Below are positions 1-55,477 of a stretch of DNA of 55,477 bases, piece by piece. Positions within the stretch are counted from its first letter, which is position 1. Every line of letters begins with the position of its first letter. The DNA comes from Actinomycetota bacterium (GTDB taxonomy: Bacteria; Actinomycetota; CADDZG01; JAHWKV01; JAOPZY01), in NCBI GenBank assembly GCA_035765775.1, contig DASTWV010000002.1:1-55477 (forward strand), in the 5' to 3' direction. The translations under genes and the position numbers were made by a program. The notes below the pieces were generated by a model. The model ran no database searches. It was not told the DNA's origin and saw nothing but the letters and a program-made list of their open reading frames with translations.

Positions 1-68
1 AGGCCAAAGCCCGCGCCCAGGTGGGGGCTCCAGTGAAGGAGGAGGTGATCGCTCCCGCCAAGCCCTGA
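1..68 (+). CDS. C-terminal end of an unknown protein (partial)
   Basis: An open frame without a start enters from the left edge and stops at TGA 66-68. The last residues are Ala, Lys and Pro rich (ending VIAPAKP), resembling a flexible tail. Codon use is GC-rich like the neighbours. Nothing identifies the family; the call rests only on the open frame and its direction towards the tRNA genes. Confidence 0.35.
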   Translation, partial: AKARAQVGAPVKEEVIAPAKP

Positions 69-228
69 CCCCCGTAGATGCTCAGGAGGTGGGGACTTTT
101 AGTTGGCCACCAGTGGGGCGCGCGACTTGGCCATTGACACGAGCTGACATGCAGCATCACGCAACCGCCGGTGCTGCCATCGACAGGCCCTGGTGAGCCC
201 CTCCCGCGGGTCAGCCCATCGGACGGGC

Positions 229-234
229 TATCAT
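229..234 (+). promoter_or_regulatory. -10 element of the tRNA-Asp promoter
   Basis: TATCAT lies 10 bases before the first base of tRNA-Asp, in an otherwise GC-rich stretch, which would place the start of transcription just before the tRNA. No convincing -35 hexamer is seen at 16-18 bases. A TTGACA at 134-139 is too far upstream to belong to it. Confidence 0.45.
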
Positions 235-244
235 CTGAGGGCTT

Positions 245-319
245 GCCCCAGTGGAGCAGTCTGGAGTGCTCGGGTCCCTGTCAAGGACCAGGTCGCCGGT
301 TCAAGTCCGGTCTGGGGCG
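245..319 (+). tRNA. tRNA-Asp (GTC)
   Basis: A full cloverleaf can be drawn. The acceptor arms GCCCCAG and CTGGGGC pair perfectly, the D stem is GAGC/GCTC, the anticodon stem is GGTCC/GGACC around loop CTGTCAA (anticodon GTC), and the T stem is GCCGG/CCGGT with loop TTCAAGT. CCA is not encoded. Confidence 0.95.
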
Positions 320-391
320 CGGGCGGTATTCTCCTCCCTCCCTCGATGGGCCCTGGGCGCTGGCGCATGCAGTGACCCGGGTTCGGGACAG

Positions 392-464
392 GGCCAGGTA
401 GCTCAGGTGGTAGAGCACTCGGCTGAAAACCGGGGTGTCGCTGGTTCGATTCCAGCCCTGGCCA
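392..464 (+). tRNA. tRNA-Phe (GAA)
   Basis: The acceptor arms GGCCAGG/CCTGGCC, D stem GCTC/GAGC, anticodon stem CTCGG/CCGGG with loop CTGAAAA (anticodon GAA) and T stem GCTGG/CCAGC all pair. It follows tRNA-Asp by 72 bases on the same strand, probably in one transcript. CCA is not encoded. Confidence 0.95.
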
Positions 465-490
465 CGCAGGCAGAGCCACGCAGAGCCTGG

Positions 491-823
491 TTACGTGACC
501 TGGGTCACGTGCAGGATGGCGCTGGTCGGCTCGATGCGGACCGCCATGTTCCGGCCCATCCCCTCCACCGTGCCCCGCCCGTCCACAATGAGGGTGTAGT
601 CCCCCGGCGTCGGCGGCGGCCACAGCAGGGCGACCGCGGCGTTGGTGTTGAGATTGGCCACGGTGCGCCGCCCCACGCCCGCCAGGATGGCGGAGCCCTC
701 CCATTGCACCGACACCGACGTCGCCCGCGGGGTGGACTCGGCACTGACGCTCAGCAGGTAGGGATGAAAGCCGTAGCGCTCCAACACCTGGGGCAGGTCC
801 TCCAGCTTCACGGGGATGGACAT
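491..823 (-). CDS. Small FMN-binding split-barrel-like (pyridoxamine-phosphate-oxidase family) protein
   Basis: The product is 110 aa beginning MSIPVKLEDL. The layout resembles short PNPOx-like/F420-type split-barrel proteins: an early strand region (PYLLSVSAES), a central RTVANLNTN stretch and LWPPPTPGDYTLIVDGRG, reminiscent of the segment 'P..GDYTLIVDG.a' in actinobacterial members that bind flavin or F420. The family is inferred from pattern; no catalytic residues can be assigned. The start ATG lies 7 bases after the stop of the preceding gene (831-1667), so the two are almost certainly cotranscribed. Confidence 0.6.
   Translation of the reverse strand: MSIPVKLEDLPQVLERYGFHPYLLSVSAESTPRATSVSVQWEGSAILAGVGRRTVANLNTNAAVALLWPPPTPGDYTLIVDGRGTVEGMGRNMAVRIEPTSAILHVTQVT
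493..510. repeat. Perfect 8-bp inverted repeat at a convergent gene end
   Basis: ACGTGACC and GGTCACGT are separated by two bases. The repeat overlaps the stop codon of the minus-strand gene at 491-823 and lies 29 bases after tRNA-Phe. There is no T-run on either strand, so it is either a weak bidirectional terminator or a protein-binding palindrome. Confidence 0.5.
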
Positions 824-830
824 GGGACCC

Positions 831-1667
831 CTAGTTCGTCCGCTCGACCGCCCGGACCTGCTCCCACCACTCGCTGAGCTGCTGGTAGCGCCGCCAACTC
901 TCGTCGGTGTCGCCCAGCTCCATCGCCTCCAGGCATGCCCAGATCTCGCCCGCCGAGCGGTCGGCCTCCAACACCTCGGGCGCCACGAGGTTGGCCAGGG
1001 TGGCGTAGTCCAGCTCGACGGTGGCGTCCCGGTGGAAGCCCTCCAGCCACTCGGCAAGTTCCTCCACCGGCTCGGAGATCGACTCGTCCATGCCGGCGCA
1101 CTCCAGGATCCCGTGCGCCCGCCGCAGCCGGCTGACCGCCAGGGGTTGGTCGGTCTCGTACCGCACCCGCACCGCGGCCCGCGGGCGGGCGCCTGCCGGC
1201 GCGGGGCGCTCGACGGTCAGGATGCGCTCGGCGTCGTCGAAGGCGGCCAGCCAGCGGAAGGGGACATGCCACGCCGAGATCGCGATGTTGTCCTGGCGCC
1301 CCGGGCGCAGGGCTTCGAGACGGTCCAGCTCGCAGCTGGCGGCGCGGATATCCCGGGCGGAGACCAGCACCTCGGCCAGCTCCTCGGGGACCGCTTCGCC
1401 GAAGGCCAGGATGCCCCGCAGCACGCTGACCTCCACGCTGCACGGGCACACCAGCCAGGCCCCATGGGTCCGGCGCACATAGGCGTGGCCCGCCCGCAGC
1501 GGGTACAGCAGGCCGAGCCGGCCCGACTCCTCCGACGCCGAATCCCGGTAGTCCCAGGTCTCGGGGCGCCCGGCCTCCGCGGCGATGTAGCGCTCCCACC
1601 GGCTGCGCTCGGGGTCGGGGAAGGAGTCGAGCGGCTCGTAGACGCGGAGCTGGCTGGACGGGACCAT
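831..1667 (-). CDS. Conserved actinobacterial protein of unknown function
   Basis: The product is 278 aa starting MVPSSQLRVYEPLDSF. This N-terminus (LRVYEPL..FP..ERS.W) resembles a family of conserved hypothetical proteins I associate with actinobacteria. The protein is acidic and soluble, with no signal peptide or membrane segment, and Cys occurs only in scattered positions such as CPCSVEVS near residue 80. It is divergent from the dehydrogenase at 1722 across a 54-base gap holding a strong palindrome, and it leads the 110-aa gene. ATG 1667 is the first usable start. Function unknown. Confidence 0.7.
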   Translation of the reverse strand: MVPSSQLRVYEPLDSFPDPERSRWERYIAAEAGRPETWDYRDSASEESGRLGLLYPLRAGHAYVRRTHGAWLVCPCSVEVSVLRGILAFGEAVPEELAEVLVSARDIRAASCELDRLEALRPGRQDNIAISAWHVPFRWLAAFDDAERILTVERPAPAGARPRAAVRVRYETDQPLAVSRLRRAHGILECAGMDESISEPVEELAEWLEGFHRDATVELDYATLANLVAPEVLEADRSAGEIWACLEAMELGDTDESWRRYQQLSEWWEQVRAVERTN

Positions 1668-1678
1668 GACCCACCATT

Positions 1679-1696
1679 CTTCCCGAGGTCGGGAAG
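1679..1696. promoter_or_regulatory. Palindromic operator between divergent genes
   Basis: CTTCCCGAGGTCGGGAAG is an inverted repeat with 8-bp arms and a 2-bp centre. It sits in the 54-base gap between the start codons of the minus-strand 278-aa gene and the plus-strand dehydrogenase, and covers the position where the dehydrogenase promoter would have its -35 region. This is the expected place for a repressor acting on both genes. The regulator is not identifiable here. Confidence 0.5.
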
Positions 1697-1709
1697 TCCT
1701 GCATGGACC

Positions 1710-1715
1710 TACAAT
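1710..1715 (+). promoter_or_regulatory. -10 element giving a leaderless dehydrogenase mRNA
   Basis: TACAAT is followed by six bases and then the GTG start codon at 1722. Transcription would begin at or next to the start codon, and there is no Shine-Dalgarno sequence to suggest otherwise. Confidence 0.55.
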
Positions 1716-1721
1716 GCCGGG

Positions 1722-2810
1722 GTGGATGTCTTCGAAGCCACTGCCGGCGAGGACTACGAGCAGGTCGTCTTCTGCAACGACAGGGCCAGCGGCCTGCGGG
1801 CGATCATCGCCATCCACTCCACCGCGTTGGGCCCGGCCCTGGGCGGCACCCGGTACTGGCCCTTCGAATCTGAGGCTGAAGCCCTCACCGACGTCCTGCG
1901 GCTCTCCAAGGCGATGAGCTACAAGAACGCCGCCGCCGGGCTGGACCTCGGGGGCGGCAAGGCGGTGATCATGGCCCCGGAGCCCGGGAGCGGGCCGAAG
2001 TCCGAGGCCCTCCTGCGGGCCTACGGACGCTTCATCGACGCCCTGGGCGGGCGCTACATCACCGCCGAGGACGTGGGCACCACCGGGGCCGACATGGACA
2101 TGATCCGGCGTGAGACCCGCTGGGTGACCGGGATCTCCCCCACCGACGGCGGCTCCGGCGACCCGTCGCCCGCCACCGCCTACGGCGTGATGCAGGGCCT
2201 GCGGGCTGTGGCCATCGAGCTGTGGGGCGAGCCCTCGTTGGCGGGCCGCCGGGCGGCCGTGCAGGGTGTGGGCAAGGTGGGCCACGCCCTGGTGGGGCAC
2301 CTCAAGGAGGCGGGGGCCGAGGTGGTGGTCGCCGACGTCAACCCGGTGCACGTGGAGCAGGCGGTGGCCGACTACGGGGTCGAGGTGGAGGACACCGCCC
2401 GGATCCACGCCGTGGACTGCGACCTGTTCTGCCCGTGCGCCCTCGGCGGCGGGCTGAACGATCTGACCATCCCCGAGTTGCGCTGCGCGGCGGTGGCGGG
2501 GGCGGCCAACAACCAGCTGCTGCGGCCCCACCATGCCGATGCCCTGGCGCAGCGGGGCATCCTCTACGTCCCGGACTTCATCATCAACGCCGGGGGCGTG
2601 ATCAACGTGGCCGACGAGCTGAACGGCTACGACGAGCGCCGGGCCCACCAGCGCATCGAGGGGATCTTCGGCAACGTCGCCCGGGTGCTGGAGACGGCGA
2701 GGAAGGAGAGCCTGACGCCGTCGGTGGCCGCCAACCGGGTCGCCGAGGAGCGGATCCGGTCGGTCGGGCGGGTGCGCCTGATCAGGGGGGCGCAGGCGGC
2801 TACCTTCTAG
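1722..2810 (+). CDS. Leucine/valine-type amino acid dehydrogenase (Glu/Leu/Phe/Val family)
   Basis: The product is 362 aa, the usual length for leucine and valine dehydrogenases, which oxidatively deaminate branched-chain amino acids with NAD. The glycine-rich substrate loop (LGPALGGTRYWPF) is at about residues 35-50, the catalytic lysine region KNAAAGLDLGGGKAV near residue 70, and the nucleotide-binding GVGKVG motif near residue 185. PDFIINAGGVINVADEL follows near residue 290. The GTG start fits the family N-terminus (VFEATAGEDYEQV) and lies six bases after a -10 element, implying a leaderless message. The gene stands alone between a shared operator and the sensor kinase, suggesting a role in amino acid catabolism or branched fatty acid precursor supply. 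Confidence 0.88.
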   Translation: MDVFEATAGEDYEQVVFCNDRASGLRAIIAIHSTALGPALGGTRYWPFESEAEALTDVLRLSKAMSYKNAAAGLDLGGGKAVIMAPEPGSGPKSEALLRAYGRFIDALGGRYITAEDVGTTGADMDMIRRETRWVTGISPTDGGSGDPSPATAYGVMQGLRAVAIELWGEPSLAGRRAAVQGVGKVGHALVGHLKEAGAEVVVADVNPVHVEQAVADYGVEVEDTARIHAVDCDLFCPCALGGGLNDLTIPELRCAAVAGAANNQLLRPHHADALAQRGILYVPDFIINAGGVINVADELNGYDERRAHQRIEGIFGNVARVLETARKESLTPSVAANRVAEERIRSVGRVRLIRGAQAATF

Positions 2811-2865
2811 TCCCAGCCTCACCCGGAACCACGTGTTCCACCGTTTCTGACTCCCGCCGCGGTTT

Positions 2866-2871
2866 TAGACT
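2866..2871 (+). promoter_or_regulatory. -10 element of the sensor kinase gene (leaderless)
   Basis: TAGACT is followed by six bases and ATG 2878. A weak TTTCTG lies 16 bases upstream as a possible -35. No Shine-Dalgarno precedes the ATG. The geometry matches the dehydrogenase and menE promoters. Confidence 0.5.
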
Positions 2872-2877
2872 CTCCCT

Positions 2878-4371
2878 ATGGGCATCAGGCTCGGCGTGGG
2901 CAGGAGCCGCCTCCGGCAGGCTCTGGAATTGGCCGCTGCCGTGGCCCTCGCCGGGCTCGCGACGGTCCTGGCGTCCATCCCGGCGTTCAAGTCGGCCGGC
3001 AGCACCACCGACGCCGTCATGATCTACCTGCTGTCGGTGGTGGCGGCCACCCTCGTGGCCAGGCTGCCCGGGGGGCTGGTCGCCTCGGTGCTGTCGTTCC
3101 TCGGGCTCAACTTCTTCTTCACGCCCCCGCTCCGCACTTTCGCCGTGGCCAAGAGCGAGGATCTCCTGGCCCTGATCGTGTTCCTCGTGGTGGCGGTGCT
3201 GATCGCCACCCTGCTGACCAACACCGTGGCGCAGCGTTCCCGGGCTGAGCGGTCGGCCCGGGAAGCCCAGCTGCTCTACCGGATCTCGTCCCGACTCCTG
3301 GGCGGGGCACCGCTCGCCACCGCCCTCGACCTGTTCGTCCGGGACATGGTGGAGCTGTTCTCGCTGGCCGGCTGCGAGGTGGTCACCGAGGGACTCGGCG
3401 ACCTCCAGCCGGGCGGCGAGCTGCGGGCGGTCGCCGGGGCGCCGCCCGGTCCCACCGCGGGGACGTCGCTGGAGCTGCGCACCGACCGCGGCCTGTTCGG
3501 CCACATCCGGGTGGCCCCGGGCGCGACCGGCCTGGGGGAGCCCGAGCTCGGCCTGGCCCGGGCCTTCGCCGGCCAGGTGGCCCTGGCGGTGGAGGCCACC
3601 GTGCTGGCCGAGCGCACCCGGCGCTCGCAGGCCGACGCCGAGGCCAGCCGGGTGCGGGCGGCCCTCTTCTCCTCGGTCACCCACGACCTCCGCACACCGC
3701 TGGCGGCCATCAAGGCCTCAGCCACCAGCCTGCTGGACGCCGGCGTGCACTTCGACAGCGTGCAGCGGGCCGACCTGCTGGCCACCATCGCCGAGGAGAG
3801 CGACCGCCTGAACCGGCTCATCGCCAACATCCTCAGCCTCTCCCGGCTGCGGGCCGGGGCGCTGGTGCTGGAGAAGACCGCGGCGCCGGTGGAGGATGTC
3901 ATCGAGGCGGCCGTCGCCCGCCTGCGCCGGCGCTGGAAGGATCTGGCGATCCAGGTGCGGGCAGGCGATAGCATCCCGCCTGTGCCCATGGACCTGCTCC
4001 AGATCGACCAGGTGGTGTCCAACCTGGTGGAGAACGCGGTGCACTACGCCGGGGCGGCGCAGCCGGTCGAGGTCGGGGTGACCGCCACCCCCGGGTGGGT
4101 CGAGGTGCGGGTGGCGGACCACGGCCCCGGGATCCCCGCCGCCGACCGGGAGCGGGTCTTCGAGGAGTTCTACCGCCGGGACACCGCCCGCGGGCAGGGC
4201 GGTGTGGGCCTCGGCCTGGCCATCTCCCGGGCGATCGTCGAGGCGCACGGCGGGTCGATGTGGGCGGGCGAGACCCCGGGCGGCGGCGCCACCGTGGGGT
4301 TCCGGCTCCCGGTGGCAAGCGCCCCGCCCCCTGCCGAGGCGCCGTCGCCCCGGGTGCGGGTGGCGGAATGA
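2878..4371 (+). CDS. KdpD-like membrane sensor histidine kinase lacking the KdpD N-terminal domain
   Basis: The product is 497 aa. Three to four hydrophobic helices at about residues 13-120, with the LNFFFTPPLRTF signature between them, match the DUF4118 membrane sensor of KdpD. A GAF-like region follows (about 130-245), then HisKA with phospho-acceptor H269 in SSVTHDLRTPLAA, and HATPase_c with N386 (N box), D414 in DHGPGIP and a GVGLGLAISR G2 box. Full KdpD has roughly 400 more N-terminal residues (KdpD and Usp domains), which are absent. The stop overlaps the regulator start (ATGA), so the pair is translationally coupled. No kdpFABC is visible, so the stimulus is open. Confidence 0.88.
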   Translation: MGIRLGVGRSRLRQALELAAAVALAGLATVLASIPAFKSAGSTTDAVMIYLLSVVAATLVARLPGGLVASVLSFLGLNFFFTPPLRTFAVAKSEDLLALIVFLVVAVLIATLLTNTVAQRSRAERSAREAQLLYRISSRLLGGAPLATALDLFVRDMVELFSLAGCEVVTEGLGDLQPGGELRAVAGAPPGPTAGTSLELRTDRGLFGHIRVAPGATGLGEPELGLARAFAGQVALAVEATVLAERTRRSQADAEASRVRAALFSSVTHDLRTPLAAIKASATSLLDAGVHFDSVQRADLLATIAEESDRLNRLIANILSLSRLRAGALVLEKTAAPVEDVIEAAVARLRRRWKDLAIQVRAGDSIPPVPMDLLQIDQVVSNLVENAVHYAGAAQPVEVGVTATPGWVEVRVADHGPGIPAADRERVFEEFYRRDTARGQGGVGLGLAISRAIVEAHGGSMWAGETPGGGATVGFRLPVASAPPPAEAPSPRVRVAE

Positions 4372-5048
4372 AGGTCCTGGTCATCGAGGACGACCGCCAG
4401 ATCGTGCGCACACTGCAGACCAGCCTGGAGGCCCGGGGCTACGACGTGGTCTCCGCCCGGGACGGCCAGAGCGGCCTGGGCGTGCTGCGTGGCGAGGGTG
4501 CCGACCTCGTCCTGCTCGACCTCGGCCTGCCGGACGTGGACGGCCTGAAGGTGCTGAGCAGCCTGCGCTCCTTCGCCGAGCAGCCGGTGATCGTGCTCAC
4601 GGTGCGCGACTCCCAAGCGGAGAAGGTGGCCGCCCTGGACACCGGGGCGGACGACTACATCACGAAGCCCTTCGACATGGACGAGCTCCTGGCCCGGATG
4701 CGGGCGGCGCTGCGCCGGGTGACCCCCGAGGAGATCCGGCCTTCCGTGCGCACCTACGGCAAGGTGCAGGTCGACCTCGCCCGCCAGCTCGTCACCAAGG
4801 AGGGCCACCGGATCCACCTCACCCCGACGGAGTTCGTGCTCCTCCAGGCCTTCGTCCGCAACGCGGGCAAGCTGCTCACCCAGCGCTGGCTCCTGAAGAC
4901 GGTGTGGGGCCCGGGCTACGAGGAGGAGACCAATGTGCGGGTGCACGTGGGCCACCTGCGGCGCAAGCTCGAGGACGACGCCACCAACCCCCGGCTGATC
5001 CTGACCGAGCCCGGGCTCGGCTACCGCTGGTCCGACGAGGCGGGGTAG
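4368..5048 (+). CDS. OmpR/KdpE-family response regulator
   Basis: The product is 226 aa. The receiver domain has acidic pocket E7-D8-D9, phospho-acceptor D51 (LLDLGLPDVDG), the switch threonine region VLTVRD and invariant K100 (ITKPF). The C-terminal winged helix has the family hallmarks LTPTEFVLL and VHVGHLRRKLE...LTEPGLGYR. It is the partner of the kinase just upstream (4-base overlap). Its targets cannot be read from this window. Confidence 0.93.
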   Translation: MKVLVIEDDRQIVRTLQTSLEARGYDVVSARDGQSGLGVLRGEGADLVLLDLGLPDVDGLKVLSSLRSFAEQPVIVLTVRDSQAEKVAALDTGADDYITKPFDMDELLARMRAALRRVTPEEIRPSVRTYGKVQVDLARQLVTKEGHRIHLTPTEFVLLQAFVRNAGKLLTQRWLLKTVWGPGYEEETNVRVHVGHLRRKLEDDATNPRLILTEPGLGYRWSDEAG

Positions 5049-5082
5049 CGAGTCGGGGGTGGCGGGTTGCGCACCGATCCCG

Positions 5083-6270
5083 CTACAGGCCCATCCGGTC
5101 CAGCACCCAGCCCAACAGGTGGTGCGCCCGGTCCCGCAGCGAGCGGGGCAGCGGGGCTTGGGGAAGCGCATTGGCCATGTCCTGCAGCTCGTCGGCCGGG
5201 GAGGCCCCCACCAGCGTGTCGGTATCCGGGCCCGCTTGCCAGGCCACCCCGCGGGGGAAGCCCGACCAGCTGTAGCCCGTGCCCTGGTTCAGGGCGACCG
5301 CCGCCGCTCCCGGGGGGAGCGACCGGCGGCCCAGGCGCCCGGGCTGCTGGAACAGGCTGACCTCTTCGAGGCCGTCGGAGAACACCAGCTGGGCGATGCC
5401 CGCCCGGCCGACCCGGAACGTGGTGGCCGACCGGAGGGTGTAGCCGTCGGGCAGCGAGGAGGGCAGGTGGACGCTGGCGGCGAAGGCGCCCAGCTGGCCG
5501 GCAGCCACCCACTGCTGCGCCGTGGCGGCGGACGGCGCCGGCGTGGCGGCGGGGACCAGGTCGGCTGCGGGCGGGGTGTAGGGCTCCCGGACCGCGGTGA
5601 AGGCGATGGAGCGCTCCACCTGCCCGGCGGTGTCGAAGACCTTCCGGGCCAGCAGGAGGCCGGTGGTGGCGTCGACGGTCCACTGCTCGGCCAGCCGGGC
5701 GTCCCGGTCCCGGAGGATGCGCAGCACCCAGGCCGGGTGGTCCAGCATTGACACCGCGCCATCCAGGACCACCCGGTACTTGGCCAGCATCTGGTGGACG
5801 TCGCTCTGGGGCTCGATGTCTGAGGTCAGGGCCGCCTGGCCGCGGGTTGCCGGCGAGCCGTTGGGGCTCATGGCCGCCCGCTGCGTGCCCTGCTGCTGCA
5901 GCACCCACCCGGTGGCGCCGCCGCCAGTCTGGACCTGGATCAGCAGGCGGTCGCCATCACCCCGGGCCACGTGCAGGGTGCCGGTCACCGTGCCCCGCTG
6001 GCCCCGGACCACGACCGACTGGGTGCCCTCGTAGTTCACCGAATGCGATCCGCTCACCGCCAGGTTGAGCACCGCCTCGGCGGTCAGGGTGGTTCCCCCC
6101 GCGGGACCGGGCAGGGGGGCGAGGAAGGGGCTTGCCGGGGGGCCACCGGCGGGAGTGCCCCCCGGGGAGCCGCCCACCTGGGCCCATACCGCGGCCGGCG
6201 CCATGCCGGTCACGGCGAAGAGGGTCAGCAGGGTCAGGACGGCCAGCGCCGCCGCGCGCACCCAGATCAT
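5083..6270 (-). CDS. Exported RseB/MucB-like regulatory protein of the ECF sigma operon
   Basis: The product is 395 aa. An N-terminal signal peptide or anchor (residues 1-30, hydrophobic LAVLTLLTLFAVTG, AVWAQ) precedes a low-complexity Pro/Gly stretch. The following region (LTAEAVLNLAVSGSHSVNYEGTQ...) resembles the LolA/MucB-fold N-domain that binds lipid signals in RseB, and a smaller C-terminal domain starts near residue 275. In proteobacteria RseB caps the anti-sigma factor; the same position after sigma and anti-sigma genes argues for a similar role outside the membrane. The start ATG overlaps the anti-sigma stop (ATGA). The family call is moderate, the operon logic strong. Confidence 0.7.
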   Translation of the reverse strand: MIWVRAAALAVLTLLTLFAVTGMAPAAVWAQVGGSPGGTPAGGPPASPFLAPLPGPAGGTTLTAEAVLNLAVSGSHSVNYEGTQSVVVRGQRGTVTGTLHVARGDGDRLLIQVQTGGGATGWVLQQQGTQRAAMSPNGSPATRGQAALTSDIEPQSDVHQMLAKYRVVLDGAVSMLDHPAWVLRILRDRDARLAEQWTVDATTGLLLARKVFDTAGQVERSIAFTAVREPYTPPAADLVPAATPAPSAATAQQWVAAGQLGAFAASVHLPSSLPDGYTLRSATTFRVGRAGIAQLVFSDGLEEVSLFQQPGRLGRRSLPPGAAAVALNQGTGYSWSGFPRGVAWQAGPDTDTLVGASPADELQDMANALPQAPLPRSLRDRAHHLLGWVLDRMGL

Positions 6271-6722
6271 GGCGACCCGGCGTCTACTACGTAGCTGATC
6301 TGGTCCGCCATGGGGGCGTCGATCTGTACCAGGTGCTGGCGCACCTCCTGCTGGAACGAGACCGGCGGAGCGGGCGCCGGCGCAATCCACAGGGCGATGC
6401 CCAGCATCCCGGTCGCGGTGGCCACCACGCCCAGGCGCCGGCGCAGGGCGTGCTGGGTGCGGTACGAGCGCCGCAGGGCCGCGGCCCGCTCGCCGGTCAA
6501 CCGTTGGCGCAGCTCGGGCAACCAGGCGGCGGGCGGCTCCGGGGCGCCCAGCACACTCAGGGCTGTCTTGGCCGAGCGCAGCTCGGCCAGCCCGGCCCGG
6601 CAGGATGCGCACGCCGCCAGGTGGGCCTCCACAGCCGCAAGCTGGCCCGGCCCCAGTGCCCCGTCGAGGTACGCGCTGAGCTGCTGGCCCTCCGGATGGC
6701 CGGCGTGCGGCGTCACGGGCAC
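6267..6722 (-). CDS. Membrane anti-sigma factor with zinc-finger motif
   Basis: The product is 151 aa. The N-terminal part contains HLAACASCRAGL, the HxxxCxxC core of zinc-associated anti-sigma domains that clamp ECF sigma factors. One hydrophobic helix near residues 97-113 (LGVVATATGMLGIALWI) is followed by an outer tail. It lies 30 bases after the sigma gene and is coupled to the RseB-like gene. It probably holds the upstream sigma factor inactive at the membrane until released by a signal. Confidence 0.85.
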   Translation of the reverse strand: MPVTPHAGHPEGQQLSAYLDGALGPGQLAAVEAHLAACASCRAGLAELRSAKTALSVLGAPEPPAAWLPELRQRLTGERAAALRRSYRTQHALRRRLGVVATATGMLGIALWIAPAPAPPVSFQQEVRQHLVQIDAPMADQISYVVDAGSP

Positions 6723-6752
6723 TCTCCCTGCCCCGTACGAGCGGGCGGCCTC

Positions 6753-7328
6753 CTACTCGGCCGGGACCCCGACATACGGCCCCAGCCGGTCCCGGAGGAG
6801 CGCACGGCCACGGTGGATGCGCGACCGCACCGTCCCCAGCCGCCAGCCCATCGTGGAGCCGATCTCCTCATAGCTCATCTGGTACAGGTCGCACAGCAGC
6901 ACCGCCACCCGGAACTGGTACGGCAGTTCGCTCAGTGCCTGCTCGACCACGGCCCGGAGCTCGCCCCGCAGGGCGCTGTCCTCGGGGGTGGGCAGCGACG
7001 ACGCCGGCTCGGGCTCCCCGGATTCGCTCAGCTCGTCCAGCGGCTCGGTGGGGTGGCGGGACCGGTGCCGCATGCGGTCGTAGAAGAGGTTCGTAGTGAT
7101 GCGCAGCAGCCAGCCCTCCAGCGATCCCGGCCGGTAGCGGGCAAGGGCGGTGCGCACCCGGAGTAGGACGTCCTGGGCAAGGTCCTCGGCATCGGCGGTG
7201 CTCCCGGTCAGCCGGTAGGCCAGCGAGTACACGAAGCGACCGTGCTCCGCAGCGACCTCTTCCCATGTCGGCACCCGCTCCGGCGCCGCAGCCTGCGACC
7301 CGGTCTTTGCTATCCGGCTTGAACTCAT
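6753..7328 (-). CDS. ECF RNA polymerase sigma factor (SigE/RpoE-like)
   Basis: The product is 191 aa from ATG 7328. Region 2 shows FVYSLAYRLTGSTADAEDLAQDVLLRV and GWLLRITTNLFYDRMRHRSR; region 4 shows LSELPYQFRVAVLLCDLYQMSYEEIGSTMGW and a TVRSRIHRGRALLRDRL recognition helix. A longer reading from ATG 7373 would include 15 extra residues, but an ECF-type promoter (-35 GGAACC, -10 CGTTT) covers that stretch and places transcription start at ATG 7328. The gene leads the sigma / anti-sigma / RseB-like operon and probably activates its own promoter. Confidence 0.9.
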   Translation of the reverse strand: MSSSRIAKTGSQAAAPERVPTWEEVAAEHGRFVYSLAYRLTGSTADAEDLAQDVLLRVRTALARYRPGSLEGWLLRITTNLFYDRMRHRSRHPTEPLDELSESGEPEPASSLPTPEDSALRGELRAVVEQALSELPYQFRVAVLLCDLYQMSYEEIGSTMGWRLGTVRSRIHRGRALLRDRLGPYVGVPAE

Positions 7329-7331
7329 GGG

Positions 7332-7358
7332 AAACGCCGCCCCTTCCCGTGAGGTTCC
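7332..7358 (-). promoter_or_regulatory. ECF-type autoregulatory promoter of the sigma operon
   Basis: On the minus strand GGAAC (7354-7358), 17 bases, then CGTTT (7332-7336) match the GGAAC / CGTT pattern recognised by SigE/RpoE-class sigma factors. The -10 ends three bases before ATG 7328, so the message has little or no leader. Confidence 0.6.
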
Positions 7359-7404
7359 CACGCTGCCTGACATTGTGCCTACCCGTGCCCTAGGCCCACG
7401 CCAC

Positions 7405-8619
7405 TCACTCGTGGCCTATTTCCCGCTTGGGGTGGCGCAGGCGGTGCCAGAACGAGGTCTCGGCGTGCACCCGGGCCTCCTCCGGGTCCTCCTCCGGGTG
7501 CTCGGCTGCCTCCTCCGCCTCCTCGGCGTGTTCGACGGCAGCGGCCACCGGCGGGGGCGCCTGGGTCAGCTCCGGATGGTGCAGGAAGGCCCGGGCGGGG
7601 GCTGGCGCGAACTCCACGATGATGGCGTTCAGGGTCCCGGCGATCGGGATCGCCAGGATGGCCCCGGCCACCCCCATCAGCTCCGACCCGGCCAGCACCG
7701 CGACCATCACCAGCAGTGCGTTGAGGCGCACGGCCCGCCCCACGGCGATCGGGTACAGGACGTGGTTCTTGACCTGCTGGTAGGCGAACATCACGGCCAC
7801 CACGATGATTCCCGACACGAGGTTGTGGGCGAAGGCGAAGAGGCCCGCCGGGACGATGCCGATCAGCCCACCGATGATGGGCAGCACGTCGGTCAGGCCG
7901 GCCCACACCGACAGCGACGAGATGAAGGGCGTCCCGGTCACCCACAGCACGGCGGCCGTGATGAGGCCATTGAGGATTGCCAGGGCCAGCACGCCCAGCG
8001 TGTAGCTGCTGACCACCCGGGAGGTGGTCTGGCCCACCAGGCGGGTCGATTCCCGGCGGCTCTCCGGGATGCCCGCCATGAATGCCGCGATCAACGTCGG
8101 TCCCTCGATGAGCATGAAGATGGCCAGGATGGCGACGATGGCCACCGAGAAGGCGGTGGACGCCGCCGAGCGCAGCACGCCGATGATCTGCGAGGGGACC
8201 TTGGACAGGATGCGCGAGATCGCCGGTCCCGCCTTGCTCAGCTGGTGCTCGAGGTGGAGCTTGCGGGCGAAGTCGGCCAGGGGTCCCTTGCCCTGCTGCG
8301 CCTGCCGGAGGTAGGCCGGGGCATGCTGGGCGAACTGCACCCCCTGGGTGGTGATGGGCGCAGCGATGAGGGCGATGAGGCCCAAGAAGAGCAGGAAGGA
8401 GACCGCTGCCACCGCCAGGATCGCCGGTCCCCGGTGCATGCCGGTGCGCTCCAGGCGCTTGACCGCCGGGTTGAGCACCAGGGCGACGAACGCCGCCAGG
8501 ACCAGGTCGAAGATGAGGGCGCGCCACTCGTAGACCAGGGCGATCCCCGCGGCACTCGCCACGACCAGCCAGATCGAGGCCAGGATCGTGCGGTACGGAA
8601 CGTTCCGTGGCTCGGTCAC
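7405..8619 (-). CDS. AI-2E family (PerM/TqsA-type) membrane transporter
   Basis: The product is 404 aa with about eight hydrophobic helices. The N-terminal pair (ILASIWLVVASAAGIALVY; LIFDLVLAAFVALVLNPAV) is followed by the amphipathic soluble stretch typical of the family at about 85-145. The conserved DVLPIIGGLIGIVPAGLFAF segment near residue 245 is the family signature. The last 50 residues are Glu/Ala/Pro rich and cytosolic. Members export small molecules or act as Na+/H+ antiporters; the substrate cannot be read here. Start GTG 8619 has a TANNNT -10 (8628-8633) eight bases upstream and no Shine-Dalgarno. Confidence 0.88.
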   Translation of the reverse strand: MTEPRNVPYRTILASIWLVVASAAGIALVYEWRALIFDLVLAAFVALVLNPAVKRLERTGMHRGPAILAVAAVSFLLFLGLIALIAAPITTQGVQFAQHAPAYLRQAQQGKGPLADFARKLHLEHQLSKAGPAISRILSKVPSQIIGVLRSAASTAFSVAIVAILAIFMLIEGPTLIAAFMAGIPESRRESTRLVGQTTSRVVSSYTLGVLALAILNGLITAAVLWVTGTPFISSLSVWAGLTDVLPIIGGLIGIVPAGLFAFAHNLVSGIIVVAVMFAYQQVKNHVLYPIAVGRAVRLNALLVMVAVLAGSELMGVAGAILAIPIAGTLNAIIVEFAPAPARAFLHHPELTQAPPPVAAAVEHAEEAEEAAEHPEEDPEEARVHAETSFWHRLRHPKREIGHE

Positions 8620-8627
8620 CTCGGCGA

Positions 8628-8633
8628 ACCCTA
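8628..8633 (-). promoter_or_regulatory. Putative -10 of the AI-2E family gene
   Basis: On the minus strand TAGGGT lies eight bases before GTG 8619. It is part of a TATAGGGT run in an otherwise GC-rich gap between this gene and the end of the biotin operon. The leader would be about one to two bases. Confidence 0.35.
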
Positions 8634-8733
8634 TATGCGTGGGGCGAACTCATATGGCGACTCGCAGTCCTTCGACTCGCCGTCCGCCGGGCCGCCCGCC
8701 CGTTCCGGCTCCGGCGATCTCGCCGTCGCCAGC

Positions 8734-8925
8734 TTATTCCTCCCGCCCTCCCGAGCCCTGGAGGGGCACAGGGGGCTCCCAGGCACCGGCCTCCGGGTCG
8801 CGTGGGGCGGGATCGCATACCGGGCAGCGGGCCTCATAGCCCAGGGGGTAGATCTGGACCCGGAGGCGGCGGCCGCACCGGGGGCAGATCCTCGGTGGGT
8901 CGAGGTCCGGCTGGGTGGCAGTCAC
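8734..8925 (-). CDS. bsaP: Biotin synthase auxiliary protein BsaP-like, Cys4 small protein
   Basis: The product is 63 aa starting with GTG. It has two CxxC pairs, C14-C17 (CPRC) and C34-C37 (CPVC), separated by 16 residues, giving a rubredoxin-like knuckle arrangement. It is the last gene of the bio operon and its GTG overlaps the bioB stop (GTGA). Actinobacteria encode a small Cys4 protein directly after bioB that supports the auxiliary iron-sulfur cluster of biotin synthase; position, size and motif fit. The name is by analogy and context rather than by alignment. Confidence 0.75.
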   Translation of the reverse strand: MTATQPDLDPPRICPRCGRRLRVQIYPLGYEARCPVCDPAPRDPEAGAWEPPVPLQGSGGREE

Positions 8926-9929
8926 GGCCGGGCGTGCGGCTCCAGGCGGGCGACGGGCATGCCCAGGTCCTCCAGCATCCGCAGGTCGTCGGCCACGGTG
9001 CGGCCCAGGGTGGTCAGGTAGTTGCCCACGATGAGTGCGTTGGCGCCCGCCAGCATGCCGAGGGCCTGCAGGTCCCGCAGCACCACCTCGCGCCCGCCCG
9101 CCGGGCGCAGCACGGCGTCGGGGAGGATGAGGCGGAAGAGGGCGATCATGCGGATGGCCTCCAGGGGGGCCAGCAACGGCCGGCCGGCCAGCGGCGTGCC
9201 GGTGCGGGGGTTCAGGAAGTTGATCGGCACCTCCCGGGGCGCCAGCGAGGCCAGCTCGAAGGCCAGCTCGACCCGCTGGCGCAGGGTCTCACCCATGCCG
9301 AGGATGCCCCCCGAGCAGATCTCCATCCCGGCTGCCCCCGCCCGCTGGCAGGTGGCGAAGCGGTCCTCCCAGGTGTGGGTGGTGCAGATCGCCGGGAAGT
9401 AGGACCGGGCGGCCTCCAGGTTGTGGTTGTAGCGGTGCACCCCGGCGGCGGCCAGGACCTCGGCCTGCCCCTCCTCCAGGAGGCCGAGCGAGCAGGCCAC
9501 CCGCAGCCCGGTGGCCTCGTGCAGGGCAGCCACCGCCGCCAGCACCTGGTCCATGATCCGCTGGTCCGGGCCCCGCACGGCCAGGACGATGCAAAACTCG
9601 CTGGCCCCCAGCTCCTCGCTCCGGCGGGCGGCGGCCACCATCTGCGGGATGTCCACGAAGGGCATGGGCAGGACAGGGGTGGGCCAGTGGCGGGACTGCG
9701 AGCAGAAGGCGCAGTCCTCGGCGCACCCCCCGGTCTTCGCCGAGATGATCGACTCCAGCTCCACCCCCGGCCCGCTGCGGGCAAGGCGCACCCGGTTGGC
9801 GAGGGCGATGAGAGCGGGGAGCTCGGCGTCCGGCAGCCGGGCGGCGGCGAGCGCCTCCTCGAAGCCGATGGTCTCGCCCGGGTCGGCGAGGCGCTCGAGC
9901 CCTCCGAGGAGCCCGTCCGGCGGGCTCAC
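8922..9929 (-). CDS. bioB: Biotin synthase (radical SAM)
   Basis: The product is 335 aa. The radical SAM motif CAEDCAFC (CxxxCxxC) lies near residue 65 after KTGG. Further family motifs are YNHNLEAARSYFP, CSGGILGMGET and NFLNPRTGTPL. It inserts sulfur into dethiobiotin, the last step of biotin synthesis. The start GTG 9929 overlaps the stop of bioFD, and the stop overlaps the start of the BsaP-like gene, so all are translationally coupled. Confidence 0.96.
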   Translation of the reverse strand: MSPPDGLLGGLERLADPGETIGFEEALAAARLPDAELPALIALANRVRLARSGPGVELESIISAKTGGCAEDCAFCSQSRHWPTPVLPMPFVDIPQMVAAARRSEELGASEFCIVLAVRGPDQRIMDQVLAAVAALHEATGLRVACSLGLLEEGQAEVLAAAGVHRYNHNLEAARSYFPAICTTHTWEDRFATCQRAGAAGMEICSGGILGMGETLRQRVELAFELASLAPREVPINFLNPRTGTPLAGRPLLAPLEAIRMIALFRLILPDAVLRPAGGREVVLRDLQALGMLAGANALIVGNYLTTLGRTVADDLRMLEDLGMPVARLEPHARP

Positions 9930-11878
9930 CGCACGGCTCCAGCCAACTCCAGGTGGGTGAGGAAGGTGGCCCGGTCGAAGCTGCCGCCCAGGCTCGCGTC
10001 GACCCAGGCCTCGGGTTGGAAGCCCGGGGGGATGCGCCGGCCATCCACGTCGAGGCCTTCGAGGTCGGGCACCACGCCCCGGATGCGGGTGGCTGCCAGG
10101 GCCTCGACGGCGGCCGGGTTGGTGGTCTCGGCGAGGCCCCGAGCGGTCCTCGGGAACCGGCAGAGCACGACGCCCAGCACCTCCAGGCCCCGGGCCCGGG
10201 CGACCTCGAAGGTCAGGGCGGTGTGGTTGAGCATCCCGAGGCCGGACGGCGCCACCACGATGACGGGCAGGCCCAGGGCGCCCGCCACGCTGGCCATCGT
10301 CGTGCCGGCCTCGTCCAGCGGGACCAGCAGGCCGCCGGCGCCTTCCACGACGACGAGGTCGCAGGCCTGCCGGAGGGCCTCGAAGGCTCTCCGGATGGGG
10401 TGCAGGTCGATGCGCTCGCCCTCCAGCCGGGCGGCCTCCGACGGGGCCAGCGGCGCCGCGAAGCGGTACGGGGCCAGCGCTCGGCCGGCGGCGAGGCCGG
10501 CGGCGAGGCGGATGAAGGCGAGGTCGTCGGCGGCGTCCGCGGTGCCGGTCTGGATTGGCTTCAGCGCCCCCACCGTCCGGCCTTTCGAACCGAAGGTGCA
10601 GGCCAGGGTGGCGGCCACCAGGGTCTTGCCCACCCCGGTTCCGGTGCCGGTGACGAAGACGCCCCCCGCCGCAGCGATCGGGTCTCGGGACGCTGCCCGC
10701 GGGAACCGGCGGGCCGGTGCCGGGTGCTGCCGATTCTTGGCCCCGGCGAAGGCGGCGACGGCCTGGTCGAGCTGGTCGGGGGTGTGGGCCGCCGACACCG
10801 TCACCCGCAGCCGGGCGGTCCCGGGGGGTACCGAGGGCGGGCGGATGGCCGGGACCAGCACCCCGGCCTCCAGCAGGCGGGCGGACAGGGCCAGCGCCCG
10901 GTCGGTCTCGCCCACCATCACCGGCACGATGGCGGCCGCCGGGGGCAGCACCCGGTACCCGAGGCCGCCCAATGCGGCTGCCAGGGACTGGGCGGCCCGG
11001 AGGACCGACGCCCGGCGCTGAGGCTCCCGGCGCACGACCGCCAGCGCCGCCAGCGCCGCCCCCATCGCCGCCGGCGCCGGGGCGGTGTCGAACACGTAGC
11101 TGCGGGCCCGGTTGCGCAGGTACTCGATGAGGGCATGCGACCCGGCAACGAACCCCCCCGACGATCCCAGGGCCTTGGACAGGGTGGCCATCACGGCCAT
11201 GCCCGGGCCGGTGAGGCCGGCGGCCGCCACCGCGCCGGCCCCGCCCTCCCCCAAGACGCCGGTGGCGTGGGCTTCGTCCACCAGGAGCATCGCCCCGTGG
11301 CGCCGGCACGCGGCGTCGATGGCGGTGAGGGGGGCCAGGTCGCCCTCCATCGAGAAGATGCTGTCGGTCACGACCAATTTCTTGGCGGCGGGGGTGGTCG
11401 CCAGGCGCTGCTCGAGGTCCTCGGCATCGCCGTGGCGGTACACCTCGACGTGCGCCCCGGAGAGCCGGCACCCGTCGATCATGCTGGCGTGGTTCAGCTC
11501 GTCGGAGAAGATGGCATCGCCCCGCCCGGCGAGGGCCGGGATCGTCCCCACATTGGCCAGGTATCCGGATGAGAAGACGAGGGCGTCCTCGGTGCCCTTG
11601 TGGGCGGCCAGCGCCCGTTCGAGCGCCCGGTGCAGTTCCAGCGAGCCGCTGACCAGGCGGGAGGCACCGCTCCCGGCTCCCCACTCCAGAGCTCCCCGGG
11701 CGGCAGCGGCCTGCACCTCGGGGTGCCGGGCCAGCCCGAGGTAGTCGTTGGAGCACAGGTCGATCACCGGGCGCCCGGCCAGCGTCGTTGCCGGCCCGAG
11801 GGTGTGCGGGTGGCGGCGTAGCCCGGCGTCCTCCAGGGCGCCGAGCGCAGCGGCGCACCAGCCGAAGGGGTCGGTCAC
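9926..11878 (-). CDS. bioF-bioD: Fused 8-amino-7-oxononanoate synthase / dethiobiotin synthetase (BioF-BioD)
   Basis: One uninterrupted frame of 650 aa. Residues 1-380 are BioF, a PLP enzyme of the alpha-oxoamine synthase family: HxGSGASRL-like segment WGAGSGASRL, DEAHATGVLG near residue 201 and the PLP lysine K235 in TLSKALGSSGG. Residues 381-404 form a basic Pro/Arg linker. Residues 405-650 are BioD: P-loop GTGTGVGKT (411-419), KPIQTG, and VVEGAGGLLVPL. The two steps are not consecutive; BioA acts between them. GTG 11878 is chosen because it overlaps the bioA stop as GTGA; a GTG three bases upstream is possible. Confidence 0.93.
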   Translation of the reverse strand: MTDPFGWCAAALGALEDAGLRRHPHTLGPATTLAGRPVIDLCSNDYLGLARHPEVQAAAARGALEWGAGSGASRLVSGSLELHRALERALAAHKGTEDALVFSSGYLANVGTIPALAGRGDAIFSDELNHASMIDGCRLSGAHVEVYRHGDAEDLEQRLATTPAAKKLVVTDSIFSMEGDLAPLTAIDAACRRHGAMLLVDEAHATGVLGEGGAGAVAAAGLTGPGMAVMATLSKALGSSGGFVAGSHALIEYLRNRARSYVFDTAPAPAAMGAALAALAVVRREPQRRASVLRAAQSLAAALGGLGYRVLPPAAAIVPVMVGETDRALALSARLLEAGVLVPAIRPPSVPPGTARLRVTVSAAHTPDQLDQAVAAFAGAKNRQHPAPARRFPRAASRDPIAAAGGVFVTGTGTGVGKTLVAATLACTFGSKGRTVGALKPIQTGTADAADDLAFIRLAAGLAAGRALAPYRFAAPLAPSEAARLEGERIDLHPIRRAFEALRQACDLVVVEGAGGLLVPLDEAGTTMASVAGALGLPVIVVAPSGLGMLNHTALTFEVARARGLEVLGVVLCRFPRTARGLAETTNPAAVEALAATRIRGVVPDLEGLDVDGRRIPPGFQPEAWVDASLGGSFDRATFLTHLELAGAVR

Positions 11879-13302
11879 CACCGGCCGCCGGCTGGGGCGG
11901 GTGGTCCCGGGGCCTTCGTGGCGGCCTCGACGGCCTCGACCGTCACCCGGGCCAGGAGGTCCAATTCGTCGAAGGGGATGCCGAGCGGCGGCATGAGGAC
12001 CACGACATCGCCCAGCGGCCGGATCAGGACGCCGTGCTCGCGGGCCTGGGTGGCCACCCGCCAGCCCATGCCCAGTGCGGGGTCGAAGGGCTGCCGGGTC
12101 GCCCGGTCGGCCACCAGCTCGATGCCCACCATCAGGCCCCGGCGGCGCACCTCGCCCACATGCGGGTGGTCCTCGAGCGGCTTCAGGGCCCGCCCCAGGG
12201 CCTCACTGCGCTCCCGCACCCCGGCGAGGGTCTGGTTGGCCTCCATGAGGTCCAGGTTGGCCAGCGCCGCAGCACACGCCAGCGGGTTGCCGGTGTAGGT
12301 ATGGCCGTGGAAGAAGGTGCGGGCGTCCTCCGGCCTGCCGAGGAAGGCGTCGAAGATGGCCTGGGTGGTCATCGTCACCGCCAGGGGCAGGTAGCCGCCG
12401 GTCAGCCCCTTGCCGGCCACCAGGATGTCCGGGCTGACGCCCTCCTGCTCGCAGGCGAAGAAGGTCCCGGTGCGCCCCACCCCGGTGGCGACCTCATCCA
12501 GGATCAGTAGCACCTCGTACTCCTCGCACAGCTCCGAAAGCTGGCGCAGGTAGCCGGGCGGGGCGGCGATCATCCCGCCCGCCGCCTGCATGAGGGGCTC
12601 GACGATGACGGCGCACAGCTCCTCGTGGTGCTCCTCGAGAGCTTCCTCCAGCGGGCGGAGGCACGCCGTCAAGCACCCCGGGTACTGCTTGCCCAGCGGG
12701 CAGCGGTAGCAGTAGGGCGAGGGCGCCCGGTGGGCGGGGAAGAGCAGCGGCCGGTAGGCGGCGTGGAAGAGGTCGATGCCGCCCACGGAGACGGCTCCCA
12801 GCGTGTCGCCGTGGTAGGCGTTGTCCAGTGAGAGAAAGGTGCGCTTCTCCGGCTTCCCGGTGTGCTGGCAGTAGCCGAAGGCCATCTTGAGGGCGATCTC
12901 GACGGCGCACGCCCCGGCCTCGGAGTAGAAGACCTTGGTGAGGCCGGGGCCCATGCTCGGGGGGCTCAGGGCGACGAGGCGGGCGGCGAGCTCAGCGGAC
13001 GGGGTGTTGGCGAGGCCGAGGAGGGTCGAGTGCGCCACCCGGCCCAGCTGGTCGGTAATGGCCCGGTCGATTTCGGGTACCCGGTGGCCGTGGACGGTGA
13101 CCCAGAGCGAGGAGACCCCGTCGAGGAAGCGCCGCCCGTCGGCGTCGATCAGCCAGCAGCCCTCGGCGCCGGCGATGACCAGCGGGTCGCCCGCCAGCCA
13201 GCCCTCCATCTGCGTGAAGGGGTGCCAGACGTGGGCCTTGTCGAGGTCGACGAGGGCCTGGCGGTCGCCGGGGTCGCGAAGTGGTGGGAGGTGACCGGTC
13301 AT
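11875..13302 (-). CDS. bioA: Adenosylmethionine-8-amino-7-oxononanoate aminotransferase
   Basis: The product is 475 aa, a class III aminotransferase that makes 7,8-diaminononanoate. HVWHPFTQM at residue 24 and SLWVTVHGH near 65 are BioA signatures, LILDEVATGVGRTG lies near 267, and the PLP lysine is K298 in VAGKGLTGG. A Cys cluster CYRCPLGKQYPGCLTAC (C198, C201, C210, C214) follows the SPY segment, as in several non-proteobacterial BioA proteins, and could bind a metal. First gene of the bio operon, divergent from the MerR regulator. Confidence 0.95.
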   Translation of the reverse strand: MTGHLPPLRDPGDRQALVDLDKAHVWHPFTQMEGWLAGDPLVIAGAEGCWLIDADGRRFLDGVSSLWVTVHGHRVPEIDRAITDQLGRVAHSTLLGLANTPSAELAARLVALSPPSMGPGLTKVFYSEAGACAVEIALKMAFGYCQHTGKPEKRTFLSLDNAYHGDTLGAVSVGGIDLFHAAYRPLLFPAHRAPSPYCYRCPLGKQYPGCLTACLRPLEEALEEHHEELCAVIVEPLMQAAGGMIAAPPGYLRQLSELCEEYEVLLILDEVATGVGRTGTFFACEQEGVSPDILVAGKGLTGGYLPLAVTMTTQAIFDAFLGRPEDARTFFHGHTYTGNPLACAAALANLDLMEANQTLAGVRERSEALGRALKPLEDHPHVGEVRRRGLMVGIELVADRATRQPFDPALGMGWRVATQAREHGVLIRPLGDVVVLMPPLGIPFDELDLLARVTVEAVEAATKAPGPPAPAGGRW

Positions 13303-13311
13303 GGGGTCCTG

Positions 13312-13317
13312 AATTTA
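13312..13317 (-). promoter_or_regulatory. Putative -10 of the biotin operon
   Basis: On the minus strand TAAATT lies nine bases before ATG 13302 in a GC-rich setting, which would give a leader of only a few bases. A weak AGGA four bases upstream of ATG is the only Shine-Dalgarno candidate. No BirA-like operator is recognised. Confidence 0.4.
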
Positions 13318-13371
13318 GTCAGAAGCGCGGGGACCGGTTGGGGCCCGGGAGCAGAGTCGGGCGCGAGGTGG

Positions 13372-13406
13372 GGGACAAGTGTCCCGCCTGCCGGGACAAA
13401 AGTCCC
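13372..13406. promoter_or_regulatory. Two tandem GGGAC-N4-GTCCC palindromes (DosR-like boxes)
   Basis: GGGACAAGTGTCCC (13372-13385) and GGGACAAAAGTCCC (13393-13406) are separated by seven bases, giving a 21-bp centre spacing, exactly two helical turns. The motif resembles the mycobacterial DosR box core GGGACTWWAGTCCC with two and one mismatches. The pair lies in the gap between bioA and merR. No DosR gene is in the window. Confidence 0.6.
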
Positions 13407-13434
13407 CCGCCTCGGCACCACCGGGTAGACGTTT

Positions 13435-13454
13435 TGAGTGTTGACTCATAGAGT
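13435..13454 (+). promoter_or_regulatory. MerR-type palindrome and -10 before the regulator gene
   Basis: TGAGTGTTGACTCA (13435-13448, 5-bp arms) is followed at once by TAGAGT (13449-13454), a TANNNT -10 eight bases before ATG 13463. A dyad wedged between the -35 region and the -10 is the classic arrangement for MerR-family autoregulation. A related half-similar element GAGTTGACGCTC follows at 13451-13462. Confidence 0.45.
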
Positions 13455-13462
13455 TGACGCTC

Positions 13463-14212
13463 ATGAGATACCGAGTCGACGAGCTCGCCGCCCAGGTCGG
13501 GGTCAGCGTGGACACCGTCCGCTTCTACCAGGCCCGGGGCCTGCTCCCCGCCGGCCAGCGGGAGGGACGGGTCTCCTGGTACGGCGACGAGCACCGGGAG
13601 CGCCTCCTGCGCATCCGGGAGCTCAAGGAGAAGGGGTTCTCGCTGGCCACCATCCGCCGCCTCATGGCCGGGGAGCTGGACGCCGCCGACGAGGCCCTCG
13701 CCGGCGCCCTGCAGGGCGCCTTGGCCACCGCCCCCGGGGACCCGGAGAGCGGTGAGCGCAGCTACACGCTGGAGGAATTCGCCGAGAAGACCGGCATCCC
13801 CGAGGCCCTGATCCAGGTGATCGAACGCCAGGGGCTCATCGTGGGGCCGGCGGCCTCCGCGGGCGGCGACGGCTCGGGGCCGCGGGGCTACACCGAAGCT
13901 GACGTCCAGGCGGCCTCCGCCGGGCTGGCGCTGCTGGAGGCCGGCCTGCCCCTCGACGAGCTCCTCGCCCTGGCCAAGGAGCACGACCGGGCGGTGCGGG
14001 CCACCGCCGAGCGGGCGGTCGGGCTCTTCGACACCTACGTCCGGGCGCCCATCCGCAGCACCTCGCAGAGCGACGAGGAGGCGGCGGCTCGCCTGGTCGA
14101 GGCGTTCAAACGCCTTCTGCCGGCCACCACCAGCCTTGTCACCCACCACTTCCAGCAGGTCTTGCTGGCCACCGCCCAGGCCCGTTTCGAGGGGGAGCCG
14201 ACCGACAAATGA
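13463..14212 (+). CDS. MerR-family regulator with two HTH-like segments
   Basis: The product is 249 aa. Residues 1-70 are a canonical MerR winged helix (YRVDELAAQVGVSVDTVRFYQARGLLP ... GFSLATIRRLM). Residues about 97-170 look like a second, degenerate MerR HTH (YTLEEFAEKTGIPEALIQVIERQGL ... RGYTEADVQ). The C-terminal 75 residues are helical and could bind a ligand; no Cys metal site is visible. The TGA overlaps ATG of menG (ATGA), coupling the regulator to menaquinone methylation. An in-frame TTG at 13454 is less likely because it overlaps the -10. Confidence 0.82.
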   Translation: MRYRVDELAAQVGVSVDTVRFYQARGLLPAGQREGRVSWYGDEHRERLLRIRELKEKGFSLATIRRLMAGELDAADEALAGALQGALATAPGDPESGERSYTLEEFAEKTGIPEALIQVIERQGLIVGPAASAGGDGSGPRGYTEADVQAASAGLALLEAGLPLDELLALAKEHDRAVRATAERAVGLFDTYVRAPIRSTSQSDEEAAARLVEAFKRLLPATTSLVTHHFQQVLLATAQARFEGEPTDK

Positions 14213-14913
14213 ATACCGACGAGCGCTTCCCCGACGGCCTGCCCTCCGGCACCGAGAAGGTCAAGGCGGTGCAGGCGATGTTTGACGCCATCGCCCCGCG
14301 CTACGACCTGCTCAACCGCATCCTCACCTTCGGCATGGACGTCGGATGGCGGCGCCGCACGGTCCGGGGCCTGGCGCTGCCCGGGGGCGCGCTGGTGCTG
14401 GACCTGGCCTGCGGGACCGGCGATTTCTGCCGCGAGCTGCAGGCGGGCGGCCTGAAGGCGGTGGGGGTGGACAACTCGGCGGGCATGCTCGCCGCCGCCA
14501 AGACGTCGGCGCCGCTGGTGCTGGCCGACGCCATGTTCCTCCCGGTGCCCGCAGGGGCGGTGGACGGCATCACGTGCGGCTTCGCCCTGCGCAACGTCGC
14601 CGACCTCGCCGCCTTCTTCGCCGAGTGCGCCCGGGTGATCCGCCCCGGGGGCCGGGTGGGGTTGCTGGAGGTGGCCGAGCCCCGCTTCAAGCCCGCCAAG
14701 GTGGTGCACGGACTCTACTTCCGCAAGGTGGTGCCGGTGATCGGCGGGCTCCTGTCCGACCGGGCGGCGTACCGGTACCTGCCCGCCTCGACCGCCTACC
14801 TCCCGGAGCCGGACGAGATGATGGCGATGCTCCGCGCCGCCGGCTTCCCCGACGCCCAGCGCAAGCTGGTGGGCATGGGCGCCGCCCAGCTCATCGTGGG
14901 CACCCGGGAGTGA
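14209..14913 (+). CDS. menG: Demethylmenaquinone methyltransferase
   Basis: The product is 234 aa of the UbiE/MenG family, which methylates demethylmenaquinone with SAM, the last step of the pathway. Signatures are VKAVQAMFDAIAPRYDLLNRILTFG-like N-terminus (FDAIAPRYDLLN), the SAM motif LDLACGTGDF and CGFALRNVADL. It overlaps the MerR stop by four bases and its own stop overlaps the menF GTG. Confidence 0.95.
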   Translation: MNTDERFPDGLPSGTEKVKAVQAMFDAIAPRYDLLNRILTFGMDVGWRRRTVRGLALPGGALVLDLACGTGDFCRELQAGGLKAVGVDNSAGMLAAAKTSAPLVLADAMFLPVPAGAVDGITCGFALRNVADLAAFFAECARVIRPGGRVGLLEVAEPRFKPAKVVHGLYFRKVVPVIGGLLSDRAAYRYLPASTAYLPEPDEMMAMLRAAGFPDAQRKLVGMGAAQLIVGTRE

Positions 14914-16127
14914 CGCCAGGGTCCGGCCCACCGCCGCTGGTGTGTACCACCGAACCTCTCGAGGCAGCCCCCGATCTCCTCGCCCACCTCCCCGAGACCG
15001 GGGGGATCGCCTGGATCCGGCACGGCGTTGGGTTCGTGGGCTGGGGTGAGGCGGCCCGCATCGCGGCCGGGACCGGCCCGGACCGCTTCGGGCAGGCGGC
15101 GGGCGCGCTCGCCCGCCTCTTCGAGAAGGCGGAGATCACCAACGCCGTCGGGGGTTGGGGAACGGGCCCGTTGGCCTTCGGCAGCTTCACCTTCGATCCC
15201 GACTCCCTGGGCTCTGCCCTGACCATCCCCGAGACGCTCATCGCCTGGGCGGGCGGCCGGGCCTGGGTCACCCGGTGCTCCGGGCCGGCCACAGGCAATC
15301 CCCAGCCGCCCGCGCCCACCCCGGCCAGCCCGGGACTGGACAACCGGGCGTTCACCCACGCGGTGACCGATGCCCGCACGGCGATCCGGGCCGGTGGGCT
15401 GGACAAGGTGGTCCTGTCGCTCCAGACCGAGGTGATCGGCCCCCACGATTTCTCCGTCCCCGGGGTCGTCCGCCGCCTGGCGGGCGCCTATCCCGACTGC
15501 TACGCCTTCGCCCTCGGGTCCTTCGTCGGCGCCAGCCCCGAACTCCTGGTCCGCCGGGAAGGCACCGCCATCTGCTCGGTACCGCTCGCCGGGACCGCCC
15601 GGCGGGGCTCCACCCCGGCCGAGGACGAGGCGCTGGGCGCGGCCCTCCTCGCCAGCCGCAAGGACCGCTGGGAACACGACCTCGCGGTGGTGACGGTCGT
15701 CGAGTCGCTCCGACCGCTCTGTGCCCGGCTCCGGATCGACCCCGAGCCCTGGCTGCTCCGGCTGGCCAACGTGCAGCACCTGGCCACCCAGGTCACCGGC
15801 CAGTTGGCGGGGGCCCAGACCGCGCTCGAGATCGCCGGTGCCGTCCATCCCAGCGCCGCGGTCTGCGGGACGCCGACCCGCAAGGCCCTGGCGGTCATCC
15901 GCCAGCTGGAGGGTGCGCATCGGGGCCGGTACGCCGGCCCGGTGGGCTGGGTGGGGGCCGATGGCGACGGGGAGTGGGCGATCGCCCTGCGCTGCGGGGA
16001 GCTGCAGGGGGGGCGGGCCCGGCTGTACGCCGGTGCCGGGATCGTGGCAGAGTCGGACCCGGACGCCGAGCTGGAGGAAGCCCTGCTCAAGCTCCGGCCC
16101 GTCCTTTCGGCCCTCGACCTGGCCTGA
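14910..16127 (+). CDS. menF: Isochorismate synthase
   Basis: The product is 405 aa of the chorismate-binding family. Conserved elements near the C-terminal half are ASPELLVRREG, LAGTARRG, HLATQVTG-type segment and AVCGTPTRKAL. It converts chorismate to isochorismate, the entry step to menaquinone. With menD elsewhere in this cluster and no salicylate or siderophore genes, menaquinone rather than salicylate use is favoured. The GTG overlaps the menG stop (GTGA). Confidence 0.92.
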   Translation: MTPGSGPPPLVCTTEPLEAAPDLLAHLPETGGIAWIRHGVGFVGWGEAARIAAGTGPDRFGQAAGALARLFEKAEITNAVGGWGTGPLAFGSFTFDPDSLGSALTIPETLIAWAGGRAWVTRCSGPATGNPQPPAPTPASPGLDNRAFTHAVTDARTAIRAGGLDKVVLSLQTEVIGPHDFSVPGVVRRLAGAYPDCYAFALGSFVGASPELLVRREGTAICSVPLAGTARRGSTPAEDEALGAALLASRKDRWEHDLAVVTVVESLRPLCARLRIDPEPWLLRLANVQHLATQVTGQLAGAQTALEIAGAVHPSAAVCGTPTRKALAVIRQLEGAHRGRYAGPVGWVGADGDGEWAIALRCGELQGGRARLYAGAGIVAESDPDAELEEALLKLRPVLSALDLA

Positions 16128-16461
16128 CGTCGCGACGTCCGCGTAGATCCCACTGGATTCCACGCCACCGAGGGTGGGCAGCGGAACCACAACAGCTCCC
16201 AATACTGAGCATCAGCAACACCATTGCCACGCACCGCGTTGTACACGGAGAGGCCGGTTACACATTAAAGTTCCGACATAATGGGCCGTCGCAGTGCACC
16301 GGGTCTCGATTGCGGAGTTGTTTCGCGAGAACACGGCGTGGTTGAATTCGTTGCCCTTGCCTGGGCCCATGACAGAATTGCCGGAAATCGTGGGAAATAG
16401 TCGTGGTTGTATTGGGTGGGGTGAGAAGTTCGAGTTGGCGGTAGCCGTCAGGGGAGTCTCG
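16128..16461 (+). other. 334-base AT-richer untranslated region before the M23 peptidase gene
   Basis: This gap is clearly less GC-rich than its surroundings (for example ACATTAAAGTTCCGACATAATGG near 16260). It ends in a strong Shine-Dalgarno (GGGGAG) six bases before ATG 16462. Cell-wall hydrolase genes of actinobacteria are often behind c-di-AMP riboswitches, but I do not recognise that consensus here. A long 5' leader is likely. Confidence 0.4.
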
Positions 16462-18018
16462 ATGCGGGGTGCTTCACAAATCGCCGCCCGGTGGGCATTC
16501 GCAGCAGCCACCGTGCTGGTAACCGGGGCAGCACTGACCGCCCCAGCCATAGCCCAGACTCCCCCCCAACCCGCTCCCGCCCCCACCGACGGCCTCGGCG
16601 GGCTCCTCAACAACCTGCTCCAGCCCGTGGCGCCCATCCTGAACCCGCAGCCCGCCCAGCCGGCGCCCAATCCCGGGGGGTCGACCTCGGGGGGCACGGC
16701 GCCCTCGGGTACCACGGCGAAGGCGGCCACAGCGTCGAACATCCCCAAGACGTCGGTGGAGTCCCCCTGCGGGCCGGCCCCGAGGCCGCTGGTCTTCAAC
16801 CGGACGCCCGGGCGGACCAGCCAGAACCTGGTCAACGCCGCGGTCAAAGATGCGCCGCCCGGTGTCCCGGTCCAGCAGGAGCTGGTCGCGATCGCGGCGC
16901 CGTTCCCGGTCGCCGGATCGGCGCACTACCAGGATGACTGGGGCAACTACCGCTCCACACCGTGCCCCCACCTGCACCAGGGCAACGACATCTTCGCCCC
17001 GATGGGCGCGCCCGCCGTGGCGCCCGAGGACGGCACCGTGGTGCGCTTCGACTACGAGTCGGTCGGCGGCAACGCGTACTACTTCGCCGGGGCCGACGGC
17101 TACTCGTTCTACGGCGCCCACCTCGAGGGATTCGCCCCGGGCCTGAAAGCCGGCGAGCACGTCACCGCCGGGACCGTGCTGGGCTACGTGGGCAACACGG
17201 GGGACGCCGCCGGCGGGGCGACCCATCTGCACTTCCAGCTCTACCCGCCCGGGCACGCCTGGAGCAACCCGGTCGATCCCAAGTTCTGGCTGGACGCCTC
17301 GCTGAACACCGCGATCGGCAAGGCCGGCGGCGTGGTCGGCCCCGACGACACGGCCGCCCAGATCGCCGCCGCCCCGATCCAGCCCCCGCTGAGCGCCCAG
17401 AGCCTGATGGGCTCGGTGCTGCTGGCGGGTGGGCACATCATCACCCAGCCCACGGTGCCGGTATTGCTGTTTGTTCTCCTGGTGCTCGGGGTCATCGGCA
17501 TCTCGCAGACCCGCACGCTGCGGGTCGCCCGTGACCTGCGGGCCTCCCGGACCGAGGCCGAGGTGCCCGTCTTCCTGGTCGGGGGCACCGCCGGGCTGGT
17601 CGCGGCCCAGGCACCCCCCAAACGCAGGCGAAAGGGCGCCGGTGCGGTGACCAACGGGGTACCCGTCGATCATGGCCTCGGCCAGCCCTCCTGGGCGGTG
17701 AGCAAGTCGGTGGCGAACTCCGAGAGCCGCACCGCGTCGCCCGTGTCCCGGAGGATCGAGCGGATCGGCGAGGCGTGGGAGAGGTTCCCGACCACGATGA
17801 GCCGGCTCGGCACCCGGGCAGACAGTGCCTCCACCAGCAAGCGGGACTCCGTGGGCGGCGACGCCGGGTCGTCCCGGGCGTGGAGTGCGACCAACGGTAC
17901 GTCCACCCCGGTGATCGACCGGGCGGGCGAGAAGTCCGCCAAGGCGTTCTGGACCCCGGGCGGCAGCGCCGCCACCAGCGACTCGAAGCGCTCCGGATCC
18001 CGGTTCGCCAGCAGGTAG
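16462..18018 (+). CDS. Secreted or anchored M23 (LytM) family peptidase
   Basis: The product is 518 aa. A signal peptide occupies residues 1-31 (AAATVLVTGAALTAPAIA), followed by a Pro-rich linker. The LytM domain has zinc ligands H172 and D176 in HQGND and the H255-L-H257 motif in THLHFQ, so it should cut peptidoglycan cross-bridges. One transmembrane helix lies at about 334-347. The last 115 residues (from 404) are Ser/Arg rich and coincide with the antisense strand of the hydrolase gene, which looks like read-out from a lost stop or a frameshift. ATG 16462 is set by the Shine-Dalgarno and signal peptide. Confidence 0.82.
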   Translation: MRGASQIAARWAFAAATVLVTGAALTAPAIAQTPPQPAPAPTDGLGGLLNNLLQPVAPILNPQPAQPAPNPGGSTSGGTAPSGTTAKAATASNIPKTSVESPCGPAPRPLVFNRTPGRTSQNLVNAAVKDAPPGVPVQQELVAIAAPFPVAGSAHYQDDWGNYRSTPCPHLHQGNDIFAPMGAPAVAPEDGTVVRFDYESVGGNAYYFAGADGYSFYGAHLEGFAPGLKAGEHVTAGTVLGYVGNTGDAAGGATHLHFQLYPPGHAWSNPVDPKFWLDASLNTAIGKAGGVVGPDDTAAQIAAAPIQPPLSAQSLMGSVLLAGGHIITQPTVPVLLFVLLVLGVIGISQTRTLRVARDLRASRTEAEVPVFLVGGTAGLVAAQAPPKRRRKGAGAVTNGVPVDHGLGQPSWAVSKSVANSESRTASPVSRRIERIGEAWERFPTTMSRLGTRADSASTSKRDSVGGDAGSSRAWSATNGTSTPVIDRAGEKSAKAFWTPGGSAATSDSKRSGSRFASR

Positions 18019-18764
18019 TAGGCGGCCCGCGGCCCCGGCGCCAGCCCGGCGGGGTCCCGCCGGGCCCATGCGGCACCGAGCGCCGCCCCATCGGTTTCCC
18101 CCAGCAGGTCGGCAAGCTGCCCGGCCGCGATCCCGAGCGCTGACGGATCCGGCTGCCAGGCCACCATCGCCCCGTGGTAGGGCACGGTATGGGTGGTGGC
18201 CCCCTGGAGCAGATCAACGAGCCGGTAGTACGTGCCCAGCGTGGCGACGAAGGTGATCCGGCGCTGGATGGCCGGGTCCTGCTCGATGGCCACCAGGGTC
18301 ATCCCGCCACCGTAGGAGATGGCGAAGATGCCGACCCTGCCCCCGGAGGAGCGCCCGGCCAGGAAGGCCACCGCCTCCCGCACCCGTACCGGGTCCTGCA
18401 GGTCGAGGCGCTGCTCGCGCAGGCCCAGCTGGGGGACCAGCACCTGGCGGCCCACCCGGGCGATGGCCTGGGCGAGGTGGACGATGCGGGGGTCGTCCTT
18501 GCCCTCGGGGTTCCCCCCGGGCACCAGGACCACGCCCGGCGCCCTCACCAGCCCGGCCGGCCGGTACAGATCGGCGGTGCCGTCGGCGAGGTGGACGAGG
18601 CGCCGGCGGGGCGCCGGCGTGAAGACCGACAGCGGGTGGATGGGCGACGGGATGACCTCGGGCACCAGCAGCATGCCCTTCAGCGCCGCCCGGGCGGGGG
18701 GGCTGGCCAGGATGGCGGCGATGCAGAGGGCGGGGAGGAGCAGGCGGAGGCGGTGCCGGTTCAC
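17670..18764 (-). CDS. Exported alpha/beta hydrolase in the menD operon
   Basis: The product is 364 aa. An N-terminal hydrophobic stretch (LRLLLPALCIAAILASPPARA) is a signal peptide or anchor. The hydrolase core has VVLVPGG near residue 80 (oxyanion region), the nucleophile elbow AISYGGG with S150, an acid at D298/D299 (HARDD) and H330 (GNLSH). It is coupled to menD by a GTGA overlap. MenH, the alpha/beta hydrolase of menaquinone synthesis, is otherwise missing, but MenH is cytosolic, around 260 aa and has no signal peptide, so identity with MenH is doubtful. An exported esterase or dienelactone-hydrolase-like enzyme is the safer call. Confidence 0.75.
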   Translation of the reverse strand: MNRHRLRLLLPALCIAAILASPPARAALKGMLLVPEVIPSPIHPLSVFTPAPRRRLVHLADGTADLYRPAGLVRAPGVVLVPGGNPEGKDDPRIVHLAQAIARVGRQVLVPQLGLREQRLDLQDPVRVREAVAFLAGRSSGGRVGIFAISYGGGMTLVAIEQDPAIQRRITFVATLGTYYRLVDLLQGATTHTVPYHGAMVAWQPDPSALGIAAGQLADLLGETDGAALGAAWARRDPAGLAPGPRAAYYLLANRDPERFESLVAALPPGVQNALADFSPARSITGVDVPLVALHARDDPASPPTESRLLVEALSARVPSRLIVVGNLSHASPIRSILRDTGDAVRLSEFATDLLTAQEGWPRP

Positions 18765-20503
18765 CCGGCGACCGCGGCGGCGACCGCGGCCCACACCCGG
18801 CGGTGCAGGGCGACGTTTGCCTCCCGGTTGGTGCGGACCTCCAGCAGGTGGACCCCGCCGCCGGCCAGCGCCTCGCCGATCGCCGGGCAGAGGGCCGCAG
18901 GCTCGTCCACGAGGCCGTAGGCGCACCTGGCCTCCCGGGCCATGCCGGCGACGTCGATGCCCTGGGGGGTGCCGAAGAGGCGCTCGAAATGCTCTGGGTG
19001 CTCCGCCTGGGGAAGGAACGAGAAGATCCCCCCGCCGTCGTTGTTGACCACGACGAACACCGCCGGGGGGTGTTCCCGGGCCAGGGCCAGGCCGTTGCGG
19101 TCGTGGAGCATCGAGAGGTCGCCCGCCAACGCCACCACGGGCACCCCGGTCCCCAGGGCCACCCCCAGGGCGGTGGCGGCGAACCCGTCGATGCCGCTGG
19201 CCCCCCGGTTCGCCAGCACCCGGAGCCCGGTCCGGGGCCGCATGAACCACTCCAGGTCCCGCACCGGCATGCTGGAGGCCGCCACCAGGACAGCCCCGTC
19301 GGGGCAGGCGGCCGCAGTGTCCCGGGCGACCCGGGGCTCACTGGGGGCGGTCTCGGCGTCCAGGACGGCGTCGATGGCGGCGACCGCCGCGGCTTCCGCC
19401 TTCATCCAGGCATCCAGCCAGGTCTCCCCCCTGATCTTCCCGCTCCCGTTGGCCGGGCCCGGGCGGACGGCGCCAGCCAATGCTCCGGCGGTCGCCTGCA
19501 GATCGGCGACGATCAACTCGCCGGCCGCCCGCTCGGGGTCCTCCCAGGCGGCGTCGGGGTCGATGCGCACCTGGCGAACGCCGGGGTGCAACGCGGCAGC
19601 CAGGGCCTTGGAGGTCCCCAGCGCCCCCACCCGGACCACGAGGTCCGGCGTCATGGCGCGGGCGAAGGCGGGGGTGCGCAGCAGCGCCTCGTAGGCCGAC
19701 ACCGCATGGGGGCCACTCCGCAGCCCGGACAGCGGGTCGGCCAGCACCGGCCAGCCCGCCCGCTCGGCAAGGTCCACGAGGGCTGGGGAGGGGGCAATCC
19801 CGCCCCCAGCGACGAGGAGGCCGCGTTCGCTGGCGGCGATCTCGCCCGCCAGCCGGGCGGTCAGGGCGGCATCCGGCGCCGCCGGGGCCCGGGAGATCCG
19901 GGTCCAGGGCTCCCCGCCCGCCCGGCCGTCGAGGGGGAGCGGGAACCCGGCGGCGTCCGCCACCGGGACCAGCGGGTCCCGGAAGGCGAGGTTCAGCTGC
20001 ACCGGCCCGGCGGGCGAGCCGGTGGCGGCCGCCCAGGCCTGGCACGCCGTGGAGCGCCAGTAGCGCACGGACCCGGGGTGGGCCTCGGGGACCCCCACCT
20101 CGACGAAGAGGCGGACGGCATCGCCGAAGATCTTCAACTGGTCGATGGTCTGGTTGGCCCCGGTGTGGCGGAGCTCGGGGGGGCGGTCGGCGGTGAGGAG
20201 GAGCATCGGCGTGCGGGACTGGTGGGCCTCGATAACCGCCGGGAGCAGGTTGGCCACCGCCGTCCCCGACGTGCACAGCACCGCCGCCGGCACGCCGGTG
20301 GCCTTCCCGATCCCCAGGGCGCAGAACGCCGAGGAGCGTTCGTCCACCACCACGCGGGTGGCGATGCCGGGGTGCCCGGCGAGCGCCAGGGCCACCGGGG
20401 TGGAGCGCGAGCCGGGCGACACGCACGCGTGGTGCACCCCACAGCGCACCAGCTCGTCCACCAGGACGGTGGCCAGAGCGTGCCCGGCGTTCTCGGCCGT
20501 CAC
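18761..20503 (-). CDS. menD: SEPHCHC synthase (MenD)
   Basis: The product is 580 aa, a thiamine diphosphate enzyme joining isochorismate and 2-oxoglutarate. N-terminal family motifs are HACVSPGSRSTPVALA and VVVDERSSAFCALGIGKATG, with CTSGTAVANLLPAV after them. The ThDP/Mg site is GDLSMLHDRNGL...NNDGGGIFSFLP near residue 440. GTG 20503 overlaps the menC stop. It feeds MenC through the MenH step. Confidence 0.95.
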   Translation of the reverse strand: MTAENAGHALATVLVDELVRCGVHHACVSPGSRSTPVALALAGHPGIATRVVVDERSSAFCALGIGKATGVPAAVLCTSGTAVANLLPAVIEAHQSRTPMLLLTADRPPELRHTGANQTIDQLKIFGDAVRLFVEVGVPEAHPGSVRYWRSTACQAWAAATGSPAGPVQLNLAFRDPLVPVADAAGFPLPLDGRAGGEPWTRISRAPAAPDAALTARLAGEIAASERGLLVAGGGIAPSPALVDLAERAGWPVLADPLSGLRSGPHAVSAYEALLRTPAFARAMTPDLVVRVGALGTSKALAAALHPGVRQVRIDPDAAWEDPERAAGELIVADLQATAGALAGAVRPGPANGSGKIRGETWLDAWMKAEAAAVAAIDAVLDAETAPSEPRVARDTAAACPDGAVLVAASSMPVRDLEWFMRPRTGLRVLANRGASGIDGFAATALGVALGTGVPVVALAGDLSMLHDRNGLALAREHPPAVFVVVNNDGGGIFSFLPQAEHPEHFERLFGTPQGIDVAGMAREARCAYGLVDEPAALCPAIGEALAGGGVHLLEVRTNREANVALHRRVWAAVAAAVAG

Positions 20504-21429
20504 CGGGCTGCCCCCGCCGCCGCCCAGGCGGCCTCCAGCTCTGCGGTGCGCCCGGTGCCGGCGGCCCACCGGGCCAGCGCCACCGGGTCCACCGCCGGGC
20601 GGCGCACGTCCAGGCAACCGCCGACCGGCAGGAGCGGGTCGGCCACCACATCGCCCTCCAGCAGCAGGGCGGTCCCCAGCCCGCAGGCGTAGGGCAGCTC
20701 CGGCAGGGCGGCGGCCAGTGCCAGCCCGGCGGCGAGCCCCACCGACGATTCCACCGCCGAGGAGACCACGGCGGGGAGGCCGAGGGCCTCGGCCACGGCC
20801 AGCGCCCGCTCCACCCCGCCCAGGGGCTGCACCTTGAGCACCGCCACGTCCGCCACCCCCCGCATGTCAAGGTGGAGGGGGTCGGGGGCCAGCCGGATCA
20901 GCTCGTCGGCGGCCAGCGCCACGTCCACCCGCCGCCGGAGCGCCCGCATATCCTCGGCTGTGGGCACCGGCTGCTCGACGTACTCCAGGTCGAAGGCCGC
21001 CAGGCGCCGGATCTGGCGGGCGGCCTCGTCGAGGTCCCAGGCAGCGTTGACGTCCAGGCGGATCCGGCCTCCGGGGCCGAGAGCATCCCGCACCGCCTCG
21101 ACCCGGGCGGCGTCGTCCCCCTCGCCCACTTTGATCTTGGCGGTGCTGCAGCCCGATGCCCGGACCACTTCGTAGGCCCGCTCGGGCGTGGTGGCCGGCA
21201 CGGTCACGTTGACCGGGACCGCCGACCGCACCGGAGCAGGCCAGGGCCGGCACGCGGCCTCCTCGGCGGCCGCCCGCCAGCGGGCCGTGAGCGGCGGGCC
21301 GTACTCCGGGAAGGGCGAGAACTCGCCCCAGCCGGCGGGGCCGTGGACCAGCAGCCCCGACCGGGCGGTCACGCCCCGGAAGCGCAGCCGGAGGGGCAAG
21401 TCGAACGCCCCGGCAACGGTGGCGGTCAC
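20500..21429 (-). CDS. menC: o-Succinylbenzoate synthase
   Basis: The product is 309 aa of the enolase superfamily. The catalytic KxK is AKIKVGEGD, and the metal-binding acids are LDVNAAW, EYVEQPV and ADELIR; VLKVQPLGG carries the second lysine. It dehydrates SHCHC to o-succinylbenzoate. GTG 21429 is chosen because it overlaps the menA stop as GTGA, as in the rest of this operon; GTG 21441 upstream is an alternative. Confidence 0.92.
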   Translation of the reverse strand: MTATVAGAFDLPLRLRFRGVTARSGLLVHGPAGWGEFSPFPEYGPPLTARWRAAAEEAACRPWPAPVRSAVPVNVTVPATTPERAYEVVRASGCSTAKIKVGEGDDAARVEAVRDALGPGGRIRLDVNAAWDLDEAARQIRRLAAFDLEYVEQPVPTAEDMRALRRRVDVALAADELIRLAPDPLHLDMRGVADVAVLKVQPLGGVERALAVAEALGLPAVVSSAVESSVGLAAGLALAAALPELPYACGLGTALLLEGDVVADPLLPVGGCLDVRRPAVDPVALARWAAGTGRTAELEAAWAAAGAAR

Positions 21430-22316
21430 CGCCCGATCCACAGCCCGATGGTCAGGAGCCCCCCGTACACGGTCTGCAGCCGGGCGGTGGCCACCAGCGC
21501 CTGGATCAACCCGGGGCCGTCGGTCCGGGTGCGGACCAGGCGCAGCGGTTTCAGGGCCAGCGGGGCAGCGAGCAGACCGATGAGGATTCCCCAGGCCCGG
21601 AAGCCCAGGGCGGCGCCCGCGGTGATGGCGAATGCCCCGGCGACGATCCCGGTGTAGAGCGCCTGGGCCCGCCGCCGGCCGACGCGGACCGCCAGCGTGG
21701 CCTTGCCCGCCGCGGCGTCGGTGTCCACGTCCCGGATGTTGTTGACCAGCAACAGGGCCGCCGCCAGCAGGCCCACCGGCACCGCCGCCACCGACGCCCG
21801 GGCGAGGATCTTCTCGGTCTGGACGTAGGCGGAGCCGATGGTGCCCACCAGGCCGAAGAACACGAAGACGAAGACCTCGCCGAGGCCCAGGGAGGCGAGC
21901 GGCTTCGGTCCCCCGCTGTAGCCCAGGGCGGCGGCAAAGGAGAGGAGGCCCACGACGATCACCTGCGGGCCGATCCGGGCCGCCAGCGCCAGGCCGGGCA
22001 CCGAGGCCACCGCCAGGGCGACGCCGGTGGCCAGGCGCATCGCGTTGGGGCTGACGACACCCGCGGCCACCAGGCGCCGGGGGCCGAGCCGGGTGTGGGT
22101 GTCCACCCCCTTCACGCCGTCGAAGTAGTCGTTGGCGTAGTTGACGGCGATCTGCACGGCGACCGCCGCCACCAGGGCGGCGAAGAAGCGCCAGGCGATG
22201 AAGCGCCCCGCCGCGGCAGTGCCCACGAGCACGCAGACCACCCCCGCCCCGAGCGTCTTGGGGCGGGCGGCCTCGACGAAGGCGCGCCAGCCAGGGCGCA
22301 CTGGGGGACCGGGCAC
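21426..22316 (-). CDS. menA: 1,4-Dihydroxy-2-naphthoate polyprenyltransferase
   Basis: The product is 296 aa with eight to nine hydrophobic helices, a UbiA-superfamily membrane enzyme that attaches the isoprenoid tail. The first Asp-rich motif is NYANDYFDGVKGVD near residue 60 and the second NNIRDVDTD near residue 192. It begins with GTG 10 bases after the menB stop. Confidence 0.94.
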   Translation of the reverse strand: MPGPPVRPGWRAFVEAARPKTLGAGVVCVLVGTAAAGRFIAWRFFAALVAAVAVQIAVNYANDYFDGVKGVDTHTRLGPRRLVAAGVVSPNAMRLATGVALAVASVPGLALAARIGPQVIVVGLLSFAAALGYSGGPKPLASLGLGEVFVFVFFGLVGTIGSAYVQTEKILARASVAAVPVGLLAAALLLVNNIRDVDTDAAAGKATLAVRVGRRRAQALYTGIVAGAFAITAGAALGFRAWGILIGLLAAPLALKPLRLVRTRTDGPGLIQALVATARLQTVYGGLLTIGLWIGR

Positions 22317-22326
22317 CGGCTGCGGG

Positions 22327-23148
22327 TTAGGGGCGCCAGGGAAAGGCGTCGAAGCGGGGCGGCCGCTTTTCCTTGAAGGCGTTGCGACCCTCCTGGGCTT
22401 CCTCGTTCATGTAGAAGAGCAAGGTGGCATCGCCGGCGAACTGCTGCAGCCCGGCGAGGCCGTCGGTGTCGGCGTTGAAGGCTGCTTTCAGCATCCTGAT
22501 GGCGAGCGGGCTCATGATCAGGATGCGCCGGGCCCAGGCCAGCGTGGCCTCCTCCAGCTGCTCCAGCGGCACCACTTTGTTGACCAGGCCCATGGTGAGG
22601 GCCTCCTCGGCGCTGTACTGCTCGCACAGGAACCAGATCTCCTTCGCCTTCTTGAGCCCCACCATGCGGGCGAGGAGACCGCAGCCGTAGCCGCCGTCGA
22701 AGGAGCCCACCTTGGGGCCTGCCTGGCCGAAGATGGCGTTGTCGGCGGCCACCGTCAGGTCGCACACCACGTGCAGGACATGGCCGCCGCCGATGGCGTA
22801 GCCGGCCACCATGGCGATCACCGGCTTGGGGATCCGGCGGATCTGGATCTGCAGGTCCAGCACGTTGAGGCGGCCGACGCCGGCCTCGTCCACGTAGCCG
22901 TCGTCGCCCCGGATCTTCTGGTCACCGCCGGAGCAGAACGCCCGGGTGCCCGCTCCGGTCAGGATGACGACGCCCACCGCCGGGTCGTTGCGGGCCGCCT
23001 CGAAGGCGGTGGCCATCTCCGACACGGTGCGGGGGCGGAAGGCGTTCAGGACCTCGGGCCGGTTGATGGTGATCTTGGCGATGCCGCCCTCAGGCAATGA
23101 CGTCTCGTAGAGGATGTCGGTGTAGTCTCCCGACCGCTTCCATTCCAT
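22327..23148 (-). CDS. menB: 1,4-Dihydroxy-2-naphthoyl-CoA synthase
   Basis: The product is 273 aa, a crotonase-fold enzyme. [11 protein letters not shown] and [26 protein letters not shown] are MenB signatures, as are GSFDGGYG and the C-terminal DAFPWRP. A clear Shine-Dalgarno (AGGAG) nine bases before ATG 23148 contrasts with the SD-less menE on the other strand. First gene of menB-menA-menC-menD-hydrolase. Confidence 0.96.
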
Positions 23149-23188
23149 GAGCTTTCACTCCTAAAGTAAACACTCCGATGGTCGAGGG

Positions 23189-23194
23189 TACCGT
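23189..23194 (+). promoter_or_regulatory. -10 element of menE (leaderless)
   Basis: TACCGT is followed by six bases and ATG 23201. TAAACA 16 bases upstream is a possible -35. No Shine-Dalgarno precedes menE. Confidence 0.5.
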
Positions 23195-23200
23195 AACACG

Positions 23201-24412
23201 ATGAGCAGCCTCGTCGCCCTCCGGCAGGCCCTGACCAGCACCCAGCCTTCGGGTGCGCGGTCTGCCCCCGACTTCCTGGCGGCCCTGCGCCGGGTCTGGG
23301 AGGCGGGCGACGCCGTCCTGCCGCTCCCGGTCACCCTCCCGGAGCCCGAGGTGGAGCGCCTGCTGGCCGAGCTGCGCCCGTCCCGGGTGCTGTCTGAGAC
23401 CGGGGAGCGGCCCCTGCCGGATGGCGTTCCGGTGGACGACGGGACCGCACTGGTCGTGCCCACATCGGGGACCACGGGGGCGCCCAAGGGTGTGGTCCTG
23501 ACCCACGCCCAGTTGCGGGCCTCGGCGATGGCCACCGCCGCCCGGCTCGGGACCGGCGCCGGCGACCGGTGGCTGTGCTGCGTGCCGCCGAGCCACATCG
23601 CCGGGCTGATGGTGCTGGTGCGCTCGGCCCTCGCCGGGAGCGAACCGATCCTGCATCCCCGCTTCGACGTCGGGGCGATCGCCGCCGAGACATCGGCGGC
23701 GCTGGTGTCCCTGGTGCCCACGATGCTGCGCCGGCTGCTGGCGGCGGGGGTGGACGTCGCCCGGTTCCGCTGGATCCTGCTGGGGGGCGGGCCGATCCCC
23801 CCGTCGCTGGTGGCCGAGGCGGAGGCTGCCGGGGCGCACATCGTGACCACGTACGGCATGACCGAGACGTGCGGCGGGGTCGTGTACGACGGCCACCCGC
23901 TCCCCGGTGTGCGGGTGGCGGTGGAGGACGGCGAGATCCGGCTCTCCGGGCCGATGGTGATGTCCGGGTACCGCCTGCGGCCGACCGAGACCGCGGCGGT
24001 CCTGCAGGACGGCTGGTTCCGCACCGCCGATGCCGGCGAGCTCGAACCCGGTGGGCGTCTGCGGGTGCTGGGCCGGCGCGACGACCTCATCGTCACCGGC
24101 GGCGAGAAGGTCGCCCCGGTGGAGGTCGCCACGGTGCTGGGCGAGCATCCCCGGGTGGCCGAGGCGGCCGTGGTGGGGCAGCCCGACCCCGAGTGGGGTC
24201 AAGCGGTGGTGGCGATCGTCGCCCCGCTGGCGGGCGCCGATCCGCCGTCGTTGGCCGATCTCCGGGCCTTCGTGAGCGAGCGGCTGGCGCACTACAAGGC
24301 GCCCCGCCACCTCGTGGTGGTGCCCGAGCTCCCCCGGGGGCCGACGGGAAAGCCGGTGGGCCTCCGGGAGCTGGCCGAACGGGCGTTGGCGGAGCGGGGC
24401 CTCGCCGAGTAG
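23201..24412 (+). CDS. menE: o-Succinylbenzoate-CoA ligase
   Basis: The product is 403 aa, an adenylate-forming enzyme on the short side for MenE, as often in actinobacteria. The P-loop-like motif is VPTSGTTGAPKGVVLTH (about 85-101), then TTYGMTETCGG and WFRTADAGEL, with the catalytic lysine in PRGPTGKPVG near the end. It activates o-succinylbenzoate for MenB, whose gene is divergent 52 bases away. Confidence 0.94.
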   Translation: MSSLVALRQALTSTQPSGARSAPDFLAALRRVWEAGDAVLPLPVTLPEPEVERLLAELRPSRVLSETGERPLPDGVPVDDGTALVVPTSGTTGAPKGVVLTHAQLRASAMATAARLGTGAGDRWLCCVPPSHIAGLMVLVRSALAGSEPILHPRFDVGAIAAETSAALVSLVPTMLRRLLAAGVDVARFRWILLGGGPIPPSLVAEAEAAGAHIVTTYGMTETCGGVVYDGHPLPGVRVAVEDGEIRLSGPMVMSGYRLRPTETAAVLQDGWFRTADAGELEPGGRLRVLGRRDDLIVTGGEKVAPVEVATVLGEHPRVAEAAVVGQPDPEWGQAVVAIVAPLAGADPPSLADLRAFVSERLAHYKAPRHLVVVPELPRGPTGKPVGLRELAERALAERGLAE

Positions 24413-24448
24413 CCCGGGCCTAGCCCGGGCCCGGTTCCTGTGAGCATG

Positions 24449-24467
24449 AACCACCGCCACGGTGGTT
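24449..24467. terminator. Stem-loop after menE
   Basis: AACCACC and GGTGGTT form a perfect 7-bp stem with a 5-base loop, 37 bases after the menE stop. There is no T-run, so termination is uncertain. A tandem copy of AGCCCGGGCC precedes it at 24411-24431. Confidence 0.35.
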
Positions 24468-24570
24468 GAGCGTCACAAGAACGTCCCCGGCGCCGAAATA
24501 TTTGGAAATCTTGACCGGCCCGGCGGGCGCCCGTCGATGCCGGTCGTTGCGCCCCCCCAGTGAGATGCTT

Positions 24571-25122
24571 ATGGCCATGTCCGAGCGCCGCCGAGCCAGC
24601 AGCTCCTTCGGGGGATCACGTCCCACTCCCGCCACCAAACCGATCGAGCCCGAACCTGAGGAAGGCGAGCCGGTCGAGCACTCTGCGCCCGGGGCCCGGC
24701 AGCCCGTTGTCCCGGACGCCGCCCGGGAACCGTCCGCGGCCCCGTCGCCGTTCCTCGAGGCCCTGGCCGAGCTCCTCGTCCAGCGGGGCATCGAGGTGCC
24801 CAAGGGCCTCGGGGAGGCCCCACCCGCCGCCTATGCGGCCCAGGGGGCGGGGGCGGTCGCCATGCTCGCCCGCCTCAACGACACCGACCTGGCCGAGCGC
24901 GCCGCCAAGGTGGCGGGCTGGCAGGCCCGCCAGACCCTCCGGGCGCAGCAGGTCTGGGACTCCTCGCCGCTGATCGGCGAGCTGCGCCGGCGGGGCCTGG
25001 ACGAGCCCCCGAGGCCCGCCCGGCCGGCCGGGGTGGCGTTCTCGCTCAAGCGCCCGCTCGCCGAGTGGAGCGATGAGGAGTTGCAGGACGCCGCCCGGGA
25101 GTGGGCCCGGATCGGGCAGTAG
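24571..25122 (+). CDS. Hypothetical protein, Ala/Arg/Glu rich
   Basis: About 183 aa. The first 60 residues are disordered and charged (SERRRASSSFGGSRP, EPEPEEGEP). The rest is predicted helical: FLEALAELLVQRGIEVPKGLG, LARLNDTDLAERAAKVAGWQARQTLRAQQVW and a C-terminal AEWSDEELQDAAREWARIG. No signal peptide, membrane helix or catalytic motif. Three ATG codons (24565, 24571, 24577) compete; 24571 has a weak GTGAG six bases upstream. Function unknown. Confidence 0.6.
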   Translation: MAMSERRRASSSFGGSRPTPATKPIEPEPEEGEPVEHSAPGARQPVVPDAAREPSAAPSPFLEALAELLVQRGIEVPKGLGEAPPAAYAAQGAGAVAMLARLNDTDLAERAAKVAGWQARQTLRAQQVWDSSPLIGELRRRGLDEPPRPARPAGVAFSLKRPLAEWSDEELQDAAREWARIGQ

Positions 25123-25217
25123 CGCCGAGGCCGGCAAACTCGACCTGGCGGCCCGAACCTAGGGGCTACCCACTGGAAACAGCGACGGGCCAATCGTTCT
25201 GCTCGACGCTCACGCCG

Positions 25218-25451
25218 TCAGTCCGAGTCCTCCAGGAACTCGTCTGCCCAGTGCCGGAAGTTGTGCCGGAAGTGGCCCAGGTCGTAGGTCACCAGCTCGT
25301 CGCCCTCCCAGACCGCCCCGCACTCCTGCGCCAGCCGCGGGTCGTCCATGCCGACGGGCTCCTCCCCGGTCCACTGGAAGTCCACCATGCCGTCGGGGGT
25401 GCGCCGGCCAAGCAGCACCCGGGGCCCCTGGTTGACGCCGCCGGTGACCAT
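25218..25451 (-). CDS. Small hypothetical protein coupled to the repeat protein
   Basis: The product is 77 aa, acidic (MVTGGVNQGPRVLLGRR...), ending DEFLEDSD. The ATG shares one base with the stop of the large secreted protein (TAATG), so it is translated by coupling. No family recognised; WEGDELVTYDLGHFRHNFRHW is its most distinctive segment, with several His and Trp. No signal peptide, so it would remain in the cytosol unlike its partner. Confidence 0.6.
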   Translation of the reverse strand: MVTGGVNQGPRVLLGRRTPDGMVDFQWTGEEPVGMDDPRLAQECGAVWEGDELVTYDLGHFRHNFRHWADEFLEDSD

Positions 25452-27544
25452 TACGGCGCCACCGCCATGCCCACGATGGGCTTGTTCAGCGGCATCCCGC
25501 CCGCCGAGCCGAAGGACGTGGCGCCCTGGCCGTAGTTGAAGACGCCGCCGTCGGAGGCCCCCAGGAAGTAGCCGCTGCCGTCGGGCACCGCCCCGATGCC
25601 CACGATGGGCTTGTTCAGGTGCATCCCGCCCGCCGAGCCGTCGAAGGCGGCGTCGCCGTAGTTGAAGATGCCGCCGTCTGCCGCCGCCAGCCAGTAGCCA
25701 CCGCCGTCGGGCATGGCCGCCATCCCGACGATCGGCTGGTTGAGGTGGACGGACCCGGCCGAGCCCACGAACTGGGCGTCGCCGAAGGCAAAGATGCCGC
25801 CGTCGGAGGCCACCAGCCAGTACCCCCCGCCATCGGCCGTGGCTGCCATCCCCACGATGGGCTTGTTCAAGTGGATGGACCCGGTGGAGCCCTGGAACTT
25901 GGCGGAGCCGAAGGCAAAGATGCCGCCGTCGGAGGCCACCAGCCAGTACCCGTTCCCGTCGGGCGTGCGGGCCATCCCCACGATGGGCTTGTTCAGGTGG
26001 ATGGAGCCCGTCGATCCCTGGAAGATGGCGTCGCCGTAGGAGAAGATCCCGCCGTCCGAGGCCACCAGCCAGTACCCGAAACCCGTGGGCGTGGCTGCCA
26101 TCCCCACGATGGGCTTGTTCAGGTGGATGGACCCGGCCGAACCGGCGAAGGTGGTGCTGGGGCCGTAGTTGAAGATGCCGCCGTCCGAGGCCACCAGCCA
26201 GTAGCCCTGCCCGGGCTTGTGCACCCAGTTGATGACCGCCGTGGCCGAGGGGTCGCCCGGGTCCAGGGTGTCGTCGTCCTGCAGGTCCACGAAGGCCACG
26301 ATCTCATCGAAGCCTATGTTGGCCCCCTGCTCCTGGAACCCCACCTGGCCCTGCTGGTCGCTGCTACCCGAGGAGGTGGTGGACTGGGCGTTCACGCCCA
26401 GCACGCTGAAGCGGACCAGGGCGCCGGGGTACGGCGCCCCGAACTGGTCGTTCACCTGGGCGATCAGGTTCTGGGTGTTGCCGATCACCTGCGAGCTCAG
26501 TCGGGGCGTCAGGGTGATCGCGCTGGCCACCGGGGTCTGCCAGGTGGCGGTGACCGGGGACGAGGTGATCCCGTGGGCCGAGGCGACGATGGTGGACGTC
26601 CCGGTGACGTTGGAGCTGAACTTGAACACGGCGTTGCCCCCCGAGGTGAGTGCCGAACCCGAGGTTGCCCCCGCCCCGGTCACCGTGAAGCTGACCTGGG
26701 TGCCGTCGCCCACCGGGATGCTGGCCGAGTCCAGAACGTTGGCGCTGACCACGTCGTTGCCCCCCACCGGTGCCAGGCCGTTGGGGTTCTGCTGGGTGAG
26801 GGTGATCGACGCCGGGTCCCCGGCGAACGTGGCGGTGGCCTTGGCGGACAGCGTCCGGCCGCCGGCCCCCTGGGTGGACGCCGTGATGTTCGTCGTGCCG
26901 GCTTTGGAGTTGGTGAAGCTGAACCCGGCGTTGCCGTTGGCGTCGGTTGCCTGGTTGCCCGAGGTGGGCGACTCGCCGCCGGTACCCGATAGCGAGAAGG
27001 CCACCGTGGCGCCCTGAACCGGGTTGCCCGTGCCATCCACCACCGTGGCGGTGATGCGCACGCTGTCCCCGACGTGGTTGAAGGTGGCGACCGGCGAGAC
27101 CTGCATTGCCGCCGGGACGCCCAACCACTGCACGGTCACCTGCACCGGGTTCGCCTGCCCCGGTGTGCCCGCGTTGATGGTGTCGGTGCCGGAGAGCTGG
27201 CTGGAGTAGCCCTGGGCGCAGGCCGTCTGCAGCAGGCCGCTGACCGTGCACGAGAACTGGAAGCCCTGGTTGGGGCCGGAGACCACCGTGAAGTTCACCG
27301 TGACCGGGCCGAGCAGCGTCGGCGAACTGATGGTCGCCGTCAGGTCGACGGTGGTTCCGACCGTCGCCGGGGAGCCGGCCACGGTCACGCCCGTGACCGT
27401 CGTGCCCGCCTGGGCCTGCGCCGGGGCCGCCAGGAGCGGGCCCAGCATGGCGCCCACAAAGGTGGCGAGGACGAGGAGGTGTCCGAACGGGGCGAGACGC
27501 CCCCCTTGCACTGCCCGACGAGACGCCTTGCCCATTCGAAGCAC
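25451..27544 (-). CDS. Secreted protein with Ig-like domains and six WLVASDGGIF repeats
   Basis: The product is 697 aa. A signal peptide spans about residues 1-45 (LLVLATFVGAMLGPLLAAPAQAQA). It is followed by about four Ig-like/invasin-type beta domains (for example VRITATVVDGTGNPVQGATV, GGNDVVSANVLDSASIPVGDG, NTQNLIAQVNDQFGAPYPGAL). From about residue 442 to the end there are six repeats of about 42 residues with core GYWLVASDGGIF..G...F.GS.GS.HLNKPIVGM, compatible with a beta-propeller. It is probably a surface or extracellular adhesive protein. GTG 27544 is preferred over ATG 27535 because AAGGAG lies six bases upstream. Confidence 0.82.
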   Translation of the reverse strand: MLRMGKASRRAVQGGRLAPFGHLLVLATFVGAMLGPLLAAPAQAQAGTTVTGVTVAGSPATVGTTVDLTATISSPTLLGPVTVNFTVVSGPNQGFQFSCTVSGLLQTACAQGYSSQLSGTDTINAGTPGQANPVQVTVQWLGVPAAMQVSPVATFNHVGDSVRITATVVDGTGNPVQGATVAFSLSGTGGESPTSGNQATDANGNAGFSFTNSKAGTTNITASTQGAGGRTLSAKATATFAGDPASITLTQQNPNGLAPVGGNDVVSANVLDSASIPVGDGTQVSFTVTGAGATSGSALTSGGNAVFKFSSNVTGTSTIVASAHGITSSPVTATWQTPVASAITLTPRLSSQVIGNTQNLIAQVNDQFGAPYPGALVRFSVLGVNAQSTTSSGSSDQQGQVGFQEQGANIGFDEIVAFVDLQDDDTLDPGDPSATAVINWVHKPGQGYWLVASDGGIFNYGPSTTFAGSAGSIHLNKPIVGMAATPTGFGYWLVASDGGIFSYGDAIFQGSTGSIHLNKPIVGMARTPDGNGYWLVASDGGIFAFGSAKFQGSTGSIHLNKPIVGMAATADGGGYWLVASDGGIFAFGDAQFVGSAGSVHLNQPIVGMAAMPDGGGYWLAAADGGIFNYGDAAFDGSAGGMHLNKPIVGIGAVPDGSGYFLGASDGGVFNYGQGATSFGSAGGMPLNKPIVGMAVAP
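25454..26212 (-). repeat. Six tandem coding repeats of about 126 bases
   Basis: Six consecutive units of about 42 codons encode GYWLVASDGGIF ... HLNKPIVGM. Inner units are most alike; the last (GYFLGASDGGVF ... PLNKPIVGM) is the most diverged and ends the protein. Such near-identical units can change in number by slippage or recombination. Confidence 0.8.
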
Positions 27545-27652
27545 CGCTGGCTCCTTCGGCTGCTGGGAGGTCCTCCACAGGACCCGCTCACGAGATGGTC
27601 GGCGACATAATCGCGCTGCTTGAGGGCGCCAGCCGGGTCCCAAGGCCCGGCA

Positions 27653-27681
27653 CCCAGGAAAGCGGCTATCATTTTCCTGGG
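27653..27681. promoter_or_regulatory. 9-bp inverted repeat enclosing a -10-like TATCAT
   Basis: CCCAGGAAA and TTTCCTGGG flank 11 bases that contain TATCAT (27667-27672). It lies in the gap between the divergent secreted protein and the tRNA-Thr/tRNA-Met/tuf cluster. The form suits an operator laid over a promoter; there is no T-run to suggest termination. Confidence 0.4.
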
Positions 27682-27703
27682 CCCGCTCCGGCTGGGAGCA
27701 CCG

Positions 27704-27725
27704 TGCGAGCAGCTTGCGAGCAGCT
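27704..27725. repeat. Two perfect 11-bp direct repeats
   Basis: TGCGAGCAGCT occurs twice in direct succession, followed by a degenerate third copy (TGGGAGC). It sits upstream of tRNA-Thr and could be a tandem binding site. Confidence 0.4.
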
Positions 27726-27770
27726 TGGGAGCGGGTTTGTGACGTCCGGCCCCGGTCCGGCCAGCTTGGC

Positions 27771-27786
27771 CCGGTGCCGGCACCGG
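27771..27786. repeat. 16-bp perfect palindrome before tRNA-Thr
   Basis: CCGGTGCCGGCACCGG is fully self-complementary and ends eight bases before tRNA-Thr, where a promoter start region would lie. It could be a binding site or simply GC-rich chance symmetry. Confidence 0.3.
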
Positions 27787-27793
27787 TGCAGCC

Positions 27794-27866
27794 GCCCCCT
27801 TAGCTCAGTCGGCAGAGCACGGCCATGGTAAGGCCGGTGTCCGCGGTTCGATTCCGCGAGGGGGCT
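27794..27866 (+). tRNA. tRNA-Thr (GGT)
   Basis: The acceptor arms GCCCCCT/AGGGGGC, D stem GCTC/GAGC, anticodon stem CGGCC/GGCCG with loop ATGGTAA (anticodon GGT) and T stem CGCGG/CCGCG pair perfectly. CCA is not encoded. Confidence 0.95.
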
Positions 27867-27954
27867 CCGAGGCCGTCACCTGGTTTGAAGATTCAGGCAG
27901 TTCAAGTGGTTCGGGCAGGTCGGCGAGGCTGAAAAGCCCCGTCTGGTAGCATCT

Positions 27955-28026
27955 GGCGGCGTAGCTCAGTGGCAGAGCAAGCGGCTCATAATCGCTGTGT
28001 CGGCGGTTCGAATCCGCCCGCCGCTA
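27955..28026 (+). tRNA. tRNA-Met (CAT), elongator
   Basis: The acceptor GGCGGCG/CGCCGCT has one G-U pair, the anticodon stem is AGCGG/TCGCT around CTCATAA (anticodon CAT), and the T stem is GGCGG/CCGCC. It lacks the initiator hallmarks (1-72 mismatch, three G-C pairs in the anticodon stem). A lysidine-modified tRNA-Ile2 cannot be excluded by sequence, but the thrT-metT order before rpmG and secE is the actinobacterial one. Confidence 0.9.
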
Positions 28027-28100
28027 CCTGGGTCGGAAACGGGTGGGGCAGCGGTTGATCGTGAGAATGCTGAGAGATGAAAGGTGCTGGGAGGTAAGCG

Positions 28101-29288
28101 ATGGCAAAGAAGAAGTTCGAGCGTAACAAGCCCCACGTAAATATTGGTACCATCGGTCACATCGACCACGGCAAGACCACGCTTACCGCGGCCATCACCA
28201 AGGTGCTCGCCAGCAAGGGCTGGGCCGACTTCACTCCCTTCGACCAGATCGACAAGGCTCCGGAGGAGCGCGCCCGGGGCATCACCATCGCCATCGCCCA
28301 CGTGGAGTACCAGACCGCCAACCGGCACTACGCCCATGTGGACTGCCCGGGTCACGCCGACTACATCAAGAACATGATCACCGGCGCCGCCCAGATGGAC
28401 GGTGCCATCCTGGTGGTCTCCGCAGCCGACGGCCCGATGCCCCAGACCCGGGAGCACGTGCTGCTGGCCCGCCAGGTCGGCGTGCCCTACATCGTCGTGG
28501 CGATGAACAAGGTGGACATGGTCGACGACCCCGAGATCCTCGACCTGGTCGAGCTCGAGGTGCGCGAGCTGCTCACCAGCTACGACTTCCCGGGCGACGA
28601 CGTCCCGGTGGTGCGCATCTCGGCCCTCAAGGCCCTCCAGGGCGACCCCGACGCCGAGGCCGGGATCATGGAGCTGATGGCGGCGTGCGACAGCGCCATC
28701 CCCCAGCCGGTGCGAGACATCGACAAGCCGTTCCTCATGCCGATCGAGGACGTCTTCACCATCACCGGCCGCGGCACCGTGGTGACCGGGAGGGTGGAGC
28801 GCGGCAAGGTCAGGGTCTCCGACGAGGTCGAGATCGTGGGGATCCGCAACCAGACCCGCAAGAGCGTGTGCACCGGCGTCGAGATGTTCCGCAAGCTCCT
28901 CGACGAGGGCCAGGCAGGCGACAACGTGGGCATCCTGCTGCGTGGGGTGGACAAGAACGAGGTCGAGCGCGGGCAGGTGCTGTCCAAGCCGGGCTCGATC
29001 ACGCCCCACACCGAGTTCGAGGGCCAGGTCTATGTCCTGTCCAAGGACGAGGGCGGGCGCCACACGCCGTTCTTCAACAACTACCGCCCGCAGTTCTACT
29101 TCCGGACCACTGACGTCACCGGCCAGGTCGACCTGCCCGAGGGCACCGAGATGGTCATGCCGGGCGACCACACCTCGATGTCGGTGAAGCTGATCCAGCC
29201 CATCGCCATGGAGGAGGGCCTCCGATTCGCCATCCGTGAGGGTGGCCGGACGGTGGGGGCCGGTCAGGTCAGCAAAATTAACAAATAG
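28101..29288 (+). CDS. tuf: Elongation factor Tu
   Basis: The product is 395 aa. The G1 loop GHIDHGKTT (residues 19-27) has Ile where Val is usual, followed by [14 protein letters not shown] (switch I), DCPGH (G3), NKVDM (G4) and SAL (G5). Domain 2 has [20 protein letters not shown] Shine-Dalgarno precedes the ATG. It delivers aminoacyl-tRNA to the ribosome. It lies between tRNA-Met and rpmG rather than after fusA, and no second copy follows fusA in this window. Confidence 0.98.
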
Positions 29289-29316
29289 AGCAAACCGGGA
29301 AACGGTGGAGTGACCT

Positions 29317-29481
29317 ATGGCTTCTAGCGACAAGCGGCCTCATGTGACCCTGGCTTGCCAGGAGTGCAAGCGGCGCAACTACATCACCACCAAGAACCGC
29401 TCGAAGCAGCAGGGGCGGATCGAGATGAACAAGTACTGCCGCTGGTGCCGCTGCCACCGGCTGCACCGGGAGACCCGCTGA
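29317..29481 (+). CDS. rpmG: 50S ribosomal protein L33
   Basis: The product is 54 aa with two Cys pairs, CQEC (14-17) and CRWC (near 42-45), the zinc-binding form of L33. [18 protein letters not shown] is the typical N-terminus. It lies 28 bases after tuf and overlaps the next gene by four bases. Confidence 0.95.
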
Positions 29482-30293
29482 GCGGTCGTCTGGCTGACCG
29501 CGTCGCCATCGTTACCGGCGCAGGCCGGGGGATCGGCGCAGCCACGGCGAAGCTGCTCGCCGCCGAGGGTGCCTCGGTGGTGGTCAACGACGTGGATGCC
29601 GGTCCCGCCGGCGAGGTGGTGGATGCCATCACCGCGGCCGGCGGCACGGCGGTCGCCAACGCCGACAATGCGGTGGAGGGCGCCGGCGCCCAGGCCCTGG
29701 TGGGTACCGCCGTGGAGCGCTTCGGCCGCCTGGACATCCTGATCAACAACGCCGGCATCACCCGGGACAAGATGTTCCACACCATGCCCGAGGAGACGTT
29801 CAACTTCGTGCTGGACGTCAACCTGCGCACTGCCTTCAACGCCACCCGGGCCGCCGTCGACCACATGCGGGCGGCCGCCAAGGCGGAGACCGCTTCGGGG
29901 GGCCACCCCGCCTACCACCGCAAGATCACCTTCACCTCGTCCACGTCCGGGCTCCTGGGCAACGCCGGGCAGTCCAATTACGGGACCGCCAAGATGGCGC
30001 TGATCGGCATGGCCCGGACCCTGTGCATCGAGTTGGGAAGCTTCCACATCAACGTGAACGTGGTGGCGCCCGGGTTCATCGAGACCCGGCTGACCGCAGC
30101 CAAGGAAACCTCGACCGATCCCGACCTCGGCATCCCCGAGGGCCTCCGCAACCTGGCGATGATGATGATCCCGCTCGGCTACGCCGGGCAGCCCGAGGAC
30201 GTGGCCAAGGCCCACCTCTACCTCTCATCGCCGGATTCCGACTACATCACGGGCCAGACGCTGGTGGTGGCCGGGGGCCTCGCCCGCTACTGA
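29478..30293 (+). CDS. Short-chain dehydrogenase/reductase (FabG-like)
   Basis: The product is 271 aa if read from CTG 29478. The Rossmann motif is TGAGRGIG (about 14-21), then NNAG, catalytic Ser in [10 protein letters not shown] and YGTAK (Tyr and Lys), with a C-terminal [14 protein letters not shown]. Starting at CTG gives (M)[15 protein letters not shown], a standard SDR N-terminus, and a CTGA overlap with rpmG. The nearest ATG/GTG/TTG start is GTG 29445 inside rpmG, which adds 11 residues and has no Shine-Dalgarno. In mycobacteria hadABC fatty-acid dehydratases occupy this position, so a lipid reductase is plausible. Confidence 0.82.
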
Positions 30294-30374
30294 AGCTTTT
30301 CTCATCCCCGGGTAGGTACCAGGTACGTAACCTGAGGGCGCCCGGCGCCGTCCAACCCTACTGAAGGACCAGGT

Positions 30375-31028
30375 GTGGACGTACCAACCGAAGTCATCGA
30401 GGCGTGCCAGCAGGGGCGTTCCGAAGCGTTCGAGGAGCTGGTGCGCCTGACGCAGCGGGATGTCTACACGCTTGCGCTGCGGCTGACCGGCAACCCGGAC
30501 GACGCGGCCGACGTGACCCAGGAGGTCTACATCCGGCTGCTGCGTTCCATCCGGACCTTCCGCGGCGAGGCCAAGTTCTCGACGTGGCTGTACCGGGTGA
30601 CCTCGAGCGTCGCGATCACGGCCCTGCGCAAGCGGGCCCGGCGCCGCCACGAAGTCTCCCTGGACGAGCAGCGCTGGGAGGACTGGAAGGGATCGGCATC
30701 GGAGGAACCGGGGCCCGAGCTGGACCGGCGGGAGTTGGCGCAGCACCTGGAGGCGGCGCTGGCAACCCTGCCCGAGGGCTACCGCAGCGTCGTGGTGCTG
30801 CGGGACGTGTACGGGATGTCGTTGGCGGAGGTGGGTGAGCAGGTGGGCATCAGCGAAGGGGCGGCCAAGGTCCGGCTCTTCCGCGCCCGCCAGAAACTGA
30901 TGGAACTGTTGAAGGACGAGGAGACGGAAGCGCCCCGCGCCGACCGCCGGAAGCGCCGGGCAGCCCAGGGGGTTGCAAAGGGAGTACGAGCAGGACATGG
31001 GAGGGAGTCAAGCAATGGAATGTCGTGA
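30375..31028 (+). CDS. ECF RNA polymerase sigma factor
   Basis: The product is 217 aa. Region 2: AFEELVRLTQRDVYTLALRLTGNPDDAADVTQEVYIRLL and TWLYRVTSSVAI; region 4: LATLPEGYRSVVVLRDVYGMSLAEVGEQVGISEGAAKVRLFRARQKL. A basic C-terminal tail follows. AAGGA lies six bases before GTG 30375, so unlike the 7-kb sigma gene this one has a leader. The anti-sigma gene overlaps its 3' end. Confidence 0.92.
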   Translation: MDVPTEVIEACQQGRSEAFEELVRLTQRDVYTLALRLTGNPDDAADVTQEVYIRLLRSIRTFRGEAKFSTWLYRVTSSVAITALRKRARRRHEVSLDEQRWEDWKGSASEEPGPELDRRELAQHLEAALATLPEGYRSVVVLRDVYGMSLAEVGEQVGISEGAAKVRLFRARQKLMELLKDEETEAPRADRRKRRAAQGVAKGVRAGHGRESSNGMS

Positions 31029-31407
31029 GGCGGCGGAACACCTCCCCGCATACCTGGATGCAGCCGCCGGCCCCGCCGCCACTGCCCTCGAGGCACACCT
31101 GGGCACCTGTAGCGCCTGCCGGGCCGACCTCGACCGCTACCGGGCACTGAGCGGCGCCCTGGCCGGGCTGGCCAGCCGGACCGTGGAGCCGCCCGCGTGG
31201 CTGCAGCCCGCCATCATCTCCAGCCTGCGGGCGCACTCGGCCCACCGCCTGGCGGTACTGGACCGGACGCCGCTGGCGCTGACCGACCGCCGCCTGGCCG
31301 CCGCCGGCGGTGCCCTGGTGCTGGGCGTGGCGAGCGCGGCGGGAGTGGCGGTGCTCGCCCGGCGGAACCGGCGCCGGCGCACCCGCCTGCGGGCCGCCAT
31401 CGCCTGA
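31015..31407 (+). CDS. Zinc-finger membrane anti-sigma factor
   Basis: The product is 130 aa. The N-terminus MECREAAEHLPAYLD with HLGTCSACRADL forms the ZAS domain; one helix near residues 100-118 (AAGGALVLGVASAAGVAVLA) is followed by an Arg-rich tail. It overlaps the sigma gene by 14 bases. The start ATG 31015 has GGGAGGGAG seven bases upstream, inside the sigma gene. It should sequester the upstream sigma factor. Confidence 0.85.
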   Translation: MECREAAEHLPAYLDAAAGPAATALEAHLGTCSACRADLDRYRALSGALAGLASRTVEPPAWLQPAIISSLRAHSAHRLAVLDRTPLALTDRRLAAAGGALVLGVASAAGVAVLARRNRRRRTRLRAAIA

Positions 31408-31498
31408 GCCGGCTGTAACCTCCCCCCGCTCCGCCTCGTCGAATCAGGTGTAAGGCGGGACCGACCGGCCCGACGGACCGGAAGGGAATCCCGGCAAG

Positions 31499-31515
31499 CG
31501 CCTCCACCTGAGGCG
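31499..31515 (+). promoter_or_regulatory. Stem-loop abutting the Shine-Dalgarno of the small membrane protein
   Basis: CGCCTC and GAGGCG form a 6-bp stem with a 5-base loop, ending two bases before AGGAGG (31518-31523). Its position suits control of ribosome access. The 31408-31498 stretch upstream holds nothing else recognised. Confidence 0.35.
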
Positions 31516-31528
31516 AAGGAGGACGGCA

Positions 31529-31774
31529 GTGGTCATCGCAGTCGCAGTCGTGATGGGGATCATCGGTGGGCTGGTGGTCAAGGCTCTGTTCCTCAAGGAG
31601 TCCAAGCTGGCCTGGGACGCGATCTTCGGCCTGGTAGGCGGCGTCGCGGCCTATTACCTCTACCGCTCGCTCTCGACGGACGTTCTCCGGGCGGTCTTCG
31701 CCCTCGGCACCGCCGTCGTGATCGCCGGCCTGCTGCACGAGGCATGGACCCGCTTCTTCTCGAAGACGGCGTAG
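31529..31774 (+). CDS. Small membrane protein of unknown function
   Basis: The product is 81 aa with three hydrophobic segments (VIAVAVVMGIIGGLVVKALF, AIFGLVGGVAAYYLY, FALGTAVVIAGLLHEAW). The Gly-rich first helices loosely recall GlsB/YeaQ-type small membrane proteins, but the similarity is too weak for a name. A perfect AGGAGG lies five bases before GTG 31529. It stands between the sigma/anti-sigma pair and tRNA-Trp. Confidence 0.7.
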   Translation: MVIAVAVVMGIIGGLVVKALFLKESKLAWDAIFGLVGGVAAYYLYRSLSTDVLRAVFALGTAVVIAGLLHEAWTRFFSKTA

Positions 31775-31792
31775 TTACCCAGTTTCTCGGGA

Positions 31793-31817
31793 GGCGGGGG
31801 CGCTCAGCGCCCCCGCC
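31793..31817. terminator. GC-rich 12-bp hairpin terminator candidate
   Basis: GGCGGGGGCGCT and AGCGCCCCCGCC are perfectly complementary around a single base, 19 bases after the stop of the small membrane protein. There is no T-run. Hairpins of this strength without U-tracts are common at actinobacterial gene ends. Confidence 0.55.
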
Positions 31818-31822
31818 GCCGC

Positions 31823-31855
31823 GTCCGGCCCGGGTCCGGCCCGGGTCCGGCCCGC
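31823..31855. repeat. Three 11-bp tandem repeats
   Basis: GTCCGGCCCGG repeats three times, the last with one change, directly after the hairpin and before the tRNA-Trp promoter. Probably slippage-derived. Confidence 0.5.
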
Positions 31856-31889
31856 GTCCCGGCCCATGGGGGCGGGACGACGGCACCGA

Positions 31890-31918
31890 TTGCTCGCCCA
31901 ACAGCCGGTCTCTATACT
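31890..31918 (+). promoter_or_regulatory. Promoter for tRNA-Trp and the secE-nusG operon
   Basis: TTGCTC (31890-31895), a 17-base spacer and TATACT (31913-31918) form a good housekeeping-sigma promoter 34 bases before tRNA-Trp. Confidence 0.7.
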
Positions 31919-31952
31919 GGGCCCGGCCGTAGTGGGCGAATGTTGCGCGCAA

Positions 31953-32029
31953 AGGCCCGTAGCTCAATTTGGTAGAGCACCGGTCTCCAAAACCGGCGGT
32001 TGGGGGTTCAAGTCCCTCCGGGCCTGCCA
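31953..32029 (+). tRNA. tRNA-Trp (CCA) with encoded 3' CCA
   Basis: The acceptor AGGCCCG/CGGGCCT, D stem GCTC/GAGC, anticodon stem CCGGT/ACCGG with loop CTCCAAA (anticodon CCA) and T stem GGGGG/CCCTC pair. Discriminator G is followed by a genomic CCA, unlike the other tRNA genes here. Confidence 0.95.
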
Positions 32030-32089
32030 AACCTTAGAGTCCCGACCGAGCCCTGGACGAGCGAAGCATGTGGTAGGGGGAGTTGAGCA

Positions 32090-32374
32090 GTGAACCGAGA
32101 GACCAAGCGGGCGATGAAAAAGCGGGAGGACGCCGCCGACAAGCTGAAGCGGCCGACCCCCCAACAGGTGGCCGCCAAGCGGAAGCGGACCAAGCCCCGC
32201 GAGTTCGTGAAGGAGGTCCGCGGCGAGCTGGCCCGGGTGGCCTGGCCGAACCGGACCGAGGTGTTCACCTACACCCTCGTCGTGCTGGTGTCGGTCACCT
32301 TCTTCATGGTGGTCATCGGCGGCCTCGACTACGCCTTCACCAAACTTGCCGTGAAGCTGATCTCCGGTGGATGA
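32090..32374 (+). CDS. secE: Preprotein translocase subunit SecE
   Basis: The product is 94 aa. A basic cytosolic N-terminus is followed by the family segment [20 protein letters not shown] and one membrane helix ([24 protein letters not shown]). It starts with GTG 14 bases after a GGGGGAG. nusG follows 22 bases later. Confidence 0.95.
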
Positions 32375-32396
32375 GCCGGGGCTGGAGGACGAAGAG

Positions 32397-33032
32397 ATGA
32401 TCACCGATACCGCAGACGTCGAGGCCGAGACCACCACGGAGGAACCCACCGCCGAGGAGGAACCTGCCGAGGAGCTCGCCGAGGAGGAGTTCATCCCGCC
32501 CGCCGAGCGGCCGGGGGACTGGTACGTCGTGCACACCTACGCCGGCTACGAGAACAAGGTCAAGGCCAACCTCGACACCCGCATCCGTTCCATGAACATG
32601 GAGGACAAGATCTTCGAGGTTGTGATCCCGGTCGAGGACGTGATCGAGTTCAAGGGCGGCAAGAAGCAGGTGGTCCAGAAGCGGGTCTTCCCCGGCTACC
32701 TGATGGTGCGGATGTACGTCGACGACGACTCCTGGTACGTCGTGCGCAACACCCCCGGCGTCACCGGGTTCGTGGGCTCAGGGGCCAAGCCGGTCCCGCT
32801 GGCGGCCCGGGAGGTCGAGAAGATCCTCCAGGTGAAGCCGGTGGAGCGCCTGAAGCCGCGCCTGGAGTTCGAGATGGGCGAGAGCGTGCGGGTCGTCACC
32901 GGGCCGTTCGCCAATTTCACCGGCACCATCTCCGACATCAACGTTGACCAGTCGAAGGTCAAGGTCCTGGTCAACATCTTCGGCCGGGAAACCCCGGTGG
33001 AGCTTTCCTTCGAGCAGGTCGCCAAGCTGTAG
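32397..33032 (+). CDS. nusG: Transcription antitermination factor NusG
   Basis: The product is 211 aa from ATG 32397, which has GGAGG eight bases upstream; a GTG at 32367 overlapping secE would add 10 residues without a Shine-Dalgarno. The first 40 residues are Glu-rich and disordered, as in other actinobacteria. The NGN domain begins at [19 protein letters not shown], with [10 protein letters not shown] and [11 protein letters not shown]. The KOW domain is [19 protein letters not shown]. Confidence 0.96.
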
Positions 33033-33066
33033 CTCGCAGGTTCGGCATCCGGAAAGGATCGGTCCC

Positions 33067-33513
33067 ATGGCAGGCCCAGCACCACGTAAGAAGCGCAAGG
33101 TCGCAGCCATCGTGAAGCTGCAGATCCCGGCTGGGCAGGCCACCCCCGCCCCCCCGGTGGGCACAGCCCTCGGTCCCCACGGCGTGAACATCATGGAGTT
33201 CGTGCGCAGCTACAACGAGCGCACGGCCTCACAGGTGGGCACGGTGGTCCCGGTCCAGGTCACGGTGTACGAGGACCGCAGTTTCGAGTTCGTCCTGAAG
33301 ACCCCGCCCGCCTCGGTCCTGCTGAAGCAGGCCGCCAAGGCGCCGAAGGGATCGCCCGAGCCGCACAAGACCAAGGTGGGCACCATCAGCCGGGACGACG
33401 TGCGCCGCATCGCCGAGCTGAAGCTGCCGGACCTCAACGCCTACGACGTCGACCAGGCAATGCGCATCATCGAAGGGACCGCCCGCTCGATGGGTGTGTC
33501 GGTCGAGAGTTAA
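33067..33513 (+). CDS. rplK: 50S ribosomal protein L11
   Basis: The product is 148 aa. [25 protein letters not shown] and GVNIMEF are the L11 N-terminal signature; the C-terminal RNA-binding part contains [19 protein letters not shown] precedes the ATG. The proline-rich surface is the site of thiopeptide action and stringent-factor contact in this family. Confidence 0.97.
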
Positions 33514-33583
33514 TTTTTCGTTCGCTTTCGTGGGAGATCCCGGCCGTTCGGGCGGGGGTCGCCGGGACCACTGGAGGTCTGAG

Positions 33584-34309
33584 ATGGCACCGAAGGGCAA
33601 GCGGTACGAGTCTGCGGCGAAAGCCTTCGAGCGGGACACGTTCTACGGCGCCGCTGAGGCGCTGACCCTGGCCAAGTCGCTGGCCACGGCGAAGTTCGAC
33701 GAGACCATGGAGCTGAACCTCCGCCTCGGCGTCGATCCCCGCAAGGCCGACCAGGTGGTCCGGGGCTCGGTGAGCCTGCCCAAGGGCACCGGCAAGCAGG
33801 TGCGGGTGGCGGTCTTCGCCCAGGGCGACAAGGCCCGCGAAGCCGAGGAGGCGGGGGCCGAGATCGTAGGTGCCGCCGACCTGGTGGACCGCGTGCAGAA
33901 GGGCTTCACCGACTTCGATGTGGCCATCGCCACCCCCGACCTCATGCCGCAGGTGGGCAAGCTGGGCAAGATCCTCGGTCCCCGGGGCCTTATGCCCAAC
34001 CCGAAGTCGGGCACGGTGACCCCGGACGTGGCCAAAGCAGTGGGCGAGGTGAAGGCGGGCAAGATCGAGTACCGCACCGACCGCCAAGCCAACGTGCACA
34101 CCGTGATCGGCAAGGCCTCGTTCCCCGTCGAGGCGCTGACCGAGAACTACCTGGCCGTGATCGACGAGGTCACCCGGGCCAAGCCGGCAGCGGCCAAGGG
34201 CAAGTACATCAAGTCCGCAACGATCTCCTCGACGATGGGCCCGGGCGTGCGCATCGACACCGCCCGGATCAAGGAGCTGGCCGGCGAGGGAGCCGCAACC
34301 GCCAGCTGA
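33584..34309 (+). CDS. rplA: 50S ribosomal protein L1
   Basis: The product is 241 aa. Signatures are LNLRLGVDPRKADQVVRGSVSLPKGTGK, LMPQVGKLGKILGPRGLMPNPKSGTVT and the C-terminal MGPGVRID. GGAGGT lies five bases upstream of the ATG. It is usually the translational repressor of rplKA. The operon stops here; a reverse-strand toxin gene begins 19 bases later. Confidence 0.97.
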   Translation: MAPKGKRYESAAKAFERDTFYGAAEALTLAKSLATAKFDETMELNLRLGVDPRKADQVVRGSVSLPKGTGKQVRVAVFAQGDKAREAEEAGAEIVGAADLVDRVQKGFTDFDVAIATPDLMPQVGKLGKILGPRGLMPNPKSGTVTPDVAKAVGEVKAGKIEYRTDRQANVHTVIGKASFPVEALTENYLAVIDEVTRAKPAAAKGKYIKSATISSTMGPGVRIDTARIKELAGEGAATAS

Positions 34310-34328
34310 GCCGCATCTCGCTCGCTGG

Positions 34329-34721
34329 CTACTGGCCGACCGGCCAGTGCTCGATGACGATTCCGGGCATGGGAAAGTCCTTCACATTGCCGGTGGCGAG
34401 CCGTGCCCCAACGCCGGCTGCCGCGGCCGCCACGAGGCAATCGGCTTGACTGAGCGTTGTCCCGTGGGCGGCGAAGGTTCGTCGCCATGCCGCGGCTTGT
34501 TCCGCCACCCGGCGGCCCAGGACAGCCAGCCGGAGTCCGTCGAGGAGTAGCGCCACCGCCGCTTCCTCTCCGGGGTGGCATCCTCGCAGCAATTCTTCGA
34601 TATTGATGGCCGAGGTGAACGGCGTGTCGCCCGCGGCCCGGAGACTGCGCAGGCGGCCTCCAGCGGGCCGCCCACGGAGCGCGTCGATGAGGACCGTGGT
34701 GTCGAGCAGGATTGCGCCCAC
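34329..34721 (-). CDS. vapC: VapC-like PIN-domain toxin
   Basis: The product is 130 aa. Acidic PIN residues are visible in order: ILLDTTVLIDALRG (N-terminal Asp), NIEELLRG (Glu), SQADCLVAA (Asp) and TGNVKDFP (Asp). It should be a ribonuclease. Start GTG 34721 gives a standard PIN N-terminus and lies 11 bases after the antitoxin stop. It is convergent with rplA. Confidence 0.87.
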   Translation of the reverse strand: MGAILLDTTVLIDALRGRPAGGRLRSLRAAGDTPFTSAINIEELLRGCHPGEEAAVALLLDGLRLAVLGRRVAEQAAAWRRTFAAHGTTLSQADCLVAAAAAGVGARLATGNVKDFPMPGIVIEHWPVGQ

Positions 34722-34732
34722 GCGGCCCCGGG

Positions 34733-34972
34733 TCAGCCGACCCGGCGCTCGTCGCCCCTGCGCTGGGCGTGGACCCAAGCGCCCGGATCCTCATCCCAGT
34801 CGTGGTCGCGGTCGGGGATGCCACCCAACGCAGCGATCACGTCGTCCCAACGTCGCTCGTCCTCCAGCACGCGCCGGATGGTCTCGGAGATGAACGCGCT
34901 GCGGTGCCGGGGACCGACGCGCTCATCAAGCGCCGCGACCAAGTCGTCCTCAAGTACAATGTGTAGACGCAC
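34733..34972 (-). CDS. vapB: VapB-like ribbon-helix-helix antitoxin
   Basis: The product is 79 aa from GTG 34972 (RLHIVLEDDLVAALDERVGPRHRSAFISETIRRVL), a classic RHH strand and helices, with an acidic tail that would bind the toxin. GTG 34978 is two codons upstream, but 34972 lies six bases after the -10 TAGCTT, matching the leaderless pattern seen elsewhere in the window. Confidence 0.85.
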   Translation of the reverse strand: MRLHIVLEDDLVAALDERVGPRHRSAFISETIRRVLEDERRWDDVIAALGGIPDRDHDWDEDPGAWVHAQRRGDERRVG

Positions 34973-34978
34973 GCCCAC

Positions 34979-34984
34979 AAGCTA
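34979..34984 (-). promoter_or_regulatory. -10 element of vapBC (leaderless)
   Basis: TAGCTT on the minus strand is followed by six bases and GTG 34972. Confidence 0.45.
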
Positions 34985-35054
34985 GCACACACATCTCGGT
35001 GTGCGCCCGCGACGCGGATACTGCCCTTCGCAGCAGAGAAGAGAGTTCCGGATA

Positions 35055-35103
35055 AGTCTGTGAGTGTTTAGGGGTGCTATAGGATACTGAGCACTCACAG
35101 ACT
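35055..35103. repeat. 12-bp perfect inverted repeat around 25 bases
   Basis: AGTCTGTGAGTG (35055-35066) and CACTCACAGACT (35092-35103) are exact complements. The 25-base AT-richer core contains a smaller inverted pair GTGCT/AGCAC and TAGGAT. It lies between vapB and the rplJ leader. Candidates are a vapBC operator, a terminal-repeat or recombination footprint, or a terminator for neither strand (no T-run). Confidence 0.6.
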
Positions 35104-35190
35104 ATGTCACCGTGTAGCGAGATGCCTAAAGTGGCCGGGAATATGCTTCTGATTGGCCCTCCGGCGCGGCGGAAGCCCGGGCCCGCCCTC

Positions 35191-35199
35191 TGGTACCAT
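35191..35199 (+). promoter_or_regulatory. Extended -10 promoter of the rplJL operon
   Basis: TGGTACCAT carries TG-N-TACCAT, an extended -10, a few bases before the structured leader. No good -35 is visible, as expected for an extended -10 promoter. Confidence 0.5.
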
Positions 35200-35204
35200 G
35201 ACCC

Positions 35205-35332
35205 CGCCGTAGACCGCCGGTGGCCCGCCAGCTTAGGGCCCGAAATCGTCCGGGACCGCCCGGAGAGCCTGCCGAGGCGCACGAGGAGTCGATCATTCGC
35301 GCGGCCTGCCGTCTCCGGCGGGCCGTTTTTTT
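35205..35332 (+). ncRNA. L10 (rplJ) leader with attenuator
   Basis: A GC-rich leader of about 130 bases lies between the promoter and rplJ and ends in an intrinsic terminator. Position and layout match the ribosomal protein L10 leader, where the L10-L12 complex binds nascent RNA and shuts off rplJL. I identify it from context and the terminator, not by a covariance search. Confidence 0.65.
35304..35332 (+). terminator. Rho-independent attenuator in the rplJ leader
   Basis: GCCTGCCG and CGGCGGGC form an 8-bp stem (one G-U) with loop TCTC, followed by CG and seven T. It ends 28 bases before ATG of rplJ. Confidence 0.8.
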
Positions 35333-35360
35333 GTTCCGGCGACAGGAAGGTCGAAACGCT

Positions 35361-35915
35361 ATGCCCAAGCCAGAGAAGGTCGAGGCGATCGAGGAGCTGG
35401 TGGGCGACTTCACCAGCTCGCAGGCCGCCCTGCTCGCCTCGTTCCGGGGCCTGAAGGTCGCCGAGCTCACCGAGCTCCGGCGGGCACTCACCCCCACCCA
35501 GACCGAGTTCAAGGTGGTCAAGAACACCCTGGCCCGCATCGCCGCCCGGGAGGCCGGCATGGAGGCCCTGGTGCCGCTGCTCGAAGGCTCCACCGCCATT
35601 GCCTTCGTCAAGGGCGACCCGGTGGCCGCCGCCAAGGGCTTGGACGAGGTGGCCAAGAAGTACCCGGCCCTCGTCGTCAAGGGCGGCCTGATGGACGGCA
35701 AGGTGCTGACCCCGGAGCGTGCCCTCGCCCTGGCGAGCGTGAAGCCGCGGGAGGTGCTCCTCGCTGGCCTCGCCGGGGCCATCAAGTCACCGGTGGCCAC
35801 CGTGGTGGGCATGGTGGCCGCCCCGGTCCGCAGCCTGGCCTACGCCTTCGGTGCCTACCGGGACAAGCTGAGTGGCGGCGACACCCCGCCCGCCGCCGAG
35901 CCCGAAGCGGCATAA
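35361..35915 (+). CDS. rplJ: 50S ribosomal protein L10
   Basis: The product is 184 aa. [34 protein letters not shown] and [13 protein letters not shown] are L10 signatures. The C-terminal helix that carries L7/L12 dimers ends in an Ala/Pro/Glu tail. AGGAAGG precedes the start. Expression is expected to be controlled by the upstream leader. Confidence 0.97.
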
Positions 35916-35956
35916 CCACTAACCAACCAACAAGAACAACCAGAGAGGAGAACACC

Positions 35957-36343
35957 ATGGCCAAGCTTTCGACCGACGAGCTGCTGGACGCGATCGGCTC
36001 GCTGACCCTGCTCGAGGTCTCAGACTTCGTAAAGGCCTTTGAGGAGCGCTTCGGCGTCTCCGCCGCTGCGCCGGTTGCGGTTGCCGCGGCGGGCGGCGGG
36101 GCTGGGGCAGCGGCCGAGCCCGAGGAGGAGAAGGACGAGTTCGACGTCATCCTCCTGGCCGCCGGCGAGAAGAAGATCCAGGTCATCAAGGAGGTCCGTG
36201 CCCTCACCCAGCTCGGGCTGAAGGAAGCCAAGGACCTGGTGGACGGTGCCCCCAAGCCGGTGCTCGAGAAGGTCAACAAGGAGACGGCCGAGAAGGCCAA
36301 GGCCCAGCTCGAGTCCGCCGGAGGGTCGGTCGAACTCAAATAG
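35957..36343 (+). CDS. rplL: 50S ribosomal protein L7/L12
   Basis: The product is 128 aa. The N-terminal dimer helix ([30 protein letters not shown]), an Ala/Gly hinge near residues 38-57, and the C-terminal factor-binding domain ([34 protein letters not shown]) are all present. GAGAGGAG lies six bases before the ATG. Confidence 0.97.
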
Positions 36344-36382
36344 GCGGTGCACCCGGCCCGGCCGCCCGCAGGTTGGGAAGTC

Positions 36383-36412
36383 TTGACAACCTCGGGCGCC
36401 CGGGCCTACCAT
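36383..36412 (+). promoter_or_regulatory. Promoter P1 of rpoBC
   Basis: TTGACA (36383-36388), an 18-base spacer and TACCAT (36407-36412). The consensus -35 makes it a strong candidate. It lies 40 bases after rplL and gives an rpoB leader of about 240 bases. Confidence 0.7.
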
Positions 36413-36467
36413 GCCTAGGTCTTCTCAAAACTGGATACGAGTCTGCGACTTCGGCCAACGATTTAGG

Positions 36468-36496
36468 TTGACGGGCGGTAGCCATGGTGCTACTAT
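36468..36496 (+). promoter_or_regulatory. Promoter P2 of rpoBC
   Basis: TTGACG (36468-36473), a 17-base spacer and TACTAT (36491-36496). A leader of about 155 bases (to 36657) follows, in which I see no terminator. The whole rplL-rpoB gap of 314 bases holds only these promoters and untranslated RNA. Confidence 0.7.
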
Positions 36497-36657
36497 GCCC
36501 GTTTGCTGTGTTTCTGCACTCATTTCAGCGGACCCAGACCACCAGCAGGCGCGCAATGGGGGAAATCTCGCGCTCGCCAACCGGCCAAGTGAACGTTCTC
36601 GTAGTTTGATCGCGTACGTGACCCACACGTCGTACCAGCCGTAGAAGGAGGCACTGC

Positions 36658-40122
<3,465 letters not shown>

Positions 40123-40123
40123 G

Positions 40124-44071
<3,948 letters not shown>

Positions 44072-44095
44072 CTTCTCCGGGTTCGGTTGCGGTCT

Positions 44096-44119
44096 GGGGC
44101 CGCCCTTCGGGGCGGCCCC
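44096..44119 (+). terminator. Terminator after rpoC
   Basis: GGGGCCGCCC and GGGCGGCCCC form a perfect 10-bp stem with a TTCG tetraloop, 24 bases after the rpoC stop. Only three T follow (GCGCGTTTGG), so it is a strong hairpin with a weak U-tract. Confidence 0.75.
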
Positions 44120-44163
44120 GGCGCGTTTGGACGAATGGCTCAAGGGCATAAAGAAACCCTCAT

Positions 44164-44192
44164 TTGACCGTCGTTCGTACGCTAGATAGTCT
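44164..44192 (+). promoter_or_regulatory. Promoter of the ABC exporter gene
   Basis: TTGACC (44164-44169), 17 bases and TAGTCT (44187-44192). A leader of about 75 bases leads to GTG 44273. Confidence 0.65.
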
Positions 44193-44272
44193 GGAAGTTC
44201 TCAAGCGGGTCTTAAGGTCGACTGTCTGGTCGGACCGGCCCGCCGGCAGGACCAGGGGAACGGGGGCCCAGG

Positions 44273-46777
44273 GTGCTCGATGTCCTTCGTGGTGTCTCGG
44301 AGGAGATGCTGCGGGCGGCCTCGCCTGCCTCGGGGCATCTGAACGTCCTGTCGTACGTTCGAGGGCCGGCAATCCTCATCGTCGGGGTGCTGGCCGTCCT
44401 GGCCGTGCGGTCCACCGGGCGCCGGCGGGCGATGCGGGAGGCGCGAGCGGAGCTGCCCGGCCCCGTTGAAGGGAAACTTGTGGAAACCGCCGCCACTATG
44501 GCGGTCCAATCCACAAGTTTTGCCTGGGGCGAGCCTGAACCCGATCTTGGACCCGATCTTGGACCCGATCTTGGGCCCGAGCCCGGTGCACCGGCTGGTC
44601 CCAACGGGGTCTCTGCGCCCTGGGCACCAGCCCCGGCGCCCGACGCCCTGCCGCTGGTCCTCCTGGACGGCACCACCCCCACCGCGGTGGTCAGCTCCAC
44701 CCGGGCCTCGCGCCGCTCCACCGAGGAGCCTCCCGCCCGGGAACGCAGGGCGAAGGCCAGGACCAGGGGCCCCGACCCGCAACCCCAGAACAAGCCCGAG
44801 AAGCACGCCGGCAGGAAGGCCAGGAAGGCCGCCCCCGAGCTGTCCATGGCGCCCTACACCCCGCCGCCCGAGCCCCCCGCCGATCATCAGGCCCCCGCCG
44901 GCAAGCCCCGCCGGGCCGACCGCCCGCGCAGCCCGGCGAAGACGCTGCGCCGGTTCCTCCGGCCCTACCGGTGGCGTCTCGGGGTGGCGTCCGTCCTGTC
45001 GGTCATGGAGACCACGCTGGAGGTGCTCCGCCCGTGGCCCCTGGCGCTGGCGGTGGACTATGCCATCGGGGGCAAGCGGCTGACCGGCTGGCTGGCCCCC
45101 CTGCGCCCGCTCACGCCCGGGCAGCTGGCCGGGGTGGCGGCGCTCAGCCTGCTGGTGATCGTCGCGGTGGGCGGCCTGATGAAATACCTCATCGAGTGCC
45201 TGATCGGGTCGGCCTCCGAGCGCATCGGCGCCGACATCCGGGTGGCCGCCTTCGCCAAGCTCACATCCCTCTCCCTGCGCTTCCACGACCGCAACCGCAC
45301 CGGCGACCTCGTCACCCGCCTGACCTCCGACGTCAGCCGGGTGCAGGACGCCACGGTGGCCTGGTTCGAGACCCTGGTGCCCGAGGGGCTCTCGCTGCTC
45401 GGCATGATGGGGGTGCTGTTCGTCATCGACCGGGAGCTCGGGGCAGCCGCTCTCGTGGTCATCCCCATCCTGAGCGTCCTCGGGGTGGTGTCCCGGCGGC
45501 GGATCCGGGAGGTGCAGCGCCAGACACGCACTCTCTTCGGCAACATGGCAAGCCGGGCCACCGACTCGTTGCGCAACGTCCGGGTGGTGCAGGCCTTCGC
45601 CCGGGGGCACCATGAACAGCGCCGCTTCCGCTCCGCCTCCGACGACGCGGCCGGCAGTGCGGTCGAGGCGGTCGAGGTCATGGCGCGGTTCGCGCCGCTC
45701 ACCGAGTCTGTTCTCGCCGCCGGCTCCGGCCTGGTGCTCTTCGTCGGGGTGCTCCGGGTCATCGACCACCGGCTCTCCGTCGGGACGCTCCTGGTGGTGC
45801 TGACGTACGTCACTGGGATGTACGGCCCCATCGGCGCCCTGACCCGGATGGTGTCGATGATGGCGAAGGGCACCGCCAGCCGGGAGCGGCTCGCCGAGAT
45901 CCTGAACTGTGACGAGGTGGTGAGCGAGAAGCCGAATCCCGCCGAGATGCCGGCCGGGATGCTGGGGCTGTCCTTGGACGGCGTCAGCTTTGCCTACCGG
46001 GACGGGAGCCCGGCGGTGTCCGATCTGAGTTTCCAGGTGCTGCCCGGCGAGGTCGCCTGCGTGGTCGGGGCGAGCGGTGCGGGCAAGTCCACCCTGCTCT
46101 CCCTCCTGCTGCGCCTCTACGACCCCGACGAGGGCACGATCCGGGTCAACGGCCAAGACCTGCGCAACATCCGGCTCGCGGGCCTGCGCGACCGCCTGTC
46201 GCTGGTCCCCCAGGACCCCTGGATCCTCGACGGCACCGTCGAGGACAACATCATCTTCGGCCAGCCCAACGCCACCCCGGGCGACGTCCGGCAGGCGGCC
46301 GCCCTGGCCCTGGTGGACGAGTTCGTGGACCGGATGCCCGACGGCTACGCCACCGAGGTGGGCGAAGGGGGCGGCCAGCTCTCGGGCGGCCAGCGCCGGC
46401 GCCTGGCGCTCGCCCGGGCCATCGTCCGGGACTGCTCGTTGCTGCTGCTGGACGAGCCCACCAACGGCCTGGACGCCGAGTCCGAGGCCACCGTGATGGC
46501 CGCCCTGCGCCGGGCGATCGAGGGCCGCACGGCGATCATCGTCTCGCACGCCCTCAGCGTGGCGGCGGGGTCCGACTGGGTGATCGTCCTCGAGGGAGGC
46601 CGGATCGCCGAGCAGGGGCGCCCGGTGGACCTGCTGGCGGCCGGCGGGGCCTTCGCCCGCCTCTGGTCGTTCCAGGGGCTGCCGGACGTGGCCACCATCG
46701 TCGCCCGCTCGGACGCCCTGGCGCCTAAGCGTTCGGGAGGATTCGGCCGCCGGCGCACCGGGGCCATGGCTTCATGA
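44273..46777 (+). CDS. Type I ABC exporter with N-terminal membrane anchor and long linker
   Basis: The product is 834 aa. Residues 31-46 form an extra membrane helix ([16 protein letters not shown]). Residues about 50-220 are a Pro/Arg-rich disordered linker with three GPDL repeats. The exporter core follows: six-helix ABC membrane domain (about 222-530), Walker A GASGAGKS (599-606), signature LSGGQ (703-707), Walker B with D727-E728 and H759. Permease and ATPase are fused, so a homodimer is likely. No C39 peptidase domain is seen. Substrate unknown; a 39-aa peptide gene follows. Confidence 0.88.
44474..44520 (+). repeat. Nested inverted repeat inside the exporter linker region
   Basis: AAACTTGTGGA (44474-44484) and TCCACAAGTTT (44510-44520) are perfect 11-bp arms. 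Inside them ACCGCC (44486-44491) and GGCGGT (44500-44505) form a second stem. The run TTTTG follows the 3' arm. It is embedded in the reading frame of the linker, so it is either a coding relic of an insertion or an RNA element acting during transcription. Confidence 0.6.
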
Positions 46778-46797
46778 TGAAGTTTTTTTAAGGAGAA

Positions 46798-46911
46798 ATG
46801 GAGACGTTCGCGCACGCATCGGTTTCGATACGGGGTAACAAACCAATAGTATCCATGACAGGGCTGCACTCTGAGACGAGAGTGCCAACGGGGGAAAGGG
46901 GAAAGAAATGA
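46798..46911 (+). CDS. Possible 37-aa ORF preceding the Asp/Gly peptide
   Basis: ATG 46798 opens 37 codons (METFAHASVSIRGNKP...) whose TGA overlaps the ATG of the next small gene. AAGGAG is present but only two bases from the ATG, too close for efficient use. It lies 20 bases after the exporter stop. Support is weak: it may be leader RNA instead. Confidence 0.25.
   Translation: METFAHASVSIRGNKPIVSMTGLHSETRVPTGERGKK
46866..46885 (+). promoter_or_regulatory. Stem-loop upstream of the Asp/Gly peptide gene
   Basis: GCACTCT and AGAGTGC form a perfect 7-bp stem with a 6-base loop, ending 22 bases before ATG 46908. It could protect or regulate the small transcript. A TAGTAT -10-like element lies at about 46846. 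Confidence 0.4.
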
Positions 46912-47027
46912 TCAAGGACGCACCTCTGGGCTGGCACCACGACGACGATGACGACGACGACGGTGGCGAGGGCGGCGGCGGCCTTCTCGGCGGCGGCATC
47001 TTCATCGGGCTGGTCATTCGCCTGTAG
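46908..47027 (+). CDS. 39-aa Asp/Gly-rich small peptide
   Basis: The peptide begins MIKDAPLGWHH, continues with seven Asp, then GGEGGGG, LLGGG and a hydrophobic end IFIGLVIRL. A purine-rich GGGGAAAG precedes the ATG, and a textbook terminator follows 17 bases after the TAG, so it looks like a dedicated transcript end for a tiny gene. The HH-D7 block could bind metal. The LLGGG-hydrophobic layout recalls precursor peptides cut after Gly-Gly, and an ABC exporter precedes it, but no modifying enzyme is adjacent. Identity unknown. Confidence 0.55.
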   Translation: MIKDAPLGWHHDDDDDDDGGEGGGGLLGGGIFIGLVIRL

Positions 47028-47044
47028 CTCCCGCGCACTGTAAG

Positions 47045-47080
47045 GAGGCGGGCCGGCCACCGGCTCGCCTCTTTTGTTTT
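47045..47080 (+). terminator. Rho-independent terminator after the small peptide gene
   Basis: GAGGCGGGCCGG pairs with CCGGCTCGCCTC (12 bp, one G-U) around loop CCA, followed by TTTTGTTTT. It is the best intrinsic terminator in the window. The stretch 47081-47186 after it shows nothing recognised. Confidence 0.9.
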
Positions 47081-47186
47081 CCGGTTAGGCGGCGCAGCTG
47101 TCGAGGCTCGCGAAAATGCGGGCAACGTGACCCCAACCCTGCGGGCATCTGCCGGAGACGAGGCGGGGGAGCCTCAGGGGGCTGGG

Positions 47187-47215
47187 TTGACCGGCTGCGC
47201 TTCTGGTGATACGTT
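47187..47215 (+). promoter_or_regulatory. Promoter of the str operon
   Basis: TTGACC (47187-47192), 17 bases and TACGTT (47210-47215), giving a leader of about 120 bases before rpsL. Confidence 0.6.
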
Positions 47216-47344
47216 CATCCCTCGCGCCTCAGCCTGCCTGGTGGAAAGCCAGGGTCTCAGGCTGGGATGCGAGTCCGATCGGCCACCCGATGCAGCACGA
47301 TCCCCGGGTGCCACGCGCCACAGACGGTCAAGGAAGGACGAAGA

Positions 47345-47719
47345 GTGCCCACGATCCAGCAGCTCCTGCGGGACGGCCGCGAGACGCAGGTCACCAAGAC
47401 CAAGACGCCCGCCCTCCGCGGGTGCCCGCAGCGCCGCGGGGTGTGCACCCAGGTGAAGACCACCACCCCCAAGAAGCCCAACTCGGCCCTGCGCAAAATC
47501 GCCCGGGTGCGGCTCACCACCGGGGTCGAGGTGACCGCCTACATCCCGGGGATCGGCCACAACCTCCAGGAACACTCCATCGTGCTCGTCCGGGGGGGCC
47601 GCGTGAAGGACCTGCCCGGTGTGCGCTACAAGATCGTCCGGGGCACGCTGGACACCGCCGGCGTCCGCAACCGCAAGAAGGCCCGCAGCCGCTACGGGGC
47701 CAAGAAAGAGAAGAAGTAG
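47345..47719 (+). CDS. rpsL: 30S ribosomal protein S12
   Basis: The product is 124 aa from GTG with AAGGAAGG upstream. [31 protein letters not shown] and [16 protein letters not shown] are the S12 signatures. Both lysines at which streptomycin resistance arises (in KKPNSA and GRVKDLPG) are wild type. The ATG of rpsG follows the stop directly. Confidence 0.97.
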
Positions 47720-48190
47720 ATGCCGCGCAAAGGACCAGCCATCAAGCGGGAGCCCGCGCCGGACCCCATCTACCACAATCCCCTCGCCACGCAGTTCATC
47801 AACCGCATCATGCTGCGGGGCAAGAAGTCCCTGGCCGAGAAGATCGTGTACGGGGCACTCAAGATCATCTCCGAAAAGACCGGGGGCGACCCCACCCAGA
47901 CGCTGCGCAAAGCGGTGGAGGGGGCCCGGCCACTCATCGAGGTCAAGTCCCGGCGGGTCGGTGGCGCCACCTACCAGGTGCCCATGGAGGTGCCCTCGCG
48001 GCGCTCAACCACCCTGGCAATCCGGTGGATCGTCAACTACTCGCGGGTCCGCCGGGAGCGCACCATGGCCCAGCGCCTGGCCGGCGAATTGATGGATGCA
48101 GCCAACGGGGTCGGGGCGTCGGTGAAGCGGCGGGAAGACCTGCACAAGATGGCAGAGGCAAACAAGGCATTCGCACACTATCGGTGGTAA
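47720..48190 (+). CDS. rpsG: 30S ribosomal protein S7
   Basis: The product is 156 aa. [40 protein letters not shown] and the C-terminal [17 protein letters not shown] are typical. It starts immediately after the rpsL stop. A 306-base leader separates it from fusA, which is longer than usual for this gene pair. Confidence 0.97.
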
Positions 48191-48328
48191 ATAGCCGTAC
48201 GAGGGAATAAGAGGGAGTCCCTCGCCGGTGAGGTAGGCTGTGGTGTCCGAACTTCGAGCGTAGACAGGCGTGGGCACGGCCGCAGCGTCAAAACGGCCCA
48301 GCCATCTGGCGTACAGGAGGAGGCGGCA

Positions 48329-48364
48329 TTGCGCAGAGGCAAATGGGAGGTGTCGCAGAGGTAG
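48329..48364 (+). CDS. Putative 11-aa leader peptide of fusA
   Basis: TTG 48329 follows AGGAGGAGG by a suitable spacing and opens MRRGKWEVSQR, ending at TAG 48362. Three Arg and one Lys in eleven residues and a single Trp are the notable features. A ribosome at its stop would cover the CAGAG and TCGCAG elements that can pair downstream. Confidence 0.45.
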   Translation: MRRGKWEVSQR

Positions 48365-48388
48365 CTCTGTGCACGCTGCGATACCGCC

Positions 48389-48417
48389 CGGCCGGGAGCA
48401 GAATGCCCGGCCGTTTT
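48389..48417 (+). terminator. Attenuator hairpin before fusA
   Basis: CGGCCGGG and CCCGGCCG form a perfect 8-bp stem with a 9-base loop, followed by TTTT. It lies 80 bases before the fusA start and after the leader ORF. Confidence 0.65.
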
Positions 48418-48496
48418 GCTGCCAGGAAACAAGTGGCGCCCAGAAGCAAAGGTTCGAAGAAAACTAGGGGGTAGTGAAGGGTTGGTGGTACGAGCG

Positions 48497-50659
48497 ATGG
48501 CAACAGAACCTGAGGTCCTCCGGAACGACAAGCCGGCGCTGCGCGCCGTCGAGGGCACCGGCAAGGGCGGCGCGCCCTTGATCCGGGAGTACCCGCTCGG
48601 CCGGACCCGCAACATCGGGATCATGGCCCACATCGACGCGGGCAAGACCACGACCACCGAGCGCATCCTCTATTACACCGGCCGCACCTACAAGATGGGC
48701 GAGGTCCACGAGGGCGCCGCGGTGATGGACTGGATGGTCCAGGAGCAGGAGCGGGGCATCACCATCACCTCCGCCGCCACCACCTGCCGGTGGAAGGACC
48801 ACTGGATCAACATCATCGACACCCCGGGCCACGTGGACTTCACCGTCGAGGTGGAGCGCTCGCTGCGGGTGCTGGACGGGGCCGTGGCCATCTTCGACGC
48901 CGTCGCCGGGGTCGAGCCCCAGACCGAGACCGTCTGGCGCCAGGCCGACCGCTACCGGGTGCCCCGCATGTGCTTCATCAACAAGATGGATCGCCTCGGG
49001 GCAGACTTCGACATGACGGTGGACATGATCCGGGACCGCCTCGGAGCCCACCCGCTCCCGGTGCAGATCCCGTGGGGCAAAGAAGCCGACTTCCACGGTG
49101 TTATCGACCTCATCGAGATGAAGGGCCGCTACTGGACCACCGACAAGGGTGATGTCTGGGAGGACCGCGAGATCCCCGCTGAACTCAAGGACGAGGCCGA
49201 GCACTGGCGTCACGAGCTCTTCGAGGCCCTGGCCGAGTTCGACGACGAGGTCATGGAGGCCTACGTCCACGGCGGCGAGCCCAGCCCGGAGCACCTCCGC
49301 AGCGCCGTGCGCAAGGCCACCCTGGCGGGCGAGGCGACACCGGTTCTGTGCGGCACCGCCTTCAAGAACAAGGGCGTGCAGCCGCTGCTCGACGCCATCG
49401 TGGCCTACCTGCCCTCCCCGCTCGACGTGCCGCCGGTCGTGGGCGAGAACCCCCGGGGCGAGGGCACCATCGAGCGCAAGGCGGAGGACACTGCGCCGTT
49501 CTGCGCCTTGGCCTTCAAGATCATGTCCGACCCCCACGTCGGCCGGCTGACCTACTTCCGGGTGTACTCGGGCACGGTGCGGGCCGGCGGCGCGGTCTCC
49601 AACTCCACCCGGGACCGAAAGGAGCGCATCGGGCGCATCCTGCAGATGCACGCCAACCACCGGGAGGACAAAGAAGCCGCCTTCACCGGCGACATCGTGG
49701 CCGTGGTGGGACTGAAGCAGACCTTCACCGGCGACACGCTGTGCGACCCCAACCAACCGATCATCCTCGAGGCACCCACCTTCGCCGCCCCCGTGATCTC
49801 CATGGCCATCGAGCCCAAGACCAAAGTGGACCAGGAGCGCCTGGCCACCGCGCTCCAGCGGCTGGCCGAGGAGGACCCCACCTTCCAGATCCGCACGGAC
49901 CTGGAGACCGGGCAGACCATCATCTCGGGCATGGGCGAGCTGCACCTCGAGGTGCTGGTGGACCGCCTCACCCGGGAGTTCAAGGTGGATGCCAACGTCG
50001 GCAAGCCGCAGGTGGCCTACCGGGAGACCGTCCGCAAGCCCGCCCACCACGTGGTGCTGCGCTACGTCAAGCAGACCGGTGGCAAGGGCCAGTTCGCCCA
50101 CGTGGTGCTGGACCTGGAGCCCCTGGGGCCGGGCGGCGGCTTTGAGTTCGTCAGCCAGATCAAGGGCGGCGCCATCCCGGTCGAGTACATCCCGGCGGTG
50201 GACGAGGGCGTCCAGGACGCCATGGCCGGCGGTGTGCTGGCCGGCTACCCGATGGTGGACATCCGGGTCACCCTCGTGGACGGCTCCTACCACGAGGTGG
50301 ACTCCTCGGAGATGGCCTTCAAGATCGCCGGGTCCATGGCGCTGAAGCAGGCGGCCGGCCAGGCGGGCCCCACGTTGCTCGAGCCCGTGATGGAGGTCGA
50401 GGTTGTGACCCCGGAGGACTTCATGGGCGAGGTCATCGGCGATGTCAACAGCCGCCGGGGCCGCATCGAGAAGTTGGATAACCGGGGCACATCCCGTATC
50501 ATCCGTGCCTTCGTGCCTCTCGCCGAGATGTTCGGCTACGCCACGGACCTACGCAGCCGCACCCAAGGCCGGGCGACGTACACGATGCAGTTCCACTCGT
50601 ACCAGGAAGTGCCCGCATCCCTGTCGGAGCAGATCGTCAAGCGGGTCCGGGGTTACTAG
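48497..50659 (+). CDS. fusA: Elongation factor G
   Basis: The product is 720 aa from ATG 48497. About 35 residues precede the G domain, longer than the usual ten. G1 is [11 protein letters not shown], switch region [13 protein letters not shown]3 DTPGHVDF and G4 NKMDRLGA. Domains III-V follow, with the C-terminal [25 protein letters not shown] eight bases upstream is the best Shine-Dalgarno; in-frame TTG 48482 and GTG 48485 are alternative starts. It translocates tRNA on the ribosome. rpsJ, not tuf, follows. Confidence 0.96.
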
Positions 50660-50739
50660 CGAGTAGTCGGCGAGAAGAGAACCGTAGCCGCAGGGCGGAG
50701 CGACAGACGTAGCCGCGGAGCGAAAGAAAAAAGGGGCAC

Positions 50740-51054
50740 ATGGCCAGCCAGAAGATCCGCATCAAGCTCAAGGCGTATGACCACGAGGTCATCGACCAGA
50801 GCGCGCGCAAGATCGTGGACACGGTGACCCGGACGGGAGCCGGCGTGCACGGTCCCATCCCCCTCCCGACGCGGATCGAGCGGGTCACGGTCATCCGGTC
50901 CCCACACAAGGACAAGGACTCCCGCGAGCACTTCGAGATGCGGACCCACAAGCGGATGATCGACATCTTGGACCCGACGCCCAAGACCGTGGACAGCCTG
51001 CAGCGGCTGGACCTCCCGGCTGGCGTCGATATCGAGATCAAGCTGAACCTCTAG
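50740..51054 (+). CDS. rpsJ: 30S ribosomal protein S10
   Basis: The product is 104 aa. [26 protein letters not shown] and [13 protein letters not shown] are diagnostic. It lies 80 bases after fusA with AAAAAAGGGG before the ATG. Besides the ribosome, S10 (NusE) partners NusG/NusB in antitermination. Confidence 0.97.
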
Positions 51055-51090
51055 GAATGCACGGCAGCACCGAGCAGTGAGGCGCGAGAT

Positions 51091-51114
51091 ATGGCGGCAG
51101 TAACTTGGCTCTAG
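51091..51114 (+). CDS. Possible 7-codon ORF overlapping the rplC start
   Basis: ATG 51091 reads MAAVTWL and stops at TAG 51112, crossing the TTG start of rplC (51105) in another frame. GTGAGG lies upstream of it, whereas the rplC TTG has no good Shine-Dalgarno. It could deliver ribosomes to rplC by termination-reinitiation. Confidence 0.25.
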   Translation: MAAVTWL

Positions 51115-51770
51115 TTACAAAGGGCATCTTCGGCGTGAAGGTCGGGATGACCCAGGTCTTCGACGAGTCGTCGCGGGTGATCCCCGTGACAGTGGTGCGC
51201 GCCGGGCCGTGCACGGTCTCGGCCCTCCGCACGCCGGAGAAGGACGGCTACACCGCCATCCAGCTCGCATTCGGCGAGGTCCCCCCCCGCAAGCTCAACA
51301 AGCCGGAGATGGGGCACCTGAAGGCGGCCTCCATCGCGCCGATGCGCCACCTCGGCGAGGTGCGCGTCGAGTCCTCGGAAGGGTTCACGGTCGGCCAGGA
51401 AATCCTGGCCGATGTCTTTGCCAAGGGGGAGCGGGTGGACGTCGTGGGCACCTCCAAGGGCAAGGGCTTCAGCGGCGTCATGCGCCGCCACGGGTTCAAG
51501 GGCCTGTCCGCCAGCCACGGCACCGAGCGCAAGCACCGCTCGCCGGGCTCGGTGGGCGCCAGCGCCACCCCGTCCCGCATCTTCAAAGGCGTCCGGATGG
51601 CGGGCCAGTTGGGCCACTCCCGGGTGACCATGCTGAACCTCGAGGTGGTCGAGGCTGACCCCAAGCGCAACCTCCTGCTGATCCGGGGCGCGGTGCCGGG
51701 CCCGGACGGGGGCGTCGTGCTGGTGCGCTCCTCGGTCAAGGCCAAGGCCAACAAGGCGGGTGCATCATGA
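51105..51770 (+). CDS. rplC: 50S ribosomal protein L3
   Basis: The product is 221 aa from TTG. FGVKVGMTQVFDE, the extended loop SKGKGFSGVMRRHGFKG.SASHG and HRSPGSVGA are L3 signatures. TTG is the only start that gives the family N-terminus (MALVTKGIFGVKVGMTQ). The stop overlaps rplD ATG. Confidence 0.96.
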   Translation: MALVTKGIFGVKVGMTQVFDESSRVIPVTVVRAGPCTVSALRTPEKDGYTAIQLAFGEVPPRKLNKPEMGHLKAASIAPMRHLGEVRVESSEGFTVGQEILADVFAKGERVDVVGTSKGKGFSGVMRRHGFKGLSASHGTERKHRSPGSVGASATPSRIFKGVRMAGQLGHSRVTMLNLEVVEADPKRNLLLIRGAVPGPDGGVVLVRSSVKAKANKAGAS

Positions 51771-52615
51771 GCGTGGCCGCGTTTGTCGATGCCGACGGCA
51801 AGGCCACCGGTCAGGTCCAGCTCCCGGACGACATCTTTGACGTCGACCCCAACGTGCCGGTCATGCACGCGGTGGTGCGGGCACACCTCGCCGCAGCCCG
51901 AGCGGGGACGCACTCCACCAAGACCCGGGCCGAGGTCCGGGGGGGCGGCAAGAAGCCCTGGCGCCAGAAGGGGACCGGGCGTGCGCGCCACGGCTCCTCC
52001 CGGGAGCCGCAGTGGGTGGGCGGCGGCGTCGCCCACGGGCCGAAGCCCCGCGACTACACGTTCCAGCTGACCAAGAAGACCCGCGCCCTCGCCCTGCGCT
52101 GCGCCTTGAGCGACCGGGCGCGGGAGGGCAGCCTCATCGTGGTGGACGCCCCGGTCTTCAGCGAGCCCAAGACCAAGAAGGGCGCCGAGTTGCTGAAAAG
52201 CTGGGGTGCCTCGGGCAAGGTCCTGCTGGTCACCGGCCGGCTGACCGGCGACGGCGACGCCCGGTCGGACACCTGGAAGTCATTCCGCAACCTGCCCCAG
52301 GTCCTGATGGTGCGCGTGCCCACCACCTACACGGTGCTGGCGGCCGACGTGGTGGTCCTGACCCGGGAGGCGCTGGCCCAGATCACCAAGGCCGATATCG
52401 CCGTCGATGCGGCGCCGGCCGCTGCCGAGGCCGAGCCGGTTTCTGCCGAGCAGGCAAAGGCGGAGACCGAAGTTGCCGCCGAGGCGCAGGAAATCGCGGA
52501 CGACGCGGCGGATGAAGAAGCAATGGACGAGGCCGTGGTGGTGGCCGAGGCCCAGGAGATCGCCGATGAAGCCTCCGATGGCGAGGCGGATGGCGACGAG
52601 GAGGAGGCCGAATGA
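51767..52615 (+). CDS. rplD: 50S ribosomal protein L4 with acidic C-terminal extension
   Basis: The product is 282 aa, about 70 longer than usual. Residues 1-212 are normal L4 ([34 protein letters not shown] is the tunnel loop; [10 protein letters not shown] near the usual end). The rest is Ala/Glu/Asp rich with an internal duplication [13 protein letters not shown] and [13 protein letters not shown], ending GDEEEAE. ATG overlaps the rplC stop; TGA overlaps the rplW ATG. Confidence 0.95.
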
Positions 52616-52902
52616 GCGTCTCGCCCCGCGACATCATCCTGCGGCCCGTGGTCTCGGAGAAGTCCTACGGCCTGATCGACCACGACACCTACACGTTCAT
52701 CATCCCCCGCTCGGCCACCAAGACGGACGTCCGCCAGGCGGTGGAGAAGATCTGGGGGGTCAAGGTCTCGTCGGTCAACACCATCAACCGCAAGGGCAAG
52801 ACCAAGCGCACCCGCAATGTCGCCGGCCAGCGTGCCAGCTCCAAGCGGGCCATCGTCAAGCTCGCCGAAGGCGACAAGATCGAACTCTTCGAGACGAGAT
52901 AA
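52612..52902 (+). CDS. rplW: 50S ribosomal protein L23
   Basis: The product is 96 aa. [17 protein letters not shown] and the loop [15 protein letters not shown] are diagnostic. It sits at the tunnel exit, where nascent chains and targeting factors dock. ATGA overlap with rplD. Confidence 0.96.
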
Positions 52903-52919
52903 GGGATCACTAGGCGCCC

Positions 52920-53768
52920 ATGACCGTACGCAAAGCCAAGCCCACCACCCCCGGACGCCGCGGGGCGTCGTTTGCCGACTTCTCCGGCCTGACCAAGACC
53001 AAGCCGGAGCGGTCCCTCACCGTCCCGAAGCCGAAGAAGGCCGGCCGCAACGTCCACGGGCGCATCACTGCCCGGCACCAGGGCGGCGGCCACAAGCAGC
53101 AGTACCGGATCATCGACTTCCGCCGGGACAAGGACGGGATCCCCGCCAAGGTCGCCACCATCGAGTACGACCCCAACCGCAACGCCCGTATCGCACTGCT
53201 GCACTACGTGGATGGGGAGAAGCGGTACATCATCTGCCCGGACAAGGTGGCCGTGGGCGACATGCTGCAGAGCGGCGTGGGATCCGAGATCCGACCGGGC
53301 AACGCGCTGCAGCTCAGGAACATCCCCGTGGGTACCGTGGTACACAATATTGAGATCAAGCCCGGCGGCGGGGCGAAAATTGCCCGGTCCGCAGGGGCCT
53401 CGGTCCAGTTGGTTGCCAAAGAGACCACGGCCGGAGACACGGCCATGGCCACACTGCGCCTCCCCTCGGGTGAGGTGCGGCTGATCCCGGTGATCTGCCG
53501 GGCCACGGTGGGCGAGGTGGGCAACAAGGAGGCCGAGCTGGTTTCGATCGGCAAGGCAGGCCGCAGCCGGTGGCAGAACCGCCGGCCCAGCGTCCGTGGC
53601 GTGGCCATGAACCCCGTCGACCACCCCCTGGGTGGTGGCGAGGGCAAGGCCTCGGGCGGGCGCAACCCCGTCTCACCATGGGGCAAGAAAGAAGGACGGA
53701 CGCGCAAGAAGGGCAAGTACTCGGACGCATACATCGTGCGCCGTCGCGGAGCAAAGCGGGGAGGGTGA
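52920..53768 (+). CDS. rplB: 50S ribosomal protein L2
   Basis: The product is 282 aa. [26 protein letters not shown] and the C-terminal [18 protein letters not shown] with its essential His, then NPVSPWGK, are L2 hallmarks. It follows rplW by 17 bases. Confidence 0.97.
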
Positions 53769-53775
53769 AGCACCA

Positions 53776-54060
53776 GTGCCAAGATCGTTAGCCAAAGGCC
53801 CGTTTGTCGACGACCACCTTCTCAAGAAGGTGGACGATCTGAACCGGCGCGGGGACAAGCGGGTCATCAAGACCTGGTCCCGCCGCTCCACCCTGATCCC
53901 CGACATGGTCGGGCACACCATCGCGGTCCACGACGGGCGCAAGCATGTGCCGGTCTACGTGACCGAGGCCATGGTGGGCCACAAGCTGGGCGAGTTTGCG
54001 CCCACCCGGACCTTCCGCACGCACGGCCACCACACCGAGCGAAGCTCGAGGCTCAAGTAA
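53776..54060 (+). CDS. rpsS: 30S ribosomal protein S19
   Basis: The product is 94 aa from [41 protein letters not shown] and [10 protein letters not shown] are typical. GGGAGG lies upstream within the rplB end. Its stop overlaps the rplV ATG (TAATG). Confidence 0.97.
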
Positions 54061-54659
54061 TGGCTCCTCCCAAGAGCGCTCCCCGGACCGCACACGCCGG
54101 CGCCCGCTACCTGCGGCTCAGCCCCACCAAGGTCAACCAGGTGGCGGCGCTGATCCGCAACACCCACGTGGACGAGGCCCGCCGGGTGCTGGCCTTCATC
54201 CCCAAGAACGCCAGCCGGGAGCTGTCCAAGGTGCTGGAGGCGGCCATCGCCAACGCCGAGCACAACCACGACCTGCACGCCGACGAGCTCTACGTCAAGA
54301 CGGTGACCGCCGATGAGGGCCCCACCCTCAAGCGGTTCCGCCCCCGGGCGCAGGGCCGGGCGTACCGGATCCGCAAGCGCACCAGCCACATCAACATCGT
54401 CCTGGAGCGCCGGGTGGCGGAGTCCGACTCCCGCAGCGCCGCCGACAAGGCCGCCAGCAGTGAGAAGGCCGCACGGCGCTGGCGCCGCAACGCCGAGGCC
54501 GGCGAGGCAGCTACCGCAGGTGGTACCAAGGCCAAGACCGGCAGGACCGGACCCACCGAGGGTTCCAGGAAGGGGCCCATTTCGCGCTCCGGGAGGGGCT
54601 CCCTGGCCCGCTCCAAGAAGTCGCCGACGTCCGGCAAAGGAGGCCAGCGTGGGTCATAA
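54060..54659 (+). CDS. rplV: 50S ribosomal protein L22 with basic C-terminal extension
   Basis: The product is 199 aa; ordinary L22 is 110-120. Residues 1-118 are standard ([44 protein letters not shown] tunnel hairpin). The remaining 80 residues are Ser/Arg/Lys/Gly rich without obvious fold ([28 protein letters not shown]). The frame is intact and continues into an 11-base overlap with rpsC, so it is not a simple sequencing shift. Confidence 0.93.
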
Positions 54660-55477
54660 AGTTCATCCCTACGGGCTACGCCTGGGGATTGTCACCGACT
54701 GGAAGTCCCGCTGGTACGCAGAGGGCAACCAGTACCGCCAGTACGTCCTGGCGGACGACCGCATCCGTGAATACCTGAAGAACCTGCTGCCGCACGCCGC
54801 GATCAGCCGCATCGAGATCGAGCGGACCCGGGAGCGGGTGCGCGTGGACGTGCACACCGCCCGGCCGGGCATCGTCATCGGCCGCCGCGGTGTGCAGGCC
54901 GACGAGATCCGCGCCGCCTTGGAGTCCATGGAGACCAAGGCCGCCCGGGCCGTCGTGGGCAAGGACGTCAACATCCAGGTGCAGCTCAACATCATCGAGG
55001 TCAAGGCCCCGGACCTGGACTCCCAGCTCCTGGCCCAGGCCGTCGCCGAGCAGCTGAGTTCCCGGGTGTCGTTCCGCCGGGCCATGCGCAAGGCCGTGAA
55101 CACCGCCATCAAGGCCGGTGCCCAGGGCGTCAAGATCTCCTGCGCCGGCCGCCTTGGTGGAGCTGAGATGAGCCGCCGCGAGGGCTATCACGAGGGCAAG
55201 GTGCCGCTGCACACGCTGCGGGCGGACATCGACTACGGCTTCACCGAGGCCCGCACCACCTTCGGCCGCATCGGTGTCAAGGTCTGGATCTACAAGGGCG
55301 ACATCGTCCCGGTCCGTGAGTCCGCCCGCCGGCGTGCCGAGGCGGAGGAAGGTGCCGCGGCGATCGCTGCCGAGGCATCCGCTCGCCCGGGTTCCTCCGA
55401 GCGCCCGCCCGGCCGTGACGCCCGCCCGCCCCGCCGCTCCGCACCTCCCGCCTCCCGCGGCGGTGGCCCTGCCGGCC
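54649..55477 (+). CDS. rpsC: 30S ribosomal protein S3 (partial, cut by window end)
   Basis: 276 codons are present without a stop. The start GTG has AAAGGAGG five bases upstream. [24 protein letters not shown], the KH motif [14 protein letters not shown] and [31 protein letters not shown] are S3 signatures. After about residue 225 the tail turns Ala/Arg/Pro rich, as in other actinobacterial S3 proteins. Confidence 0.96.

Follow-up and report, generated by a model that had tools for sequence, protein, structure and literature searches.

The window analysed here is a 55,477-nucleotide stretch of DNA, contig 2 of a 3.6-Mb actinobacterial genome assembled in 62 contigs (G000). Most of the named loci with the nearest rpsG are likewise from actinobacteria. 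The genes around the element described below are arranged in the order tuf (28101-29288, upstream of tRNA-Trp) ... rpoB, probable rpoC (an ORF of 1316 codons after rpoB, consistent with rpoC), an ABC exporter gene, rpsL, rpsG, fusA, rpsJ, rplC, rplD and rplW. The element lies on the forward strand between rpsG (47720-48190; S7, TIGR01029, 215 bits) and fusA (48497-50659; EF-G, TIGR00484, 1084 bits), which starts with the ATG at 48497. The S10-type genes rpsJ (50740-51054), rplC (51105-51770) and rplD (51767-52615), identified by NCBIfam models, follow fusA on the same strand and stand in the same order in the relatives. The exporter gene (44273-46777, 834 amino acids), located between the rpoBC genes and rpsL, has a terminator-like hairpin downstream of it (47042-47074). 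As listed, the rpsL ORF (47267-47719) is approximately 26 codons too long; its true start is likely to be near 47345, since the match to the S12 profile begins at residue 28.

The rpsG gene was found in 21 of the 24 genomes of the class, the window's own included. Seven members of the window's order, a group of uncultured actinobacteria, had an assembled rpsG-fusA gap; they belong to two families and five genera: G000 and G001 of the window's own family (f1), and G002, G003, G004, G005 and G007 of the second family (f2). A DNA search with the leader gave a convincing match only in G001, and the remaining relatives were reached via rpsG. All seven gaps contained the same three parts, a short ORF starting with TTG, a hairpin (H1) and a terminator-like hairpin (H2), in the same order and in register. 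The initial annotation had described a leader ORF and a terminator ahead of fusA, built like a ribosome-mediated attenuator. Its coordinates and sequences all proved exact when checked again, and this arrangement is conserved in the relatives.

The leader ORF (48329-48364) has 11 codons and encodes MRRGKWEVSQR. It is preceded by the Shine-Dalgarno run AGGAGGAGG (48315-48323), whose predicted duplex with the anti-Shine-Dalgarno sequence (-11.8 kcal/mol) was equalled by 0.7% of random 16-mers taken from the locus. A clear Shine-Dalgarno sequence was also present in G001, G004 and G005; those of the other three leaders were weaker, G002 and G003 having weak ones. The ORF is 11 codons long in five of the seven genomes and 10 in one. 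In the seventh, G005 (G005:C3:306037-306133), a difference of one base in length from G002 disrupts the frame and may be real or an assembly error; MTMHA or MHA remains, with the same final frame and the same stop. The peptides are MRRGKWEVSQR (G000), MVRSKRVVSQT (G001), MDKNTREVSQG (G004), MKEADRMFLHA (G002), MNKTNRTVMHA (G007) and MRADRLTMHA (G003). No run of one residue, such as the regulatory codons of trp- or his-type leaders, was shared by these six peptides, and no known arrest motif was recognised in the leader peptide. Alignments of seven and of six leaders showed no variation in the TTG or in the TA of the stop. Ahead of H1, no column of the six-leader alignment other than those of the start codon was invariant; at the apex of H1, invariance was limited to the G-C-A around codon 10, the stop-codon TA and a single G. 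These invariant columns, at the TTG and at the H1 apex, are the best evidence suggesting that the ORF is translated.

Comparison of the leaders defined H1, a hairpin of 12 pairs. Its 5' arm GGGAGGTGTCGCAG (48345-48358) overlaps ORF codons 6-10, its loop contains the stop codon, and its 3' arm CTGCGATACCGCCC (48376-48389) shares its last base with H2, which begins there. Pairing was seen in 87.5% of the H1 cells of the six-sequence alignment, a figure biased in favour of H1 because the hairpin had been deduced from the sequences on which it was then counted, seven being all that exist; slid registers gave only 24-54%, and no shuffle reached the value of H1. The double-sided changes found at four pairs, GC/UA/AU (columns 34-75), GU/UA/UG/CG, UA/AU and CG/UA, appear harder to explain away than the paired percentage. 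The covariation score was 0.47 compared with 0.22 in shuffles, and none of 500 shuffles reached 0.47. The segment 48280-48425 folded better than all 200 shuffled versions (z -3.5).

H2 (CGGCCGGG-AGCAGAATG-CCCGGCCG, 48389-48413) is GC-rich, has a stem of 8 bp formed by 48389-48396 and 48406-48413, with a predicted energy of -16.3 kcal/mol when folded alone, and is followed by the short run TTTT (48414-48417), a weak U-tract. A hairpin of at least 8 bp plus a T-run, for which termination itself is predicted, was present in all seven members of the order. The 3' foot of H1 runs into the 5' foot of H2 in all seven. For most of family f2 this overlap comprises 3-4 bases, for f1 1-2. G003, G004, G005 and G007 each have three H2 basal pairs under competition, G000 and G001 one or two, and in G002 the competition is weaker. 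Computational folding of the ribosome-free leaders gave the foot of H2 to H1 or to a neighbouring segment in all seven, with a probability of 0.00-0.23 for the outermost pair. A ribosome footprint over the stop codon or over codons 2-3 mostly restored the foot; the exceptions were G001 (0.08), G005 (0.04) and G003 (0.26), whose outermost pair stayed low with the footprint over the stop codon. Losing one or two basal pairs may not disable H2 in the window's own family.

H1, conserved and covarying, had been missed by the initial annotation, which assigned the antiterminator role to CAAAACGGCC (48289-48298) pairing with GGCCGTTTTG (48409-48418), the 3' arm and U-tract of the terminator. When the related rpsG-fusA gaps were aligned, as had been suggested there, the ORF was found to be conserved, whereas the complementary segments were absent. 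The complement is exact over 10 bases in the window; a complement of this length between the upstream gap and the terminator occurred in 0.25% of dinucleotide shuffles, a frequency to be read for a pair picked by eye from a 55-kb window. However, no relative has the pairing, and the longest corresponding complements in the six relatives were 3-6 bases. Moreover, such an antiterminator would be completed only after the terminator and the U-tract had been transcribed. CAAAACGGCC is thus unconserved and its complementarity probably incidental. Similarly, the two small stems noted at the stop codon (GCGCAGAG, 48331-48338, or CAGAG, 48356-48360, each pairing with CTCTG(TGC) from 48365) are present in the window but are not conserved in the relatives.

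To follow the distribution of the element, a covariance model was used. Built without G007, it recovered G007 at an E-value of 1.7e-13, and in the window's own genome it found one copy. Among 24 genomes of the class and 396 of the phylum the model detected no element near fusA outside the order. The other matches were weak and were attributed to chance, their loci containing no rpsL, rpsG or EF-G motif. A hairpin with a T-run was present in the rpsG-fusA gap in seven of seven cases in the order and in one of 111 other parsed gaps (80 named loci chosen by rpsG similarity and 40 phylum genomes, less nine unparsed). The control gap G120, with a hairpin and a TTCTC tail, had by eye no comparable H1 or leader ORF. 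In the window no Rfam family other than tRNAs matched at gathering score, and nothing meaningful matched the element region at E-values up to 5; a known riboswitch or ribosomal protein leader was rejected for lack of such a match.

A sister family within the class, f3, has a short gap and no leader, and its fusA is followed by tuf in 14 of 14 loci examined. In the order tuf lies away from fusA, and S10-type genes come after fusA instead; direct matches to rpsJ were obtained in G000-G005, and G007, in which the rpsJ motif itself was unmatched, has rplC and rplD at similar spacing. The attenuator and the fusA-S10 arrangement went together in all 21 loci examined. The terminator scan of the window detected no forward-strand terminator between fusA and rpsJ.

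Taken together, these features make us lean towards the view that ribosomes control a partial transcription attenuator in the rpsG-fusA gap, which acts on fusA and probably on the S10 genes. Some of the rpsL-rpsG transcripts would end at H2, and the position of the ribosome on the leader ORF would set the fraction that continues into fusA and then into rpsJ-rplC-rplD. Readthrough into the latter genes is suggested by the missing tuf and by the lack of a detected terminator after fusA, so that the attenuator probably governs the S10 genes as well. If the leader is free of ribosomes, H1 would form and take the foot of H2, and H2, shortened or set back from the U-tract, would let RNA polymerase read through. 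A ribosome on the leader would unzip H1, the full H2 would form and transcription would stop. Ample translation would then lower, and scarce translation raise, the expression of EF-G and the S10 genes in a homeostatic loop. H1 is put forward as the antiterminator because in predicted folding the ribosome-free H2 is trimmed and a ribosome usually frees its foot; the odds of this direction against the reverse are, however, not much better than even. A wider proposal is possible but tentative: the leader-ORF attenuator would sense ribosome activity, and hence the supply of EF-G, would set the merged fusA-S10 operon as a unit, and would have arisen in the order in which fusA is not followed by tuf.

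The same parts could also act with the opposite sign, in a coupling resembling that of pyrBI. A ribosome at the leader stop would hinder the folding of H2 as RNA polymerase passes and so cause readthrough, whereas with a slow or absent ribosome both H1 and H2 would form and transcription would stop; H1 could then act as a pause hairpin, giving the ribosome time to draw level. The distance from the leader stop codon to H2, 18-24 nt in all seven leaders, is inside the reach of approximately 27 nt over which a ribosome at a stop codon represses a terminator in E. coli (PMC4824070), and since this arrangement needs no large overlap between H1 and H2 it fits the window's own family better. But the repression reported at 18-24 nt is partial and sequence-dependent, and it would leave unexplained why the foot of H1 runs into that of H2 in all seven genomes. 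We regard this arrangement as rather unlikely.

Alternatively, H2 might simply terminate part of the transcription and keep fusA and S10 transcripts at a fixed, lower ratio to those of rpsL-rpsG, H1 and the ORF protecting the 3' end of the rpsG mRNA or being otherwise non-regulatory. H2 is the most conserved part of the element, and the U-tracts are short (TTTTG, CTTTG, TTTCA), as expected of a leaky terminator. A plain terminator would not, however, account for a start codon that is invariant outside any structure, for a stop codon invariant in the loop of H1, or for an ORF length of 11 codons kept in five of seven genomes although the sequences have diverged, and we think it improbable. Control of termination by S7, S12 or another protein binding to H1 would suit the position adjoining rpsG. 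Ribosomal proteins are firmly known to exert feedback on str operons (for S7 in E. coli, see the citation in PMC2965389), and a predicted streptococcal rpsG-fusA attenuator was discussed as such. We nevertheless consider protein control very improbable: even lax thresholds brought up no Rfam family for this region, the H1 loops of the two subgroups have only GCA and the stop codon in common, and protein binding needs no conserved start codon.

The ribosome-controlled attenuator favoured here resembles the leader-peptide attenuators of trp/his, pyrBI, bmrCD and erm/mef in that an ORF overlaps a hairpin and is followed by an intrinsic terminator before the controlled gene. It differs from them in that H1 touches or overlaps the terminator at its foot only, and in that the genes targeted would be those for EF-G and the S10 group instead of biosynthetic or resistance genes. 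Classically, the str and S10 operons are held to be controlled by ribosomal proteins that bind their own mRNA. In E. coli the S10 operon leader mediates L4-controlled attenuation, in which premature termination throttles the S10-operon genes; that leader is located directly before rpsJ, whereas the present element precedes fusA, one gene upstream of rpsJ. If ribosome traffic were indeed reported directly by a leader ORF, feedback on the translation machinery would take a different and simpler form, and EF-G and the S10 genes would be uncoupled from rpsL-rpsG. The tie of the element to the absence of tuf from the operon makes a testable story, in which the operon rearrangement and the new control evolved together.

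The initial annotation knew of no attenuator of this kind on fusA, but attenuation at this place had already been reported in streptococci: an attenuator between rpsG and fusA was predicted under the name 'rpsL-leader' (Naville & Gautheret 2010, PMC2965389), and an RNA 3'-end peak between the two genes is included in a PIPETS data set (PMC11585934). The 'rpsL-leader' shares with the present element its premature termination between rpsG and fusA at the same gene position. It belongs to Bacillota, and the passage devoted to it describes a ribosomal protein leader with an antiterminator and mentions no leader ORF, the comparison with the actinobacterial element being one of descriptions only. 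The structured Candidatus Pelagibacter rpsL motif also occurs in the str operon, occasionally ahead of fusA (Meyer et al. 2009, PMC2704228); unlike the present element it has a three-stem junction and is described as a likely ribosomal protein control element (PMC2704228), and Naville & Gautheret found that it fails their terminator criteria (PMC2965389). No description of a leader-ORF attenuator on fusA was found in the open-access literature. What is new is the leader-ORF version in one actinobacterial order, attenuation between rpsG and fusA being already known.

Two observations concern EF-G itself. The product of fusA has an N-terminal extension of approximately 28 residues (48497-48580) ahead of the family profile, and the length of this extension varies across the class. 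A second EF-G-like protein, with 42% identity to the EF-G of the window, is encoded elsewhere in the genome (G000:C40:106905-108974), and most members of the class have similar paralogues.
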